From the NCBI GenBank assembly GCA_038400315.1, contig CP151667.1, positions 3,235,174-3,299,173 on the forward strand: a stretch of 64,000 bases of DNA, read 5' to 3'. The notes under the pieces are model-generated. The model ran no database searches and was not told where the DNA came from. It worked only from the letters and a program-made list of their open reading frames with translations. Shown piece by piece: positions 1 through 64,000 of this stretch. A program made the translations under genes and the position numbers. Position 1 is the first letter of the stretch. The number at the start of each line of letters is the position of its first letter. This stretch comes from Isosphaeraceae bacterium EP7. GTDB lineage: Bacteria > Planctomycetota > Planctomycetia > Isosphaerales > Isosphaeraceae.

Positions 1-126
1 GATGACGGATCGGGCGTGATGCCGTAAAATGGGCCGTCCCACGCCCCGGCTCGCGCAGGCGCGCCCCGGCGGGCGTTCTCTCAACACGGTCCCACGACCG
101 CACACGCACGAACAGGCCCCAGAACC

Positions 127-1809
127 ATGGCGTTCGACACCAGACACCGCAGCAGGCACCTCCTCGACGGCAGGGACCGCGCACCGGCCCGGGCCATGCT
201 CAAGGCCATCGGCTTTGATGACGAGGCGCTGTCCAAGCCGATCATCGGCATCGCCAACACCTGGATCGAGACGATGCCCTGCAACTATCACCTGCGCGAG
301 GTCGCCGACCGGGTGCGGCAGGGGATCATCGACGCGGGCGGCACCCCCATGGAATTCAACACCGTCGCCATCAGCGACGGCATCACCATGGGCACCGAGG
401 GGATGAAGGCCAGCCTCATCAGCCGCGAGATCATCGCCGACTCGATCGAGCTGGTCGGCCGCGGCCACGCCTTCGACGCCGTCGTCGCCCTGGCGGCCTG
501 CGACAAGACCATCCCGGGGGCCGCCATGGGCCTGCTCCGGCTGGACGTGCCGGGCGTCGTCGTCTACGGCGGCTCGATCGCGCCCGGGAAGTTCAAGGGG
601 AAAGACGTCACCATCATGGACGTCTTCGAGGCCGTCGGCTCCAACGCCCGCGGCATGATGTCCGACGCCGACTTCCGCGACCTGGAAGACCACGCCTGTC
701 CCGGCGCCGGCGCCTGCGGCGGCCAGTTCACGGCCAACACCATGGCGCTGGCCCTCGAGTTCCTGGGCATCTCGCCCGTCGGCTCCGCCAGCCCGCCGGC
801 CCTCGATTGCCGCAAGGGCGACGCCGCCTATGACGCCGGCAAGCTGGTTCTCGACCTGTTGAAGCGAGGCGTCAAGGCGAAGGACCTGCTGACGAAGCTG
901 GCCTTCGAGAACGCCATCGCCGGGGTGGCCGCCACCGGGGGCTCGACCAACGCCGTGCTCCACCTGCTGGCCATCGCCCGCGAGGTGGGCATCCCGCTGA
1001 CGATCGACGAGTTCGACACCGTCAGCGAGCGGACCCCCACGCTGGCCGACCTCAAGCCGGGCGGCCGGTTCGTGGCCACCGACTTCGACCGCGCCGGCGG
1101 CACGGCGCTGGTCGCCAAGCGGCTGATCGCGGCCGGCAAGCTCGACGGCAGCCAGGTCACGCCGACCGGCAAGACCCTGGCCGAGGAGTCGGACTCGGCC
1201 GTCGAGACCCCCGGTCAGGAAGTGATCCTCACCGCCGAGAAGCCCCTGAAGATGACCGGCGGCCTGGTGATCCTCAAGGGGAACCTGGCCCCCGAGGGAT
1301 GCGTGCTCAAGGTGGCGGGCGCCGAGCGCAAGCTGCACACCGGGCCGGCCCGGGTCTTCGACCGCGAGGAGGACGCGATGGCCGCCGTGACGACCGGCTC
1401 GATCAAGGCCGGCGACGTCGTGGTCATCCGCTATGAAGGCCCCCGAGGCGGCCCCGGCATGCGCGAGATGCTGGGCGTCACCGCGGCCATCGTCGGCCAG
1501 GGCCTCGGCGAGACCGTCGCCCTGATGACCGACGGCCGCTTCAGCGGGGCCACCCGAGGCCTGATGGCCGGCCACGTCGCCCCCGAGGCCGCACGAGGCG
1601 GGCCCATCGCCGCCGTCCGCGAAGGCGACATCATCACCTTCGACATCGCCGCCCGCACCCTCAACGTCGATGTGCCCGAGGCCACCCTCAAGGAGCGAAT
1701 GGTCGGCTGGGTCGCCCCCCCGCCGCGCTACACCACGGGCGTCTTCGCCAAGTACGCCTCGCTGGTCTCCTCGGCCTCCGAAGGCGCCATCACGCTGCCC
1801 ATCTGGTAA
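127..1809 (+). CDS. ilvD: Dihydroxy-acid dehydratase
   Basis: Dehydrates 2,3-dihydroxy-3-methyl acids to 2-oxo acids, the third step of valine and isoleucine synthesis, in the cytoplasm. The 560-residue protein has the usual length. Iron-sulfur cysteines are visible: one in PCNYH (about residue 52), one in CDKT (about 125) and the ACPGAGACGG block (191-197), which resembles the enzymes thought to carry a [2Fe-2S] cluster rather than the CPTCGSC form. The C-terminal TDGRFSG motif is present. The start is the ATG at 127, which gives the normal family N-terminus. A strong hairpin follows the stop, so the gene looks monocistronic; no other branched-chain gene is in the window. Identity is near certain from the family motifs; the cluster type is inference. 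Confidence 0.97.
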   Translation: MAFDTRHRSRHLLDGRDRAPARAMLKAIGFDDEALSKPIIGIANTWIETMPCNYHLREVADRVRQGIIDAGGTPMEFNTVAISDGITMGTEGMKASLISREIIADSIELVGRGHAFDAVVALAACDKTIPGAAMGLLRLDVPGVVVYGGSIAPGKFKGKDVTIMDVFEAVGSNARGMMSDADFRDLEDHACPGAGACGGQFTANTMALALEFLGISPVGSASPPALDCRKGDAAYDAGKLVLDLLKRGVKAKDLLTKLAFENAIAGVAATGGSTNAVLHLLAIAREVGIPLTIDEFDTVSERTPTLADLKPGGRFVATDFDRAGGTALVAKRLIAAGKLDGSQVTPTGKTLAEESDSAVETPGQEVILTAEKPLKMTGGLVILKGNLAPEGCVLKVAGAERKLHTGPARVFDREEDAMAAVTTGSIKAGDVVVIRYEGPRGGPGMREMLGVTAAIVGQGLGETVALMTDGRFSGATRGLMAGHVAPEAARGGPIAAVREGDIITFDIAARTLNVDVPEATLKERMVGWVAPPPRYTTGVFAKYASLVSSASEGAITLPIW

Positions 1810-1840
1810 CCCGAATCGCCCCTTGAAACGACCCGGTCCC

Positions 1841-1883
1841 CGACGACGCCCGGCCTGAGCCCCCCTCCGGCCGGGCGTCGTCG
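1841..1883 (+). terminator. Rho-independent-like hairpin after ilvD
   Basis: A perfect 15-bp inverted repeat (1841-1855 pairing with 1869-1883) with a 13-nt C-rich loop lies 31 bp after the ilvD stop. No long T-run follows, so it is a terminator candidate by position and stem strength. Confidence 0.7.
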
Positions 1884-1890
1884 CGCCCGG

Positions 1891-2325
1891 TTGGGTTCGT
1901 TTTGCCGCCGGATTGGCTTCGTTTCGAAACGCCCGGAATGGCTTCGATCCGCACGCAAGTGGGTTCGTCGGCGGCTATCACCGGGGCCGGGCGACTCGAC
2001 ATAACCCGAGGCCCAGAAACGGGCAAATGTCTGGAATGGGTTCGTTCTGAACATTCAAGATGGCTTCGTTCCGCGTCCGCGAAATCGGCGTTCCCGGAGA
2101 TCTCCCCGGCCATTTCGCGCCTGGCGACGGCGGCCTGGTTTCGACCACCACCGCGATGGGAGGGTCGATGCTGCTGCAAATTGCCAAAGAAGGAGGTCGG
2201 ACTCGCTCACCGGGACGAGGAATCGCCACCAATCCTTTCAGTTGCAATCGGCGGCGAAAACCGGCAGGAAATCTCGACGTTTTTTGAAAATCATTCCGAA
2301 CCGCAAGTTGAGACCATCCCGCCCC
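1891..2325. repeat. Degenerate TGGCTTCGTT repeat cluster, copy A
   Basis: About six imperfect copies of a unit with core TGG(C/G)TTCGTT occur near 1891, 1912, 1937, 1958, 2034 and 2058, mostly spaced 20-25 bp with one wider gap. About 150 bp later, at 2229-2300, lies a second conserved block (CCAATCC, then AGTTGCAAT, then GGCGGCGAAAACCGGC). The same two-part arrangement recurs at 42.1-42.5 kb. Open frames run through it on both strands but look like by-products. Nothing else was recognised here. Confidence 0.75.
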
Positions 2326-2329
2326 GAAT

Positions 2330-2626
2330 GATGCCGATTGCCATCTGAATCGACCGATTTCCATGCTCGACCGCAAGTGTCCGTCGCAAAGTGTTTCCAT
2401 GCGACCCATATCCACGTACCGCAGGTCAAGAACCTGTGGCTCGACCTCCATGAATGCCCAACTTCCATCCCACAGGACCGGGAGTTCCGCCACGTAATCG
2501 CCGCAGTCGTCCGTCGGGTCCATCTCCGCCCCGATGATGGCCGACGATCTCGCGCTCGCGATGCTGCATCCGATCGTCGCCTTCGACGACGAAGCGCACG
2601 CCCGAGGCATCGTCCCCCATGGCCAC
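2330..2626 (-). pseudogene. Possible decayed or unknown ORF beside repeat copy A
   Basis: Minus-strand translation below the in-frame Met at 2523 looks protein-like: it starts MDPTDDCGDY, has mixed composition and coding-like codon use, then runs without a stop into the repeat block. A different frame starting at 2626 (MAMGDDASG) looks like a natural N-terminus, so one frameshift between about 2540 and 2560 could join the two. I do not recognise the family. It could equally be a chance open frame. The layout, a gene end abutting the conserved repeat block, mirrors the dioxygenase remnant at 42.5 kb. Confidence 0.3.
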
Positions 2627-2824
2627 GCCAGACGGTCCGGCTCACTCCGACTGGTCACGGATCGGCTTACTCCGCGCAACCAAGCAAGATTGCAGTGAGC
2701 CATTGTCTTGCTCGAATCGGTCATTCACAATGATGCTTCTCTCGCCGGGTTCATGATTCGGGCGAGCAGTTCAAGTCGAGCGAAGGTGCTCGATCGATCC
2801 GCAAGTCCTACCGATGGTTGCCTC

Positions 2825-4621
2825 ATGCTCTATGCCTTCCTCATCCTGCTCTCGTTCGCACTCATCGGTTCCACGCTTTTCTTCCTCTTGAGGTCGCAGG
2901 AACTCAACTCGCAGCTTCAGCGGGCGAGCGAGACCTGGCAGCAGAAAGAGAGCGTCTTCAACTCAGAGCTGGCCAAGGTGGAGAAGTTGAGGCATATCCC
3001 GGACGTCATCGAGAAGGCGCGCAGGACCAAGGAGGACATCGAGGAGAAGCTCGCCCAGGCGCAGAAGCGGGCGGATGAGATCGTCCGAAGAGCCGTGGAA
3101 GAGGCGCAGGACCAGAGCAGGAAGCTCCGGGCCGAGGGCGAGAGACAATTCGAATCGTCGAGGGCGATGGGGCAGACACTGACGAGCGAGGCCTCGGCGC
3201 TGAAGGCCGAGGCTCAGGAAGCGTTGAGGGTGGCGAAATGGCAGGGTCAGAATGCCCTCGAAGAAGCCCAGAAGGAAGCGAGGCAGGTTGCGTCCATGGC
3301 CCGGAAGGACGCGAAGGAGAAGCGGGAGAAGGCCGAAGCCGCTCTGGACCAGGTCACGGGCTATGCCTTTTCGATCAGGCAGAAGGCGGAGCATCGGGCC
3401 GGTGAGATCGCCGGCGAAGCGTTCGAGGCCAGGGGAAAGGTCGAGGAATACCGGTCGATTGCCCAGGCTTTGCAGAACCGGATCGAGGGCTACAGCGGAG
3501 TCTACATGGTCCCCGCCTCACACATCCTCGACGAGCTCGCCGAGGAGTTTGGATTCAGCAAGGCAGGCGAGAAGCTGAAGCTCGTCAGGGAGCGGACCAA
3601 GACGATGCAGCAGAACGAGACGGCCGCGACCTGCGGCTATCCCGAGGGGTGGAAGAAGGAGCACGCCCTGAAATTTGTGCTCAGCACCTTCAACGGCAAG
3701 GTAGACACAATCCTGTCCAGGCTGAAGCCCGGCAACCAGGGCAAGCTGATCCAGGAGGTCAAGGATGCCTACGCCTTGGTCAACCGGGATGGCGAGGTCT
3801 ACAAGAATGCCCGCATCCAGGAGGAGTACCTGGACTCGCGCCTCGAAGAGATCAAATGGGCGGTGGCGGTGCAGAAGATGAAGGAGAAAGCCCGAGAGGA
3901 GCAGCGGGCGATCAAGGAGCAGATCCGGGAAGAGGAGCGGACTAAGAAGGAGATCGAGAAGGCCATCAAGCAGGCCGAACGCGAGGAAGAGCTCGTCAAC
4001 AGGGCCATCGCCAGGCTCAGGAAGCAATTCGAGGAGGCGAGCGAGGCGGAGAAGGCCAACCTCGAAGCCCAGCTGCAGGAGTTGAACGGGAAGCTCGTCG
4101 AGGCCGAGGAGAAGGGGAGGAAGGCGATCTCGATGGCCCAGCAGACGAAGAAGGGCCACGTCTACATCATCTCCAATGTCGGGGCATTCGGCGAGAACGT
4201 CTACAAGATCGGCCTGACGCGCAGACTCGACCCCACCGAGCGGGTCAAGGAACTCGGCGATGCGAGCGTGCCGTTCGCGTTCGACGTCCACGCCATGCTC
4301 GCCTCCGACGACGCTCCAGCGCTGGAAACGGCCCTGCACAGGCGGTTCGTCGAGCGGCAGGTCAACAAGGTCAACAAGCGGAAAGAGTTCTTCCGCGTTA
4401 GCCTGACGGAGATCAGGAAGGTTGCCGAGGAACTGGGCCTTGAATCCACCTGGACGCTGGATGCCGAAGCAAGCCAGTATCGGGAAACCCTGGCCCTTGA
4501 ACAGGCGATGAAGTCGAACACCGAGCTGAGAAGGCAGTGGCTAGCAGACCAGGCCACATTCGATTTCAAGGATCAGGATTTCGAGGATGCGGAGCAGGAG
4601 CTGGAAGAAGTCGAGGCATAG
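2825..4621 (+). CDS. Membrane-anchored DUF4041/GIY-YIG nuclease, SNIPE-like anti-phage candidate
   Basis: 598 residues from the ATG at 2825; the open frame begins at 2708, but the 2825 start puts a hydrophobic anchor first (LYAFLILLSF onward, residues 2-22). A long charged Glu/Lys/Arg/Ala-rich coiled coil follows (about 25-215). Next is a segment resembling DUF4041 (about 235-380, with CGYPEGWKKEHALKFVLSTF near its middle), a second coiled coil, and a C-terminal T5orf172-type GIY-YIG domain (about 440-545): VYI at 446-448, YKIG at 460-463, an Arg helix (PTERVKEL) and the likely metal-binding Glu501 in ALETALHRRF. This order matches SNIPE, a membrane nuclease reported to cut phage DNA as it enters; that function is inferred by resemblance. 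The gene stands alone between a repeat cluster and AT-richer DNA, consistent with an acquired defence gene. Confidence 0.85.
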   Translation: MLYAFLILLSFALIGSTLFFLLRSQELNSQLQRASETWQQKESVFNSELAKVEKLRHIPDVIEKARRTKEDIEEKLAQAQKRADEIVRRAVEEAQDQSRKLRAEGERQFESSRAMGQTLTSEASALKAEAQEALRVAKWQGQNALEEAQKEARQVASMARKDAKEKREKAEAALDQVTGYAFSIRQKAEHRAGEIAGEAFEARGKVEEYRSIAQALQNRIEGYSGVYMVPASHILDELAEEFGFSKAGEKLKLVRERTKTMQQNETAATCGYPEGWKKEHALKFVLSTFNGKVDTILSRLKPGNQGKLIQEVKDAYALVNRDGEVYKNARIQEEYLDSRLEEIKWAVAVQKMKEKAREEQRAIKEQIREEERTKKEIEKAIKQAEREEELVNRAIARLRKQFEEASEAEKANLEAQLQELNGKLVEAEEKGRKAISMAQQTKKGHVYIISNVGAFGENVYKIGLTRRLDPTERVKELGDASVPFAFDVHAMLASDDAPALETALHRRFVERQVNKVNKRKEFFRVSLTEIRKVAEELGLESTWTLDAEASQYRETLALEQAMKSNTELRRQWLADQATFDFKDQDFEDAEQELEEVEA

Positions 4622-5144
4622 TGCGAGTCGCCTGGAAGGGGAAAAGGGGTAAACCGAATGTCCCGAAAGCCATCGGGATAAGCCATAAAGCCTCAAACAG
4701 AAATGCTTGCGCCGGTTTGCCATTCGGTGCTACTGGCAGGCATTTACCGATCGGATTCGGAGTTCCTAATTTCCACGATCCTTAGGTCTCCATCGGGATG
4801 GGGCGAGGCCCAGGACGATTGCGCCGTGATGGGTAATCTGGAACGATCTTGGGCCTGATGACTCGGGTAGGGGTAACCGCCAGGAGTCACCCACACCACG
4901 CCGCCTTTCCTACCACTTCTCGGCGTGGTTCGATCTCCGTCCTCCCAACCGCCAACCAAGTATATTGTTTTATGAATGGCATCCGCATCCTGGACTGCGT
5001 TGTCATTCCCAGCACCAAACTTGGTTGCGTCCACAGCGTAGCCGATATAAAGAATAATTCTCCTTACAGCATACTCTTAAAGTTCTGACATAATCGCTCA
5101 TATATTAGTAAATGGGAAATAAACGAAAACAGGACATCCTACTT
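4622..5144. other. Intergenic stretch, AT-richer than its surroundings
   Basis: No convincing gene was found. The part from about 4960 to 5130 is clearly richer in A/T than the rest of the window. A minus-strand frame at 4744-5034 (96 residues) has no recognisable features and is treated as chance. The stretch separates the nuclease gene from a converging PEP-CTERM gene. Confidence 0.5.
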
Positions 5145-5870
5145 TCACGTAAGCTCATTCCTTTCTGCGATAATCGACATCGCCCGTTGCGACAACGTGT
5201 AACGTACGCCGTAGCAAAGGCCACAGATTGTCGCGGCTCCGAGCATCAGGGTTATGCTGGAGGGCTCGGGGACGGGGGTGAGGGTGGCGGTGAAGGCGAA
5301 GTCGCTCCCGGGGGCGGTGAAGCCGCTGTCCCATGGGCCGGAGGTCCAGGCGGATGTGTCGGTGCCGTTGTTCAGGTAGACGGATTTTCCTCCCGAATAT
5401 GCGTCGACGTTGCGGACGAGGCCCCAGCGGGTCTGGTCGAGGGTGCTGTCTTGATAGGTCGAAGTGCTCAGGAAGAGGACGTATTGGTTTCCCGAGGTCA
5501 GGGCGATTCCGGGATTGATGGTGACGGCCTGATACACACCGTCGTCGTTGAACGGGAGCACAAGTAGGCCGCTGTCGTAGAGGACCGGCCCGACCGCCCG
5601 ATCAAGCGTCTCGTCCCACTGCATCACATGGCCGCCAAAGCGACTCGGGTGGGGGCCGAAGAGGTTCTCGGTGCGGATACGGAAGGAGAATGACTGCAAG
5701 CGGGTCTCCGCACCGACGGTGATCGTCTGCCCGAAGGTCGCCGTGTTCGTCTCGCCGAAGCCGAGCAGGCTCTGCGATCCATTCCAGTCGGGGAGTGTCG
5801 AGATCGTCTCGCTCCGGGCGTGGGCGGGCAGTAACGCGAGGCTCAATCCGATCGCGAGGGTCCAACGCAT
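5145..5870 (-). CDS. PEP-CTERM secreted protein, unknown function
   Basis: 241 residues from the ATG at 5870, chosen because GGAGAA lies 5 bp upstream and a signal peptide follows at once (MRWTLAIGLSLALLPAHARS). The open frame extends further upstream, but that part is not protein-like. The mature region is a beta-rich domain of about 180 residues resembling the choice-of-anchor domains common in PEP-CTERM proteins. It ends with VPEPSS, a hydrophobic helix and a basic tail, the signal for exosortase processing. The tail after the helix (about 18 residues with few Arg) is longer and less basic than usual. No exosortase gene is in the window. The sorting call is strong; the function is unknown. 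Confidence 0.85.
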   Translation of the reverse strand: MRWTLAIGLSLALLPAHARSETISTLPDWNGSQSLLGFGETNTATFGQTITVGAETRLQSFSFRIRTENLFGPHPSRFGGHVMQWDETLDRAVGPVLYDSGLLVLPFNDDGVYQAVTINPGIALTSGNQYVLFLSTSTYQDSTLDQTRWGLVRNVDAYSGGKSVYLNNGTDTSAWTSGPWDSGFTAPGSDFAFTATLTPVPEPSSITLMLGAATICGLCYGVRYTLSQRAMSIIAERNELT

Positions 5871-6325
5871 CGACGTTCTCCGGATGGGGGGATTGCGAGA
5901 AAGAGTCGTGCGGATCGTACCTGTGCCCGGACTCAGCCGCCACCGAATGACGGGCAATTGTCCGAATCCGTTGAATACCTCCGCCCACCGAGCCCGCCCT
6001 CGGACACGCCGGCCAGGGACAACACCGACACCCATCGGACTTCTGACGAGAGGGCCGATTCCGATGGGTTCGTTTTCCTCCTCAACATCTTGAACGCCGA
6101 TCAGCCCGGGGTGACCGTGGGCGGGGTTTGCGTGGAAGGGAGGGGCGGCGGGATTGTCAATCAATCGGACTCCGAGCGAATTGGGACGCACGTCGGGGGT
6201 TGGCGTTCTAAGTTAGGCGTGGACGAACCTTGAGACCCTGATCTGCAATTCCGAGCCGGGTGACCGGTGTTCGGCTTTATTGAGATCGCCCCCGCGATGT
6301 TGGGGGGGACGACTCCTTTGTATTG
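5871..6325. other. Divergent intergenic region
   Basis: About 455 bp between two diverging genes for secreted proteins, presumably holding both promoters. One isolated match to the repeat core (GATGGGTTCGTTTTCC) is at about 6063-6078. No gene or clear promoter was recognised. Confidence 0.5.
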
Positions 6326-9300
6326 ATGCGCACCAGGCACGGCACCTCGACGGACTTTCCCCCCATGATGCGACTCTTCCTCGGCATGTTCGACGATCGC
6401 CAGACGCCCAGGCCCACCCGTCGGCGTCGCCGGGCCACGCCCACGGTCGGGTTCAGGCCTCATCATGAGACGCTGGAAGTCCGGATCACGCCGGCGACCG
6501 TCACCTGGACAGGCGCGGTCTCGACCCTCTGGAGCAATACGGCCAACTGGGACACCGCGGCGGTCCCGGTGGCGGGCGACGACCTGGTCTTCCCCTCGGG
6601 CACGGGCCGCCAGAACCTCACGAATGACCTCACTGCGGGGCTCTCGTTCAACTCGATCACGATCCACAACGTCTACACGCTCAGCGGGGCGGCCATCACC
6701 CTGGCCGGGGATCTGAACATCCCGAACGCCAACGGGGTGGCGTCGTACAACCTGCCGACCACCATGACCACCGGCGTGATCAACACCACCAGCGCGCTGG
6801 GGGGCGTGTCGCTCGGCGGGATCATCTCGGGCTCCGCGGGCATCACCAAGACCGGGCCGGGCATCCTTTACATCGGCGGGGACACCAGCAACACCTACAC
6901 CGGGACGACGACGATCGTGTCCGGGCCCGCCGGGCTCACCAAGAGCGGGATGCCGGGTCAGACGGTCACGTCCATCAATGGTGACCTGGTCATCGGGGCC
7001 GGCGCCTCGCTCACCTCCTACTACAGCGACCAGATCGCCGATACGTCGACGATCACGATCGGCCTGGGCGGCACGCTGGCGTTCGACGACTTCGGCGGAC
7101 AGGTCACGGAACAGGTCAAGTCGCTGTCGATGACCGGGGCCACCGTCGCGACGGGGACCGGGTCGCTCGCCTTGAATGACCGGATCGACGTGCTGGCCTC
7201 GGCGCAATCGTCGACGATCTCGGGCGCCCTGGCCATGATCAAGGTGACCCCCGAGATTGCCGTGGCCGACGGCGCGGCCGACGATGACCTGGTGATCTCG
7301 GCCTCCTTCTTCAACCCCAATGGGCCCGTGACCAAGACGGGGGTGGGCACCGAGCTGATCAGCTCGTCGAACACGACCTTCAACAACACGGTCGTCGCCG
7401 GCGGGACGCTGGCCATCAGCAACGGCGGGGCGCTCGGCGGTGTCAGCTCGACGGCGACGATCTGGACGGGTGCGACGCTCGACCTGCGGGGGACGATGAC
7501 CGTCGCCCCGGCGGTGAGCACTTCCGCCTCGGGATCGGGGGCCGCGGCGAGGATCCTGGCTTCGTCGGGCAACACGAAGATGAACGGCAATTTCGGGCTG
7601 GGCGCGACGTTGAACTTCGAGGTGGCCGACGGCCTGAATCTACTACTCAGCGGCCAGAATGTCGCCGAGACAGTCCTTGGCGCCTCGGTGACCAAGACGG
7701 GGACCGGGCTGCTCTCTTATCAGGTGAACAGCACTTACACCGGCGGCACCACGATCGAGGCGGGCACGCTCCAGAGCAGGGGCAGCAGCGCGTTGAGCAC
7801 GTCGGGGGTCGTCACCGTGGAGGGGGGCGCCACGCTCGACTTCTTCGACGCCGTCGGCATGAACATGGGCCTCGCCTCCATGGGCATCCCCTCGGGGGGC
7901 CTGAACCTCCAGGGGAGCGGCGTGGGGGGGACCGCCGGTGCCCTGTCGAAGTCGACCGGCATCGGCTCGATCATGCTGGTCGGCGGAGCGGTGAATCTGG
8001 TCGACGACGCGACGGTGCGTGTTGATGGGGGCGACCTCCGCTTCCAGCAGGCGACGACGGGGAGCAATGTGCTGACCAAGCAGGGAACCGGCATTCTCGC
8101 GTTCATGGTCGCGAACAACGGCCTGTCCAAGGCGGTGGTCGAGGAGGGATCGCTGTTCGTCCTCGACCTGAATACGTTTAACGTCGAGCTGAGCGGCGTG
8201 GGCAGCACGCTCGGCGGCTTCGGGTCGGTGGGCTTTGTCACCTCGGCGGGCGGCTCCATGGCCGCGGGTCTCGATATGGCCGGCGCCCTCGCCACGACCG
8301 GCCTGACGCTCGACGGTAGCTCCACCTTCGATGTCGACATCGACGGCAACGTGCCCGGCAACAGCGCCGGGATGAGCGGGTTCTATGACCAGACGACCGT
8401 CAACGGGGTGGTCAACCTGGGCGGGGCCACGCTCAACCTCAACGTGACGAACAACTACACGCCGACCTATGGCGGCACCCTGACGCTGATCGAAAACGAC
8501 GGCGGCGACCTCGTCGTCGGCACCTTCGCCGGGCTGGCCGAGGGGAGCTCGATCACCGCGGGCGGCAAGAACTTCACCATCAGCTATCTGGGCGGGACCG
8601 GCAACGACGTCGTCTTGAACTGCATCCTCTCGACGACCACGTCGGTGACCAGCTCATCCAACCCGTCGAACAACGGGTCTGCGATCACGCTGTCGGCCTC
8701 GGTCTCGACCTCCTTCGGCATGGCCTCCGGCACGGTCACGTTCTTCGACGGCTCGACGCAGATCGGCAGCCCGGTGACGCTGGTCAGCGGAGCTGGCTCG
8801 ATCGGCTACAGCCCGGGCGTTGGCGTGCATAACATCACGGCGGTCTATTCGGGCGATCTCTTCTTCTTCGGCAGCACCTCGACCAATCTGGTCCAGAACG
8901 TCAACGGCGAGGCGACCACGACGGCCCTGGCCGCGACGACGGCCACCGTCTTCGGCCAGTCGGCCACCTTCACCGCGTTCGTCACCTCGACGACCGCCGG
9001 GACGATCACCGGCACGGTGACGTTCTTCGCCGACGGCGTCTCCATGGGCAGCGGGACGGTCACCTCGGGCCAGGCCAGCATCAGCACCGCGTCGCTGGTC
9101 GTCGGCACTTACGCGATCACCGCCACCTACAACGGGGACTCCACCTACTCGGCGGGCAATACCGCGAGCAGCGTCTCGCAGTTGGTGAACCAGGCCAACA
9201 CGAGCGTCTCCGTCGTCGTCTCGGCCAACCCGGCGGCGCCCTCCACCCCGGTGACGTTCACCGCGACGGTCTCGGCGACCTCCCCCGGCGCCGGCAGCCC

Positions 9301-11770
9301 GACCGGCCTCATGTCCTTCTTCGCCGGCTCGACGAATCTCGGCAGCGTCGCGATCGTGAACAACGTCGCCTCGCTCACCACGTCGCTTCTCACCCTGGGA
9401 AGCCACGCGATGACGATCTCTTACCTCGGCGACAGCAACTTCAACGCGTCTCCCATGAACACGTTCACGCAGGTGATCGCCAACACCGCGGCCACCACGA
9501 CGATCCTGACCGCGACGTCGGCCACGGTCTACGGCCAGCAGGCGGTCATCACCGCGCAGGTGACCTCGGCGACCTCCGGCACCATCACCGGCACGATGAC
9601 GTTCTACGCCGGCGGGGTCGTGATCGGCACCGGGCCGGTCATCATGGGCCAGACCAGCATCAGCACCGCGATTCTGGCCGCCGGCAGCCACACGATCACG
9701 GCCAGCTACAGCGGCGACGCCAACTACTCATCGGGCAGCACCGCGACGCCGGTGACGCAGCTGGTGAACAAGGCGAGCACCAATCTCTCGTTCGCTTCGT
9801 CGGCGAATCCCTCGCTTTTCGGCCAGTCGGTCACGTATACCGCCACCATCTCGGCGGTCTCCCCGGGATCGGGCATGCCGACGGGGACGGTGACGTTCTA
9901 CTCCGACGGGGTCTCGATCGGCACGAACCTGGTCTCCTCGGGCAGCATCGCCACCCTGGTCGTGTCGAGCCTGGGGGTCGGCAGCCACGCGATCACCGCC
10001 TTGTACTCCGGCGACGGCAATTTCTCTTCATCCTCGACGGCCCAGGCGATCACCCAGGTCGTCACCGCGTCGGCCACCTCGACGATCTTGACCAGCAACC
10101 TGGCCTCGACCGTGTATGGCCAGCAGATCACCTTCAACGCCGCCGTCTCGGCGATCTCCCCGGGATCGGGCCTGGCCACGGGGACGGTGACGTTCTACTC
10201 CGACGGGGTCTCGATCGGCGCGGGGACGCTCTCCGCTGGGGTCGCGACGCTCCAGATCTCGACTCTGCCGGCCGGTTCGCACTCAATCACCGCGACGTAT
10301 TCCGGCGACCCGTCGTTCTCCATGTCCTCCTCGGCCGGCCTCTCGCTGTCGGTGAGCCAGGTCGCCACGGGCGCGGTGCTCTCGCTGCAAGGGCCGACCG
10401 TCTCGGGCCAGTATGCCACCTACGTCGTCACCGTCGGCTCTGTGAGCGGGGCACCCATGCCCACCGGTAACGCGACGGTCACACTGGGGAGCACCGTCCT
10501 GGGCACGAGCCCGCTGGACAGCTCGGGCCTGGCTTACTTCGTGCTGGCCATCGCCGACGTCGGCAGCCTCAACCTGACCGGGCATTACCTGGGCGACGCC
10601 AACCACTCGCCCATCACCACCGCGGACCAGACGCAGGTTGTCTCGTTCGCATCGGCAAGCGTCGTCATCGTGGCCTCCTCCACGTCGGTAATCGGCCTGC
10701 CGGTCTCGTTCAGCGCCAACGTCAACGCGATCGCCCCGGGCGGCGGGACGATCGGAGGATCGGTCCTCTTCTACGACGGCAGCACGCCCATCGGAACCGG
10801 CAACGTGGTCAACGGCGTGGCGTCGTTCTCGGCGGTCCTTTCGCCCGGGCTGCACGCCATCGCGGCGGCCTTCCAGGGCGATGCCCACTTCGCCTACGCC
10901 GCGGCGGCCTCGCCCGCCCTGATCGACTCGGTCCTCGGGGCAACGACCACGACGCTGACGATGCCCGGAGCGTCGGCCAACGGCCAGACGATCACCTTCA
11001 CGGCCACCGTGGCCGCCCCGGGCTACACCCCGGAAGGCACGGTGATGTTCTACGCCAACGGCACGCCGATCGGGCCGGGGACGCTGTCGGGCGGGGTGGC
11101 CACCTTCACCACCAACGGCCTTCCGGCGGCGAATTACGCCATCACCGCGGCCTTCCTGGGCTCGGCCAACTTCGCGGGGTCGACCTCGGCCGCGGGGACG
11201 CAGGTCATCAGCCAGGCAGGTGCAAATCTGACGATGACGCAGTCGGCGGCGTCGGTCAGCTTCGCTCAGCCGGTCACGTTCAGCGTGAACGTCGGGGCGG
11301 TCGCGCCCGGTGCGGGTGTCCCGACGGGGACGGTCACGTTCACCGAGAACGGAACCGTGGTCGCGGTCGTGAACTTGGTCAACGGGTCGGGCACGTTCGT
11401 GGCCTCGGCCCTCTCGGTCGGCACCCGCACGATCGTGGCCACCTACAGCGGCAACTCGTCCTTCATCGCGCTGAATACGGCCACCGCGACCGTGCAGGTG
11501 ACCCAGTCCGCCACGATCACCACCGTGGCACCCGCCCCGACCGGGCCGGTTCTCACGGTCCGCGTGTCCTCTTCGCCGACCAGCCTGGCCATCCCGACCG
11601 GCAGCGTCTTCATCTTCCTGGACGGCGTGGTGCAGGGGATCGCGACACTCACCGGCGGCACGTACAGCTGGACGATTGACCCGCTCAAGCTCGCGAAGGG
11701 GCAGAAGTACACCGCGACGTACGGCGGCGACGTCAACTTCAAGTCCAGCAGCGGCAGCTACATCCACTGA
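6326..11770 (+). CDS. Giant surface protein: autotransporter-type strand repeats plus 11 Ig-like repeats
   Basis: About 1814 residues from the ATG at 6326; the ATG at 6365 is an alternative start. The N-terminus is Arg-rich and carries ETLEVR followed by a TPATVTW segment, matching the Leu-Glu-x-x-Arg motif of planctomycete secreted proteins. Residues about 50-600 contain autotransporter-associated beta-strand repeats (TKTGPGILYIGG, TKTGVGTEL, TKTGTGLLSY, TKQGTGILAF, each followed by a glycine-rich strand). From about residue 770 there are 11 tandem Ig-like units of 85-100 residues, each with GTVTFY-, G-H-I-A-Y-GD-like signatures. The protein stops after the last unit, with no PEP-CTERM tail, membrane helix or beta-barrel, so its attachment is unclear. 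Adhesion or envelope structure is a guess. Thr/Ser/Gly/Ala richness fits an extracellular fibre. A hairpin follows the stop. Confidence 0.88.
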   Translation: MRTRHGTSTDFPPMMRLFLGMFDDRQTPRPTRRRRRATPTVGFRPHHETLEVRITPATVTWTGAVSTLWSNTANWDTAAVPVAGDDLVFPSGTGRQNLTNDLTAGLSFNSITIHNVYTLSGAAITLAGDLNIPNANGVASYNLPTTMTTGVINTTSALGGVSLGGIISGSAGITKTGPGILYIGGDTSNTYTGTTTIVSGPAGLTKSGMPGQTVTSINGDLVIGAGASLTSYYSDQIADTSTITIGLGGTLAFDDFGGQVTEQVKSLSMTGATVATGTGSLALNDRIDVLASAQSSTISGALAMIKVTPEIAVADGAADDDLVISASFFNPNGPVTKTGVGTELISSSNTTFNNTVVAGGTLAISNGGALGGVSSTATIWTGATLDLRGTMTVAPAVSTSASGSGAAARILASSGNTKMNGNFGLGATLNFEVADGLNLLLSGQNVAETVLGASVTKTGTGLLSYQVNSTYTGGTTIEAGTLQSRGSSALSTSGVVTVEGGATLDFFDAVGMNMGLASMGIPSGGLNLQGSGVGGTAGALSKSTGIGSIMLVGGAVNLVDDATVRVDGGDLRFQQATTGSNVLTKQGTGILAFMVANNGLSKAVVEEGSLFVLDLNTFNVELSGVGSTLGGFGSVGFVTSAGGSMAAGLDMAGALATTGLTLDGSSTFDVDIDGNVPGNSAGMSGFYDQTTVNGVVNLGGATLNLNVTNNYTPTYGGTLTLIENDGGDLVVGTFAGLAEGSSITAGGKNFTISYLGGTGNDVVLNCILSTTTSVTSSSNPSNNGSAITLSASVSTSFGMASGTVTFFDGSTQIGSPVTLVSGAGSIGYSPGVGVHNITAVYSGDLFFFGSTSTNLVQNVNGEATTTALAATTATVFGQSATFTAFVTSTTAGTITGTVTFFADGVSMGSGTVTSGQASISTASLVVGTYAITATYNGDSTYSAGNTASSVSQLVNQANTSVSVVVSANPAAPSTPVTFTATVSATSPGAGSPTGLMSFFAGSTNLGSVAIVNNVASLTTSLLTLGSHAMTISYLGDSNFNASPMNTFTQVIANTAATTTILTATSATVYGQQAVITAQVTSATSGTITGTMTFYAGGVVIGTGPVIMGQTSISTAILAAGSHTITASYSGDANYSSGSTATPVTQLVNKASTNLSFASSANPSLFGQSVTYTATISAVSPGSGMPTGTVTFYSDGVSIGTNLVSSGSIATLVVSSLGVGSHAITALYSGDGNFSSSSTAQAITQVVTASATSTILTSNLASTVYGQQITFNAAVSAISPGSGLATGTVTFYSDGVSIGAGTLSAGVATLQISTLPAGSHSITATYSGDPSFSMSSSAGLSLSVSQVATGAVLSLQGPTVSGQYATYVVTVGSVSGAPMPTGNATVTLGSTVLGTSPLDSSGLAYFVLAIADVGSLNLTGHYLGDANHSPITTADQTQVVSFASASVVIVASSTSVIGLPVSFSANVNAIAPGGGTIGGSVLFYDGSTPIGTGNVVNGVASFSAVLSPGLHAIAAAFQGDAHFAYAAAASPALIDSVLGATTTTLTMPGASANGQTITFTATVAAPGYTPEGTVMFYANGTPIGPGTLSGGVATFTTNGLPAANYAITAAFLGSANFAGSTSAAGTQVISQAGANLTMTQSAASVSFAQPVTFSVNVGAVAPGAGVPTGTVTFTENGTVVAVVNLVNGSGTFVASALSVGTRTIVATYSGNSSFIALNTATATVQVTQSATITTVAPAPTGPVLTVRVSSSPTSLAIPTGSVFIFLDGVVQGIATLTGGTYSWTIDPLKLAKGQKYTATYGGDVNFKSSSGSYIH

Positions 11771-11801
11771 GGCGGGGCTCCGCCCGAGCCGAGACAACCC
11801 G

Positions 11802-11839
11802 GGGCCCCACCTCGCGACACCCGTCGCGCGGCGGGGCCC
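11802..11839 (+). terminator. Hairpin after the giant repeat protein
   Basis: GGGCCCC and GGGGCCC arms enclose two further paired blocks (CC/GG and CGCGA/TCGCG) with two mismatches and a 6-nt loop. It begins 31 bp after the stop at 11770 and lies just before the IS element. Confidence 0.6.
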
Positions 11840-11885
11840 TCTCGTTGCGCCTTGATGGGCGCGGCCAGGGTTGCCCGGTCAGCTA

Positions 11886-12901
11886 GAGCAGTTCCCTATT
11901 GAACGTGGCGATATCCCGAATGATGAAACCATCCAAGGATATTGGCCGCTTTGTCTGACCTCAGGCCGTCTCCCATCGCGCCGATCAGGTCGTCCACGCT
12001 CCTCGCCTCGGCCGATCGCAGGGACTCCTTGAGCTTGCTGAACATCGCCTCGATCGGGTTCAGGTCGGGGCTGTAGGCCGGCAGGTAGCGGACCTCGGCG
12101 CCGGCGGCGGCGACCAAGCGGGCCACCTCGGCAGTCTTGTGGCATGAGAGGTTGTCCATCACCACGATGTCACAGGGCCTGAGTGTCGGGGCCAGGCACT
12201 CGCCGATGTCGGCCTCGAAGCAGGCGCTGTTCGTCGCCCCGTCGAAGGCCAGGCAGGCCCCGATGCCGCCGAGGCGGACCGCCGCGGTCAGGGTGAGCAC
12301 CTTCCAGTGGCCGTGCGGCACCGCCGCATCGACCCGCTTGCCGCGCGGGGACCGTGCGTACCGCCTGGTCATCGCGGTCGTCGCGCCGCTCTCGTCCAGA
12401 AAGACCAGGCGGGACGGGTCGACGCCGGTGAACTCGGCCCGCCAGGCCGCCCTGGCCTCCTTCAAGTCGGGCCGGTCCTGCTCGGCGGCCCGGGGCGACT
12501 TTTTTTTGCGCGTGATGCCCAGCCGTCTCAGCGCCCGGTCGGTGGCCGAGGTGCCGCAGGCCACGCCGGCGGCGGCCGCCAGCTGCCTGAGCGTGGCATC
12601 GGGATCGGCCGCGACGGCGTTGCAGAGCCGCTCGGCCGCCTCGCCGGAGAAGGCCGGGGCCCGGCCCCCGCCGTGCGGCCTCGGCGCGATCGAGCCGGTC
12701 TCCCGGCGCCTCTTGAGCAGCAGGCGGACCCAGGACTGGCTGACGGAGAATCGTTCGGCGACCTCGGCGCGCGTCTGAATCCCCTCATCGCAGGCGGCAA
12801 TGACCCGCTCCCGCAGGTCCATCGAGTATGCCGCCATTCTCCGTGCCCTCCTATCACGGAGAATCGGAGAAAAGCACGCCACGTTCAATGGGGAACTGCT
12901 C
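11886..12901 (-). mobile_element. IS630-family insertion sequence, complete (1016 bp)
   Basis: The terminal inverted repeats are 25 bp with a single mismatch (11886-11910 and 12877-12901, beginning GAGCAGTTCC). The element is flanked by TA on both sides (11884-11885 and 12902-12903), the expected target duplication of this family. It carries one intact transposase gene on the minus strand. It sits between the terminator of the giant surface gene and the FMN reductase gene, ending 65 bp before the latter's start, so it may have displaced that gene's promoter. The intact ends and gene suggest a recent, possibly active copy. Confidence 0.95.
11896..12837 (-). CDS. IS630-family transposase
   Basis: 313 residues from the ATG at 12837, preceded by GGAGGG and GGAGA; the open frame extends to 12888 without a better start. 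The N-terminus is a helix-turn-helix (DLRERVIAACDEG, then AEVAERFSVSQSWVRLLL). The catalytic DDE triad is Asp148 (VFLDESG), Asp228 (VVMDNLSCH) and Glu263 (SPDLNPIE), as expected for IS630/Tc1-type enzymes. Codons 111-113 form an A8 run (Lys-Lys-Lys). Many relatives use such a run for frameshifting, but here one frame reads straight through. The stop codon lies inside the left terminal repeat and is created by the single base at which the two repeats differ. Full length, probably functional. Confidence 0.95.
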   Translation of the reverse strand: MAAYSMDLRERVIAACDEGIQTRAEVAERFSVSQSWVRLLLKRRRETGSIAPRPHGGGRAPAFSGEAAERLCNAVAADPDATLRQLAAAAGVACGTSATDRALRRLGITRKKKSPRAAEQDRPDLKEARAAWRAEFTGVDPSRLVFLDESGATTAMTRRYARSPRGKRVDAAVPHGHWKVLTLTAAVRLGGIGACLAFDGATNSACFEADIGECLAPTLRPCDIVVMDNLSCHKTAEVARLVAAAGAEVRYLPAYSPDLNPIEAMFSKLKESLRSAEARSVDDLIGAMGDGLRSDKAANILGWFHHSGYRHVQ

Positions 12902-12966
12902 TAGAATCTCGGGGGCGAGCCCGTCGACGGTCGGGCCGCCTGCCAGTCCGTGCGGGGAGTGCGTTC

Positions 12967-13509
12967 ATGCGAGTCCTGGCCATCTCCGGCAGCCTCAGGG
13001 CCGCGTCGTCCAACTCGACGCTCATCCGTTCGCTGGCCGCGCTGGCGCCCGAAGGGATGGATGTCGTCATCTTCGATGGCCTGGCGGGCCTGCCCCACTT
13101 CAACCCCGACCACGACGAGGCCGAGCCACCGCCGGCCGTCGCCGCCTTCCGCGAACTTCTCGGTCAAAGCGACGCCCTTATCGTATGCAGCCCCGAGTAT
13201 GCTCACGGCATCCCGGGCTCGCTGAAGAATGCCCTGGACTGGACCGTCGGCGGGGCGAGCCTGATGGACAAGCCGATCGCGATTATCAACGCCTCGCCCA
13301 ATTCCGTCCATGTCCATGCCCAGCTCAGCCTGACCCTGGGCATGCTCGGCCGCCTTGTTGTCGAGGCCTCGCCCACGGTCCCGCTCGCCGGCAGGAAGCT
13401 CGACGAGGCCGGCATCATCGCCACCCCCGAGATCGCCGATCCGTTACGATTGGCGCTAATGGAGCTGGCCCGGGTCATTGGAGAACCCCGGGCCGGTTCC
13501 AGTTCGTGA
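12967..13509 (+). CDS. NADPH-dependent FMN reductase family protein
   Basis: 180 residues from the ATG at 12967. It has the flavodoxin-like pattern of the NADPH-dependent FMN reductase family (also seen in chromate and azo reductases): an N-terminal phosphate-binding loop GSLRAASSNS, and the SPEYAHGIPGSLKNALDW motif that contacts the flavin. It probably reduces FMN or quinones with NAD(P)H in the cytoplasm; the true substrate cannot be told. The in-frame open region reaches back through the IS element, but the family alignment begins at 12967. Only 65 bp separate the start from the IS right end, so the native promoter may be lost. Its 3' end converges with the next gene with a 16-bp gap. Confidence 0.9.
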   Translation: MRVLAISGSLRAASSNSTLIRSLAALAPEGMDVVIFDGLAGLPHFNPDHDEAEPPPAVAAFRELLGQSDALIVCSPEYAHGIPGSLKNALDWTVGGASLMDKPIAIINASPNSVHVHAQLSLTLGMLGRLVVEASPTVPLAGRKLDEAGIIATPEIADPLRLALMELARVIGEPRAGSSS

Positions 13510-13525
13510 TCGACTGCCTCCCGGG

Positions 13526-14917
13526 TCATTTCCGTAACGTGATCTGATAGATCAACCCAGAGGCTTCCTGACCATTGGGCACGTGGCCGGACAGGGTGGC
13601 CGTGTCGCCATCCAATTGGTAAGCGAACGCCTTGCCCGAGTATGGATCGGTTGGGATGGGAACGACCGTCACTTCGTCGAGCGAGCCGGGCAGGCGACCC
13701 GACCGGCCGGCCTGGAGTCGCAGCGCCTCGACGACGCGAAGGGCCGCCACCTTGCGATCTAGCTTCGCATCGAATTCATGGGCGCTCCGAATGGAGGTGG
13801 TCATTGACGAGTAGATGAACCAGAACGGCCCGGACTTCTCCTCGAAGAGTCGGTCCTGCTTGTAAAATGGGCCGGCTTGGTCGAAGGGGAGATACGAAGA
13901 CTTGATGTAATCATCCTTAAATTTTTGATAAGCAGCAGCGTAAGCCATTAGGATCAGCCGATCATCGGCCAACCCTTCGGCCGGAATGCCGGCCGTTTTG
14001 AGAACCTCTCGGGCCCGGGGAAGGGCGACTGTACGGAATCCGGCGGGAGTCTCCATCCTGGGATCGAGACCCTCGGGCTTGAGGCTCCCCTTGAGCGAGG
14101 TGAGGCGGGCGTGCAGGCGATCGAGCCGCTCCGACCACTCGACATCGGTGCGGGGCTGGTGCAGGTCGTTCAAACCAAGCATCCATTCGGCCATCTTGGC
14201 GTCATGCTCCACCCCCCTGCGGATGCCGATGAGAGGGCGGGGTAGGGCGGTCAGTGACCAGTAAAGGTTGGGGGCCCCGGGGATAGCGACGAGGTTGTCC
14301 ACCTGGGCCAACGCCGAGGTACTATAAGAGATGCCAACGATTGCGTTGATGACGAACGGCCCCCGCGCGACGTGCCGGGCGAGGGCCAGGCCGGTCTCCA
14401 CGGTTCGCACCGCGTCGATGGGCTTGCCTTCGAGGATCTCAACCCGAGCCTTGAGCGACAGAAGCCGTGCCCAGGTGCGCATCTCCTGGGCGTCGGGCAA
14501 CAGGATATCCATTGCATTCGCCCGTTCTTCGGGCAGGGTATAGTTCCAGTCGCATGTCTCGCGCCGCGCCCCATAGGCGAGTTGGTCTAGGCGCTGCTGC
14601 CACGAGTCGATGAATTTACGGGCTTCCGCCGCCGGGAAGAGATTCGGCGGCAGTCCGGCCCAGGCGGGCAGCTTTTCATCCAGGTCTTTCTTCCCCTCGG
14701 GCCAAAGTTCGCATGAGAGGCGCAGATAGATCGGTGCTGCGTTGCCGGGGGTCAATTCTGACTCGATTGGCAGCAACCTGAATGCCAGCGCCGGGACCGG
14801 GGCCGGGCTGGGGCTCACTGTGAGCTTGATCGCTTCCGGGGCCGCGCCCATAGTGATCAGCGTCAAGGCCGACGTCAGGAAGGCAAGACTGATATGAAAT
14901 CGTACGGATCGTCTCAT
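13526..14917 (-). CDS. Secreted hypothetical protein
   Basis: 463 residues from the ATG at 14917, chosen because GGAAG lies upstream and a signal peptide follows (MRRSVRFHISLAFLTSALTL). The mature part is alpha-rich and lacks repeats or catalytic motifs I know. Near the C-terminus it has a pattern like PTDPYSGKAFAYQLDGD, seen in secreted planctomycete proteins that follow a helical hairpin domain with a short beta segment. Its general look suggests a planctomycete-specific periplasmic family. It is the last gene before a convergent partner and stands apart from the sigma factor pair upstream. Function unknown. Confidence 0.8.
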   Translation of the reverse strand: MRRSVRFHISLAFLTSALTLITMGAAPEAIKLTVSPSPAPVPALAFRLLPIESELTPGNAAPIYLRLSCELWPEGKKDLDEKLPAWAGLPPNLFPAAEARKFIDSWQQRLDQLAYGARRETCDWNYTLPEERANAMDILLPDAQEMRTWARLLSLKARVEILEGKPIDAVRTVETGLALARHVARGPFVINAIVGISYSTSALAQVDNLVAIPGAPNLYWSLTALPRPLIGIRRGVEHDAKMAEWMLGLNDLHQPRTDVEWSERLDRLHARLTSLKGSLKPEGLDPRMETPAGFRTVALPRAREVLKTAGIPAEGLADDRLILMAYAAAYQKFKDDYIKSSYLPFDQAGPFYKQDRLFEEKSGPFWFIYSSMTTSIRSAHEFDAKLDRKVAALRVVEALRLQAGRSGRLPGSLDEVTVVPIPTDPYSGKAFAYQLDGDTATLSGHVPNGQEASGLIYQITLRK

Positions 14918-15174
14918 AATGCTTCCTTGATTTTTTCTGGGATACCAGTGCGGACCGCGGACGTCCGCGTTCGCTCGGCGCGAGCACGCATCGGACGTCA
15001 CGCATCGAGATCGATCGCCCGTGGGGTCGGGTCGGTCGGGGTGGCGTTCGCTCGATCGTCATGTCCCATGAGCAACGGGGGACGTGCGTTTGCGTCGTGA
15101 AATGGGGACGGGCACCTTCGCTCTGCTTCGAAGCCAGTCCCCATTTCCCTCTTCACCCTTGCGATAACACGTCT

Positions 15175-15672
15175 TCAGAGGTTGAGGGATTCGGCGGAAT
15201 CGCGCACCTTCAAGGGTGCAGGCCTGCGCTCGGCGCGGCCGCCCGAGGGCAAGGTCGCTGAATTCGTCGGCCAGTCGTCGAGGCGTCCCGACTGTGCCCG
15301 GCGGCTCAGGGCTAGATAACTGTAAGGCGAGGCTTCCGGAGGCTTAGACGCCGCAACGACCAAGCCCGGAGGGGTGGGCTTGTCGGCCAACACCGTCGGA
15401 ACGTGCTCGGAGAGGCGGGCGGCGAGGGTACGTTCAAGGCTCTGACGCTGGGTGTGCTCGCGGGCGAGGAGGCCGGACAGACCGACGACCAAAAATGCCA
15501 GTGTGGCCGTGGCGGTGAGCCAGCGGTTGCGTCCCTGGTCGCGGCCCGTGGCGCGGCCGGCTTCGAAGAGCATGCGGTCGCGGGTGAGGGCGGGCGCCTG
15601 GGGGTGCAAGCCTTCGAGCGGGCGTTCCAGGTGGCTCAGGTCGCGTTCGGGGTCGAAGTTTGAGGGTTCCAT
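15175..15672 (-). CDS. Single-pass membrane protein coupled to an ECF sigma factor
   Basis: 165 residues from the ATG at 15672 (MEPSNFDPERDLSHLERPLE). A cytoplasmic N-terminus of about 50 residues precedes one membrane helix (WLTATATLAFLVVGLSGLLA), followed by a helical and then Pro/Ser-rich outer part. The gene overlaps the 3' end of the sigma factor by 37 bp, a translationally coupled arrangement typical of sigma/anti-sigma pairs. It has no HxxxCxxC zinc motif and no RseA-like domain that I recognise, so an anti-sigma role rests on position and topology only. The open frame continues upstream through the sigma gene as a shadow and was cut at the first sensible Met. Confidence 0.7.
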   Translation of the reverse strand: MEPSNFDPERDLSHLERPLEGLHPQAPALTRDRMLFEAGRATGRDQGRNRWLTATATLAFLVVGLSGLLAREHTQRQSLERTLAARLSEHVPTVLADKPTPPGLVVAASKPPEASPYSYLALSRRAQSGRLDDWPTNSATLPSGGRAERRPAPLKVRDSAESLNL

Positions 15673-16142
15673 CGGCCGGCTAGCCTCTCGTTCAGGTGGG
15701 TCAGGCCGTTCTGATAACGTCTGTGTGCGGTGGCGACCGAGCAGCCCTGGAGTCGGGCGATCTCGTCGAATGTGAGGCCGCCCCAGAATCGGGCGACGAG
15801 GGCTTCGCGCTCGGGCGGGTCGAGGTCTTCCAGCAGCCGGGCGGCGGCCGAGGCGTCGATGCGGTCGTCGTCGGAAGCGAGCCAGGCCTCGGCGGACGAG
15901 GAGCGGGACTCGCGGGCCTTGCGGTTGCGGGCGCCCCGACCGGCGTTGATCGCGGCGTTTCGGACCACGCGGAAGAGCCAGGGGAGCACGCGATCGGGCA
16001 GGCCTCGGGCGCGTGCCAGGGTCACGAAGGCGTCCTGCACCACGTCCTCGGGGGTGCCGCACCACTGGCGGGCGTACAGGACGAGCGCGGGTCCGTGGCG
16101 GTCGAACAGGGCGCCGAGTGTTTCCGCGTCGATTGCCGCCAT
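15636..16142 (-). CDS. ECF-type RNA polymerase sigma factor
   Basis: 168 residues from the ATG at 16142, with a GCGAGG ribosome site just upstream; the longer frame to 16283 is not family-like. Region 2 is visible as ALVLYARQWCGTPEDVVQDAF with the -10-binding LPWLFRVVRNAAIN helix. Region 4 is PPEREALVARFWGG followed by a helix-turn-helix (TFDEIARLQGCSVATAHRRY). It directs RNA polymerase to a small promoter set, usually in response to an envelope signal. The overlapping downstream membrane protein is its likely regulator. mscL diverges upstream with a 191-bp gap. The family call is firm; the target genes are unknown. Confidence 0.92.
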   Translation of the reverse strand: MAAIDAETLGALFDRHGPALVLYARQWCGTPEDVVQDAFVTLARARGLPDRVLPWLFRVVRNAAINAGRGARNRKARESRSSSAEAWLASDDDRIDASAAARLLEDLDPPEREALVARFWGGLTFDEIARLQGCSVATAHRRYQNGLTHLNERLAGRWNPQTSTPNAT

Positions 16143-16333
16143 CCTCGCCTCGCCCGGGCCCGTGCCGCTCGTCTCCTGCAAGATTGACCCCGCGGGCGGG
16201 CCGATTTCTCGCGGGCTCCGAGAACTTTTCCGGCACGCCCTTGGCACGTCAATCGCTAGCAGGGCACGACTTCGGCGATCCATCGAGCCCAGGAGCCGCT
16301 CCCCCCGGGGGGACGAGACAAGGAGGAGCGATC

Positions 16334-16786
16334 GTGTCCATGCCCCACATTCATGCGGCGAAGCACGCCAAATCGATCTTCGAGGGGTTCAAGTCGTTCG
16401 CGTTCAAGGGGAACGTGATCGACCTGGCCGTCGGCGTCATCATCGGCGGGGCGTTCGGCAATATCGTCAAGTCGCTGGTCGACAATATCATCATGCCGAC
16501 CGTGGGCGTGCTGCTGCCCGGCAAGCGAGGTTATGAGGACTGGTATCTGCCCGTACGCGATGCGCGGATTCCGTTCGGCAAGTTCCTCGGCGATGTCGTC
16601 AACTTCCTGATCGTCGCCTTCGCGCTCTATCTCTTCATCGTCAAATTCGTCGGCTGGATCATGGCCTTCCAGCAGCGGGAACAGGCCAAGGAGATCCCCG
16701 CTCTGACCAAGGACCAGCAGCTCCTCGAAGAGATCCGCGACCTGCTCAAGGAACGGGCCGGGACTTCTCCCGGAGGGGCGAGCTGA
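16334..16786 (+). CDS. mscL: Large-conductance mechanosensitive channel
   Basis: 150 residues from the GTG at 16334, which sits 7 bp after a perfect AGGAGG; the ATG at 16340 is too far from it. The channel opens at high membrane tension to release solutes during osmotic downshock. The family signature is clear: N-terminal helix (GFKSFAFKGNVIDLAVG), first membrane helix (VGVIIGGAFGNIVKSLV), a periplasmic loop, second membrane helix (FLIVAFALYLFIVKFVGWIM) and a C-terminal bundle (LTKDQQLLEEIRDLL). Length is normal. It is divergent from the ECF sigma gene; whether that sigma controls it is not known. Confidence 0.96.
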   Translation: MSMPHIHAAKHAKSIFEGFKSFAFKGNVIDLAVGVIIGGAFGNIVKSLVDNIIMPTVGVLLPGKRGYEDWYLPVRDARIPFGKFLGDVVNFLIVAFALYLFIVKFVGWIMAFQQREQAKEIPALTKDQQLLEEIRDLLKERAGTSPGGAS

Positions 16787-16941
16787 ACGACTCGGCGGCG
16801 TCTTCGGGCCCGCCTTAGCCGACCGGCCCGCCCGTCAATCGAGCCCAGCTGCCAACGACAAACAAATCCATATTCTATTGTATTTATCGAAGATCCGCCA
16901 TCGCCCCGGGGCGGTGCGGCTCATTGATGCGGTGCGGGCGC

Positions 16942-17730
16942 TCAGCGGGAGGCACTCGACCTCGATCGAGAGTAGCCGGCGAGGCCGGCCAGTCCCACGG
17001 CCAGGAGGGCCAGCGATCGGGGCTCGGGCACCACCGCGTTGGTGAACTGGAAGTCGGAGATCGACTGGATCGAGCTGGTCCCGCCCGACGAGCCGGTGAA
17101 CCCCACGTAGGCCGTATTGGCGCCGAGGACCTTCGGCAAGTCGGTCACGTAGCTGGTCGAGTACGTCGCCAGGGTCTTCAGGTCAGTGAGGGTCTCCGAG
17201 AGCAGCTTTCCGTCATAGGTCAGGTCGACCCGGATCTTGTTGCCGCTGGAGATGTCCACCTTGCCGGTCGAGTTGTACTCGTAGGTCTGGCCATCGGTCC
17301 GGAAATTCGTCCCGATCGTATAGGCCTTGTAGATGTTCAGCTCGATCGCGGCGCTCGGCGCCATGTATCCGTAACCGAGTGCCCCGCCCATGCCGCCCAG
17401 CGCCTCGGCCCCGGCCTTGTCGTTCTGGAGGACGAAGGCGACGCCGTCGGAAAGCCTTGAGCCCGCGGCCTGATAGGTGAACGAGGCGCGAAACGTGCTG
17501 ATGTCCTGGGTCGTCTTGGCGAACGCCGATCGCGCCTCGAACGAGCCGTCGTCGGTCAGGGTCAGAACGCCCTTCGAGACCGTCGCCCCGCCGTTGAGCG
17601 AATAGCCATCTTCGCTCTTGCCGAAGCCGATCAGGTCCGCCGACGCCGTCGAAGCCGACAGCAACCCCAGGGCGGCGATGAGGGCGCCCGGCACGAACGG
17701 CCGCGATGCAGGACGATCCATGAACAGCAT
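16942..17730 (-). CDS. PEP-CTERM protein with L-type lectin-like domain
   Basis: 262 residues from the ATG at 17730; the Met at position 4 is an alternative. A signal peptide (ending ASTASA) leads into a beta-sandwich with legume-lectin hallmarks: DGVAFVLQND, GYMAPSAAIELNIY, and TAYVGFTGSSGG followed by an IQSISDFQF strand. The end is VVPEPRSLALLAVGLAGLAG followed by an Arg/Ser tail, the PEP-CTERM sorting signal. It is therefore probably an exported carbohydrate-binding or structural protein. The Asp and Asn metal ligands of true lectins are only partly visible, so sugar binding is unproven. It diverges from the M14-like gene. Confidence 0.87.
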   Translation of the reverse strand: MLFMDRPASRPFVPGALIAALGLLSASTASADLIGFGKSEDGYSLNGGATVSKGVLTLTDDGSFEARSAFAKTTQDISTFRASFTYQAAGSRLSDGVAFVLQNDKAGAEALGGMGGALGYGYMAPSAAIELNIYKAYTIGTNFRTDGQTYEYNSTGKVDISSGNKIRVDLTYDGKLLSETLTDLKTLATYSTSYVTDLPKVLGANTAYVGFTGSSGGTSSIQSISDFQFTNAVVPEPRSLALLAVGLAGLAGYSRSRSSASR

Positions 17731-18038
17731 GTCGAATCTCGCTTCAGCGTGAGTTGGGCGTGACGATCGGCGTCGATCGAATGGGCCGCCTGACGCGGCA
17801 CGGGATGATTCCCGGGAACTCTAGGCTTTGGATGGGGCCCTGGAGCCGGCCGATCGTGTCGATTCCTGGCAACACTGAGGTGGCCCCCTCGAACGGTGAG
17901 GCCGATCGCGGAAGGCGATACACGCCTGGACGCCGGGCCGCGTGCCCTGCCCATGCCATTCTGGTAACCTGGGGTCTCGTTGCGGCGCGAGACTGGCGGC
18001 GCCGACCCGATTCGCGATGGTCATCCTGGGCCGCTGGC

Positions 18039-19982
18039 ATGAAGCTCGACACAAGGTTCGCCCCCGCACTCAGGGGGTCGGCCCTCGCCCTGATCCTCGC
18101 GACCATGGGGCCCCAGGCCGCGCGGGCCCAGCAGGAAAGTCGGCCCGAGACGAAGCCTGCGCAAACCGATCCGGCGACACAGCCGCCGCCCCAGCTTCCG
18201 TCGCTCTTCCCCGCGGGCTATCTCGACGACGAGGGGCTCACCGCCGCGCTCCGGCGTGAGGCGACGGCCCACCCGCAGGTGGTCACGCTCAGCTCGCTGG
18301 CCCGGACCGGGCAGGGGCGGGACGTCTGGATGGTCCGGATCGGCCGGCCCGAGGACGCGGGCGCGGACGCCGGGGCTCCCAAGCCCGACCCGCGCGCCCG
18401 CCGCGTCGGGCCCAGGCCGGCCATCCTCATCGTCGCCAACCTGGAGGCCGACCACCTCGTCGGCTCGCAGGTCGCCCTGGGAATGATCCGCTCATTGGCG
18501 GCCGCCGACGGCCAGGACCAGGCCGTCACCCGGATGCTCGACCGCACCACGATCTACGTCGTCCCCAGGCTCAACCCCGACGGCGCAGAGCGCAACCTGG
18601 AGCTGCCCCGCGGCGACTTCCGCGCCAACCTGAGGGCGATGGACCGCGACCGCGACGGCCGGTCGAACGAGGACGGGCCCGACGACCTCAACGCCGACGG
18701 ATTGCTGCTGAGGCTCCGCCTGAAGGACGCCAAGGCGACGCTCGTCGCCGACGAGAAGGACCCGCGCATCGTGCGCAAGGCCGACCCCGCCAAGGGGGAA
18801 GAGCCCATCTATTCGGAGCAATCCGAGGGGATCGACAACGACGACGACGGGCAGTCGAACGAGGACCCATCCGGGGGCGTGAACCTCAACCGGAACTGGC
18901 CGCACAACTGGACGGAATTCGACCCGGAGGCCGGCTTCAGCCCCGCCAGCGAGCCCGAGACCCTGGGCCTGATCCGGTTCGCCTTCGACCACCCCGAGAT
19001 CGCCGCCGTCTGGTCGTTCTCGCTCAACGACAACCTGAAGGCCGAGCCCAAGAAGCCGGGCTCCGACCTGGACGACGCCGACTTACCCTACGTCGCCGAG
19101 CTCTCTCGCCTTTACAACAAGGCCCTGGGCGCCAAGGCCTCTGAGGTCACGGTCAACGCCCCCGCGCCCCCGCGCAATGGCGACGCCGCCAAGGCCGAGG
19201 CGACGAAGGCCGATGCCACCAAGCCCGCCACGGCCGCCGCGCCCAGGCCCCGGACCGCCCTGAACCTGGCCGCCGCCACCGGCACGCCCGCGCCTGGGGC
19301 CACCTCCGATGGTGCCCTGAGCGAGTGGGCCTATCACCAGTTCGGCGCCCTCGGCCTGTCGACCCGCCTCTGGTCGGTCCCGGACATCCCCGAGCCCGCC
19401 GCGGGGCAGGCCAAGCCGCCGTCCGACGGCGAGGCTCGCTGGCTCTACTGGAACGACAACGTCGCCGGCGGCCGCGCGTTCGTCCCGTTCGTCAAGCTGG
19501 ACCACCCCACCTTGGGCGCCGTCGAGGTGGGGGGCTGGCGGCCAGGCGTCCGGCTCAATCCGCCGGCCGACCTCATCCCGGCGCTGGTCGAGGCGCACTC
19601 CACCTTCCTGGCCGACCTGGCCGCCCGGCTGCCCCGGCTGGAGTGGGTCGACGTCAAGGCCGAGCCCAAAGGTGGGGGGCTTGTCGAGGTCGTCGCCACG
19701 GTGCGCAACGCAGGCGACCTGCCCACCGCCACCGCCCAGGCGGCCAAGATCCGCAGGACCGAGCCGGTCCTCGTGCGGCTCGACCCCGCGGGCGCCACGA
19801 TCCTTGCCGGCCGCCCCCTGGAACGGATCGACGTCCTCGCCGCATCGGGGGGCCGCAAGGAGCTGCGCTGGCTCCTGCTCCTGCCGGCCAATGCACCCCA
19901 GGGCGCGGAACCGCCGACCATCACGCTCGACGCCGCCGCGCCGCGGGCCGGCCGGGCACGGGCCAGCGTGCCGCTGCGTTAG
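18039..19982 (+). CDS. M14 carboxypeptidase-like protein, probably catalytically inactive
   Basis: 647 residues from the ATG at 18039, which starts a signal peptide ending AARAQ. The fold follows the M14 zinc carboxypeptidase family and aligns by eye with the paralog at 22121. The zinc site is gone: the HxxE position reads LEADHL (His to Ala137, Glu to Leu140), the third ligand is Ser328 (WSFSLND), and the catalytic Glu position is Arg443 (STRLW). Two acidic loops resembling calcium-binding repeats (DRDRDGRSNEDG and DNDDDGQSNED) are retained. A low-complexity Ala/Lys/Pro linker (about 375-420) is inserted. The likely role is binding peptides or glycans without cleavage, which is inference. 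A perfect hairpin terminator follows. Confidence 0.85.
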   Translation: MKLDTRFAPALRGSALALILATMGPQAARAQQESRPETKPAQTDPATQPPPQLPSLFPAGYLDDEGLTAALRREATAHPQVVTLSSLARTGQGRDVWMVRIGRPEDAGADAGAPKPDPRARRVGPRPAILIVANLEADHLVGSQVALGMIRSLAAADGQDQAVTRMLDRTTIYVVPRLNPDGAERNLELPRGDFRANLRAMDRDRDGRSNEDGPDDLNADGLLLRLRLKDAKATLVADEKDPRIVRKADPAKGEEPIYSEQSEGIDNDDDGQSNEDPSGGVNLNRNWPHNWTEFDPEAGFSPASEPETLGLIRFAFDHPEIAAVWSFSLNDNLKAEPKKPGSDLDDADLPYVAELSRLYNKALGAKASEVTVNAPAPPRNGDAAKAEATKADATKPATAAAPRPRTALNLAAATGTPAPGATSDGALSEWAYHQFGALGLSTRLWSVPDIPEPAAGQAKPPSDGEARWLYWNDNVAGGRAFVPFVKLDHPTLGAVEVGGWRPGVRLNPPADLIPALVEAHSTFLADLAARLPRLEWVDVKAEPKGGGLVEVVATVRNAGDLPTATAQAAKIRRTEPVLVRLDPAGATILAGRPLERIDVLAASGGRKELRWLLLLPANAPQGAEPPTITLDAAAPRAGRARASVPLR

Positions 19983-19991
19983 AGACGAGAA

Positions 19992-20021
19992 GCCCCCCTC
20001 GACATCGTCGTCGAGGGGGGC
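19992..20021. terminator. Bidirectional terminator hairpin
   Basis: A perfect 12-bp stem (GCCCCCCTCGAC against GTCGAGGGGGGC) with a 6-nt loop lies between two convergent genes, 9 bp after the stop of the M14-like gene and 42 bp from the end of the PEP-CTERM gene. Confidence 0.8.
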
Positions 20022-20063
20022 ACGCCGGGTCGCCCAGAGCCCGGCGCCTCGGGTCGTCGAGGG

Positions 20064-20924
20064 TCAGGCGAGGCGGGCGCGGGCCCGCCTCGCGGTGGCC
20101 AGGCCCATCAGGCCCAGCCCCGTCAGCATCGAGATCAGGGTCGCCGGCTCGGGCACCGCCGCGTGGATCACGCCCACGCCGCTGAGGTCGAATCCGCTCG
20201 ACGCGAAGGGGGTCTTGAACGGGTCGTTGATCAGGTGCCCCTGCGAGTCGTACGACCCATAAGCCGGGTCGATCGAGCCTATCACGTCGGTGATGCGCAC
20301 CTGGGTCACGAGGTTGATATCAAGCAGCGGCGAGAGGCCGGCCAGATCCTGGAGGTCGAAGCCCGTGCCGTAGCCACCGATGTATTTGCCGGCGAGGTTC
20401 GACAGATTCGAGGCGTCAAGCAGCGAGAATCCTCCGACCTGGGTGACCGTCTGGGTCAGTGAGATCGACGGGAACTCGAAGAAGTGCACTCCGTCAGACG
20501 ACACCGAGACGAGGCCCAGCTCCAGCAACGCCATCCCGGCGCCCCCCGAGAGGAACCCGTTTTCGAAGACCGCGAAGTCGGCCCCCGCGCCGTTGGCGAT
20601 CGCCCGGTCGAAGCCCAGCGTGATCGAGCCGCCGTCGCCCAGCGACACCAGATGCGACGACCCCGTGGCCGCGCCTAGGACATCGGTCGGCTTGCCAATC
20701 GACGCGAGCGGGCTGGACGGGTTGCTGATGTCCTGCGGCCCCCGCCTGAACGAGACGACCGACGAGGCCCAGCCGGTGATCAGGGGGCTGAGCGCCGAGA
20801 TCGCGCCGGTCGAGCCCGGCTGCCCAACCTGCGGGTCGAATGGCCCCGCCAGCGCCTCGGGGGCGTTTGAAACCAGGGCCAGGGCCAGCACACCGCGCCA
20901 TCCGAACATCAACAAAATCCGCAT
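20064..20924 (-). CDS. PEP-CTERM surface protein downstream of a cobalamin riboswitch
   Basis: 286 residues from the ATG at 20924, with GGAGAG 6 bp upstream; the Mets at 20942 and 20948 are less well placed. A signal peptide (ending EALA) is followed by a domain seen in proteins loosely annotated as cell surface proteins: a glycine-rich stretch with GSITLGFDRAI and FAVFENGF, then GGYGTGFDLQDLAG, VTQVRITDVIGS, and DSQGHLINDP leading to SGFDLSGVGVIH. It ends in VPEPATLISMLTGLGLMGLA plus an Arg-rich tail, a clear PEP-CTERM signal. It is the only gene downstream of the B12 riboswitch on this strand, so a role in capturing cobalamin or another corrinoid at the cell surface is proposed. That function is inference; the riboswitch and sorting signal are seen directly. 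Confidence 0.87.
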   Translation of the reverse strand: MRILLMFGWRGVLALALVSNAPEALAGPFDPQVGQPGSTGAISALSPLITGWASSVVSFRRGPQDISNPSSPLASIGKPTDVLGAATGSSHLVSLGDGGSITLGFDRAIANGAGADFAVFENGFLSGGAGMALLELGLVSVSSDGVHFFEFPSISLTQTVTQVGGFSLLDASNLSNLAGKYIGGYGTGFDLQDLAGLSPLLDINLVTQVRITDVIGSIDPAYGSYDSQGHLINDPFKTPFASSGFDLSGVGVIHAAVPEPATLISMLTGLGLMGLATARRARARLA

Positions 20925-21439
20925 GCGAACTCTCCAATTCATCTTCATCAATGGGGCGAAGGCGCGCCGCCCCCCGCCGATTGGCGCGGCGTCGCACGGC
21001 CACGCCCGGTGGGCGAAGGCGCACGCGGCCGCATCCCGCACGGGGAGCGACGCGATCGAGATTCCAGGCCGCGATCCGGGCCGCCTAGACCGGCCCGGGC
21101 ACCCGACCACGCGGGAACGGCGAGCACGCATGGGACCGCGACCAACGCCGGGCGGCCGACGACGAGGCGTCGGGCACGTCCGGCCTTGCGGCGAACGTCG
21201 GGGACGGGCAGGGGCACCACGCGGCGGTGCGGGAGGGGCCGTGTCGTGCGGTCGGGGTCATGGGTGCGGGCTTTCTGCCGGGCCGGGCATCGAGGAGGTC
21301 GGGTCCGCTTCGACCCAAGCCCACGCGGAGCGTGCCCGCCCGGCGCATCATCGGGAATCGCCCCTTCAAAAGGGGGGTCGAAACCCGGATGCGCGTGCGC
21401 ACCCGCCCGGTGGCTTGTCGGCCGAAGCACCGGAACAGT
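20925..21439 (-). other. Long leader between riboswitch and PEP-CTERM gene
   Basis: About 515 nt with no convincing ORF on either strand; frames are open mainly because of high GC. Just after the aptamer, at about 21361-21375, the minus strand can form a short CCCC/GGGG hairpin around TTTTGAA, a possible part of the expression platform. The spacing is longer than usual for a B12 riboswitch, so a small unrecognised gene or a second regulatory element is possible. Confidence 0.5.
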
Positions 21440-21635
21440 CACCCGACGGGCAGGTCTTCTGGCTCTCGGCTCATGACGGACCCCGGGCGGCCTTCCCGCC
21501 TTGCGGCAGTGGCCTTTGTGGATGCCCGGGAGCCTGGCCGATTACAGCGGCGGCCCCGCGACGGATTCTCACCGTCTTCCCTATTCTCCCCCGACCCGCC
21601 CGAAGGCACGCCGGGGGCACCCGTCGAGGCCCGGA
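21440..21635 (-). promoter_or_regulatory. Cobalamin (B12) riboswitch aptamer
   Basis: Read on the minus strand, the canonical conserved pieces occur in order: GGTGCC (about 21632), TAGGGAA, CGGTGAGAATCCG, GCGGGGCCGCCGCTGTAA (down to 21542), CCACTG, GGCGGGAAGGC, then GAGCCAGAAGACCTGCC, the B12 box (about 21449-21466). This is the full class-I cobalamin aptamer layout. Binding of adenosylcobalamin or a relative normally turns off the downstream gene. The only downstream gene on this strand is the PEP-CTERM protein starting at 20924. Confidence 0.95.
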
Positions 21636-22120
21636 TTGCAACGCGCCCGGTGCCCGCCTGTCAACCCCCAGCCGAGGCCCCCGAGGCCCGTCGGGGGCCA
21701 CATCAAGTGCACGGGGGCTTTTCCGACCGGAGCCCTTTGAAACCCACACAAATCCTTTCGCTTTCATTCGCACTCTCTCCGCGAATAAAATGAATAATGC
21801 GATCTCTCTCGCGAAAACCGTTGGCCTTACTCCCGCCGGTTGACGCATTTTCCAGGGAAGGGTCGGCCATCGACGTCGGACCAGGCATCCGGCCTTTATC
21901 GGTCCCCCTGTGAAGCGGAGGCTGTACTGTCCATGCCCGAAGGGGAGCGGGGGACATCCCCGCCATGCATGCCTCGAGCCTTCGAGACGCCGGGCACGCG
22001 GTCGAGTTGAACGCGGTGGGGGGTGGGTGTTTGCCGGGGGGCAAAGGGTCGGTAAGCTCGGTAGGGGCGGAGGGTCGTCGAGAATGTCACGGCGGCCGAA
22101 AATCGGGGGAGGCTCGCGGC
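21636..22120. other. Intergenic region upstream of riboswitch and M14 gene
   Basis: About 485 bp between the 5' end of the riboswitch (minus) and the start of the M14 peptidase (plus). It should hold both promoters. A less GC-rich patch at 21720-21860 is where the riboswitch transcript might start, but no clear -35/-10 pair was identified. Confidence 0.4.
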
Positions 22121-23923
22121 ATGCGGACGGCGTTCGGTCGACGGGGGCTGGGTCTCGGGCTGGGCGTCGCCGCCCTGGCGGCTGGCCTGACGCTGGCCTG
22201 CGCGAGGCCGTCCTCGGCCGCGGTCGAGCCGCCGTTCCCACCCCCCAAGGTGCCGCTGGCGTTCAACCGGCTGTATGACTACCCCGACCTGGTCGCCGCC
22301 ATGCGCAAGCTGGCGGAGGGCCACCCCGACATCATCTCGATGTCCAGCCTGGGCAAGAGCGTCGAGGGGCGCGATCTCTGGTGCCTGACGATCAACAACC
22401 CGGCCACAGGCCCCGACCGCTCCAAGCCGGCCATGTACGTCGACGGCAACGTCCACGGCAATGAGGTCCAGGCCGCCGAGGCCTGCCTCTACCTGGCCTG
22501 GTACCTGGCCGAGAACCGGGGGCGCGTCGAGGAGCTGAGGCGGATCGTCGACGAGCGGGCCTTCTACATCGTGCCGACGGTCAACCCCGACGGCCGGGCC
22601 TACTGGTTCGGCGGCCCCAACACGACCCACAGCTCGCGCAGCGGCAAGACCCCCCGCGATGACGACGGCGACGGGCTGCTCGACGAGGACGGCTACGAGG
22701 ACCTCGACGGCGACGGCCAGGTCACCCAGATGAGGCGCAAGGCCGCGCACGGCCGCTGGAAGGTCTCGGCCGCCGACCCACGCCTGATGGTCCCCGCGGG
22801 CCCCGGCGAGGACGGCCAGTATGAACTGCTGGGCACCGAGGGGAGGGACGACGACGGCGACGGCGAGGTCAACGAGGACCCCCCCGGCGGCTACGACATG
22901 AACCGCGACTGGCCGGCCGACTGGAGGCCCTCGCACGACCAGAGCGGGGCCGGCGACTTCCCGCTCTCGTGGCCCGAGACCCGCGCCCTGGCCGAGTTCA
23001 TCCTGGCCAGGCCTAACATCGCCGGCGTCCAGTCGTTCCACAATGCCGGTGGGATGATCCTGCGCGGGCCAGGGCACCCCTCCAGGCAGCCCCAGTATCC
23101 GTCGGCCGACGACCGCGTGGCCGACCAGATCGGCCGGATGGGCGCCCGGATGCTGCCGTACTACCGCAACATGGTCATCCACCGCGACCTCTACCCGGTT
23201 CGAGGCGGGTTCATCAACTGGACCTACGAGCACCTGGGCATCTTCTCGTTCACCAACGAGCTCTGGAACAACGACCAGCTGATGCCCCGCGCCGAGCCCG
23301 CCCAGGCGCCGGGGAGCACCCTGGGCAGCGCCGTGGGGGCCGACGACGAGGACCGGCAGTTGCTGGCCAACGACCGCCTGCTCTTCGGCACCCAGTTCCG
23401 CCCCTGGAAGGCGGCCAGGCATCCGGTCTACGGCGAGATCGAGATCGGCGGATTCGTCAAGCAGTCGCAGCGCGTCCCGCCGCCGTTCATGATCGAGGAG
23501 ATGTGCCACCGCAACGCCGCATTCGTGCTCTATCACGCCGACCAGATGCCCAGGCTGGAGTGGGACGGCGCGTCGGTGGCCCCGCTGGGGGGCGACGCTT
23601 TTAGCGTGACCGCCTCGGTGCGCAACACGCGGTCGATCCCCAGCGTGGCGCGCCAGGCCTCGCTGCGCAAGATCGGCCTGCCGGACACATTCGGCCTCTC
23701 GGGACCCGGGCTGACGGTCGTCGGCGGCGGCACCCTGGTCGACCGCGACACGGGGCGGGTCGAGCCCGCGGCACGCAACCCGGGCGTGCTCAGGCTGCCC
23801 GAGGGGATCGCCGGCGACTCGACGGCCCGGGTCCGCTGGTTCGTCCGCGGCCGGGGCGAGGCCACGCTCAGGTACGGCTCGCAGAAGGGGGGCAGCTTGA
23901 CCAAGAAAATCGAAATCCGTTAA
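22121..23923 (+). CDS. M14 family zinc carboxypeptidase, secreted
   Basis: 600 residues from the ATG at 22121, with GGGGGAGG upstream; the frame opens earlier but lacks protein character. A signal peptide or lipid-type leader ends near ACARPSSAAV. Zinc ligands are intact: His112 and Glu115 in NVHGNE, and His307 in QSFHNAGG. The catalytic Glu380 is in FTNELWNN. The substrate-binding MNRDWP segment is present. Two acidic loops resembling calcium sites (DDDGDGLLDEDG with DLDGDG, and DDDGDGEVNED) are inserted in the domain. The C-terminal 130 residues look like a beta-sandwich. It should trim C-terminal residues from peptides, or cell-wall peptides, outside the cytoplasm. Its paralog at 18039 has lost all of these residues. 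Confidence 0.92.
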   Translation: MRTAFGRRGLGLGLGVAALAAGLTLACARPSSAAVEPPFPPPKVPLAFNRLYDYPDLVAAMRKLAEGHPDIISMSSLGKSVEGRDLWCLTINNPATGPDRSKPAMYVDGNVHGNEVQAAEACLYLAWYLAENRGRVEELRRIVDERAFYIVPTVNPDGRAYWFGGPNTTHSSRSGKTPRDDDGDGLLDEDGYEDLDGDGQVTQMRRKAAHGRWKVSAADPRLMVPAGPGEDGQYELLGTEGRDDDGDGEVNEDPPGGYDMNRDWPADWRPSHDQSGAGDFPLSWPETRALAEFILARPNIAGVQSFHNAGGMILRGPGHPSRQPQYPSADDRVADQIGRMGARMLPYYRNMVIHRDLYPVRGGFINWTYEHLGIFSFTNELWNNDQLMPRAEPAQAPGSTLGSAVGADDEDRQLLANDRLLFGTQFRPWKAARHPVYGEIEIGGFVKQSQRVPPPFMIEEMCHRNAAFVLYHADQMPRLEWDGASVAPLGGDAFSVTASVRNTRSIPSVARQASLRKIGLPDTFGLSGPGLTVVGGGTLVDRDTGRVEPAARNPGVLRLPEGIAGDSTARVRWFVRGRGEATLRYGSQKGGSLTKKIEIR

Positions 23924-24055
23924 TCTGACGCATCATAAATCGAACGATACGTCTCCCGAAACCGGGCCTTACCTGGGCTGCGGGCGGGATCTCCGAGTTC
24001 CTTCGGGGGCCTGACCGCGGAGGCGCGGCCGGCGGTATGCCTGAGAGGGCTTCCT

Positions 24056-26728
24056 TTGATCGATCCGCGTTCCACCCGATTCTGGAGACTGACGCTGCAG
24101 AGCGGCCTGCTCAGCGAGGCCGAGTTGCAGGCCTGCTACGGCGCGATCTCGCCCCACAAGCGGGCGGACGCCGAGGCCCTGGAGCGGCGGATTGCGAGGC
24201 AGGCGATCCTGGCTGGTCGGCTGACGCTCTGGCAGGCGCAGCAACTGCTCAACGGCCGCCCGACCCTGAAGATCGACCGCTTTATCCTGCTGGAGCTGCT
24301 GGGCCAGGGGGGGATGGGGCGGGTCTACCTGGCGCGCGACACGAGGCTCAAGCGCAAGGTGGCGCTGAAGCTGCTCTCGCCCGAGCGGATGAGCAGCCCG
24401 AGGGCCATCACCCGGTTCCGCCGCGAGGCCCGCGCCGGGGCCCAGCTCCAGCATGAGCACCTGGTCCGCGTCTTCGACGAGGGGGAGGCCGACGGCCGGC
24501 TCTTCCTCGTCATGGAGTACATCGAGGGGCGCAATGCCGGCCAGATCGTCGCCGACCTGGGACCCTTCTCCCCCAGCGTCGCGGCCAGGCTGGTGTTCCA
24601 GGTGGCCCTGGCCCTGGACCACGCACGGCTGCAAGGCCTGATCCATCGCGACGTCAACCCGTACAACATCCTGGTCACCCGCGACGGCAAGGCCAAACTG
24701 ACCGACCTGGGCCTGGCGCTCGACCTGGCCGAGGAGGACCGTGTGACCCGCGACGGCGCCACCGTCGGCACGTTCGACTACATCTCGCCGGAGCAGGCCC
24801 GCCACTCGCACGCCGTCGACACCCGCAGCGACATCTACTCGCTGGGTTGCACCCTGTTCCACCTGATCACCGGGCGCGTGCCGTTCGCCGCTTCGAGCCT
24901 GGCCGAGAAGCTCTACGCCCACCAGGTCCTCTCTCCCGAGCCGCTCTCGAAGCTGGTGCCGGAAGTGCCCGAGGGGCTGGATGCCGTGGTCCGGCGGATG
25001 ATGGAGAAGGATCCCGAGCGGCGGTATGCCACGCCGCACGACGTCGCCGAGGCGCTCGAGCCGTTCGCGCACGACGAGCGGACCCCCTTCCCGCACAGGA
25101 CCCGATCGCGCCCCGCAACCCTCGACGACGCGGGGCCCCCGCCAACCTCGTCGGAGGGGGAGCTGGCCGTCAGCCTGGCGCAAAATACCGCGCGGGCCGA
25201 AGGCGGCGGGGCTGGCCCCTCACCGGCGACCGGAGCCTCCACGATCCGCGCCGTCCACCACGCCAGCGACATGGACCTCGCCGTCCTCCCCTTCGTCGAC
25301 GTCGGGCCCGACGTCCCGCTGACCTACGGCATCGGGGGCTCGGCCAATGGCAGCCGGACCAGGATCAAGCCATTTCCGCTCCCCGGCGGCCGCCGGTTCT
25401 CGCCGAGGATGCTCGCGGGGGGGGCCCTGGCGCTGGTCGGCATCGTGCTGGTCGCCCTGCTCATCCGCCAGTTGATCCCCACTCCGGCCCCCGTCACGAC
25501 CACGAAGGGGACGATTCCGGGGACAAGCAACGGTACCGGGGGGGCGCCGCGGCCGCAGCCACAGCCGGTCCCGCCGGCCGGTCCCGCCGGGATCGTGGTC
25601 CGCTGGGCCGAGGGGCCCGATCAACACGAGACGGCCCACGTCAACCTGCACGAGGCCATGGCCGACGCCGCCAGGAACCGGGGCGAGGTGATCCTGCGCG
25701 AGGGCAAGGCGCTGGAAGTCCTGGTCGGGGTCGAGCAGACGCTGACCCCCGCCGGGAACATCACGATCCGCGCCGAGCAGGGCCACCATCCCACCCTGAT
25801 CCTCAGGATCGAGGGGACGGCGCCGTTCCTCCGGACGAGGCCCGAGACGCGTCTGAAGCTCGTCGGCCTGACGATCCAGGCGGTCGTCGCCCCCCAGGCC
25901 ACCCCCAAGGCGCTGATCATCGCGCAGGGCGACCTGGAGCTGGAACGCTGCTCGATGGTCGCCTCGCGGTCCCCCCGCGGCTTCGCCGCGATCTGGGCCG
26001 AGGGGATGTCCAACCGGGTCGTCGGCTGCTTCTTCCACGGGTTCGACCAGCCGGTGCGGCTCAGCGCGAGGCCCGGTTCGCGGGCCGTGCTTTCGCAGTC
26101 GATTCTCATCGCCCCCGATCCCGACCGGCGCGAGGCGTCGACCGAGTCGGGCTGGGCCGTCCGCGTCTTCTACGAGCCCCGCGGGGGGAACGATCCCGCC
26201 GCGGCCCCCAAGCCCGCGGACAAGGCCAAGGAGCCGCCCCGCGGCGCCAGGCTGGCGCTGGACCACTGCACGTTCGTCGGCCGGGGGCTGCTCGATCTGA
26301 GCCGGTTCGGCCCCGATGCCCCGCTCGCGGTCGAGGCCGACAGCCTGGCGATCAAAGCCCGCTCGCTGCTCGCCTGGCGTGCCCCGGTCGGCGGCCAGGG
26401 GCCCGCCGCCGCGGCGGCAACCCCGCCCTTCGCCCAGGGGCTGACCTGGACCGGCCGGGACAACGCCTACAGCCTTCCCGAGGGATCGCCCTGGGTCGAG
26501 CACGACCCCGGCGACCCCAGGGTTGCCAGCGCCCCCGCCACCCTGGCCGCCTGGGCCGCGGGCCTGGCCCCGGGCAGCGACTCGGCCGGCCGCCTCACGA
26601 CCCTCGCCTTCCAGTCCCCGGCCGCATTGGTCGCCGCCGACGACGTCGAGTCCAGGCTCTACGCCCTCACCCCCGAATCCGCCGGGACACCGCCCGCCGG
26701 CGCAAACCCCGCCGACGTCGGACCGTGA
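24056..26728 (+). CDS. Membrane-spanning serine/threonine protein kinase with extracytoplasmic domain
   Basis: 890 residues from the TTG at 24056 (AGAGGG upstream; no earlier ATG fits). An N-terminal helical segment (1-75) precedes a Hanks-type kinase domain: glycine loop GQGGMGRVY, VALKLL lysine, catalytic loop HRDVNPYN (His197-Asp199), DLG at 217 and SPEQ. The usual Lys two residues after the catalytic Asp is Asn201, an uncommon change that may lower activity. After a linker, one membrane helix (about 452-474) leads to an outer domain with the repetitive strands of a right-handed beta-helix (about 500-700). The kinase probably senses something outside and phosphorylates cytoplasmic targets; both are unknown. 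It converges with the next gene. Confidence 0.9.
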   Translation: MIDPRSTRFWRLTLQSGLLSEAELQACYGAISPHKRADAEALERRIARQAILAGRLTLWQAQQLLNGRPTLKIDRFILLELLGQGGMGRVYLARDTRLKRKVALKLLSPERMSSPRAITRFRREARAGAQLQHEHLVRVFDEGEADGRLFLVMEYIEGRNAGQIVADLGPFSPSVAARLVFQVALALDHARLQGLIHRDVNPYNILVTRDGKAKLTDLGLALDLAEEDRVTRDGATVGTFDYISPEQARHSHAVDTRSDIYSLGCTLFHLITGRVPFAASSLAEKLYAHQVLSPEPLSKLVPEVPEGLDAVVRRMMEKDPERRYATPHDVAEALEPFAHDERTPFPHRTRSRPATLDDAGPPPTSSEGELAVSLAQNTARAEGGGAGPSPATGASTIRAVHHASDMDLAVLPFVDVGPDVPLTYGIGGSANGSRTRIKPFPLPGGRRFSPRMLAGGALALVGIVLVALLIRQLIPTPAPVTTTKGTIPGTSNGTGGAPRPQPQPVPPAGPAGIVVRWAEGPDQHETAHVNLHEAMADAARNRGEVILREGKALEVLVGVEQTLTPAGNITIRAEQGHHPTLILRIEGTAPFLRTRPETRLKLVGLTIQAVVAPQATPKALIIAQGDLELERCSMVASRSPRGFAAIWAEGMSNRVVGCFFHGFDQPVRLSARPGSRAVLSQSILIAPDPDRREASTESGWAVRVFYEPRGGNDPAAAPKPADKAKEPPRGARLALDHCTFVGRGLLDLSRFGPDAPLAVEADSLAIKARSLLAWRAPVGGQGPAAAAATPPFAQGLTWTGRDNAYSLPEGSPWVEHDPGDPRVASAPATLAAWAAGLAPGSDSAGRLTTLAFQSPAALVAADDVESRLYALTPESAGTPPAGANPADVGP

Positions 26729-26749
26729 CCATCGGCAAACACAAGAAAA

Positions 26750-28804
26750 TCAACAAATGCTTCTAATAATGATATCGACCGAAGCCCGAACGTCCAGATC
26801 ATAAGACAGATGGAATTTCTCGCCAAATCCTGCCGCAGGTGATGTTGCTCGAACACCGGGCGGTGCCCGGGCGCCGACTGGGGGCGCCCGGGTCGGGCAG
26901 TTTCGACGCGGACGGCCCAGGCGACGCACCTTGCCGCGGCTTGCGGCAGGGTGCTGGGGCGGTCGCGGGGGGACGTGGCGACCGGGCGGGCACATGGCCC
27001 GCGCGGCTCCCGAACGTCCCGCGAACTCCCTTCGCGGACGGGCATCCGGGGCGAAATTGGGGCGGTCATGCCAGGAGGGCACGCGGCCCGTCGGCGACAA
27101 CGCCCGCCGGACGGCCGGCGTGCGAGATGGCCAGCTCGGCGCGACTTCGGCGGCATACGGATCGACATCATCGAATCGTTCCTCGGCGAGGAGGGCCGTC
27201 CCGGGGGCATCCGGCGCGTTGCCGTTATCCCCTTCGGCGCGGACGCCCGGCCCGTCTACGTCGTCCGTCGCGAGGAAATCGGGCTCATGATCGTCCTCTT
27301 CCTCGGCCCAGGCATCCGGCGCGTTGCCGTTATCCTGGACCTCGGTCGAGTCCGCCACGAAATCCCGATCTCCCCACGCACGGGCGTCCGGCGACTGGCC
27401 GTCGTCCTGCGCAGCGTCTCCACAACCGAGGTCGGACTCGACCCCGTCTTCCGTCGTCGCCGAGGCCGCGTCGTGGGCGTCCCACGCACACAGGTCCTCG
27501 GGCAAGGCAAGGTCGCACTCCGGGCCGTCGGACACGGCCTGGGCGGACAAACCACAATCCGCAGTCGGAGCCCCCGCGTCGACTGGCTCGTCGACCGAAG
27601 CCCGATCATCGTCCGGTCCCTGCATGGCGTCGCCGACATGGTCGGCGTGCCAGGCGGCCGGCATCGCGCCGTCGTCGAGCCCAGCCGCAAGCCCGAGGGC
27701 CACGGCCGGAGTCGCGTCGGCAAACAAGGGGATCGCATCGTCGTCGGTGTCTGCCAGGGACGTGAACGCCCCGGCTTCCACCCCTCCGTCGATCTCCGTC
27801 TCCATCGCGTCCGCGTCGCGGGGCGTGGAATGAGGTCCGTCGAACACGGACCCGATCTCGGGGCTGACCGCGGCGTCCTCGGGCTCGTCGTGCGTGGAGA
27901 CAAACTCCTCGCCTTCGGGGCCTTCGGGCATCCCGGCCAGACCTTCGCTGGATTCGTCCTCGACGTCCCATCCCGGCGCCTCGGCGGCCCGTCCGGTCGG
28001 GAGTTCTCGAGCGTCCTCGGGCCGCGCGTCGCCTTCGAGCACCAGGCCCTCGGGGTCGGCGAGCTCGGGTTCGCCCTCGCAGGGGAAGAGCAGCCCATCA
28101 GCCACGTCGGCATCGGCGTCGGCGTATTCGTCGAGTTCCAGCCCCCAGGAGGGGCCTTCGCCTTCGGAGTCCGCCGTGCCTGCGCCTTCGGGGTCGGTCG
28201 TCGGCAGGATCGGGGGCGGGATGGGGCCGCCGGCCTCGGCCCTGACGAACTTGCCGGGCGCAACCTGTATCCAGGTCGGCTCGGCCGTCGGCGTGGCCTT
28301 GGTCTTCGACTTGTTCCGCCCGCGTCCCCTGCCTTGGCCCGGGTTGGCCCCGTTGCCGCCGTCGCTTCCGCCTCGTCTAGACTTCGGCGGGGCCGCCGTC
28401 GCGGTCATCGTGCTCGTCTCGGTCGCGGCCTGGACCTGGCCGGGAGGGGCCTCGCTGGGGCCGTCGGCCCGGCCGAAGCCGGGCGTCTCGGCCGTTCGAG
28501 AGGCTTCCTCCGCAGGGACCTGCTTCGGCCCGGAAGGCTCGAGTCCACCGACCGCACCGGCGAGGCCACTTCGCCCGGCCCGTCCACCAGGGACGAACAG
28601 GATGAGGGCCATCAAGCCGAGATAGGGCGGGACGAGCCAAACCGAGACCGAGGCCACCGCAAGGCTGGTCGACGGCACCAGCAACGCAAGCGCCCAGGGC
28701 AACGGCCTCCGCCAGGGTGGCGGCTTCCGTGCCTCGGTGCCTTCGTGCCAATCCGCCGGTCCGTCCTTCGGTCCGGGGCCATTTTCCGCGACATCGATCC
28801 GCAC
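26750..28804 (-). CDS. Acidic, largely disordered membrane protein, unknown function
   Basis: 684 residues from the GTG at 28804, a weak start. Two hydrophobic segments near the N-terminus (WALALLVPSTSLAVASVSVW and PPYLGLMALILFVPGG) are followed by a long, very acidic Asp/Glu/Ala/Gly-rich region without clear folds, one Lys/Arg-rich patch, and a short conserved-looking WIQVAPGKFVRAE motif. A DNGNAPDA unit occurs twice. The last 100 residues turn Arg/Pro-rich and look out of frame, so a frameshift near 27.1 kb or an earlier true end is possible. A plus-strand frame of similar size (26951-28879) is judged a shadow. No family recognised. Confidence 0.6.
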   Translation of the reverse strand: MRIDVAENGPGPKDGPADWHEGTEARKPPPWRRPLPWALALLVPSTSLAVASVSVWLVPPYLGLMALILFVPGGRAGRSGLAGAVGGLEPSGPKQVPAEEASRTAETPGFGRADGPSEAPPGQVQAATETSTMTATAAPPKSRRGGSDGGNGANPGQGRGRGRNKSKTKATPTAEPTWIQVAPGKFVRAEAGGPIPPPILPTTDPEGAGTADSEGEGPSWGLELDEYADADADVADGLLFPCEGEPELADPEGLVLEGDARPEDARELPTGRAAEAPGWDVEDESSEGLAGMPEGPEGEEFVSTHDEPEDAAVSPEIGSVFDGPHSTPRDADAMETEIDGGVEAGAFTSLADTDDDAIPLFADATPAVALGLAAGLDDGAMPAAWHADHVGDAMQGPDDDRASVDEPVDAGAPTADCGLSAQAVSDGPECDLALPEDLCAWDAHDAASATTEDGVESDLGCGDAAQDDGQSPDARAWGDRDFVADSTEVQDNGNAPDAWAEEEDDHEPDFLATDDVDGPGVRAEGDNGNAPDAPGTALLAEERFDDVDPYAAEVAPSWPSRTPAVRRALSPTGRVPSWHDRPNFAPDARPRREFAGRSGAARAMCPPGRHVPPRPPQHPAASRGKVRRLGRPRRNCPTRAPPVGARAPPGVRATSPAAGFGEKFHLSYDLDVRASVDIIIRSIC

Positions 28805-29227
28805 GCAGACTCGCTCCGATCGGTCCCCGACGCGGCCCAGGCGAAGGCCTGGTGGCGGCGGGCGAGATCATCCGAGTAACGACCGGGCCATCCGGCCCGA
28901 TCCTCCCCTGCGTTTCTATCGGACGACCCGGCAAGCCGCCCGCAACTTTCGACCGGAGGGCACCTACAATCGGACGCAAATATTTACCAATGAACGACTT
29001 CAGATCAAGATACCGCCCCAAGCCGGCCCGATCCGGAAGATCAGCAATCTCTTCGGCGACCGCGGAAATCGCCCCGATCGCCCGGCCGGAATTCCGAGAT
29101 CAACCCTCGCATTTTACCCCGTCGCCATGCCACCGGAGGCGGAACGACGATCGGCCGCACGCATGTCCAGGAGGAGCATGCGGGCGGCCGATTGCGAACG
29201 GGGACGCGTTGAGCCCGGGGGGCTCGC
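28805..29227. other. Intergenic region, nothing recognised
   Basis: About 420 bp between the start of the acidic protein gene and the 3' end of the ABC-F gene. Part of it (28900-29110) is less GC-rich. No gene, hairpin or promoter was identified with confidence. Confidence 0.4.
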
Positions 29228-30904
29228 TCAGCGGCGGATGAGGGGCTTGTACTTGATCCGGTGGGGTTGGTCGGCGTCGACGCCCAGGCGTTCCTTGCGC
29301 TGGGACTCGTAGGCCTGATAGTTGCCGTCGCACCAGACGACCTTGCTGTCCCCCTCGAAGGCGAGGATGTGGGTGGCGATCCGGTCGAGGAACCAGCGGT
29401 CGTGGCTGATAACCACGGCGCAGCCGCCGAAGTCGAGCAGGGCCTCTTCCAGGGCCCGCAGCATGTCGATGTCCAGGTCGTTCGTCGGCTCGTCCAGCAG
29501 CAGCAGGTTGCCGCCGCTCTTCAGGAGCTTGGCCAGGTGCACCCGGTTGCGCTCGCCGCCGGAGAGGTTGGCGACCTTCTTCTCCTGGTCGGGCCCTTTG
29601 AAGTTGAACGAGGCCACGTAGGCACGCGCCGGGATCTTGCGCTTGCCCAGAATCACCTGGTCGACGCCGCCGGTGATCTCCTGGAAGAGCGTGTTCTCCG
29701 GGTTCAGGGCGTCGCGGTTCTGGTCGACATAGGAGTAGACGACGGTCTCGCCCACGCGCAGCTCGCCGCGGTCGGCCGTCTCCTGGCCGACGATCATGCG
29801 GAAGAGGGTCGTCTTGCCGGCGCCGTTGGGCCCGACGATGCCGATGATGCCGCCGGGGGGGAGGCGGAAATTCATGTCTTCATAGAGGAGCGTGTCGCCG
29901 TAACCCTTGGAGACGTTCACGGCCTCGACGACGAGGTCGCCCAGGTGGGGTCCCGGGGGAATCTGCAGGACGATGGCCTCGTCGCGGCGCTCGGTCTCCT
30001 GGCTGGCCATCTGCTCGTAGCGCGACAGGCGGGCCCTGTTCTTGGCCACGCGTGCCTTGGGGGCCATGCGCACCCACTCCAGCTCGCGGGCCAGGGTCTT
30101 GCGGCGTGAGCTCTCCTGCTTCTCTTCCTTGGCCAGCCGGTCGTGCTTCTGCTCGAGCCAGGACGTGTAGTTGCCCTGCCAGGGGATCCCCTGGCCGCGG
30201 TCAAGCTCCAGGATCCAGCCGGCGACGTTGTCCAGGAAGTAGCGGTCGTGGGTGACGGCTACCACCGTGCCGGGGTAGTCCTGAAGGTGCCGCTCCAGCC
30301 AGGCGACGCTCTCGGCATCGAGGTGGTTGGTCGGCTCGTCCAGCAGCAAGACGTCGGGGCGCTGGAGCAGGACCTTGCAGAGGGCCACCCGGCGACGCTC
30401 GCCGCCGGAGAGGGTCGCCACGTCGGCGTCCCCCGGGGGCAGGCGCATGGCGTCCATGGCGATCTCGATGTTGCGGTCGAGGTCCCAGGCCTGCGCGGCC
30501 TCGATGGCGTCCTGCACCTTCATCTGCTCGTCGAGCAGCGCCTCCATGGCGTCGGGCTCCATCGCCTCGCCGAGCTTGTTGTTGATCTCGTCGAACCGGT
30601 TGAGCAGGGCACGGGTCGGGGCGACGGCCAGCTCGACGTTGCCGCGCACGTCGAGCGACTCGTCGAGCGTCGGCTCCTGCGGGACATAGCCGATGGTGGT
30701 GCCCGGGGCCGGCTTGGCGGTGCCCAGGAAGTCCTTGTCCACGCCCGCCATGATCCGCAGCAGCGTGCTCTTGCCGGCGCCGTTGCCCCCCAGCACGCCG
30801 ATCTTGGCGCCCGGATAGAACGAGAGCCAGATCCCCTTGAGGACCTCCTTCTTGCCGTGCGCCTTGGACAGGTTCTCGATCTGGAAGACGTATTGCGGGG
30901 GCAT
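29228..30904 (-). CDS. ettA: ABC-F protein, energy-dependent translational throttle EttA
   Basis: 558 residues from the ATG at 30904 ([14 protein letters not shown]), matching the usual EttA N-terminus and length. It contains two ATP-binding cassettes without membrane segments: Walker A GGNGAGKS and GPNGAGKT, signature [12 protein letters not shown] and [12 protein letters not shown], Walker [12 protein letters not shown] and [11 protein letters not shown]. Between them is the ribosome-binding linker (from [13 protein letters not shown] onward) and an arm typical of EttA. It binds the ribosomal E site and couples the first peptide bond to ATP level. It appears to be a separate unit from the kinase gene upstream, with a 133-bp gap. 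Confidence 0.95.
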
Positions 30905-31037
30905 ATGCGAACCTGGGGGCAAGACACGTTGCAGGGCCTGGCGCGGTCGACGACCGCCGATCGAACCAGTAGAACTCAAGACGGGGCGCCGCGAAAGGCC
31001 GCTTTCGGGGGCGTGCCCGTCGTGGGGCGCGAGCGAT

Positions 31038-34000
31038 CTAGGCACGGCCGACCGAGATCAAGGCGAGCAGGACGTCGTGGTCGAGCGGCTTCGTCAGGTG
31101 GTGGTCGAAGCCGGCCTCCTTCGAGCGGCGGCGGTCCTCGTCCTGGCCGTAGCCGGAGACGGCGACGATCAAGGCCCCCTCGCACGCGTCCTCGTGCCTG
31201 AGCTGCGCGGCGACCTCGTAGCCGCTCATCCCGGGCAGGCCGATGTCGAGCAGGACGACGCTTGGCCGGTGGACCCTGGCCGCCTCGATGGCCTCCGGGC
31301 CGGTGTGGGCCATCGCCACGTCGTGGCCGATGATCTTCAGGAGCCGGGCCATCCCGCGTGCCGTGTCCACGTTGTCGTCCACGACGAGGATCCGGCTCGG
31401 CCCGCCACCCTGCCGAGCCTCGCCCGCCGGGGCCGGGGCCGTCCGGGTGGGCCTGCTCGCCGCGGGCAGCCGGATCGTGAACTCGCTCCCCCGTCCCGGC
31501 CCTTCGCTGCTCGCCTTGATTGCGCCGCCGTGCAACTCGACGAGCTTCTTGACCACCGTCAGGCCGATGCCCAGACCCCCCTCAGACCGGGCCAGCGAGC
31601 GGTCCCCCTGCGCGAACAACTCGAACATCGCCGGTAGCTTGTCGGGGAGGATGCCGACCCCTCGGTCCTTCACGCCGATGACGACCTCGCCCCCCTCGCG
31701 ACGCGCCGAGAGCAGGATGTGGCCGCCGTTCTCGCTGTACTTCGCCGCGTTGTTCAGCAGGTTGACGACCACCTGCTCGAGCCGGGTCGGGTCGACGTCG
31801 ACCCAGACGTCCCCCCGGTCGATGTCCAGCTCGAGACTGTGCTTGCGCTCCTCGACCAGCGCACCGACGGTGGCCGCGGCGCTCTCCAGGATCGGGGTCG
31901 CGTCCATCAGGTCGCGCCTCAGCTCGATCTTGCCGCGGGTGATGCGCGAGACGTCCATGAGGTCGTCGATGAGCCTCGAGAGGTGGAGCATCTGCCGCGT
32001 GATGACCTCCATCGACCAGCCGACGTGCTCCTTCGCGTCGGACATCGACGAGAGCCTGACCGCGTTGCCGATGGCCGCAAGCGGGTTCCTCAGCTCGTGG
32101 GCGAGCATCGCCAGGAACTCGTCCTTGCTCTCGTCGTTGCTCCGCAGCTCCTGGTAGAGCCTGGCGTTTTCGATGGCGATGGCCGCCAGCTGGGCGAGCT
32201 GGACCAGGATCGCCTCGTCATCGGCGGTGAACTCGCCCTCCTCCTTGTCGGAGAGCTGGATGATGCCCATGCTCCTGCCGTTGCGGCCCACGAGCGGGGC
32301 GGCGAGCCATCCGTTGGCGGTCGCGAGGAAATCGTCGAGCTTCCCCAGGGCTCGCCATCTCGGGTCCGCGTCGAGCCCCGCCCGGGTCAGGCGGATGGGC
32401 TCGTTGGCCAGGCCGACGGCCTCGTAAAATTCCAGCCCTTCGATGCTGGGCGGGGTCGTGCCGCCCGGCGGCTTCCGGGAACTGGAGACGACGTTGATGG
32501 GCTGGGGGTGGCTCGCATCGAGCATCATGCTGGTCGCCGCCTGATTGGCGCCGAGGAGGGTTCTCGCCTCGCCGGTCACGACCTCGAGGACGGAATTGAC
32601 GTCCTGGGCCGAGTTGATGCATGAGGCGATCTCGGCGAGCTTCTGGAGCTGGAAGGCCCGCATCCGCGTCGCCTCGGCCGCCTGCTTCTCCCCGGTCGCG
32701 TCCTTGAACACCTTGCCGAAGCCCCGGAGTTTCCCGCCCTCGTCGTAGAGCGGAGTCATGACGCCGTCGGCGAAGAACCGGGAGCCATCCTTCCGCAGGT
32801 GCCAGCGCTTGTCCTCGGCCCGCCCGGCGGAGGCCGCGTTCGCCAGCTCCTTCTCGGGGACGCCTTCGGCCCGGTCCTCGGGCGTGAAGAGGAAGTGGGA
32901 CATCTGCCCGACGGCCTCGGCCGCGGCGTAGCCGGTGATCCGCTCGGCCCCGCCTTGCCACTCGATGATCGTGCCCCCGGCGTCGGCGATGAGGACCGCG
33001 TAATCCCTGATATTCTCGACCAGGAGGTTGACCCGCTCGGTCTTCGACCTGAGCTCTTCCTCGGCGCGCTTCCGATCGGTGATGTCGAACGAGACGCCCG
33101 ACATGGAGGGGGCTTCACCGCCGGGGCCGGCCGAGTAGCTGGCCCGGACCTGGACCCAATGAATCGACCCATCCGGCCAGCGGACGCGGTACTCGATCTC
33201 GAAATCGGCGGCCCTGGCGATCGCGTCGTCGACCGCCCGCTGCCATTCCTGCCGGTCGTCCTCGTGGACCGAGGCCGCCAGTTCCTCGTAGCGGAACGTC
33301 TCGCCCGGCCCGCGCCCGTAGTTCGCCCGGCAGGCATCGGAGCACGTGAGCAGCCCCGTCCCGAGGTCGAGGTCCCAGGTCCCCATCCGGCCGGCCTTGA
33401 GCGCGAATTTGAGCCGCCTCTCGCCCGCACGCAGCTCTTCCTCGGTCCGCTTGCGGTCATTGACATTGCGGAAGTAGACGGAGAGCCCTTCGTCCGACGG
33501 ATAGGCGTGGACCTCGAACCACGCATTCAGCGGGGCGGGATAATACTCCTCGAAGGTCGCCACCCGGCGCTCGTCGACGGCCGCGCGATATTGCCGCTCG
33601 AATTCCGTCCCGATGGCATCGGGGAACTCCTCCCAGATGCCCTTCCCCAGCAGCTCGTCGCGGTCCCGCTGGAGTTGATGGCCGGCCCGCGGGTTGAGAT
33701 AGGTGAAGCGCCACTGGCGATCGATCGCGAAGAAGGCGTCGGTCACGCTCTCGAGGATCCGCTCGGCCCGCTTGTCGGCCGCCCGCTCCTCTTCGCGAAG
33801 CCTGATCATCTCGGACTCGGCCAGCTTCGCCTCGGTGATGTCCTCGACGATGCCCAGCATCTTGGCGGCGCGGCCCCGGGCGTCGTGGCGGGCCAGGCCT
33901 CGGGCGGCGATCACCCGCACGGCCCCGTCGGCTCGGCGCACGCGGCACTCGAAATCCCAGCTGCCGGAAGACTCCACGGCCGCCCGGAACGTGGCGGCGA

Positions 34001-34928
34001 CGCCGGGCCGGTCCTCGGGCAGGACGTGGTCCAGGAACGTCTCGAAGGTCCAGTTGGGATGGGGCGTCTCGTAGCCGAAAATCTCGTCGTGGCGGGGTGT
34101 CCGGCTCGATGCCCCGCCGATCAGGTCGAGCTCCCAATGGCCGAGCCCGGCGACCTCCAGGGCGAAGCCGAGCCGCTCGGCCGCTTCGCGGGCCCGCTCG
34201 TCGTGTTCTCGCCGCTCCGTGACGTCGCGGAAGACCAGGACCACGCCGGCGACCTCGTCGCGGTCGTCCCTGATCGGGGCGGCGCTGTCGTCGATCGGCC
34301 GCTCCGAGCCGTCCCGGGCGATCAGGATGGTGTGATTGGCGAGGCCCTGGATCCGGCCCGACTCGAGGACTTTCTCGACCGGGTTCGGCACCGGCTCCCG
34401 GGTCCCCTCGTTGACGATGACGAAGACGTCCTCGAGTCGCCTCCCCGCCGCCTCACTCGCGCTCCAGCCGGTCATCGCCTGGGCGACCCCGTTCATGAAG
34501 GTGACGCGGCCCGCGTCGTCCGTCGCGATGACGGCGTCCCCGATGCTCGTCACGGTCGCCTGGAACCGCCGACGCTCCGCGCGCTCGTGGGCGACGGCTT
34601 TCCTCCTGGCCGAGGCGAGGAGGCCGATGAATGACGAGACGCCTACGAAGACGAGGGTGGGGATGAGGCCGTTGATTCCCGGCACGAGCGTGCCGAGCGG
34701 CTCGAGGAAGAGAAACTGGCCGGCGACGGCCATCATGGTCATCGCGACGAGACTCGGGCCCTGGCCGCCGAACCAGGCGGACACCATCACCGCGGCGAAG
34801 CAGAAGGCCCAGGGGGTGGGCTTCAGGAGCGGCCAGGTCGCATAGGTCGCGGCAATCGCCACGGCCGCCGCGATCAGGGCGATGGAATACTCTCGAAGGC
34901 GGCTGGCCCTGGAGGGCGTCGTCCTCAT
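31038..34928 (-). CDS. Hybrid sensor histidine kinase with DUF4118, five PAS, GAF and receiver domains
   Basis: 1296 residues from the ATG at 34928 (MRTTPSRAS), chosen because the KdpD-like membrane domain follows. Domains in order: DUF4118 with four membrane helices (about 10-110); five PAS domains, several closing with a PAC motif such as [12 protein letters not shown] (about 120-760); GAF (about 775-925); HisKA with phospho-His944 in AHELRNP; HATPase with N box NNAAKYS and G boxes DRGVGI and GGLGIGL; and a C-terminal receiver with Asp1228 (LLDIGLPG) and Lys in LTKPLD. It should autophosphorylate in response to an unknown signal and pass phosphate internally. No DNA-binding partner is adjacent; the next minus-strand gene upstream is a receiver-like protein. 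Confidence 0.93.
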
Positions 34929-35313
34929 ATCCCTTATCTGCTCCGTCGCGAGTCGTCCATTCGCCGGTTCTAGGTCGGAAGACACGGCGGTCGGGCCCGC
35001 TCCGGTCGCATCCCAGGGCCATCGCTTCAATGGCCACGGGAATGCCGCATGTCTCTCGGGGAAGGGGCCGGGGGTCGTTCCGGCGAATGACGGGCCAGCG
35101 AAGGGCGATGTCCCCGCGGCGTCCCGATTTCATTGTCTGAAAACGACCGCCCGACGATCAAGCCTCCGGCCGATTTTCGGATGACGGATCACCGCGAGCG
35201 AAGCCGGACGAATAAAGCTGCGGCGCCCCCCGCTACGCTCGGCCGACGCCGGCGAGAGCGGATCGCCCGACAGACTACGCACCGAAGGCCGTTGAAGGGG
35301 CCGGCCGCTGAAT
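34929..35313. other. Intergenic region, nothing recognised
   Basis: 385 bp between the histidine kinase start and the end of the receiver-like gene. It presumably contains the kinase promoter. No ORF or hairpin stands out. Confidence 0.4.
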
Positions 35314-35724
35314 TCAGCCCTGGGGCGTCGCCGGAGGTGCGTCGAAATAGCGGCGGATCAGGGCGGGCAGCTCGACCGTGAACCGGCTGCGGGGCATCAC
35401 CGGGTCGCAGCCGGCCGAGGCCGCGTCGGCGAGCGCCTTGGTGTCAACATGCGAGCCGAATGCCAGGAATGGCGTCCCCTCGGGGGCCAGCTTGCGGTAG
35501 GCCGTCAGCGCGGCCACCGAGACCAGCTCGCCGGCGGCCAGGTCGACGAGGACGACCGTCGGCCGCCAGCGTTCGAGCATCGCCGAGGCCAGCGCCACGT
35601 TGCCGGCCACGATCACGCGATGGCCCAGCTCGCGCGCGGTGCCGGTGACCTTGGACGTGAAGATCAGGTCACGGCTGAGCAGCAGGCCGGCGGGGCCATC
35701 TGGCACGGGAACGTCCATGCTCAT
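35314..35724 (-). CDS. Receiver-like (CheY-fold) protein without output domain
   Basis: 136 residues from the ATG at 35724 with AGGAGA upstream; Met 3 (35718) is the alternative. The pattern of alternating strands and helices is like a response-regulator receiver: RDLIFTSKV at the first strand, VVLVDLAAG holding a plausible acceptor Asp, FLAFGSH at the fourth strand and a C-terminal helix. The paired acids of the first loop and the conserved Lys are not evident, so it may be a non-phosphorylated relative. It lies between the hybrid kinase and the HAD gene, all on the minus strand, but with gaps of 385 and 52 bp. Role unknown. Confidence 0.7.
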   Translation of the reverse strand: MSMDVPVPDGPAGLLLSRDLIFTSKVTGTARELGHRVIVAGNVALASAMLERWRPTVVLVDLAAGELVSVAALTAYRKLAPEGTPFLAFGSHVDTKALADAASAGCDPVMPRSRFTVELPALIRRYFDAPPATPQG

Positions 35725-35776
35725 CGGTCCATTTCTCCTCGCCTTGCCCCGGTCCGGTCTTCGAAACGTCGGCCGA

Positions 35777-36463
35777 TCAGCGGAACCGGCCGTCGACCCA
35801 GGCAGGGCCAAGGTCGACCAGGCCGGGCAGGACATCGTCGGCCCCGACGCCCCTCAGTTCGGCGTCATTGTAGGTATTCGACACGCCAACGGCCCGCATC
35901 CCGGCGGCCAGGGCCGACTGGATTCCGGCCAGGCTGTCCTCGAAGACCAGGCACTCGGACGCGGCCAGGTCGGGCAGGACCTCGCGGCGCAGGCCTTCGA
36001 GGGCCAGCAGGTAGCCCATCGGGTCGGGCTTGCAGCGGTCGGCGTCCTCGGCCGAGACGATGTAGGCCACCCGGTCGCGGACGCCCATGCGTCCCAGCGA
36101 GAACTCGATCTCGGGCCGCAGGGCCCCCGAGTTGATCGCCATCGCATAAGCGCCAGCCAGGGCGGTGATCGCCTCGGGCGCGCCCGGGAAGACGCGCAGG
36201 CCCCCCTCGGCGACCTCGAAGTAACGCCTGGCCTTGCGGGCGATCAGCTCGTCGACGTAGGCGGCCGGCAGTTCGGCCCGGCCCGCGTCGGCGAGGGCGG
36301 CCTCGAAGCAGCCACGGTCGTCGAGGCCGAGGTATTTGTCGTGGTAGTCGCGATCGGTGATCGCGACCCCTTCCTGGGCGAGCACTTCCTGGAAGAGCTG
36401 GAAGTGGACGTGCTCGTCGTCGATGAGCACGCCGTTGAAGTCGAAGATCACGGCCCGGATCAT
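35777..36463 (-). CDS. HAD-superfamily phosphatase, beta-phosphoglucomutase-like
   Basis: 228 residues from the ATG at 36463. Motif I is FDFNGVLIDDE, with the nucleophile Asp replaced in spacing by the DFNGV form common in this branch (Asp then Asn in place of DxD). Motif II is the INSGA strand, motif III the Lys in DRCKPDP, motif IV VFEDSLAGI. The helical cap lies between motifs I and II. The family hydrolyses small phosphate esters or isomerises sugar phosphates; the Asn at the acid-base position would favour an unusual activity or weak phosphatase function. It starts 14 bp after the PII stop, so the two are probably co-transcribed. Confidence 0.85.
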   Translation of the reverse strand: MIRAVIFDFNGVLIDDEHVHFQLFQEVLAQEGVAITDRDYHDKYLGLDDRGCFEAALADAGRAELPAAYVDELIARKARRYFEVAEGGLRVFPGAPEAITALAGAYAMAINSGALRPEIEFSLGRMGVRDRVAYIVSAEDADRCKPDPMGYLLALEGLRREVLPDLAASECLVFEDSLAGIQSALAAGMRAVGVSNTYNDAELRGVGADDVLPGLVDLGPAWVDGRFR

Positions 36464-36477
36464 GGTGGAAAAGTCGC

Positions 36478-36825
36478 TCAAATCGCCTCGGGGCCGCGTT
36501 CGCCGGTGCGGATGCGGATGCAGTCGTCCATGGGCAGGATGAAGATCTTGCCGTCGCCGATCTTCCCTTCGGGTCCGCTGCGGCCGGCCTGGATGATGGC
36601 GTTGACCGTGGGCTCGACGAAGTCTTCGTTGACGGCGATCTGCAGCTCGATCTTGCGCAGGAGGTTGACGGTGACCTCGTGGCCCCGATAGACCTCGGTG
36701 TACCCCTTCTGCCGGCCGAACCCCTGGACGTCCATCACGGTCAGCCGGAAGACCTCGACATGCGAGAGGGCCTCCTTGACCGCCTCCAGCTTGGTCGGCT
36801 GAATGATCGCGATGATGAGCTTCAT
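36478..36825 (-). CDS. PII-family nitrogen regulatory protein
   Basis: 115 residues from the ATG at 36825. It resembles GlnB/GlnK: MKLIIAIIQP start, GFGRQKG before the T-loop, YRGHE, the ATP-binding B-loop GKIGDGKIF and the C-terminal IRIRTGE. PII trimers bind ATP/ADP and 2-oxoglutarate and control nitrogen enzymes and transporters. The T-loop residue 51, the uridylylated Tyr of enteric GlnB, is Val here (HEVTV), while Tyr46 is kept. Control by GlnD modification is therefore unlikely and it may sense ligands only. A HAD gene follows 14 bp downstream; no amtB or glnA is in the window. The exact paralog type cannot be told. Confidence 0.93.
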   Translation of the reverse strand: MKLIIAIIQPTKLEAVKEALSHVEVFRLTVMDVQGFGRQKGYTEVYRGHEVTVNLLRKIELQIAVNEDFVEPTVNAIIQAGRSGPEGKIGDGKIFILPMDDCIRIRTGERGPEAI

Positions 36826-36905
36826 AGGTCGTCCCGAGGGTCTGCCTTTCGATCAAGCCCACCTAACATGTCCATTGCCGGCCCCGGCGTCAACCGTCGA
36901 CCGCC

Positions 36906-36940
36906 GCGACCCCCGCCAGCCCATGGGCTCCGGGGGTCGC
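36906..36940 (-). terminator. Hairpin downstream of the lipoprotein gene
   Basis: A perfect 10-bp stem (GCGACCCCCG against CGGGGGTCGC) with a 15-nt loop. It lies between the minus-strand lipoprotein gene and the PII gene, on the distal side of the hairpin at 36958. Confidence 0.6.
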
Positions 36941-36957
36941 GGCCGCGTCTTTCTCGT

Positions 36958-36987
36958 CCCGCAGGCCACCTTCGGGCGGCCTGCGGG
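36958..36987 (-). terminator. Terminator hairpin right after the lipoprotein stop
   Basis: A perfect 10-bp stem (CCCGCAGGCC against GGCCTGCGGG) with a 10-nt loop, starting 5 bp after the stop of the minus-strand gene at 36993. With the next hairpin it forms a strong double barrier before the PII gene. Confidence 0.75.
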
Positions 36988-36992
36988 ATTGA

Positions 36993-37379
36993 TTACTGAG
37001 GCGGGGCGGGGATACCGGCGGGGGGCAGCGAGGGAGCCGGCGGGCTCGGCTGGCCTTCGCCCTCGGGACGAGCCTCGGGGGTCGGCGCCGCCGATTCGAC
37101 GCCCGGGGCGGCCTCGGTGGGGGTGCCGGCGGGGGCGGGAGCCATGTCGGGCGTCTCGGTCACCGGCGGGGGGACCGGGGCGTCGGCCGGGGCACTCACG
37201 CCGGTCGGAGCGTTGTACTGAACCGGTGCGGGGCCCCCGTAGCCGGCGCCACCGCCGCCGCAATTCGGCCCGACGCAGGGGGCGGGGAAGTCGTCGCAGG
37301 TGTCGCAGTGGGCGCACCCGGATGATCCGAGGGCCGTCATCAAGGCGGCGGCCAGCAGCATTTTCGATCGCGACATCAT
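36993..37379 (-). CDS. Small Pro/Ala-rich probable lipoprotein
   Basis: 128 residues from the ATG at 37379 (AAAGGA 8 bp upstream; the next codon is also Met). A hydrophobic leader ends at LGSSGC, a likely lipobox, followed by several more cysteines (CAHCDTCDDFPAPC). The rest is Pro/Ala/Gly/Thr-rich and probably extended, as in envelope-spanning linkers. The frame opens to 37613, but the upstream part has no leader. No known family; it is probably a cell-envelope protein. Two terminators follow. Confidence 0.7.
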   Translation of the reverse strand: MMSRSKMLLAAALMTALGSSGCAHCDTCDDFPAPCVGPNCGGGGAGYGGPAPVQYNAPTGVSAPADAPVPPPVTETPDMAPAPAGTPTEAAPGVESAAPTPEARPEGEGQPSPPAPSLPPAGIPAPPQ

Positions 37380-37664
37380 CACGAGAGTCCTTTCCGTGGA
37401 CCTATCGACCAATCGCCCCACCTGGACCGCGACTGGGCCGGCCTCCGCCGACCACCAGATCGAGCCCGGCCGGTCATTCACCGGCCCCGCGATGGCGAGT
37501 TGGAACCCTTCCCTCAGAGCAGCCGGTTCGTCCCCGCCGCGTTGCAAGCTATGATCGGCCGATCCCAGCTCCCTTGATGAGCAGAATCTCGCCCCGATCT
37601 CCTCGTCTCTCAACTTACCCCAGATTGCCAGGTCTTCGAGCGTTCCCAGGTCAGCGGCAAAATC

Positions 37665-38012
37665 CTACCGGGGCTCCGGCGGATCGGGCCAGACGGGGAG
37701 CCAGGGGTGGATGGTGGCCCTGGCATATTTGATGTAGAGCGGCGTGTGCCGCTCACTTTCGCGGAGTTCCGCAGGGGTCGGGGCTCTGGCATTGAGATGC
37801 TTGACCGAGTTTTCATACACATAAGGGTCCATGGGCGTTTGGGGGATCAGCCCACGAATCAGGGCCCGATGATGCAAGGCGATGGCCCGGAACCTCTCCC
37901 GGCGCCAGTCCACGACGCGCAGCACGAGAGGCAGACTGACGAGCCAGGCGGCGAGCGCCAACAGCAGGATTCGAGCCCTCGGGGTCATCAGATGCGGCGA
38001 CTTGCGGGCCAT
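37665..38012 (-). CDS. Small single-pass membrane protein, first of a tandem paralog pair
   Basis: 115 residues from the ATG at 38012 with AGAGG 6 bp upstream. It has a short basic N-terminus, one membrane helix (ARILLLALAAWLVSLPLVL), a WRRERFRAIALHH helix and a C-terminal domain with a ...HTPLYIKYARATIHPW segment ending in LPVWPDPPEP. The neighbour at 38035 shares the layout and the end motif. The family appears planctomycete-specific and its function is unknown to me. The two genes are 22 bp apart and probably co-transcribed. Confidence 0.75.
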   Translation of the reverse strand: MARKSPHLMTPRARILLLALAAWLVSLPLVLRVVDWRRERFRAIALHHRALIRGLIPQTPMDPYVYENSVKHLNARAPTPAELRESERHTPLYIKYARATIHPWLPVWPDPPEPR

Positions 38013-38034
38013 CGGCGACCTCTTCGGCGCGGGA

Positions 38035-38418
38035 TCAATCGGGCTCCGGCGGGTCGGGCCAGACGGGGAGCCAGGGGCAGGCAGCCGCATCGGCGTATTT
38101 GGCGGCGAGTTGGGCATGCCATCGGTCTTTGCGTTGCTCGGACGGCGAGAGAATACGGCCGCCGGGCGCGACGGAGATCTTGGTGATGATGTTGGTGCGC
38201 GTGGAATAGTCCAGAATCATGGCCCCATGCTCGGCCGAGATGCGCGAGAAGGTCATCCGCCGCCACTCGACCAGGCCGATGATGGCGGGCAGGAAGAGGA
38301 GCCAGGCCACGAGCAGAGCGAGGAGGTTCTTCGACCGCCGAGAGGCCTCGGGGAAAGCATTGATCCTCGGGGCCATCCGGGCCAGCTTCGTGAAGGTCGG
38401 GAAGAGAGTCGAGGTCAT
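38035..38418 (-). CDS. Small single-pass membrane protein, second tandem paralog
   Basis: 127 residues from the ATG at 38418. The layout is the same as its neighbour: basic start, one helix (NLLALLVAWLLFLPAIIGLV), WRRMTFSRISAEHG, and a C-terminus with HAQLAAKYADAAACPW running into LPVWPDPPEP. The central part differs between the two, with an added YSTRTNIITKISVAPGG strand pair here. It starts 19 bp after the end of the large dehydrogenase gene upstream, so all three may share a transcript. Function unknown. Confidence 0.75.
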   Translation of the reverse strand: MTSTLFPTFTKLARMAPRINAFPEASRRSKNLLALLVAWLLFLPAIIGLVEWRRMTFSRISAEHGAMILDYSTRTNIITKISVAPGGRILSPSEQRKDRWHAQLAAKYADAAACPWLPVWPDPPEPD

Positions 38419-38437
38419 CGAATCGGGCCTCCGGTCG

Positions 38438-41400
38438 TCATGGCTGGGATGCCTGCTCCGGGGGGGCGGCGACCTGCGCGGGGCTGGCCAGGTAGGCGAC
38501 GAGGGCCCGGACCTCGTGCTCGGGAAGGGCGCTCCAGAGGTCGTCGGGCATCATCGACTTGTCGCTGGGGCGGCGATCCTCGACCTCGGACTTGGGCAGA
38601 ACAACCGACTCGTTGGCCGTGAGGAGGGTCAGGGAATCCTTGTCCTCGTCCCGGATGATCCCGGTGAGCACGCGGCCGTCGGCGGTGGCGACGACCTGGG
38701 CGATGTAGTCCTTACCGATCAAGGCACTTGGATCCAGGACGTTGGAGAGCAGGTATTCTAAGTCGGCCCGGTTGGAGCCGGTCAGCTCGGGACCGACCTT
38801 GCCGCCCGTGCCGAAGAGGGTGTGGCACTGGACGCAGACCTTGTTGAAGACGGCGCGGCCGAGCACGGGGTCGGCCGGGGTGCTCGGGGCGGCCTTGAGC
38901 ATCGAGCGGTAGCGGGCGATGAGCTTGACGCGGTCGGCGTCGGAGTCGCGGACGGCCCCCCAGGTCTCGGCGATTTTCGCATTGACTTGCGCGTCTTTAT
39001 GATTGCGCAACTGGCGGACGAGGTCCGGCGAGACGTCGGCGCTGGGGACGCGGCCGGCGGCCACGGCTTCGAGCAGGGCGCGGGCGGTGGAGACGCGGGC
39101 GGCCAGGGTGTTCAGGGCATCGCGGCGGGCGTCCAGGTCGAGCGCGGCGTAGGCCGACAGGATGGCGGCGGGGGTCGCCGGGTCGTCGTAGGCGGCCAGG
39201 CCGCGGAGGGCGTTGCGGCGCAGGGCCTTGTCGGCGATGAGCCGGCGCAAGGCCGCAGGAAGCTCGGGATCTCGGGCACCCACCAGGGCGTCGAGGGCCT
39301 CGACCCGGCGAGCGGGCAGGGCGGAGGCATCGACGAGCACCGATCGAAGGAAGGCCGACGCGGCGGTGTCACCGAAGGTCAGGCCCAGGGCGGTTGCACG
39401 CGACCGGAGGGCCGGATCGGAATCTTTCGAGAGCCGGGCGAAGGTGGCCGGCCAGGAGGCGGGCATCGGCACCTGTCGACGCCCTTTGAGGGCCTCTGAC
39501 AGGCCGGCGAGCAGGCTCGATCTCGCCGACGTTCCATCCACACGTCCCAGGGTCTCGATCAGGATCGCCAGCGACTCGGGGGTGCCGGCGGCGGCGATAC
39601 GGCGGGTCATGAACGGCAGCAGTGTGGGCAGCTTCGAGGCCACGGCGAGACCGAGGGCGCGGGCCGGGTCGACGTCGGCGAGGGGCTCGGCGGCGTACCA
39701 GGCCATGAGCGGGAGGTTGTGATCGGCGGCGTCCTCGGCGTGGGCGGAGAGGGCGGCGACCAGGTCCCAGCGGGCGGCGGAGGGCAGGCGCTGGGCGACC
39801 GAGGCGAGGTACAGGCGGACGACCGGCGAGGGGTCGGACACGGCCATCGGGGCCAGGCGGGCGAGCACCGCGGCGCGGGCGGGGGTCTCGTCCTGGACCT
39901 CCAGACCGAGCTGGATGGCCCAGGCTCGGACGTAGGGATCGGCGTCCGACAGGGCGGCTTCGAGCCTCGTCGCATCAAGTCCTCCCACGGCGTGCAGGGC
40001 CCAGAGGCCGTGCAGGCGTGCGGTCGGGTCGGCGTGACGGAAGACCTTGGCGGCCAGGAGCGAGGCGGTCGCGGGATCGGGGCCTCGCTCTTGCAGGACC
40101 CGGCGGGCGTTGCGGACGTGCCACTGGTTGCGGTGGAGCTGGAGGTCGACAAGCTGCTCGCGGGTCATCGCCCTCAGATCAATCTCGACCTTCCTGTTCT
40201 CGCCGTAGCTGAGCTTGAAGATCCGGCCGTTTCCCCGGTCGTGGATGGCCACGTCGCGGTGATGACATTGCTGGCGATCATACCAGTCGATGAAGTTCAT
40301 CTGGCCGTCGGGGCCGACCTTGAGGCTGATGATCTGCGACCAGGTGTCGTTGGCCCGCAAAAAGTCAGGGGCGTGGGAGCCGACGAATCCGGAGCCCTGG
40401 CGGGTGAGGATGTCCCGATTCAGGCGGGCCCCGTGGATGTTGTTCATGAACAGCGAGCCGCGATACTCGGCGGGCCAGGCGTCGCCCTGGTAGACAAGGG
40501 CCCCGCAATGGGCATGGCCGCCGCCGGCGTCGTCGGACCGACCGTTGCCGGCGTGGGGGTTGGCCCCCAGGTAGTGGCGGTGGTCGGCAATCGTCTTGAT
40601 GTCGTCATACGTATAGGCGTTGAAGTGCTGGCCCGCCTGGCGCTCATACCGCCCCCCCTGGATCATGTGATAGAGGTGGGGGATGACGCAGGCGGTCTCC
40701 AGGGCCTGGCCCTTCTCGTCGAAGTCGACACCCCAGGGGTTGCTTGTCCCCTCGGCGAAGACCTCGAAGGCGTGCCGCGTGGGGTGGTAGCGCCAGATGC
40801 CCGCGTTGATGGGTGTGCGTTGGGCGGCGGGCGTGCCGGGCTTGCCCACCTTGGAGTGCGTGAACACGCCGTGGCAGCCGTAGAGCCAGCCGTCGGGGCC
40901 CCAGGCGAACGAGTTCAGGGTCTCGTGGGTGTCCTCCGAACCCCAGCCGTCGAGCAGGATGCGCGGGGGTCCGTCTGGCTTGTCGTCGCCGTCGGCATCG
41001 GGGATGAAGAGCAGGTTGGGGGCGGCACCCACCCAGACCCCGCCGAAGCCAACTTCAAGGCCGCTGACCAGGTTGAGGGTGTCGGCGAAGACCGTCCGGT
41101 TGTCGAACTTGCCGTCGCCATCCACATCCTCGAAGATCAGGATACGGTCTCGCCCCTGGTCGTCGGGCAGGCGGATGGGATAAGAAAAGGCCTCGGCGAC
41201 CCAGAGCCGTCCGCGGTGGTCGATCGCCAGCGCGATGGGCTGGCGGACGTCGGGCTCGCCGGCGACAAGGCCGACCGAAAACCCAGGCGGGGCGGTCATC
41301 GCTTTGGCGGCATCTTCGGGGCTGAGGCCGGCGTGCTCATAATGGTCGATGTCGGCCGGCCCGAGGCCCGCGGGGTAGGGGGGCTTGGCGGCGTGGAACC

Positions 41401-41947
41401 GGAAGTCGTCGAAGTTGATGTGACCCCAGGGGCCCACCTGCTCGTCGACCACCCTGACGAAAACCTCCTCGCCCACCTGACTGGCCAGGTTGACCGCCAC
41501 CGGCTTGAGCGTCTCGGTCTGGTCGCCGGACGCCTTGAACAGGACGCGGCCGTCGCGGACCCGGACGACCTCGACGCGGGTGGTGGGCCAGTTACCGCCG
41601 GCCACCAGGACGCTGGCGAACGGGTGGGTGACCTTGAACGGGCTCGACGTGATCCGCCCCCGGGCGTCGTCCCCCTTCACCTCGAACGTGCCGACCCAGA
41701 ACTCGCCCCTGTGCCCGCTGGCCATGTCAGTGCGCCGTTTGGCCACGGAGTCGCCGACGACCGGCTGGCCGTCGAAGGCATCCCCCTCGGCCGTCCAATT
41801 CGCCAAAGATCCGCCTTCGAACCCCAGGTCGATCGGCCGCCCCTGGGCATCGACGGGGAGGATCCCCGGATCGGCCTTGGGGGCGTCTGCGCCCAGGAGC
41901 AAGGCGGAGCCGAGGCAGAGCATGAGCCTGATCCAGGTCGGGCGCAT
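38438..41947 (-). CDS. PVC-type membrane-bound dehydrogenase with HEAT repeats and C-terminal cytochrome c
   Basis: 1169 residues from the ATG at 41947 (signal peptide MRPTWIRLMLCLGSALLLGA). An N-terminal beta-sandwich (about 20-175) precedes a six-bladed propeller of the glucose-dehydrogenase type (about 195-600: GFSVGLVAGEPDVRQP, DHRGRLWVAEA, FEDVDGDGKFD, AWGPDGWLYGCHG, NPWGVDFDEKG, DWYDRQQCHHRD). Then come HEAT-like helical repeats (about 620-1000). A cytochrome c domain holds the CVQCH heme site, the GPELTG loop and a distal PDDLW segment. This architecture is widespread in planctomycetes, and a role in periplasmic oxidation of sugars or alcohols is assumed. Full length, no breaks seen. 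Confidence 0.92.
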   Translation of the reverse strand: MRPTWIRLMLCLGSALLLGADAPKADPGILPVDAQGRPIDLGFEGGSLANWTAEGDAFDGQPVVGDSVAKRRTDMASGHRGEFWVGTFEVKGDDARGRITSSPFKVTHPFASVLVAGGNWPTTRVEVVRVRDGRVLFKASGDQTETLKPVAVNLASQVGEEVFVRVVDEQVGPWGHINFDDFRFHAAKPPYPAGLGPADIDHYEHAGLSPEDAAKAMTAPPGFSVGLVAGEPDVRQPIALAIDHRGRLWVAEAFSYPIRLPDDQGRDRILIFEDVDGDGKFDNRTVFADTLNLVSGLEVGFGGVWVGAAPNLLFIPDADGDDKPDGPPRILLDGWGSEDTHETLNSFAWGPDGWLYGCHGVFTHSKVGKPGTPAAQRTPINAGIWRYHPTRHAFEVFAEGTSNPWGVDFDEKGQALETACVIPHLYHMIQGGRYERQAGQHFNAYTYDDIKTIADHRHYLGANPHAGNGRSDDAGGGHAHCGALVYQGDAWPAEYRGSLFMNNIHGARLNRDILTRQGSGFVGSHAPDFLRANDTWSQIISLKVGPDGQMNFIDWYDRQQCHHRDVAIHDRGNGRIFKLSYGENRKVEIDLRAMTREQLVDLQLHRNQWHVRNARRVLQERGPDPATASLLAAKVFRHADPTARLHGLWALHAVGGLDATRLEAALSDADPYVRAWAIQLGLEVQDETPARAAVLARLAPMAVSDPSPVVRLYLASVAQRLPSAARWDLVAALSAHAEDAADHNLPLMAWYAAEPLADVDPARALGLAVASKLPTLLPFMTRRIAAAGTPESLAILIETLGRVDGTSARSSLLAGLSEALKGRRQVPMPASWPATFARLSKDSDPALRSRATALGLTFGDTAASAFLRSVLVDASALPARRVEALDALVGARDPELPAALRRLIADKALRRNALRGLAAYDDPATPAAILSAYAALDLDARRDALNTLAARVSTARALLEAVAAGRVPSADVSPDLVRQLRNHKDAQVNAKIAETWGAVRDSDADRVKLIARYRSMLKAAPSTPADPVLGRAVFNKVCVQCHTLFGTGGKVGPELTGSNRADLEYLLSNVLDPSALIGKDYIAQVVATADGRVLTGIIRDEDKDSLTLLTANESVVLPKSEVEDRRPSDKSMMPDDLWSALPEHEVRALVAYLASPAQVAAPPEQASQP

Positions 41948-42094
41948 CGTCCGGATTCCTCGATGGGTGCGGAGCAAAGATCGGCGACTCGCCTCGCCGT
42001 CTGGGGGATGCCCCGGGGGTGGAACGCCCAGGATATCAGTCGCCAGAGGCCCGGTCCAAGTCTTGCCGGTTTACCATCCCGGCCCCGATCGGCC

Positions 42095-42480
42095 GAGCCG
42101 ATTGGGTTCGTTTCGTAGAAATGCGTTGGGTTCGTTTGACACCGGGACGCCGAGGATTCAAGCCGCCAACCGCTCACCGAGATTTCACGACAAACCAAAA
42201 ACCCACAACCATTTCCGTCAAAAATGGCTTCGTTTTGCACGGCCAGAGTGGCTTCGTTCCGCGCCGCGAGATGGCTTCGTTTTGCACGGCCGAAGTGGCT
42301 TCGTTCCGCGCCCAAAAAGTGGCTTCGATTTGCGCCAGGTGTGGTCCATCTGGCCTGACCGGATTGCCAAAGAGTCTGGCGAGGTCTGGCCTCGCTCGGG
42401 GGGCGAGGGGTGAGACGCTTGCCAATCCCTTGAGTTGCGATTCGCGGCGAAAACCGGCGGGGAAAATTCCGGCGTTGCGA
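42095..42480. repeat. Degenerate TGGCTTCGTT repeat cluster, copy B
   Basis: Seven imperfect units with core TGG(C/G)TTCGTT lie near 42101, 42125, 42223, 42247, 42270, 42294 and 42318. The last five keep a period of 23-24 bp and alternate TTTGCACGGCC and TCCGCGCC endings. The conserved block of copy A recurs at 42423-42460 (CCAATCCCTTGAGTTGCGAT, then GCGGCGAAAACCGGC). It sits between the dehydrogenase gene and a dioxygenase remnant. The units are too uneven and the gaps too short for a CRISPR array. Confidence 0.8.
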
Positions 42481-42514
42481 TTTTTCACCGTCAACGTTCT
42501 GCGACTGGGCTGAC

Positions 42515-42730
42515 TCAGCGTTGCTCTTGCCATGCCGGTTCGGGGGGAAGCGTGGAGCCGGCGTACTCGATGTGGAGGACCCGTCGATGGCTTGGCTGGG
42601 TGGATTATCCCGAGGCGTGGAGCAGGAGGGGCCGCATCAGGAGCACATCGCCGGCCCCGGCCCGGCAGGTGAACTCGGGGCCGACGGCCTGGACGTCCCG
42701 GATCTGCTCTGACACTGAGGCAGGGAATTC
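42515..42730 (-). pseudogene. Remnant of a phytanoyl-CoA dioxygenase family gene
   Basis: Minus-strand reading gives a C-terminal fragment of this Fe(II)/2-oxoglutarate oxygenase family: SEQIRDVQAVGPEFTC, then GAGDVLLMRPLLLHAS, an in-frame TAA (42605-42607), then STQPSHRRVLHIEYAG, ending PAWQEQR and TGA at 42515. The MRPLLLHAS and RRVLHIEYA motifs hold the last iron-binding His and the 2-oxoglutarate Arg. One stop separates them, where relatives carry an ordinary residue. The N-terminal two thirds are absent; only about 70 codons remain. The gene end abuts repeat copy B. Alternatives such as stop read-through are unlikely given the missing N-terminus. Confidence 0.8.
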
Positions 42731-42919
42731 TCTCCAGCAAAACAGGGGGCGCCGAATAACCCGCTGCAACCCCATCGGGTGGGGTCACGTCGTCGTATGC
42801 TATCTCCTCGCATGGATGACGGTTAATCTGGGCGAGCCCTCTTTCCCCAGGGCGGGCTTCGAGTCGCACCGGGCGACGTCCCCGCGACCTCGGACCTCAT
42901 GCCCGTGCGGCCCAAGCCG

Positions 42920-43498
42920 ATGAACGACATCACCCACATCCTTTCGGCCATCGAGCAGGGCGACCCACGGGCCTCCGAGCAGCTCCTTCCCCTCGTCTAT
43001 CGGGAGCTCCGGCAGCTCGCCCAGCAGAGGCTGGCACGGGAAAAGCCGGGGCAGACGCTCCAGGCGACCGCCCTGGTCCACGAGGCCTACCTCCGCCTGG
43101 TCGACGGCCAGGAGGCTTCGGGGTGGGATAGACGCGGCCACTTCTTCGCGGCGGCGGCCGAGGCGATGCGTCGCATCCTCGTCGAGAATGCCCGCCGTAA
43201 GCGGGCCGAGAGGCACGGCGGCCGGTTGGAGCGGCAGGACCTCGATGCCATCGACATCGCGGCCCCGACCCCCTCCGAGGACCTCCTCGCCCTCGACGAG
43301 GCCCTGGCGAAACTCGAAGCCGAGGACCCGGTCAAGGCCCAGCTCGTGAAGCTCCGCTACTTCGCCGGCCTGACCGAGGAAGACGCCGCGGACGTGCTCG
43401 GGGTTTCCCGCACAACCGTCCAACGCCATTGGCGTTATGCGAGGGTGTGGCTCCTCAGAGAGCTGGGGGGAACCGCCGGGCAGGGAGAGAAGTCCTGA
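42920..43498 (+). CDS. ECF sigma factor of the planctomycete kinase-linked type
   Basis: 192 residues from the ATG at 42920 (MNDITHILSAIEQGD), the usual start of this group; the ATG at 42899 adds seven residues. Region 2: LLPLVYRELRQLAQQRLARE with TALVHEAYLRLV; region 4: QLVKLRYFAGLTEEDAADVLG followed by a recognition helix (TTVQRHWRYAR). This subfamily typically lies beside a Ser/Thr kinase, as here, 72 bp upstream of one. The kinase probably controls its activity by phosphorylation, which is known for related pairs but only inferred here. Confidence 0.92.
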   Translation: MNDITHILSAIEQGDPRASEQLLPLVYRELRQLAQQRLAREKPGQTLQATALVHEAYLRLVDGQEASGWDRRGHFFAAAAEAMRRILVENARRKRAERHGGRLERQDLDAIDIAAPTPSEDLLALDEALAKLEAEDPVKAQLVKLRYFAGLTEEDAADVLGVSRTTVQRHWRYARVWLLRELGGTAGQGEKS

Positions 43499-43570
43499 AA
43501 TCGGAGGGGTCCCTTGGAGCTAACGAGCAGCGGATTTCGCATTGGCCTCTAGAGGGGATAGGTGGCAACC

Positions 43571-46378
43571 ATGGCGAATCCGATGCAGAAGGCCGCTCCG
43601 AACGTCGAGGACATCTTCTCCGCGGCCCTTGAGCTCCAGGCCCCGGAGGCCCGCTCGGCGTTCCTCGACCGAGTCTGCGGCGATACGGGGCTGCGGCGAG
43701 ATGTCGAGCAACTCCTCGCCCTCGACGCGGGGGCGAACGATTTCCTGGAGGCCCCGGCCGCGATGCCCACGGTGACCGCCGCCCACGAGTCTCACTTGGC
43801 CATCGAGGAAGTCGGCACGGTCATCGGCCCTTATAAGCTGCTGGAGGCCGTCGGCGAGGGGGGCATGGGTACCGTCTACATGGCCGAGCAGACGGAGCCC
43901 GTCCGCCGCCGGGTGGCGTTGAAGGTCATCAAGCCGGGCATGGACTCGAAGCAGGTGGTCGCCCGCTTCGAGGCCGAACGCCAGGCCCTGGCGATGATGG
44001 ACCACCCGAATATCGCCAAGGTCCACGACGCGGGAACGACGCCCTCGGGCCGCCCCTACTTCGTGATGGAGCTGGTCCGGGGCCTGCCCGTCACCGAGTA
44101 TTGCGACCGACACGAGCTCTCCATCCCCGAGCGGCTGGAGCTGTTCGTGCTCGTCTGCCGAGCCGTGCAGCACGCTCACCAGAAGGGCGTCATCCATCGC
44201 GACCTGAAGCCGTCTAACGTCCTCGTGACGGACATCGACGGCGTCGCCGTGCCGAAGGTCATCGACTTCGGGGTGGCCAAGGCCACCGGCGGGGCCCTGA
44301 CGGAGAAGACGCTCTTCACCGGGTTCCACCAGTTCGTCGGCACGCCGCTCTACGCGAGCCCCGAGCAAGCCGAGCTCTCGGGGGCCGACGTGGATACCCG
44401 TAGCGACCTCTACAGCCTGGGCGTCCTCCTGTACGAGCTGCTGACCGGCACCACTCCGTTCGACTCGGAGAGGCTCCGGCGGGCGGCCTTCGACGAGATG
44501 CGCCGCGTCCTCCGCGATGAGGAGCCGCCCAGGCCGAGCACGCGGCTCAGCACGCTCGGCGACCAGCTCTCGACAGTCTCGGCCCGGCGGAAGGCCGACC
44601 CCAGGCGGCTCTGTGCGACCATGAAGGGCGAGCTCGATTGGGTGGTGATGAAGTCCCTGGAGAAGGACCGCCGCCGACGCTACGAGACGGCCAGCGACTT
44701 CGCCGCCGACGTGATGAACTACCTGGCCGACCGGCCCGTGGGGGCGTGCCCACCGACGGCGTGGTATCGACTCGGCAAGTTCGCCCGCCGCAACCGGCCC
44801 ACGCTGGTCACGGGCGGCTTCGTGGCCTGCGCCCTGGTCGTCGGAGCCGCCGTCAGCACGTGGCAGGCCGTCCGCGCCACTCAGGCCCAGCGGGAGACCA
44901 ACGCGGCGTTCGTGACCGCCCGGCGGGCCGTGGATGAGATGTACTCCCAGTTCGCCGAGGAGTGGATTGCCAAGCAGCCGAGGCTGACCAAGGTCCAGAG
45001 CGACTTCATCGAGAAGGCCCTGGCGTTCTACGAGCAGTTCGCCAGTCTACGCCCCGACGACCCGCAGGCCACGTTCGAGGCGGCCCTCGCCTGGAGGCGG
45101 GTCGGTAACATCCGGCAGAAGCTCGGGAGGGTCGAGCTGGCCGAGGCCGCGTACAGAACGGAAGTCGAGCAGTTCGACCGCCTGGCCGCCCACTTCCCCG
45201 AGCGGGCAGATTATGCCTCGGAGGCGGCGTTCAGCAGGTTAGACCTCGGTGCCGTGATGGTCAGACGTGGGGACCGTCATTTCGAGGTCGAACCCGTCTT
45301 CAAGCGTTCGGTCGCCGACTTGGACGCACTGGCGGCTCGCCACCCCGAGGACCGAGAGGTACGCGGTCGCCTGGCCTGGAGCCTCTACGCTCTTGGGGCC
45401 CTGCACCGGATGCAGCGTCGTAACGAGGACGCCGAGCGGGTCCTGTTGCGAAGCCGGGAGTTATTCAAGCAGCTATCTGAAGGAGATCCGATAAGGCTCA
45501 AGTTCCAGCGAATCGTGCCTACATGCGAAATCGAGCTAGGTCGTGTGTATAAAGAGACGGGCCGTCTCACAGAAGCGGAGGCAGCCTTCCGGGGCGCCGC
45601 GAAGCTCTTGGAAACGTTCCTCGGTGAAGAACCGCGCGACCCCGTCTATCGAAGTAAGCTTGCGGAAGCGTTGAAGAACGCCTCCGACGTCCTGTGTACC
45701 GCGGACCGGCCTGCGGAGGCGTTCGAGTGCATCCGCCGAGCAGTGGCACTGCTGGATGCCCTGGCCGAAGAGTTCCCAGACGAACTCGACTATTCCGACC
45801 ACCTGGAAACGTGCTTGGACAATCTCTTTCTAAGCCTCCACGGGCACGGGGAACGGGGTGAGGCGGAGCGCGTCGGTCTCCAGGGCGTGAAACTGAGCGA
45901 GAGGTTGCTGCGCGTACGTCCCGCTGACCCCAAACATCGAGATCAGCTCTCCAAATTTCTGAGCCTCCTGGCCGACCTCCACTCCGAGGACACCAGGGGG
46001 CCCATGTATGCCCCAGAGGAGGCCCTGAAGCTGGCACGTCGCGCAGTCGAGGTGGACCCGATCCAAGGTCTAGGCCAACAGTCTTTGGGATGGGCACGGT
46101 ACAGAGCGGGCAACTGGAAAGGGTGCATCGAATCCCTCGAGAAACAGCCCGACTACCAGCGGGCCGGCGACTTCATCGCCGCCATGGCCTACTGGCACCT
46201 GGGCGACAGGGCCAAGGCCCGCGAGGTGTTCACGCGAACGGAGGAATGGTTGGCGAGGTATGAGCGGCATTGGAAGCCGGGCATCTACCCCACTTCGGCG
46301 ATGCTGCGTCGATTCCGGTCCGAAGCGGAGTCCCTCCTCCGCCTCGAACCAACCGGTACGGGGAGGCCGCCGGGTTAA
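43571..46378 (+). CDS. Serine/threonine protein kinase with membrane helix and TPR domain
   Basis: 935 residues from the ATG at 43571 (AGGTG 6 bp upstream; the GTG at 43562 is possible). A short N-terminal segment precedes a complete Hanks-type kinase domain: GEGGMGTVY, VALKVI, HRDLKPSN, IDFGVAK, ASPEQ. The juxtamembrane region (ADPRRLCATMKGELDWVVMK) and the membrane helix (FVACALVVGAAVSTW) are typical of planctomycete kinases. The outer half holds degenerate tetratricopeptide-like helices (about 460-930). All catalytic residues are present. It forms a pair with the ECF sigma gene just upstream; the ligand and targets are unknown. Confidence 0.93.
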   Translation: MANPMQKAAPNVEDIFSAALELQAPEARSAFLDRVCGDTGLRRDVEQLLALDAGANDFLEAPAAMPTVTAAHESHLAIEEVGTVIGPYKLLEAVGEGGMGTVYMAEQTEPVRRRVALKVIKPGMDSKQVVARFEAERQALAMMDHPNIAKVHDAGTTPSGRPYFVMELVRGLPVTEYCDRHELSIPERLELFVLVCRAVQHAHQKGVIHRDLKPSNVLVTDIDGVAVPKVIDFGVAKATGGALTEKTLFTGFHQFVGTPLYASPEQAELSGADVDTRSDLYSLGVLLYELLTGTTPFDSERLRRAAFDEMRRVLRDEEPPRPSTRLSTLGDQLSTVSARRKADPRRLCATMKGELDWVVMKSLEKDRRRRYETASDFAADVMNYLADRPVGACPPTAWYRLGKFARRNRPTLVTGGFVACALVVGAAVSTWQAVRATQAQRETNAAFVTARRAVDEMYSQFAEEWIAKQPRLTKVQSDFIEKALAFYEQFASLRPDDPQATFEAALAWRRVGNIRQKLGRVELAEAAYRTEVEQFDRLAAHFPERADYASEAAFSRLDLGAVMVRRGDRHFEVEPVFKRSVADLDALAARHPEDREVRGRLAWSLYALGALHRMQRRNEDAERVLLRSRELFKQLSEGDPIRLKFQRIVPTCEIELGRVYKETGRLTEAEAAFRGAAKLLETFLGEEPRDPVYRSKLAEALKNASDVLCTADRPAEAFECIRRAVALLDALAEEFPDELDYSDHLETCLDNLFLSLHGHGERGEAERVGLQGVKLSERLLRVRPADPKHRDQLSKFLSLLADLHSEDTRGPMYAPEEALKLARRAVEVDPIQGLGQQSLGWARYRAGNWKGCIESLEKQPDYQRAGDFIAAMAYWHLGDRAKAREVFTRTEEWLARYERHWKPGIYPTSAMLRRFRSEAESLLRLEPTGTGRPPG

Positions 46379-46559
46379 CTCCCCACGAGGTGAAGGCTGA
46401 TAGCGGCCGCGTCTCAGCCCGACTCCCTGACGCGGCGACGACAAACACACCCCCCACGGTCGTGCTCCGAGTGAGGCGGCATGGGCCGGGAGCGGCCTCC
46501 GTGCGCGCCGTCGTCCTGAAGCTAATCCGACCCCGTCACCTAACTAAAGGAATTGACCG

Positions 46560-48044
46560 ATGTGGCACCCGCTCTCGTCCCCGACCCGTCCCACGCCGCG
46601 ACGACGTAACGCCAGCGCCCGCCGCCCCAGGTTGGAATCGCTAGAGGGTCGCGTCGTACTCTCCGTCGCCTTCGACTCCGTGCTCGGTGTGGGCAGCGAC
46701 ACCGCGGCGGTGCTGGCGAAGGACAACGCCGTCGACGCCGCCGGAAACACCTACGTGACCGGCTACCTCTACGGACCGACGGACCTCGACCCGGCGGTCG
46801 ACCGGCCCGACGGGTCGGACATCCTGACCCCCCGCGGCTCCACGGACGCCTTCGTCGCCAAGTACGCCCCGGACAACACGCTCGTCTGGGCCCGCCTGAT
46901 GGGCAGCACCCTCAATACCTCGAGCCTTTACACGTACGAAGGGGGCGACGCCGTGAGCGTCGACGGGTCCGGCAACGTCTACGTGTCCGGGGGGTTCCTC
47001 GGGCAGGCGGACTTCGGGCCGATCCGCCTGACCAGCGCGGGCGACAAGGACGTGTTCGTCGCCAAGCTCGACTCCTCGGGCAACTTCCTCTGGGCGAAGG
47101 GTTGGGGCGGGACCACCCGCGACCTCAGCGGAGGCCTCGCTGTCGACGGCTCCGGCAACGTCGTCTCGGTCGGAACGACGGCCACGGTTGCCTCCGGCGG
47201 GGGCAGCTTCACACCCAACGGGTTCGAGGTGCGTAAGTATGGCCCGACCGGGACGGCTGCGTGGACCAAGCGGATCAATGGCACGAACGCGGAGGGCACC
47301 GGCGTGGCGACCGACGCGACAGGCAATGTGTACCTCTGCGGTTCCTTTAGGGGGACTATGGACTTCGATCCCGGCTCCGGCAAGAAGGAGGTCACCTACG
47401 TCACCGGCGCGGCGGGAGCAGGGAACGGTTTCGCCCTCAAGCTGACGACGTCCGGTTCATTCGCATGGGTCGCGCCGTTCGTCGCCAAGACGGCGGAGTC
47501 GCCGAACTCGAGCGCCTTCTGCACTGACATCGCCGTGGATGTCGCGGGCGACGTCGTCGTCGGGGGCTACTATGGCGGCCAGGTCGACTTCAACCCCAGC
47601 CCCACTGTCGACTACCGACTCCCTAGTTCCGGCGGCGGCTTCGCCGCCAAGCTGTCGTCGGCCGGCGCGCTCGCGTGGGCCACGCCGCTGGGCGGCGCCT
47701 ACATCAACTCGCTGGCCCTCGATGCGTCCGGGAGCGTGTATCTGACCGGAAACTTCTCTCAGGTCTTCACGCCCGGCTTTGGCCTGCCCTCCGCTACCAG
47801 CAACGGTGGGAGCGACGTCTTCGTGGCCCAGCTCTCCAATACCGGGGCCGTGAATTGGGCCGTGACCTTCGGCGGAACCGGTTCGGATAACGGTTACGCT
47901 GTCGCTGTGGACTCGGCGGGCACGGTCTACGTGGCCGGGACGTACTCGAACACGGTCGATTTCGACCCGGACCCCGTCGCCACCTATGAGCTGACCAACC
48001 CGGCGAAGGGCGACATGTTCCTGCTCAAATTGAGGCGGCGATAA
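46560..48044 (+). CDS. Secreted beta-propeller (SBBP-type) protein with Leu-Glu-x-x-Arg N-terminus
   Basis: 494 residues from the ATG at 46560, with AAAGGA 8 bp upstream. The Arg-rich N-terminus ends in LESLEGRVVLS, the motif of planctomycete exported proteins. The rest consists of repeats of about 50 residues with the pattern DGSGNVYVSG, G-DFDPG and DVFVAKLDSSGNFLWAKG, the SBBP beta-propeller signature, about seven to eight blades. No membrane anchor or sorting tail follows. It probably lies on the surface or in the envelope; its binding function is unknown. It follows the kinase gene by 181 bp and may be a separate unit. Confidence 0.87.
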   Translation: MWHPLSSPTRPTPRRRNASARRPRLESLEGRVVLSVAFDSVLGVGSDTAAVLAKDNAVDAAGNTYVTGYLYGPTDLDPAVDRPDGSDILTPRGSTDAFVAKYAPDNTLVWARLMGSTLNTSSLYTYEGGDAVSVDGSGNVYVSGGFLGQADFGPIRLTSAGDKDVFVAKLDSSGNFLWAKGWGGTTRDLSGGLAVDGSGNVVSVGTTATVASGGGSFTPNGFEVRKYGPTGTAAWTKRINGTNAEGTGVATDATGNVYLCGSFRGTMDFDPGSGKKEVTYVTGAAGAGNGFALKLTTSGSFAWVAPFVAKTAESPNSSAFCTDIAVDVAGDVVVGGYYGGQVDFNPSPTVDYRLPSSGGGFAAKLSSAGALAWATPLGGAYINSLALDASGSVYLTGNFSQVFTPGFGLPSATSNGGSDVFVAQLSNTGAVNWAVTFGGTGSDNGYAVAVDSAGTVYVAGTYSNTVDFDPDPVATYELTNPAKGDMFLLKLRRR

Positions 48045-48429
48045 TCGGCGGACAGGGTCGCCGTCCCCGTACGGGGCTTGGCCCCGCAGTTCGGTCAACA
48101 CGGCCGGCGCCCCCTCTCCTCGTTCCCGGTGTGGGCGACGCCGGCCGACCTGGGCGACATAAGGGAGCTATCGGACATCCCTTTCAGCAACTCCTGAATG
48201 ACGCTTGGTCCTCGGGCCGTTTGCTCAACCGTCATGAAAATCACCGGATCCTGTTGGCAAATTCGGCTGAGGAATCAGGGACCGCGAGTCTTCATGGCTC
48301 CTTCTTCTCAAGAATTCGGCCGATCGGCCCCCGACGGAAATTCGCCAACAGGTTCCGACAGGTTTCAGAACCCGGCTCATCATCGCGAAGCCATGGCGGG
48401 CGATTTGGATGTCTGGACGTGGGAAGATG
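48045..48429. other. Intergenic region, nothing recognised
   Basis: About 385 bp between convergent genes. Small open frames on the plus strand (48131 and 48198) overlap each other and show no family features. No strong hairpin was seen. Confidence 0.4.
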
Positions 48430-48699
48430 TTATGACCCTTCGGTCAGATCGATGAGCCACTGCTCGAAGTCAGACGTGTCGTAGAGATAGGGCCGATCCG
48501 TCGAGATCGAGTCTGCGGCGGCAAGGCAGACGATCGCATCGAAGAGCGTCCGGTCGAAGCGATTGAACTCGTCGAATCGCATGAGCCACGGACCAGCCCA
48601 GGCCGCGGCCTTATCGCGAGTCATGACCCCGCCAATCAGCTGCTTGAGCTTCTCGGCGGCATCTCGGCGAGTGGGGAAATCGGGGTTGGGCGTCGACAT
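48430..48699 (-). CDS. Small acidic hypothetical protein
   Basis: 89 residues from the ATG at 48699; the in-frame ATG at 48714 would add five, and neither has a strong ribosome site. The sequence has the layout of small proteins with a TRDKAAAWAGPWL helix and a C-terminal DTSDFEQWLIDL helix, found scattered in actinobacteria and planctomycetes and sometimes near toxin loci. I do not know a named function. It diverges from the serine hydrolase gene. Confidence 0.65.
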   Translation of the reverse strand: MSTPNPDFPTRRDAAEKLKQLIGGVMTRDKAAAWAGPWLMRFDEFNRFDRTLFDAIVCLAAADSISTDRPYLYDTSDFEQWLIDLTEGS

Positions 48700-48888
48700 A
48701 TGGAGCTTTCGCATCGAGGAGAAACGATCTTGGCGAGGAATTGACGGTGCGCCATGGACATTCGACAGGCGTAGGCGGTTCGACCCTACGAATTTCGGCG
48801 GGGTGTGATCCAAGGATTTGCCTTGGGCGGCGAAACACACCGGGGCCTTTTGGCCGTATTGACCGTGCCTGATTCGGAGAATGTCGTG

Positions 48889-50223
48889 ATGATCAGGATC
48901 GCAGCGTTTGCCTTCGCCGCCCTCTTGCCGATGGTCGCACAGGCCGAGGACCTGAAGGAGAAGCTCTCAGCTTACATGGATGCGGCGACGAGCCATGATC
49001 ATTTCAGCGGGTCGGTTCTGGTGGCGAAGGGGGGCGAGGTTGTCCTGACTCGGGGGTATGGGCTGGCGAATGCCGAGTATGGGATCGCCAATACGCCCGA
49101 GACGAAGTTCAGGCTGGGGTCGATCACCAAGCAGTTCACCGCGACGGGGATTTTAATCCTGGCGGAACGGGGGAAGCTGGCGGTCGAGGACCCGGTGGGG
49201 AAGTATCTCGACGATGCTCCGGCGGCCTGGGAGAAGGTGACGATCCATCATCTGTTAACGCATACGTCGGGCATCCCCAGCTATACCGACGACCCGGCGT
49301 TCATGAAGGTGAACATGGTTCCTCAAACGGTCGGATCGATGGTCGCGGGGATCAAGGCGAAGCCTCTGGATTTCGAGCCGGGGTCGAAATACCACTACAA
49401 CAACTCGGGCTATTTCCTGCTGGGGGCGATCATCGAGAAGGTCTCGGGGATGACGTATGAGGCGTTCCTCGGGGCGGAGATCTTCAAGCCGCTGGAGATG
49501 ACGGAGACCGGGTACGACCATCATGAGACGGTCTTGCCCAACCGGGCCTCGGGCTATGATCGCCGGGGGTCGGAGCTGCGCAATGCTCCGCACCTGGATA
49601 TGAGCCTCCCTTATGCGGCGGGTTCGCTGTATTCGACGGTGGGCGACCTCTACAAGTGGGACCGGGCCTTGAAGGCGGGCAAGCTGCTGTCGGGCAAGTC
49701 GTTCGAGGCAATGTACACGCCGTTCAAGGACAACTACGCCTACGGGTGGGCGGTCACCGATTTCAAAGGGCACAAGATCATCGGCCACGGCGGGGGGATC
49801 AACGGGTTCTCGACCGACTTCGCGCGATTCCCGGACGACGACCTCTGCGTGATCGTGCTCTGCAACGTCAACCCGTCGAAGCCGGGCGAGGTCGCGCGCA
49901 ACCTGGCATCGATCGCCTTCGGCGAGGACGTGCCGCTGCCCAGGACCAGGGTCAAGGCGAAGGTCGACCCGAAGATTTACGACGACTACGTGGGCGAGTA
50001 TCGGCTGACCCCGAAGATGACGATCAAGGTCACTCGCGACGGAGATAGGCTCATCACCCAGGGGACCGGCCAGGGGAAGCTGGAGATCTTCCCGGAGTCG
50101 GAGACCGCGTATTTCCCCGAGGAAGTTGACGCCCTGCTGACGTTCGTGAAGGAGGACGGCAAGGTGACGCACATCATGGTGCATCAGAACGGGAAGGACA
50201 TGAAGGGGGATCGGGTGGAGTGA
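48889..50223 (+). CDS. Serine hydrolase, class C beta-lactamase/D-Ala-D-Ala carboxypeptidase fold
   Basis: 444 residues from the ATG at 48889, 8 bp after GGAGA, beginning with a signal peptide (MIRIAAFAFAALLPMVAQA). Active-site motifs of the beta-lactamase-fold hydrolases: Ser78 and Lys81 in GSITK, YNNSG (the YxN motif), and HGGGINGF as the third motif. A C-terminal lipocalin-like domain of about 100 residues starts near YDDYVGEYRLTP. Members include esterases, peptidases and penicillin-binding relatives acting in the periplasm. Substrate not predictable. All key residues are present. Confidence 0.92.
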   Translation: MIRIAAFAFAALLPMVAQAEDLKEKLSAYMDAATSHDHFSGSVLVAKGGEVVLTRGYGLANAEYGIANTPETKFRLGSITKQFTATGILILAERGKLAVEDPVGKYLDDAPAAWEKVTIHHLLTHTSGIPSYTDDPAFMKVNMVPQTVGSMVAGIKAKPLDFEPGSKYHYNNSGYFLLGAIIEKVSGMTYEAFLGAEIFKPLEMTETGYDHHETVLPNRASGYDRRGSELRNAPHLDMSLPYAAGSLYSTVGDLYKWDRALKAGKLLSGKSFEAMYTPFKDNYAYGWAVTDFKGHKIIGHGGGINGFSTDFARFPDDDLCVIVLCNVNPSKPGEVARNLASIAFGEDVPLPRTRVKAKVDPKIYDDYVGEYRLTPKMTIKVTRDGDRLITQGTGQGKLEIFPESETAYFPEEVDALLTFVKEDGKVTHIMVHQNGKDMKGDRVE

Positions 50224-50340
50224 GGCGGCGGGGTCGCCCGCCGTCGATTCCGAGAATCTTCCGGCCGCCGTGGACCCAGATGGGACCATGGCGGCAGTAT
50301 TCCTCTCGGGCAGACGACGAGCGAGGCATGGGGGCCGGGG

Positions 50341-52005
50341 ATGCGGTCGAATCTCAGCAAATCCGGCGGGTTTCGTGACCTGGACCGACTCTTCCGGCAT
50401 GGAACCGTCCCCCCCGGGGACAGGGCCCTGCTGGAAGGGTTTCTGGACGGGAGCGATGGGTCGGCCTTCGAAGCGTTGGTGGACCGCCACGGCCCGATGG
50501 TGATGGGGGTCTGCCGCCGCCTGCTGGCCAGCCCGCACGACGCGGACGACGCCTTCCAGGCGACCTTCCTGATCTTCGTCCGCAAGGCGGGGCACTTACG
50601 CGACGCCGACCGGCTGGGCCCCTGGCTTTATGGCGTGGCGACGCGGGTGGCGGCGAAAGCACGCGCCCGGGCTGCCCGCAGCAAGGGGCGCCACGAGGGC
50701 TTCGTGGAGGACCTGCCGGGGGCCGAGGATCGGTCGTCGGACTGGCTCGACGTGAGGCCGATCCTCGACGCCGAGCTGGGCCGGATCCCCGCCAAGATGC
50801 GCGACGTGCTGGTGCTCTGCCTGCTGGAGGGGGCCACCGCCGAGGAAGCGGCCCGCAGGCTGGCCTGCCCGCTGGGGACGGTGAAGAGCCGCCTGGCGCG
50901 GGGTCGGGACGCCTTGCGGGTCCGCCTGACGGGCCGGGGGGTTGCCCCGGCGGTCGCGGTGGCCGCGACGTCGCACGTCTTCAGCTCCCATGCCTCGGCC
51001 GCCCTGTTGAGGACGACCCTGGGCCTGGTCGCCGCCAGTCCGGCGACGATCGCCCCGGGCGTGATCTCCCTGACGAGAGGAGTTGCACCCGCGATGCTCA
51101 CGAAAACGACGCTGGCGGCCTCGCTGATCCTGGGAGGGCTTGTCGCCACCGGCCTGGGGACGACCTGGTGGAAGGGGGCCGCGATGGCGCAGGCTCCCGG
51201 GCGAGAGCGCCCGGCCGGGGTGGAAGAGAAGAAGACGATCGCCAATCTGAAGTCCGTTCTGCTGGCGTTGCATAACTACTACACGAGCTATGACCATTTC
51301 CCGCCCGCGGCGACTTATGGGCCGGATGGCCAGCCCGGGCTGAGCTGGCGCGTCGCGCTGCTCCCCTACCTCGGCGAGGCGGCACTGTACGAGTCGTTCA
51401 AGCGGGACGAGCCGTGGGACAGCCCGACGAACAAGGCGCTTCTCGCCAGGATGCCCGCCGTCTTCGAGACGCCAAACGCCCCGACGAAGCGTGGGGAGAC
51501 GCGGATCCGGGGCTTCGCCGGGAAGGGGGCCTTCTTCGAGGGGAGTCAGGGGACCCGGATCAGCGAGATGATCGACGGCACGTCGAATACTCTTGCCATC
51601 GCCCTGGCGAGTGAGGCCGTCCCCTGGACCAAGCCCGGCGAACTCGTCGCCGCCGAGGGACAGCCGTTCCCGCCGCTCGATTCCAGCAACCCGAAGGGCT
51701 ATCGCATCGGCCTCGTCGACGGTTCCGTGCAACTCGTTCGGAAGGGGGACGACGCCTTCCTGCGGGCCCTCATCACCCGCAACGGCGGCGAGGTGATCGT
51801 CATGCATTCGGACACTCCGATTACGAAACAACGCCCCCAGATCGTGATGGTGCCGGTCATCGAGCAGGCCCCCGCCGAAGAACAGGGGGAGAATCCCGAC
51901 CGGATCGATCCCACGGAAGCGCGTCTCAGGGCTGTGGAGGAGAAGCTCGACCTCATCCTCAAGCGGCTTGATGCGATCTCCACGGCAACTCCCGCGAAGC
52001 CGTAG
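50341..52005 (+). CDS. ECF sigma factor fused to a membrane helix and DUF1559-like domain
   Basis: 554 residues from the ATG at 50341. Residues about 30-200 are an ECF sigma factor: FEALVDRHGPMVMGVCRRLL, DADDAFQATFLIFVRKA, WLYGVATRVAAKARAR, and region 4 with TAEEAARRLACPLGTVKSRL. After a linker, one membrane helix (about 252-277, LAASLILGGLVATGLG) leads to a C-terminal domain resembling DUF1559 (NLKSVLLALHNYYTSYDHFP, WRVALLPYLGEAALY, MIDGTSNTLAI, GLVDGSVQLV). It ends in a short coiled coil. The fusion would place the sigma region inside and the sensor outside. Whether it is released by proteolysis is unknown. Confidence 0.88.
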   Translation: MRSNLSKSGGFRDLDRLFRHGTVPPGDRALLEGFLDGSDGSAFEALVDRHGPMVMGVCRRLLASPHDADDAFQATFLIFVRKAGHLRDADRLGPWLYGVATRVAAKARARAARSKGRHEGFVEDLPGAEDRSSDWLDVRPILDAELGRIPAKMRDVLVLCLLEGATAEEAARRLACPLGTVKSRLARGRDALRVRLTGRGVAPAVAVAATSHVFSSHASAALLRTTLGLVAASPATIAPGVISLTRGVAPAMLTKTTLAASLILGGLVATGLGTTWWKGAAMAQAPGRERPAGVEEKKTIANLKSVLLALHNYYTSYDHFPPAATYGPDGQPGLSWRVALLPYLGEAALYESFKRDEPWDSPTNKALLARMPAVFETPNAPTKRGETRIRGFAGKGAFFEGSQGTRISEMIDGTSNTLAIALASEAVPWTKPGELVAAEGQPFPPLDSSNPKGYRIGLVDGSVQLVRKGDDAFLRALITRNGGEVIVMHSDTPITKQRPQIVMVPVIEQAPAEEQGENPDRIDPTEARLRAVEEKLDLILKRLDAISTATPAKP

Positions 52006-52029
52006 CCGGATGCAGCGGGATAGCGTCCA

Positions 52030-52076
52030 GTTGATGCCCTCGCCGGCGGCGCGACGCCACAGGCGAGGGCATCAAC
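52030..52076. terminator. Bidirectional terminator hairpin
   Basis: A perfect 15-bp stem (GTTGATGCCCTCGCC against GGCGAGGGCATCAAC) with a 17-nt loop lies between the convergent sigma-fusion and Kelch-like genes. Confidence 0.8.
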
Positions 52077-52120
52077 CCATGAATCTCTCAATTGGGGCCG
52101 AATCCTGGGCGAAGTCCGGG

Positions 52121-53176
52121 TTACAACCGGGTGATGGTGCATTTCCGCTGATTCAAGGCTTCCATATTCGCCCTCATCCCCTCGGTGATGCGTCCGACGA
52201 GGTCATCGGGTAGCTGGCCTTCGATCACGATCCTGATGTTGCCCAGGCCACCGGTGACCGAGACCGTCACTCCTTCGACGAGGAAGCGTGTTTCATCCCA
52301 CTCCGCTTCCTCAGGGGGGCCCATCGTATATTCGACGTTCTCGGGAAAGAGCGCCTTCGTATTCATATAGAAATCGATGGATCCGATCTCCTTTTCCTCC
52401 TCCTGGACTGAAAACTCCGCCCAGTTCCGGTCGGTCAGCCGACGCCAGACTCCGGTCCGGGTATCCAGGGCGTACTCTTCAAAATTCCGTCGAAAGTCCT
52501 GCTTTCCGTCACGCAGTCCGAGAACTTCCCCCCTTCGGACGGTGATGACCCCTTCCGAATCGCACTCGGCCTTGTGCTTGTGGATCCAACCCGGCATCTC
52601 GCCCGTGGTCTGAATCTCCTTGATCGCGTAGTCCGCCAGGTCGAGGGCGAAGACGGGCGTGTCGCCGAGGCGGCGGTCGTCGGGATAGCCGACGCTGCCG
52701 ATGAGGATGATTCGATGGTCGACCAGCGTCGCCGTGTGGAAGTCCGTCGGCGGGAAGATCTCCTTCGGATATCCGTAGATCTCGATCTCACCGCCCGGCC
52801 CGGTCACGACGACGTCGTTGTAGATGTAGAAGTCGGGGTCGTAATAATCCTCATGCTCGCCGGCGACGCTGACGTATCGGCCGTCGGGCAACCGCGTGTG
52901 GGTCGCGCCCATCCGGTCGAACGTCCAGATCGGGCCTCCGTCATCGCAAATCGACAATCCGAAGCGTTGGCGGGCGTCGTATGGCCCGTATCCCGACTTG
53001 ACGATCCCGTCGCGGATGATCATGCCGGAGTCGGTGACGACGTCGTCCTCCTCGGGCTCGGCCTTGCCGTCGCCGCGGATCATCCATTCCCAGAATTCGA
53101 CCCGCATCCGCTCGGGATTGGCGGTGCCCATGCGAGGACATCGCTGCTGATCGAAGATCGAGCGACTGATTTCCAT
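52121..53176 (-). CDS. Kelch-like beta-propeller protein
   Basis: 351 residues from the ATG at 53176 (MEISRSIFDQQRCPRMG). The frame is open to 53395, but family-like sequence begins about here and the upstream ribosome site is weak. A short N-terminal helix (FWEWMIRG) is followed by propeller-like repeats: PIWTFDRMGATHTRLPDGR, VAGEHEDYYDPDFYIYND, YPKEIFPPTDFHTATLV, GSVGYPDDRRLGDTPVF, MPGWIHKHKA. These motifs occur in cytoplasmic proteins of unknown function scattered among bacteria. The C-terminal 80 residues form a separate small domain. No signal peptide. Confidence 0.8.
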   Translation of the reverse strand: MEISRSIFDQQRCPRMGTANPERMRVEFWEWMIRGDGKAEPEEDDVVTDSGMIIRDGIVKSGYGPYDARQRFGLSICDDGGPIWTFDRMGATHTRLPDGRYVSVAGEHEDYYDPDFYIYNDVVVTGPGGEIEIYGYPKEIFPPTDFHTATLVDHRIILIGSVGYPDDRRLGDTPVFALDLADYAIKEIQTTGEMPGWIHKHKAECDSEGVITVRRGEVLGLRDGKQDFRRNFEEYALDTRTGVWRRLTDRNWAEFSVQEEEKEIGSIDFYMNTKALFPENVEYTMGPPEEAEWDETRFLVEGVTVSVTGGLGNIRIVIEGQLPDDLVGRITEGMRANMEALNQRKCTITRL

Positions 53177-53414
53177 CGGAACGGCCCCCGCCCAGGCTCG
53201 GATCGCCCCTTCTCCACCCGTCTGTTCGGCAACGATCGCCGAGGCGGTGACGACGAGGGGGAAGGCCGGCACCGACTGCATCCAGAGCCGCGATGTCGAC
53301 GCCCGGTTCGCATCCGGCGCCACGTTCGCCCCGGGAATAAGGGCCCGTATCCCGGCATCTCCCAAGCCAGAACGGCTTCGAGACGGCTCGATCAAGGCAC
53401 GCGCGATCCGGGGC

Positions 53415-54746
53415 TCAGACGAGTTTTGCGATGGGCTGGGCGGTGCTGGGGAGGATGGAGATGGGGCGGTCGGACTTGTCGTTGACGAAGCCGTTGGGGT
53501 CGATGCCGAGGTTGTGGTAGACGGTGGCGAGGATGTCCTGGTAGTGAATGGGCTGGGCGGCGGCGTAGGCGCCCATGGCGTCGGTGGCGCCGATGACCTG
53601 GCCGGTCTTCATGCCTCCACCGGCAAGGAGGACACTGTTAACCGGGGCCCAGTGGTCTCGGCCGGCGTCCTTGTTGATCTTGGGAGTCCGGCCGAACTCG
53701 CCCATGACCAGGACGGTCACGTCGTCTTGCAGGCCCCGGGCGTGGATGTCCTCGATGAGGGCCGAGATGCCCTGGTCGAAGAGGGGGAGGTGCTTCTTCA
53801 TGAGGTTGAAGTTGTCGCCGTGCGTGTCCCAGAAGCCGTAGGCGACGGTGACGCAGCGGGCGCCGGCCTCGACCAGGCGTCGGGCGATCAGGAGCTGATC
53901 GTTCCACATGGGGGCGGCGTCGCCCAGGGGGGTGGAAACCCCTTTGCCGTAGCGGTCGCGGAGGCGCGGGTCTTCGCGCTCGACGTCCAGGGCACGCGCG
54001 ACCTTGTCGGAGGCGAGCACGCTGAAGGCACGCTCGTAGAACCGGTCCATGCCCTGGGTGGCGGAGGTGTCGACGGAGCGGCGGAAGGCGTCGAGGTTGG
54101 AGAGCAGGCCCTTGCGGTCGCCGAAGCGGGCGGGGGCGATGGAGGTCTGCTGGAGCAGGGCGAGGTCGTCACCGCTCATGCGCGAGGGGGAGTGCGAGAC
54201 GCCGAGGTAGCCGGGCCCCGGGCTGTTGTAGGGCTTGTGCTGCATGACCGGGAAGAGGTCGATGAACGGGGGGACGACCGGGTCGCGGGGGCCTTGCAGG
54301 CGGGAGATGACCGAGCCGAAGTGGGGCCGGTGCTCGCGCTGGGCTACGTCCATCGGGTAGCCGGTAGCGGTGTGGAAGCTGCTGTGCTCGTCGCGCATGC
54401 CGACGATCGAGCGGATGACGGCGTACTTGTCGGCGATGCTCGCCAGGCGCGGCAGGTGCTCGCAGACGTCGAAGCCGGGGACCTTGGAGGCGATGGGCTT
54501 GAACTCGCCGCGGATCTCGGCGGGCGCGTTGGGCTTGAGGTCGAACGTGTCCTGGTGGGCGATGCCGCCGGCGAGGTAGACGAGGATGACCGACTTGTTG
54601 GAGGAACCGAGGCCGGCCTTCTCCTCGGCGCGCAAGAGCTGCGGCAGGGCCATGCCGCCCAGGCCGAGCGTGCCGGCCTTGAGGAACGAGCGTCGGCTGA
54701 GCCCGTCGCAGTATCGCCCTTCGCCCCGTCCCAGCATGTCGAGCAT
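53415..54746 (-). CDS. DUF1501 family Tat-exported protein
   Basis: 443 residues from the ATG at 54746. The N-terminus has a twin-arginine signal (LSRRSFLKAGTLGLGG), so it is exported folded. The body matches DUF1501, a sulfatase-like, alkaline-phosphatase-fold family abundant in planctomycetes: VILVYLAGGIAHQDTFD, HSSFHTATGYPMD, YGFWDTHGDN, LVMGEFGRTPKIN and DHWAPVNSVLLAGGG. In most genomes it lies beside a DUF1549/DUF1553 cytochrome protein; no such partner is here. Enzyme activity is not established. It is divergent from ychF. Confidence 0.93.
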   Translation of the reverse strand: MLDMLGRGEGRYCDGLSRRSFLKAGTLGLGGMALPQLLRAEEKAGLGSSNKSVILVYLAGGIAHQDTFDLKPNAPAEIRGEFKPIASKVPGFDVCEHLPRLASIADKYAVIRSIVGMRDEHSSFHTATGYPMDVAQREHRPHFGSVISRLQGPRDPVVPPFIDLFPVMQHKPYNSPGPGYLGVSHSPSRMSGDDLALLQQTSIAPARFGDRKGLLSNLDAFRRSVDTSATQGMDRFYERAFSVLASDKVARALDVEREDPRLRDRYGKGVSTPLGDAAPMWNDQLLIARRLVEAGARCVTVAYGFWDTHGDNFNLMKKHLPLFDQGISALIEDIHARGLQDDVTVLVMGEFGRTPKINKDAGRDHWAPVNSVLLAGGGMKTGQVIGATDAMGAYAAAQPIHYQDILATVYHNLGIDPNGFVNDKSDRPISILPSTAQPIAKLV

Positions 54747-54995
54747 CGCGTCGGCCCCCTCCGTCGCGCCGTCGGGAACCGGCCATTTCGAGGCCGGGAT
54801 GACGTCACGTCAACCAAAGTTTAACACCGGGCGAACTTCGGGGCAACGGCGGGGGGAAGTTCAGGAGAGACAGGCGGAGCCTTGCAAGTGTAGGATGGCT
54901 GGCCCAACGCGGAGCCGGGCGGGCCGCCGATGGGCCGGGTCTTGCCGCCTCTATCTGTCCAGTTCCGTCCAATTTCGTGAGGTCGTCGGGGCACT

Positions 54996-56087
54996 ATGAG
55001 AGCCGGTATCGTCGGACTGCCCAACGTGGGCAAGAGCACCCTGTTCAACGCCCTGACTAGCTCGAAGCAGGCCCAGAGCGCCAATTACCCGTTCTGCACG
55101 ATCGAGCCGAACGAGGGGGTCGTCAGCGTCCCCGACGAGCGGCTGGGGCGAATCAGCAAGTACATCGTCCCCAAGAAGCTGGTGCCGGCGGCCTTGCGGC
55201 TGGTGGACATCGCCGGGATCGTCAAGGGGGCCAGCATCGGCGAAGGGCTCGGGAACAAGTTCCTCAGCCACATCCGCGAGGTGGACGCCATCTTGCAGGT
55301 GGTCCGCTGCTTCGATGACCCCGACGTGGTGCACGTCGCCGGCGCGGTCAACCCGCTCTCGGACATCGAGACGATCGAGATCGAGCTGATGCTGGCCGAC
55401 ATGCAGACCCTGGAAGGGGCGCTCGGCCGGGCCGAGCGCGCCGCCAAGGGGAGCGATAAGGAGGCCAAGCTGCGGTACGACGTGATCCGCAAGTGCCTGG
55501 ATCACCTCAAGACCGACGAGCCCCTGCGCAAGCTGACCCTCGACGAGATCGAGACCAACGCCATCTCCAGCTTCGGCCTGCTGACGGCCAAGCCCATCCT
55601 TTATGTGGCCAATGTCGACGAGAACGACCTGGCCGGCGAAGGCCCGCTTGTGCAGCAGGTCCGCGACTTCGCCGCCAAGGTGGGCGCCTCGGTCGTCCCG
55701 GTCTGCGCCAAGCTGGAATCGGAGATCGCCGAGTTGGATGAGGCCGACCGCGCCGAGATGCTGGAGTCGTCGGGCCTGCCCGAGGCCGCACTCCCCGTGC
55801 TGGCCCGCGAGGCCTACCGCGTGCTCGGCCTTCAGAGCTACTTCACCGCCGGCGAGATGGAAGTGAGGGCCTGGACCATCCCCATCGGCGCCACCGCGCC
55901 CCAGGGGGCCGGCGTGATCCACACCGACTTCGAAAAGGGCTTCATCCGCGCCGAGGTCTACACCCTGGCCGACCTCGAGGCGTACAAGGGCGAGAAAGAG
56001 ATCCGCGCGGCCGGCAAGCTGCGGGTCGAGGGCAAGAGCTACGTGATGCAGGACGGCGACATCTGCCACTTCCTCTTCAGCAACTGA
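54996..56087 (+). CDS. ychF: Redox-regulated ribosome-associated ATPase YchF
   Basis: 363 residues from the ATG at 54996, the normal length and start ([15 protein letters not shown]). This OBG-type P-loop protein prefers ATP and is linked to translation and oxidative stress. Motifs: P-loop GLPNVGKST, switch region [23 protein letters not shown], the G4-like VANVDEND in place of NKxD, and the C-terminal TGS-like domain ([28 protein letters not shown]). A helical coiled arm lies between. The ridA-like gene follows 72 bp downstream. Confidence 0.97.
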
Positions 56088-56159
56088 GCCCCCGCGGCGC
56101 GTTCCGTTCCGTTGCGACTTTGACCGAGTCCCCTTCCTCTAGCAGCGAGCGTCCGAGCG

Positions 56160-56552
56160 ATGGCACGTCAGAACATCTCGACCGGAAGCAAGTGGGAACC
56201 CATCGTCGGCTATTCGAGGGCCGTGCGCGTGGGCAACCACGTCAGCGTCTCGGGCACGACCGGGACCGGAGCCGACGGCAAGATCGTCGGCGTCAACGAC
56301 CCTTATGCGCAGACGCTCCAGGCCCTGAAGAACATCGAGACGGCCCTGGTGCAGGCCGGCGCCTCGCTGGCCGACGTGGTGCGGACCCGCCTGTTCGTGA
56401 CCAACATCGTCGAGTGGGAGAAGGTCGCCAAGGCGCACGGCGAGCTGTTCGGGACCATCCGCCCGGCGACGACCATGGTCGAGGTCAGCCGCCTGATCGA
56501 CCCGGACATGCTGGTCGAGGTCGAGGCCGACGCGATCATCGAGCAGGGCTGA
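56160..56552 (+). CDS. RidA family protein
   Basis: 130 residues from the ATG at 56160. It has the fold of the RidA/YjgF/YER057c family: [25 protein letters not shown], the Arg in [10 protein letters not shown] expected to hold the imine substrate, [12 protein letters not shown], and the final EVEADAI strand. RidA members hydrolyse reactive enamine/imine intermediates from amino-acid metabolism. The sequence is closer to the general family than to E. coli RidA, so the substrate is uncertain. It lies in the same direction as ychF and may be co-transcribed. Confidence 0.9.
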
Positions 56553-56695
56553 GGGTTTCCCCCGCCCGTCGGGCACGCAAGCCGCCCGGCCTCATCTTTG
56601 TCCTCGGGTCAAGCGTGATTCGAGGTCGATCGAGGCCGGGATGCCCGTCTTCCGCGAAGGCATCGCCTTGAATCCCGTCGGGTGAGGCCAATTCG

Positions 56696-57667
56696 ATGAC
56701 CGGACTTTCGCGAACCGGCCGGATTGTGATCGCCGGTGGCAGCGGGTTCCTGGGCGTCTCGCTCGCCACCCATCTGGCGGCCCTGGGTGCGTCGGTTGTT
56801 TTGCTCTCTCGACGCCCGCCGAAACCTGTCGGGCCGTGGAGGCATGTCACTTGGGATGGCCGCACCCCGGGCGAGTGGTGTCGAGAGCTGGACGGTGCGA
56901 TCGGGCTGGTCAACCTGACGGGTCGCACGGTCGATTGCATCAAGACACCCGACCATCAGGATGAGATCCTCCGTTCGCGGGTGGAAGCGACGCGGGTGCT
57001 GGGGAGGGCCGTGCGGGCCGTCGATTCCCCGCCGCCGATCTGGGTGCAGATGAGCACGGCCCACATCTATGGCGACCCTCCGGAAGTGATCTGCACCGAG
57101 GACTCGCCCTTCGGCTACGGCCTTGCACCGTTCGTCGGGCGTGCCTGGGAAGAGGAATTCCGGGCGAGCGTCCTGCCCTCGCAGCGTTCGGTCATCCTGC
57201 GGACGAGCATCGTCCTCGGCCGCGACCGGGGCGCCGGGGGCGGAGCCTTGAAGCCGCTGGCGAGGCTGGCAAGGCTGGGACTGGCCGGGACCATCGGATC
57301 GGGCCATCAAGGGATGAGTTGGATCCATGAGGCCGATATGAACGGCCTCTTCGAGCGTGCCCTGATCGACCCGGCCATGCAGGGCCCGTACATCGCCTCC
57401 TCGCCCAATCCCGTCTCGCTGCGGGACTTCATGCGTGATCTGCGCCGCGCCGTCGGCATGCCCATCGGCCTGCCGGCCTCGTCCTGGATGGTCCGGATCG
57501 GGGCGCACTGGTTCCTGCGTACCGACCCAGATCTGGTTCTGTATGGACGGTATGTCGTCTCGAAGCGGTTGCAGGAGGAGCGGTTCGAGTTTCAGTTCCC
57601 GGATCTCGGCGATGCCTTGAACGATCTGCTGGGCCGTCGCAGGCCCGAGCCTCACCCCGCCACCTGA
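56696..57667 (+). CDS. TIGR01777-type NAD-dependent epimerase/dehydratase
   Basis: 323 residues from the ATG at 56696. It is a Rossmann-fold extended SDR protein: N-terminal GGSGFLG binds the dinucleotide, LVNLTGR follows the fourth strand, STAHIYGD carries the catalytic Ser region, and a C-terminal DUF1731-like helix pair ends in [12 protein letters not shown]. The TIGR01777 family (YfcH/SulA-like) has no well-defined substrate. The usual YxxxK pair is not obvious ([16 protein letters not shown]), which is common in this family. It follows ridA by 143 bp. Confidence 0.88.
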
Positions 57668-57734
57668 GAGGGTCCCGCTCGGATCATGGCCCGCACAGGA
57701 CGCAACGGGGGGTCGAGCACCCACTGTCCGAGAG

Positions 57735-59246
57735 TTAATTTCCGGGAGGTCGGCCCCCCTGGGCGAGGGATTCGGGCGAGAGCCAGCTGAGGGTGCGGGC
57801 AAGTCGGGCTTGGTTGTCATTGAGTGTCGATCTGGGCTCGGCCTGGACATGCGCCGGGCCGAATGCCCAGGAGGTCAGGCCGCCCGCGGCGATGAGCACG
57901 GGCAGGAGCAGGCCGCTGTTCATGGCGAGGTCGGCGACGCTGACGGCCAGCACGGCGACGGCGGCCGAGACGCCCCCCCACTGGGGACCGTCCCAGGCGA
58001 GGCGACGCAGGCGGGCCGCGGCCCCGGCCAGGGGAAGGTGGAGGGCGACCGCGACGGTGGCCAGACCGAGGGCCCCGTACATGCCGGCGGCCAGGACCCA
58101 GAGGCTCACGGCGATGGGGTCGAGGAAGGTGCCGTCGGGGGTCAGGCCCGACCAGTCGGCCACGCCCCTGCCCAGCAGCGGGTGGGCGGCCAGGGTGGGG
58201 AACTGCTCCTGGATCCGGGCCAGGCGCCAGGTGAATGACGACTTGCCCAGGCCGTGGAACAACGAGCGGGCCGCCTGACGCGGGTCTCCGCCGGCGTTGA
58301 TGGCGACCCAGGCCAGGGCGCCGAGCACCGCCAGGCCGACCAAGCCGACGCCCCCCAGCACCAGGCCCTTGCCGGCGTGCCCGAGCCGGCCCCGGACCGC
58401 CAGGGGGAGTAGCGCCAGCAGCATCAAGGCGATGCTGGCGTGCGACTGGCAGGCAAGGCAGGCCGCCGCCAGCGCAACCGGCACGGTCAGGGCGGGGATC
58501 GTCAGCCGGCCGATGCGCAACGGCTTGCGGTGGCCCGTGGCCCAGAGCCAGCAGGATGCGACCGCCGCGGTGGCCATCCAGATGCCGAGCTGGTTGCCGT
58601 GCTCCAGCAGCACCAGAGGCCGGTGGCCGACCCGGCGCGGGGCCCCATCATAGCGATAGACATGCCCGCCATAGGCCAGGTGATACCAGACCGGCCCGGT
58701 GACGAACTCGACGGCGCAAAACGGCAGATAGGCCAGCCCGGCCACGACCCAGGCCCGGCAGAACTGGAGCATCGCGGGCGCACCAGCAAACGCAAGCCGG
58801 CCGACGGCGTAAGGAACCCCCCAGGCCAGGATCAGGTGCCGCACCTGGGAAAGCCCCTCGGCGGGAGGCCGGCCATTGGCCAGGCTCGAGGCGAGCGGGA
58901 TCGCGCACCAGGCGATCATTGGCAGGTCGAACCACCGCGGGCGGAGGCCGGATGGAGAACCAGGCCGGCGCGTCGGGCAGTGGAACAGGAGGATCCCGGC
59001 AAGGCACCCCAGGCCGATGGCCGTGGCCTTGTTCAGAGGCGGCGGGGCGGGAATGGCCATCCCATGCACGGGGCCGAAGAGTTCACGGCCGTTTTCGAGG
59101 GCCGACTGCGGATACTCGGAGTTGGGCAGGATCGCCCAGCCGCCGATCACGGCGATGAGCGACGCGGTGCGGACGTCGAGCCGCCAGAAGAGCACAACCG
59201 TGACGACGATCCAGAGCCCAAGGAACAGGGCGGGCGGTGCGAGCAT
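57735..59246 (-). CDS. O-antigen ligase-like polytopic membrane protein
   Basis: 503 residues from the ATG at 59246, with about eleven hydrophobic segments (the first is LFLGLWIVVTVVLFW). The pattern LEHGNQLGIWMATAAVASCW and the later RLARIQEQFPTLAAHPLLGRG segment resemble the Wzy_C/O-antigen ligase group, where the latter loop takes part in sugar transfer. It probably acts in surface polysaccharide ligation or polymerisation, but no glycosyltransferase genes are nearby, so the role is inference. It is divergent from the membrane protein at 59398. Confidence 0.8.
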   Translation of the reverse strand: MLAPPALFLGLWIVVTVVLFWRLDVRTASLIAVIGGWAILPNSEYPQSALENGRELFGPVHGMAIPAPPPLNKATAIGLGCLAGILLFHCPTRRPGSPSGLRPRWFDLPMIAWCAIPLASSLANGRPPAEGLSQVRHLILAWGVPYAVGRLAFAGAPAMLQFCRAWVVAGLAYLPFCAVEFVTGPVWYHLAYGGHVYRYDGAPRRVGHRPLVLLEHGNQLGIWMATAAVASCWLWATGHRKPLRIGRLTIPALTVPVALAAACLACQSHASIALMLLALLPLAVRGRLGHAGKGLVLGGVGLVGLAVLGALAWVAINAGGDPRQAARSLFHGLGKSSFTWRLARIQEQFPTLAAHPLLGRGVADWSGLTPDGTFLDPIAVSLWVLAAGMYGALGLATVAVALHLPLAGAAARLRRLAWDGPQWGGVSAAVAVLAVSVADLAMNSGLLLPVLIAAGGLTSWAFGPAHVQAEPRSTLNDNQARLARTLSWLSPESLAQGGRPPGN

Positions 59247-59397
59247 CGGTCGAGTCTCGGGGCCTGGCGTGGGGCCAGCTTCGGATGCCGACGGGGAGCA
59301 TCGAGCAGGCCATCCCGAGTATCCTATGAAGCTCAGGGCACCGGCGACACGGGAGACCGGCGGTTTACTCCCGACGATGATGAGGGGACCTTCGGCG

Positions 59398-60039
59398 ATG
59401 TCGCTTCAATTGGCCGATTCATTCGTGGGACGCTGGGCGATCGCCTTGATGTGGTCGGCTGTCGCCTGCTGGGGCCTGGCCGCGGTCGCGGCCGTCGCGC
59501 GGGGGATCCATGATTCGCGGGCGAGGCGATGGTGGCTGCTGCTCGCCGCCCTGTCCGCGGCGATGTCGCTGGAGATGGCGCTGGGGACGCGCTACCAACT
59601 GATCGTCCTGCTGCGCTCGGCCCTGAAGACGGCGGGGCGAGACTACTATCTGGGCCGGCGGCCGGTGCAGGGGGCCCTGATCGTCGGCGGCCTGGTGGTC
59701 GCCGCCGGCCTGGCGGCCTGGGCCTGGTCGATCGCGAGGCGAGTGTCGCCCGGGTGCAAGCTGGCCCTGATCGGTGCGCTCGTCGGCTGGGCGGGCATTG
59801 TGATCGAGACGATCTCGCTGCACCAGATCGACATGCATTATTCGATCTACTGGGCCATCTGGTTTACGGGCCTCGCGCTGACCTTCGCGGGCCTGGCCCG
59901 GGGAGGCAACCCGGGGCGACTCGACGATGCGATTCAGGTCGATTCGACGGGCCGGCGGATCGCCAGGCTTGCCGCGGCCGTCGTGCTGCTGAGCCTGCCG
60001 GAAGTCGTCGACCTGGTCTGGAGACGACTCGGGGGTTGA
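59398..60039 (+). CDS. Polytopic membrane protein, unknown function
   Basis: 213 residues from the ATG at 59398, chosen because GAGGGG lies upstream; the in-frame Met at 59377 is the alternative and the frame further upstream is not protein-like. There are about five membrane helices (WAIALMWSAVACWGLAAVAAV, WWLLLAALSAAMSLEMAL, GALIVGGLVVAAGLAAWAW, LALIGALVGWAGIVIETISL, YSIYWAIWFTGLALTFAGLA) and a last one near the end. I do not recognise a family. It diverges from the O-antigen ligase-like gene, with which it may share a theme. A hairpin follows. Confidence 0.75.
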   Translation: MSLQLADSFVGRWAIALMWSAVACWGLAAVAAVARGIHDSRARRWWLLLAALSAAMSLEMALGTRYQLIVLLRSALKTAGRDYYLGRRPVQGALIVGGLVVAAGLAAWAWSIARRVSPGCKLALIGALVGWAGIVIETISLHQIDMHYSIYWAIWFTGLALTFAGLARGGNPGRLDDAIQVDSTGRRIARLAAAVVLLSLPEVVDLVWRRLGG

Positions 60040-60058
60040 GACGAGACACCGCCACGGA

Positions 60059-60087
60059 CCCCGGCGAGACGCGAAATCTCGCCGGGG
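60059..60087. terminator. Bidirectional terminator hairpin
   Basis: A perfect 11-bp stem (CCCCGGCGAGA against TCTCGCCGGGG) with a CGCGAAA loop lies between the convergent membrane protein and cyclophilin genes. Confidence 0.78.
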
Positions 60088-60127
60088 CGGCCTTCGGGAA
60101 TCGGACCCTGGCGGGTGTTGACCGTGG

Positions 60128-61465
60128 CTAGAGCTTCGGGACGGAGGCCCGCACGACCAGCGTCTTGCCCGTGTCGACGGTCGTCTTCGACCCGTCGGGG
60201 TCGGTCACGGAGACGAGGACGTGGTACGTGCCGGCCTGGACGCTCGCGTCCAGTTTCCGCGACGAAATGTTGAGCTTGGCCTGCCTGCCCGCCTTCAGCC
60301 TGACCTTCGCCGCGACGCTCGCGATGGTGATGTCCGACGACGAGCCCGTGGTGGTCGTCGAGAGGCTCAGCGTCACCTGTGCCTTCTGCGAGACGGCATC
60401 CGAGGAAGCGACCAGCGAGACCGACTGCTGGATCCTGACCCGCTGGCCCGCGACGACCGAGGCGGGCAAGGCGCCCCTGGTCACGGGGGTCAGCACCGAG
60501 GCGGGCTGGGGCTTAGTCGACACGGACGGGGGCTGAACCACGGGGGGAGCCGTCCCCGGCGGCGCCGCGGAGACATTCACGACGAACGTCTCCGTCGCTT
60601 GACTCCCGTCGGCGCCATACCCCACGACCGTGATGTTCGCGGTCCCGGCCGCGAGCGGTGTGACGACCAGGCTCTTCCCCTGGACCGACGCGGTGGCCAC
60701 GGCGGGCGCGTTGCTGGAGGTCAGGAACAGTTCGTTCGCCGCGGTCACGCTCTTGATCAGGATCAGGTTGGAGGGCTGGACGCTCGTCCCGGTGGTGTAA
60801 TTTTGCAGGGGGATCTGGTCCAGGGGCGAGCTCAGCGGCGATGGCGAGGGAGAAGGGACCGCCGCGACCGCGTCCATCACGGCCAGGCCCGCGGCGCCCA
60901 CCACGCTGCCGAAGACGGTGAAGCCGCCATTCTGGTTGTCGAGGTTGGAGGCGTTGGCGTTGGATTCGTTGAAGAAGAACTGGCTGGTCGCGCTGTTGGG
61001 GTCGTTGCCGAGCTTGGCCATCGCGATCGTGCCGCGCACGTTCGACGCCCCGTACTCATTCTTGACCGCGGGGTCCGCCGTGATGGGCACGATCTTCGGC
61101 GTCGACGTGAGCTGGAAGCCGCCCGCTTGCCAGATGAAGCCGGGGACCGAGCGATGCACGACGGTGTCGGTGTAGGCGCCCTTGCCGGCGTAATTCAGGA
61201 AATTCGCCACGGTTGCGGGCGTGGTCTTGGGCGTCAGCAGCACCGGGATCGTGCCGAGCGTCGTGTCGACGACCGCATAACTGGGGGTCGTCGCATCGGG
61301 ATCCTTGAAATAGGAATCGAGCGCCACCGGCGCCGAGGCGACGCCCGCCGCGATGCTCAGATCGGGCAAAGGGGCCGTCACGGCCATCGTCAGCAGGGCA
61401 CGCGTCTCGAGATGCTCGACCGGGCCCAGACGGCCCGACCGACGCAGACGTTCCGGCCTCTTCAT
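60128..61465 (-). CDS. Exported cyclophilin-type peptidyl-prolyl isomerase
   Basis: 445 residues from the ATG at 61465. The Arg-rich N-terminus carries HLETRALLT, the planctomycete export motif. Residues about 55-230 form a cyclophilin domain: VVDTTLGTIPVLL, TVANFLNY, DTVVHRSVPGFIWQAGG, RGTIAMAKLGNDPNSATSQF and FTVFGSVV. The catalytic Arg of HR-x-x-PGF is kept. A Pro/Ser linker and two Ig-like beta domains (about 250-440) follow, the last with VQAGTYHVLVSVTDPDG. It should isomerise prolyl bonds in exported proteins. No anchor is seen at the C-terminus. Confidence 0.9.
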   Translation of the reverse strand: MKRPERLRRSGRLGPVEHLETRALLTMAVTAPLPDLSIAAGVASAPVALDSYFKDPDATTPSYAVVDTTLGTIPVLLTPKTTPATVANFLNYAGKGAYTDTVVHRSVPGFIWQAGGFQLTSTPKIVPITADPAVKNEYGASNVRGTIAMAKLGNDPNSATSQFFFNESNANASNLDNQNGGFTVFGSVVGAAGLAVMDAVAAVPSPSPSPLSSPLDQIPLQNYTTGTSVQPSNLILIKSVTAANELFLTSSNAPAVATASVQGKSLVVTPLAAGTANITVVGYGADGSQATETFVVNVSAAPPGTAPPVVQPPSVSTKPQPASVLTPVTRGALPASVVAGQRVRIQQSVSLVASSDAVSQKAQVTLSLSTTTTGSSSDITIASVAAKVRLKAGRQAKLNISSRKLDASVQAGTYHVLVSVTDPDGSKTTVDTGKTLVVRASVPKL

Positions 61466-61919
61466 CGAAGCTCTCCGAATGACATAACTGCCTGGAATCC
61501 GCGAGATTGCAGCCAGGCAAGATTCGAGATCCGGCAGCTCTCTCGGGCCGGCCTACGAATTCGGGAGATAATCGGGCCTCGAAATCCGTTCCCTGATCTC
61601 GCGCCGAGGGCCCCCTATTACTGCCGATCGGCCTTCAGGGACAGGCCAGTTTCGGGACGCTCAATTCAAAGCTCATAACTTCTTTGATACAATCCGATGG
61701 GATGCGCGTGGACGGCTAGCCACCCTGATCGCGGCGGCCGACGATGACACCCTCGCAACAGCTCGCCGTCACCTTCCAGTGGTTCGCGCAACTCGCCAAT
61801 GGGTCTGGAATCGTTTCCGGAGCAGGCACACGAAGTGTTCGGGAGAATGCTCAATCAATCAGTGAACTGAATGGGATCCTGGGACATTGATTCGACGCAA
61901 TCGTGGGTGCAGATTGCCA
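61466..61919. other. Divergent intergenic region
   Basis: About 450 bp between the cyclophilin gene and the toxin-antitoxin promoter. No ORF of note was seen. The upstream part should hold the cyclophilin promoter, which was not located. Confidence 0.4.
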
Positions 61920-61948
61920 TTGACAACATTCCCCCGATGGAATATATT
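61920..61948 (+). promoter_or_regulatory. Sigma-70-type promoter of the toxin-antitoxin operon
   Basis: TTGACA (61920-61925) is followed after exactly 17 bp by TATATT (61943-61948), 24 bp before the toxin start. This is an almost consensus housekeeping promoter, rare in this GC-rich window. Confidence 0.8.
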
Positions 61949-61950
61949 CC
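61939..61950. promoter_or_regulatory. Palindromic operator candidate
   Basis: A perfect 12-bp palindrome, GGAATATATTCC, covers the -10 box of the toxin-antitoxin promoter. Its position fits autorepression by the HigA-like antitoxin. Confidence 0.6.
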
Positions 61951-61972
61951 CTGAAAGGAATGAGGGTGCCCG

Positions 61973-62320
61973 ATGGACTGGGATGTTCTGTTCGATGACG
62001 AATTCGCGGAATGGTTCGAGACGCTGGATGAAGATCTTCAAGACGAGATCATCGCCCGTACCAACTTGGTCAAACAATGCGGGCCACGGCTCGGAAGGCC
62101 CTATGTCGATACGGTCGAGGGCTCCGTTTTCGCCAACATGAAGGAATTGCGGGTGCAGCACCGGGGTTCTCCCTGGCGGATTCTCTTCGCGTTCGATGCC
62201 GCTCGGGCCGCCATTCTGCTGGTCGGCGGCTGCAAGCGGGGCGATACGCGGTGGTACAAGACGCAGATCCCGATCGCCGACGAACGCTTCCGTCGGCACC
62301 TGAAACGCCTGGAACGGTGA
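61973..62320 (+). CDS. HigB-like (RelE superfamily) toxin
   Basis: 115 residues from the ATG at 61973, with GAGGG 7 bp upstream. It matches phage-derived Gp49-like/HigB toxins: DDEFAEWFETLDEDLQDEI at the N-terminus, LGRPYVDTVEGSVFANMKELRVQ and RILFAFDAARAAILLVGGCKRGD in the core, then a basic C-terminal helix. Such toxins cleave mRNA on the ribosome. The basic and aromatic residues expected in the active site are present (Arg in KELR and in PWRILF, Lys in GCKRGD). The antitoxin follows after 7 bp. Toxin-first order is typical of HigBA. Confidence 0.9.
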   Translation: MDWDVLFDDEFAEWFETLDEDLQDEIIARTNLVKQCGPRLGRPYVDTVEGSVFANMKELRVQHRGSPWRILFAFDAARAAILLVGGCKRGDTRWYKTQIPIADERFRRHLKRLER

Positions 62321-62327
62321 GACGAAC

Positions 62328-62663
62328 ATGCCCATTCGTTTAGACGATTACATCGCCAAGCTCCCCAAGGAGAGGCAGGACGCCATCAAGGTGCGGACCG
62401 CGGAATTGATTGCCGAGGAATTGACGCTGAGGCAATTGCGCGAGGTCCGCGAGCATTCGCAAGAAGCGGTTGCCCAGGAGCTGCACATCAATCAGGCCTC
62501 GGTCTCCAAACTCGAACGCCGCACCGACATGTATCTCAATACGTTGCGCCGGTACATCGAGGCCATGGGCGGCAAGCTCGAGATCATCGCCCGCTTCCCC
62601 GATCAGGCCGTGCGGATCAGCCAGTTCGAAGCGATTGACCCCGAACGCCAACCTCACGAGTGA
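62328..62663 (+). CDS. HigA-like antitoxin, XRE family
   Basis: 111 residues from the ATG at 62328, immediately after the toxin stop. A helical N-terminus (LDDYIAKLPKERQDAIKVRT) precedes a Cro/CI-type helix-turn-helix: LRQLREVREHSQEAVAQEL followed by HINQASVSKLERRTD. The C-terminal part (MYLNTLRRYIEAMGGKLEIIARF) is typical of this antitoxin group. It should neutralise the toxin and repress the shared promoter, probably at the palindrome over the -10 box. It converges with the NtrC-type gene with a 39-bp gap. Confidence 0.9.
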   Translation: MPIRLDDYIAKLPKERQDAIKVRTAELIAEELTLRQLREVREHSQEAVAQELHINQASVSKLERRTDMYLNTLRRYIEAMGGKLEIIARFPDQAVRISQFEAIDPERQPHE

Positions 62664-62702
62664 GCCGGCGCAGCCTTCGTCGCGCCGGGATCGTCCCGCG
62701 GC

Positions 62703-64000
62703 TCAACCGAGCTGGATGTTGTAGCGCTTGACCTTGCGATAAACGGTGGCCTGGCCTAGACCGAGGATGCGGGCGGCCTCTCGGACGTTGCCGTTGCCCT
62801 GGTGGAGGGCGTCGAGGATGGCCTGTTTCTCGATCCGGTCGAAGACCCGGAGGTCGGGAATTCCCATGGAGAGGAGGGCCGGGGCGGGGGGGGCGGCCTG
62901 GATCTCGGGCGGGAGCATGGCGACGCCGATTTCGGGCTCGCGGCAGAAGATGACCATCCGCTCGATGAGGTTTTCGAGCTGGCGGACATTGCCCGGCCAG
63001 TCGTGGCGAGACAGGAGGTTGAGGGCCCCGGGGGAGATGGATTCGGCGGGCAGGCCGTGGCGGGCGGCGGCGAGGGACAGGAAGTGACGTGAGAGCGCGG
63101 GGATGTCCTCGACCCGGTCTCGCAGCGGGGGGACGGCGATGGGGACGACGTTGAGGCGGTAGTAGAGGTCTTCGCGCAGTGAGCCCCGGCGGACCTGTTC
63201 GAGGGGATCTCGGTTGGTGGCGGCGAGGATCCTGATGTCGACGGGGCGCATCTTGCTGGAGCCGACCCGGTGGAAGGCCCGGTCCTGAATGAACCGGAGG
63301 AGCTTGGCCTGGAGGGCCACGTCCATCTCGCCGATCTCGTCGAGGAAGAGGGTCCCGCCGTCGGCGGCCTCGCAGGCGCCCATCTGGACCTGGTCGGCGC
63401 CGGTGAAGGCGCCTTTCTCGTGGCCGAAGAGGGTGCTCTCGACGAGCTCGCGGGGAAGCGCGGCCATGTTCAGGGCGATGAACGGGCCGTCCCGGCGCGG
63501 GCCCAGGTCGTGCAGGCTGCGGGCGACGACCTCCTTGCCGGTGCCGCTCTCGCCCAGGATGAGGACGGTCACGTCCGTCGGCGCGACCCCCCGGATCAGG
63601 TCGCGGACGCCTCGGATGGCGAGGCTCTCGCCCAGCAGCCGGGCGGGTTCGGCGGCGAGGGCCGCCCTGCGCGGGGGCTCGGCGTGGTCGAAGCTTTGCC
63701 TGATGAGGGCCTGAAGCCGCGTGGGGTCGATGGGCCGGGTGAGATAGTCGCAGGCGCCGAGCTTGATGGCGGCGACGGCCCCTTCGATGGTCCCCGCGTC
63801 GGTCATCAGCACGACGACGCGGCCGGGGTCTCGACCGAGGATCTCGCGCATCAGCTCGACGCCGTCGGCCTCGCCGAGCCGGGTCTTCAGGAGGATGAGG
63901 CCGGGGGGTTCCTCGGCGAGCCTGGCATGCAGCTGGCGTGCGTCGGCCGCGGCGGTCGACCTCCAGCCCCATGACTGGATCTGGCCGGACAACCCCTTGA
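62703..64000 (-). CDS. Sigma-54-dependent NtrC-type activator, partial at window edge
   Basis: At least 432 residues; the frame is open to the right edge, so the start is outside the window. Domains: receiver, AAA+ and Fis-type helix-turn-helix. The AAA+ part is complete: Walker A GESGTGKE, GAFTGA (contact with sigma-54), Walker B GGTLFLDEIGEM, sensor LAATNRD and DWPGNVRQLENL. The last helix pair is GNVREAARILGLGQATVYRKV. The receiver looks altered: where the phosphorylated Asp is expected the sequence reads LILLKTRLG (Lys), and the late Lys is Arg (LTRPID). It may not be phosphorylated. No histidine kinase partner is visible in the window. Confidence 0.92.
   Translation of the reverse strand, partial: KGLSGQIQSWGWRSTAAADARQLHARLAEEPPGLILLKTRLGEADGVELMREILGRDPGRVVVLMTDAGTIEGAVAAIKLGACDYLTRPIDPTRLQALIRQSFDHAEPPRRAALAAEPARLLGESLAIRGVRDLIRGVAPTDVTVLILGESGTGKEVVARSLHDLGPRRDGPFIALNMAALPRELVESTLFGHEKGAFTGADQVQMGACEAADGGTLFLDEIGEMDVALQAKLLRFIQDRAFHRVGSSKMRPVDIRILAATNRDPLEQVRRGSLREDLYYRLNVVPIAVPPLRDRVEDIPALSRHFLSLAAARHGLPAESISPGALNLLSRHDWPGNVRQLENLIERMVIFCREPEIGVAMLPPEIQAAPPAPALLSMGIPDLRVFDRIEKQAILDALHQGNGNVREAARILGLGQATVYRKVKRYNIQLG

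Follow-up and report, generated by a model that had tools for sequence, protein, structure and literature searches.

A BtuH-like PEP-CTERM protein behind a cobalamin riboswitch in Isosphaeraceae bacterium EP7, probably a surface protein switched on when vitamin B12 runs short

Why would a planctomycete place the gene for a PEP-CTERM protein under the control of a cobalamin riboswitch? The question is raised by a 64-kb stretch of DNA from Isosphaeraceae bacterium EP7, which was analysed over its whole length and is called the window here. An earlier note on this DNA had described a B12 riboswitch on the minus strand, with a secreted-type PEP-CTERM protein as the only downstream gene, and had interpreted the product as a surface protein for corrinoid capture. 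Our analysis supports this interpretation, and the earlier note was right in substance. The gene probably encodes a surface protein that is switched on when vitamin B12 runs short, and we consider it likely that this protein is a riboswitch-controlled, BtuH-like cobamide binder that is anchored by an exosortase instead of by a lipid.

The riboswitch was confirmed by the covariance-model check for which the earlier note had asked. The single Rfam match across the whole window was RF00174 (Cobalamin) at 21639-21432 on the minus strand, with a score of 94.4 bits (gathering score 31.5, E 3.3e-22), and the alignment was complete, covering model positions 1-189. Riboswitches of this class usually repress when B12 is present. 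The following features were assigned to this region:

21432-21639, minus strand: complete cobalamin riboswitch aptamer (RF00174)
21452-21467, minus strand: AGCCAGAAGACCTGCC, at the 3' end of the RF00174 alignment, which by its sequence we take to be the classic B12 box (read from 21467 to 21452)
21409-21431, minus strand: hairpin immediately 3' of the aptamer, with its pairs compared among Isosphaeraceae riboswitches

Taken alone, the hairpin of the window is matched by 14% of shuffles that fold equally well. Comparative analysis showed that a hairpin with at least six of the seven pairs follows the aptamer in 18 of the 32 Isosphaeraceae riboswitches examined, and it was found at all three riboswitches of the EP7 genome. 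Among nine distinct hairpins, pair types were exchanged at pairs 2, 3 and 6. The hairpin is possibly the regulatory (P13-like) stem of the cobalamin riboswitch class. Two other cobalamin riboswitches of the Isosphaeraceae precede metE (L108) and the gene for the large chain of ribonucleotide reductase (L107); these are usual targets of the class, which fits true B12 sensing. A match to the small chain of ribonucleotide reductase after the L112 riboswitch looked incomplete and was discounted.

The features of the gene and of the protein that it encodes are:

20064-20924, minus strand: gene for the BtuH-like PEP-CTERM protein, a predicted surface protein of 286 aa, stop codon included in the coordinates (open reading frame, sequence and Pfam)
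20930-20935, minus strand: Shine-Dalgarno-like GGAGAG, five bases ahead of the ATG
20847-20924, minus strand: signal-peptide-like N-terminus ending in EALA (sequence; helix 4-25 of the model in 293-residue numbering)
20139-20855, minus strand: BtuH-like domain, matched by profile A1 (G000:C1:3255312-3256028) with E 3.6e-100, a value to be read in the knowledge that alignment A1 includes the window protein itself, and assigned also by fold comparison
20085-20159, minus strand: PEP-CTERM sorting signal (PF07589, E 4.6e-5, 23.8 bits, cut-off 20.7)

An earlier in-frame ATG at 21131, which would give 355 aa, was rejected, as the signal-peptide-like stretch begins at 20924. The C-terminal end contains a PEP motif, a transmembrane helix and a basic end, the AlphaFold model has a C-terminal helix at 267-292 (293-residue numbering), and an exosortase gene is present in the EP7 genome (E 1.9e-60). 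With its motif above the Pfam cut-off and an exosortase in the same genome, the window protein is similar to PEP-CTERM/exosortase surface proteins, and a location at the cell surface may be expected. The gene stands alone because the next downstream gene, encoding an M14 carboxypeptidase (17754-19982), lies on the plus strand. Both the solitary position and the sorting signal thus agree with what had been described. A second M14 zinc carboxypeptidase gene (21965-23923, plus strand) is located on the far side of the riboswitch gene, which thus has one such gene of opposite strand on each side. A legume-lectin-like protein is encoded at 16942-17730 on the minus strand (Lectin_legB, E 1.1e-12), and its PEP-CTERM tail is borderline (20.4 bits, cut-off 20.7). 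Our literature search found no link of PEP-CTERM/exosortase or of DUF1559 to B12 or cobalamin riboswitches; in the literature found on riboswitches and PEP-CTERM, PEP-CTERM genes were reported behind c-di-GMP switches.

For the one domain of the window protein, no Pfam match above cut-off was obtained, and the hints to known domains were weak (LVIVD, E 0.24; Leptospira LIC_13355 lipoproteins, 21 bits with a cut-off of 120). Membership in DUF4465 was rejected, with no PF14717 match at E up to 1. The AlphaFold model of the protein (mean pLDDT 87.6) was then compared with known structures. The best PDB match in Foldseek was 8blw_B, which is BtuG1 including its BtuH domain (E 2.7e-5). VIA-align placed 7biz, which is BtuH2, on top (Z 12.6, rmsd 3.3, 157 residues, 20% identity) and 8blw_B second (Z 11.6), followed by unrelated CBM32- or discoidin-like rows from 9.5 down; the fold type is thus a common one. 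CBM32/discoidin-like folds often bind sugars. The nearest folds to the window protein are therefore those of BtuH2 (BT_1956, PDB 7BIZ) and of the H domain of BtuG1 (BT_1490, PDB 8BLW), both from B. thetaiotaomicron, and according to passages of PMC10404256 the C-terminal domain of BtuG1 is a homologue of BtuH2.

At the level of sequence the connection to BtuH is weak. Identities in the structural alignments to BtuH domains were 15-20%, and the single window sequence gave no match to the BtuH domain at E up to 1. The profile of the BtuH-like family reached 8blw_B with E 0.0028 over 46 profile positions, and with E 0.0012 over 61 profile positions when four distant members were added. Single-protein PDB searches with the relatives L101 and L065 gave nothing useful, and a search for true BtuH in 15 Bacteroidota genomes returned a member of the close family in each, as well as one OmpA-domain protein. 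The B12 site of BtuH2 is described in passages of PMC8941943, where the ligand residues are given as Gln333, Asn399, Phe401, His476, Tyr510, Trp511, Trp577 and Leu578. Of these, a position was assigned to the phosphate-binding Asn alone, and that tentatively, since the profile alignments cover too little: an Asn of 8blw_B is paired there with the conserved Asn of the motif DFAVFEN, and our guess from the spacing is that the Asn of this FEN motif may correspond to Asn399. Judging by the modelled fold, the domain is most likely related, at some distance, to the domain with which Bacteroides BtuH binds B12. The protein therefore does not appear to be of an unknown kind. Unlike BtuH, the window protein is single-domain, without PKD or propeller parts, and has a PEP-CTERM tail where BtuH has a surface lipoprotein anchor. 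A more distant profile match (L161:1312-2223, E 3.6e-7) was located in an OmpA-domain protein without sign of a B12 role, which indicates that the wider domain superfamily extends beyond B12 loci.

Relatives of the window protein were fetched by protein similarity alone, and the loci of the best 80 of 247 were compared. They came from Isosphaeraceae, Pirellulales, Verrucomicrobiota, Chthonomonas, Bacteroidota and Methyloversatilis. The Rfam scan covered 79 of these best 80 of 247 loci, with L082 left out, and RF00174 was found upstream and on the gene's strand in 63 of the 79, at a distance of 117-4709 nt from the match (median 1287 nt). The other 16 scanned loci had no upstream riboswitch. 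Eight of these count as real negatives because 6 kb of upstream DNA is present; for the rest, 0.3-3.1 kb is available. In the Isosphaeraceae, the BtuH-like family was present in 15 of 45 genomes, a cobalamin riboswitch occurred somewhere in 41 of 45, and every genome with the family (15 of 15) had a same-strand riboswitch 369-3556 nt ahead of the gene. By chance, about 0.0006 riboswitch per gene would be expected within 4 kb.

Same-strand neighbours in the best 80 of 247 loci were counted by profiles built here, with representatives confirmed by Pfam; one of the seven seeds of the DUF4465 profile (L002:2240-2883) was out of frame, and Pfam confirmed DUF4465 in the representatives. DUF4465 was found in 41 of the 80 loci, a TonB receptor in 40 and a BtuG-like DUF5074 protein in 43. 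At least one of the three was present in 56 loci, and seven loci had neither the riboswitch nor any of the three. The check on homologs that the earlier note had proposed was thus positive: they follow B12 riboswitches, and genes of BtuB- and BtuG-like type are frequent beside them. The order riboswitch, DUF4465, BtuH-like gene, TonB receptor and DUF5074 was observed in nine loci (L021, L025, L036, L041, L047, L049, L062, L076 and L081), and the loci beyond those nine had other gene orders. At the window locus only the riboswitch is present, with no partner or transport gene beside the BtuH-like gene. The family resembles BtuH in its control by cobalamin riboswitches and, in many Bacteroidota relatives, in its BtuB/BtuG-type neighbours; unlike BtuH, it occurs outside gut Bacteroidetes, and no BtuB partner was found in the EP7 genome. 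Many bacteria rely on scavenged B12, and the surface-capture studies cited here are mainly on gut Bacteroides. The loci described here would extend the BtuH-like kind of binder to phyla of soil and water.

The anchor appears to have been exchanged within the family. Type IX secretion tails were found in 55 of 81 full-length proteins and PEP-CTERM motifs in 15; a DUF4465 domain is included in 10 and DUF4430 in two. Long forms of 667-1324 aa are encoded after riboswitches in L015, L016, L019, L039 and L065 (Bacteroidales/Bacteroidetes), and the one in L019 contains DUF4430. In L010 (5060-5998) and also in L013, both from Verrucomicrobiota, a 312-aa PEP-CTERM protein without known domain is encoded between the riboswitch and the BtuH-like gene, and it is possible that this is a further B12-related surface protein.

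The frequent association with DUF4465 suggests another reading, in which the window protein is part of a surface set that responds to B12 but has no cobamide binding of its own, and assists the DUF4465 binders structurally or in docking. Similar to the window protein, BtuJ/DUF4465 proteins (IPR027828) are secreted and riboswitch-linked, and members of the two are located in the same loci or fused, although the window protein represents a separate family. Passages of PMC13398666 report that eight distantly related DUF4465 members bind B12, and that TonB and propeller genes are their neighbours; the term PEP-CTERM is absent from the text of that paper. The presence of DUF4465 beside the gene in 41 of the best 80 of 247 loci, or as a fusion, speaks for such a partner, as do the CBM32/discoidin-like folds among the structural matches. 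In addition, passages of PMC12751083 describe BtuL and BtuK2, which are uptake-operon proteins of B. theta, as showing no binding. We regard a partner without cobamide binding as rather unlikely, however, since the top two hits of the structural comparison are BtuH domains that bind B12, clearly ahead of the rest. The gene is also often alone under its own switch: of the 15 family-bearing Isosphaeraceae genomes, six have a DUF4465 match within 1.5 kb on the gene's strand and nine have none.

A long leader lies between the aptamer and the gene:

20925-21431, minus strand: leader from the aptamer to the start codon, 507 nt (sequence; folding, terminator, promoter and Rfam scans)

The gap had previously been given as 515 nt, called unusual and thought to hold a possible second element. 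A long gap is indeed present, but with the aptamer end set slightly differently it measures 507 nt from there to the ATG. Switch and domain are 369-631 nt apart in nine of the 15 Isosphaeraceae genomes that carry the family. In a comparison of leaders from which those of L091 and L097 were left out, this size was common as well, and the long leader is thus usual for the BtuH-like family and no peculiarity of the window gene. Rfam and a terminator search gave no sign of a second regulatory element in it, and neither did folding, which was no better than that of shuffled sequence (z -0.25). No terminator-like expression platform was found in the leader either, and this, together with its length, would be compatible with a real riboswitch whose transcript does not include the gene, the gene being driven by a promoter within the 507 nt. 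We consider such an arrangement very unlikely, because a search for sigma-70-like promoters, the one promoter type within its scope, found none on either strand of 19950-21990, and because a same-strand switch is located ahead of the family in every one of the 15 Isosphaeraceae genomes that carry it. Chance placement under the riboswitch of a PEP-CTERM protein that binds carbohydrate or matrix is hardly credible, despite the resemblance to CBM32 and discoidin domains and the lectin-like gene with a borderline PEP-CTERM tail nearby (16942-17730), given the linkage to riboswitches or B12 uptake in Planctomycetota, Verrucomicrobiota, Bacteroidota and Methyloversatilis.

The putative capture of cobamides by the window protein can be considered further in the context of the EP7 genome (99.9% complete), which contains one match to the BtuH-like family and three cobalamin riboswitches. 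The second riboswitch (G000:C1:3053038-3053236) precedes two tandem DUF4465 genes (L134:3039-5501), both of which encode the motif MNTPAY and PEP-CTERM-like tails slightly below the cut-off of 20.7 (19.6 and 18.3 bits); the corresponding binding motif of BtuJ is MNTPSY according to passages of PMC12751083. The third riboswitch (G000:C1:3446157-3446364) precedes a gene for a DUF1559 prepilin-like protein (L135:3483-4472, plus strand). In four other Isosphaeraceae genomes genes of all three kinds were observed behind a single riboswitch, in the order DUF1559, DUF4465 and BtuH-like (G040, G042 and G011) or DUF1559, BtuH-like and DUF4465 (G043). Given this one-switch arrangement, EP7 seems to have this set of genes distributed over three units.

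No match to the TonB receptor PF00593 was found in the EP7 genome (the control search was positive in 3 of 14 known genomes), nor to the FecCD permease PF01032 of the BtuC type (control positive in 13 of 14) or to CbiC (control positive in 7 of 14). MetH is present, and with no match to CbiC, EP7 should therefore need to import B12; with no match to a TonB receptor or to FecCD, the import should follow a route other than BtuB-BtuC. The window gene thus shares the ligand system and the riboswitch class with BtuBFCD/BtuBG uptake, unlike which EP7 has no PF00593 or PF01032 match. We propose that with enough cobamide the riboswitch would repress the window gene. The protein, when made, would be exported via its signal peptide, the exosortase/PEP-CTERM route would sort and anchor it, and its BtuH-like domain would capture scarce cobamides at the cell surface. 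It may act jointly with the two DUF4465 proteins and the DUF1559 prepilin-like protein under the two other riboswitches, and the captured cobamide would be handed over to an importer.

Since DUF1559 is abundant in EP7, with 111 match rows in the genome, some of which are pieces of one gene, its adjacency to riboswitches could be due to chance. According to passages of PMC10632474, DUF1559 is the largest paralog group of Planctopirus limnophila, with 68 members of unknown function. Of the 92 Isosphaeraceae riboswitches, 32 were mapped with their loci, and 19 of these have a match to DUF1559 or a related domain within about 1.5 kb downstream. A tree of 48 proteins placed 20 of the 26 riboswitch-linked ones in a single group (SH-aLRT 98) that contained none of the 22 unlinked ones; it included the EP7 protein and one from Pirellulales, and six linked proteins were located outside it. 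The unlinked rows were 20 of the about 100 EP7 paralogs and two neighbours. Seven second copies of loci and seven verrucomicrobial and Chthonomonas rows were left out of the count, as were L109 and an 888-residue neighbour in L187 because of their length. The linkage label changed four times on the tree, compared with a shuffled mean of 16.1, and none of 500 shuffles was as low, a signal to which near-copies add. The riboswitch-linked DUF1559 protein of EP7 therefore groups with linked proteins of other genera and not with the 20 sampled paralogs of its own genome.

A matching prepilin-like gene was found, among the best 80 of 247 loci, in 11 of 11 from Verrucomicrobiota and in the single loci from Pirellulales and Chthonomonas, and in none of four from Isosphaeraceae and none of 60 from Bacteroidota; this count is partly circular because six of the 13 matching loci supplied seeds of the profile. 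The group had first emerged from unsupervised clustering, and Pfam N_methyl was found in three of four members scanned (L040, L010 and L012, not L058). TonB receptors, again among the best 80 of 247 loci and with groups taken from record titles, were present in 36 of 60 from Bacteroidota, 3 of 3 from Methyloversatilis, 1 of 11 from Verrucomicrobiota and 0 of 4 from Isosphaeraceae. For the riboswitch-linked DUF1559 protein AlphaFold gave a poor model (pLDDT 42.5), and this was set aside. A tentative idea, which we hold to be possible but doubtful, is that Planctomycetota, and in a similar form Verrucomicrobiota, take up cobamides without TonB, with exosortase-anchored BtuH-like and DUF4465 proteins for capture and a DUF1559 subfamily in place of BtuB-BtuG in display or transfer. 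If true, this would be the first function for part of DUF1559, a very large planctomycete family. The riboswitch marks out a DUF1559 subfamily and thereby provides a testable handle on the family, which is the boldest lead from this locus. Elsewhere in the EP7 genome, near G000:C1 6066056, L086:772-3240 encodes a hybrid histidine kinase that combines B12-binding domains with HATPase and receiver, possibly a cobamide- or light-sensing regulator.
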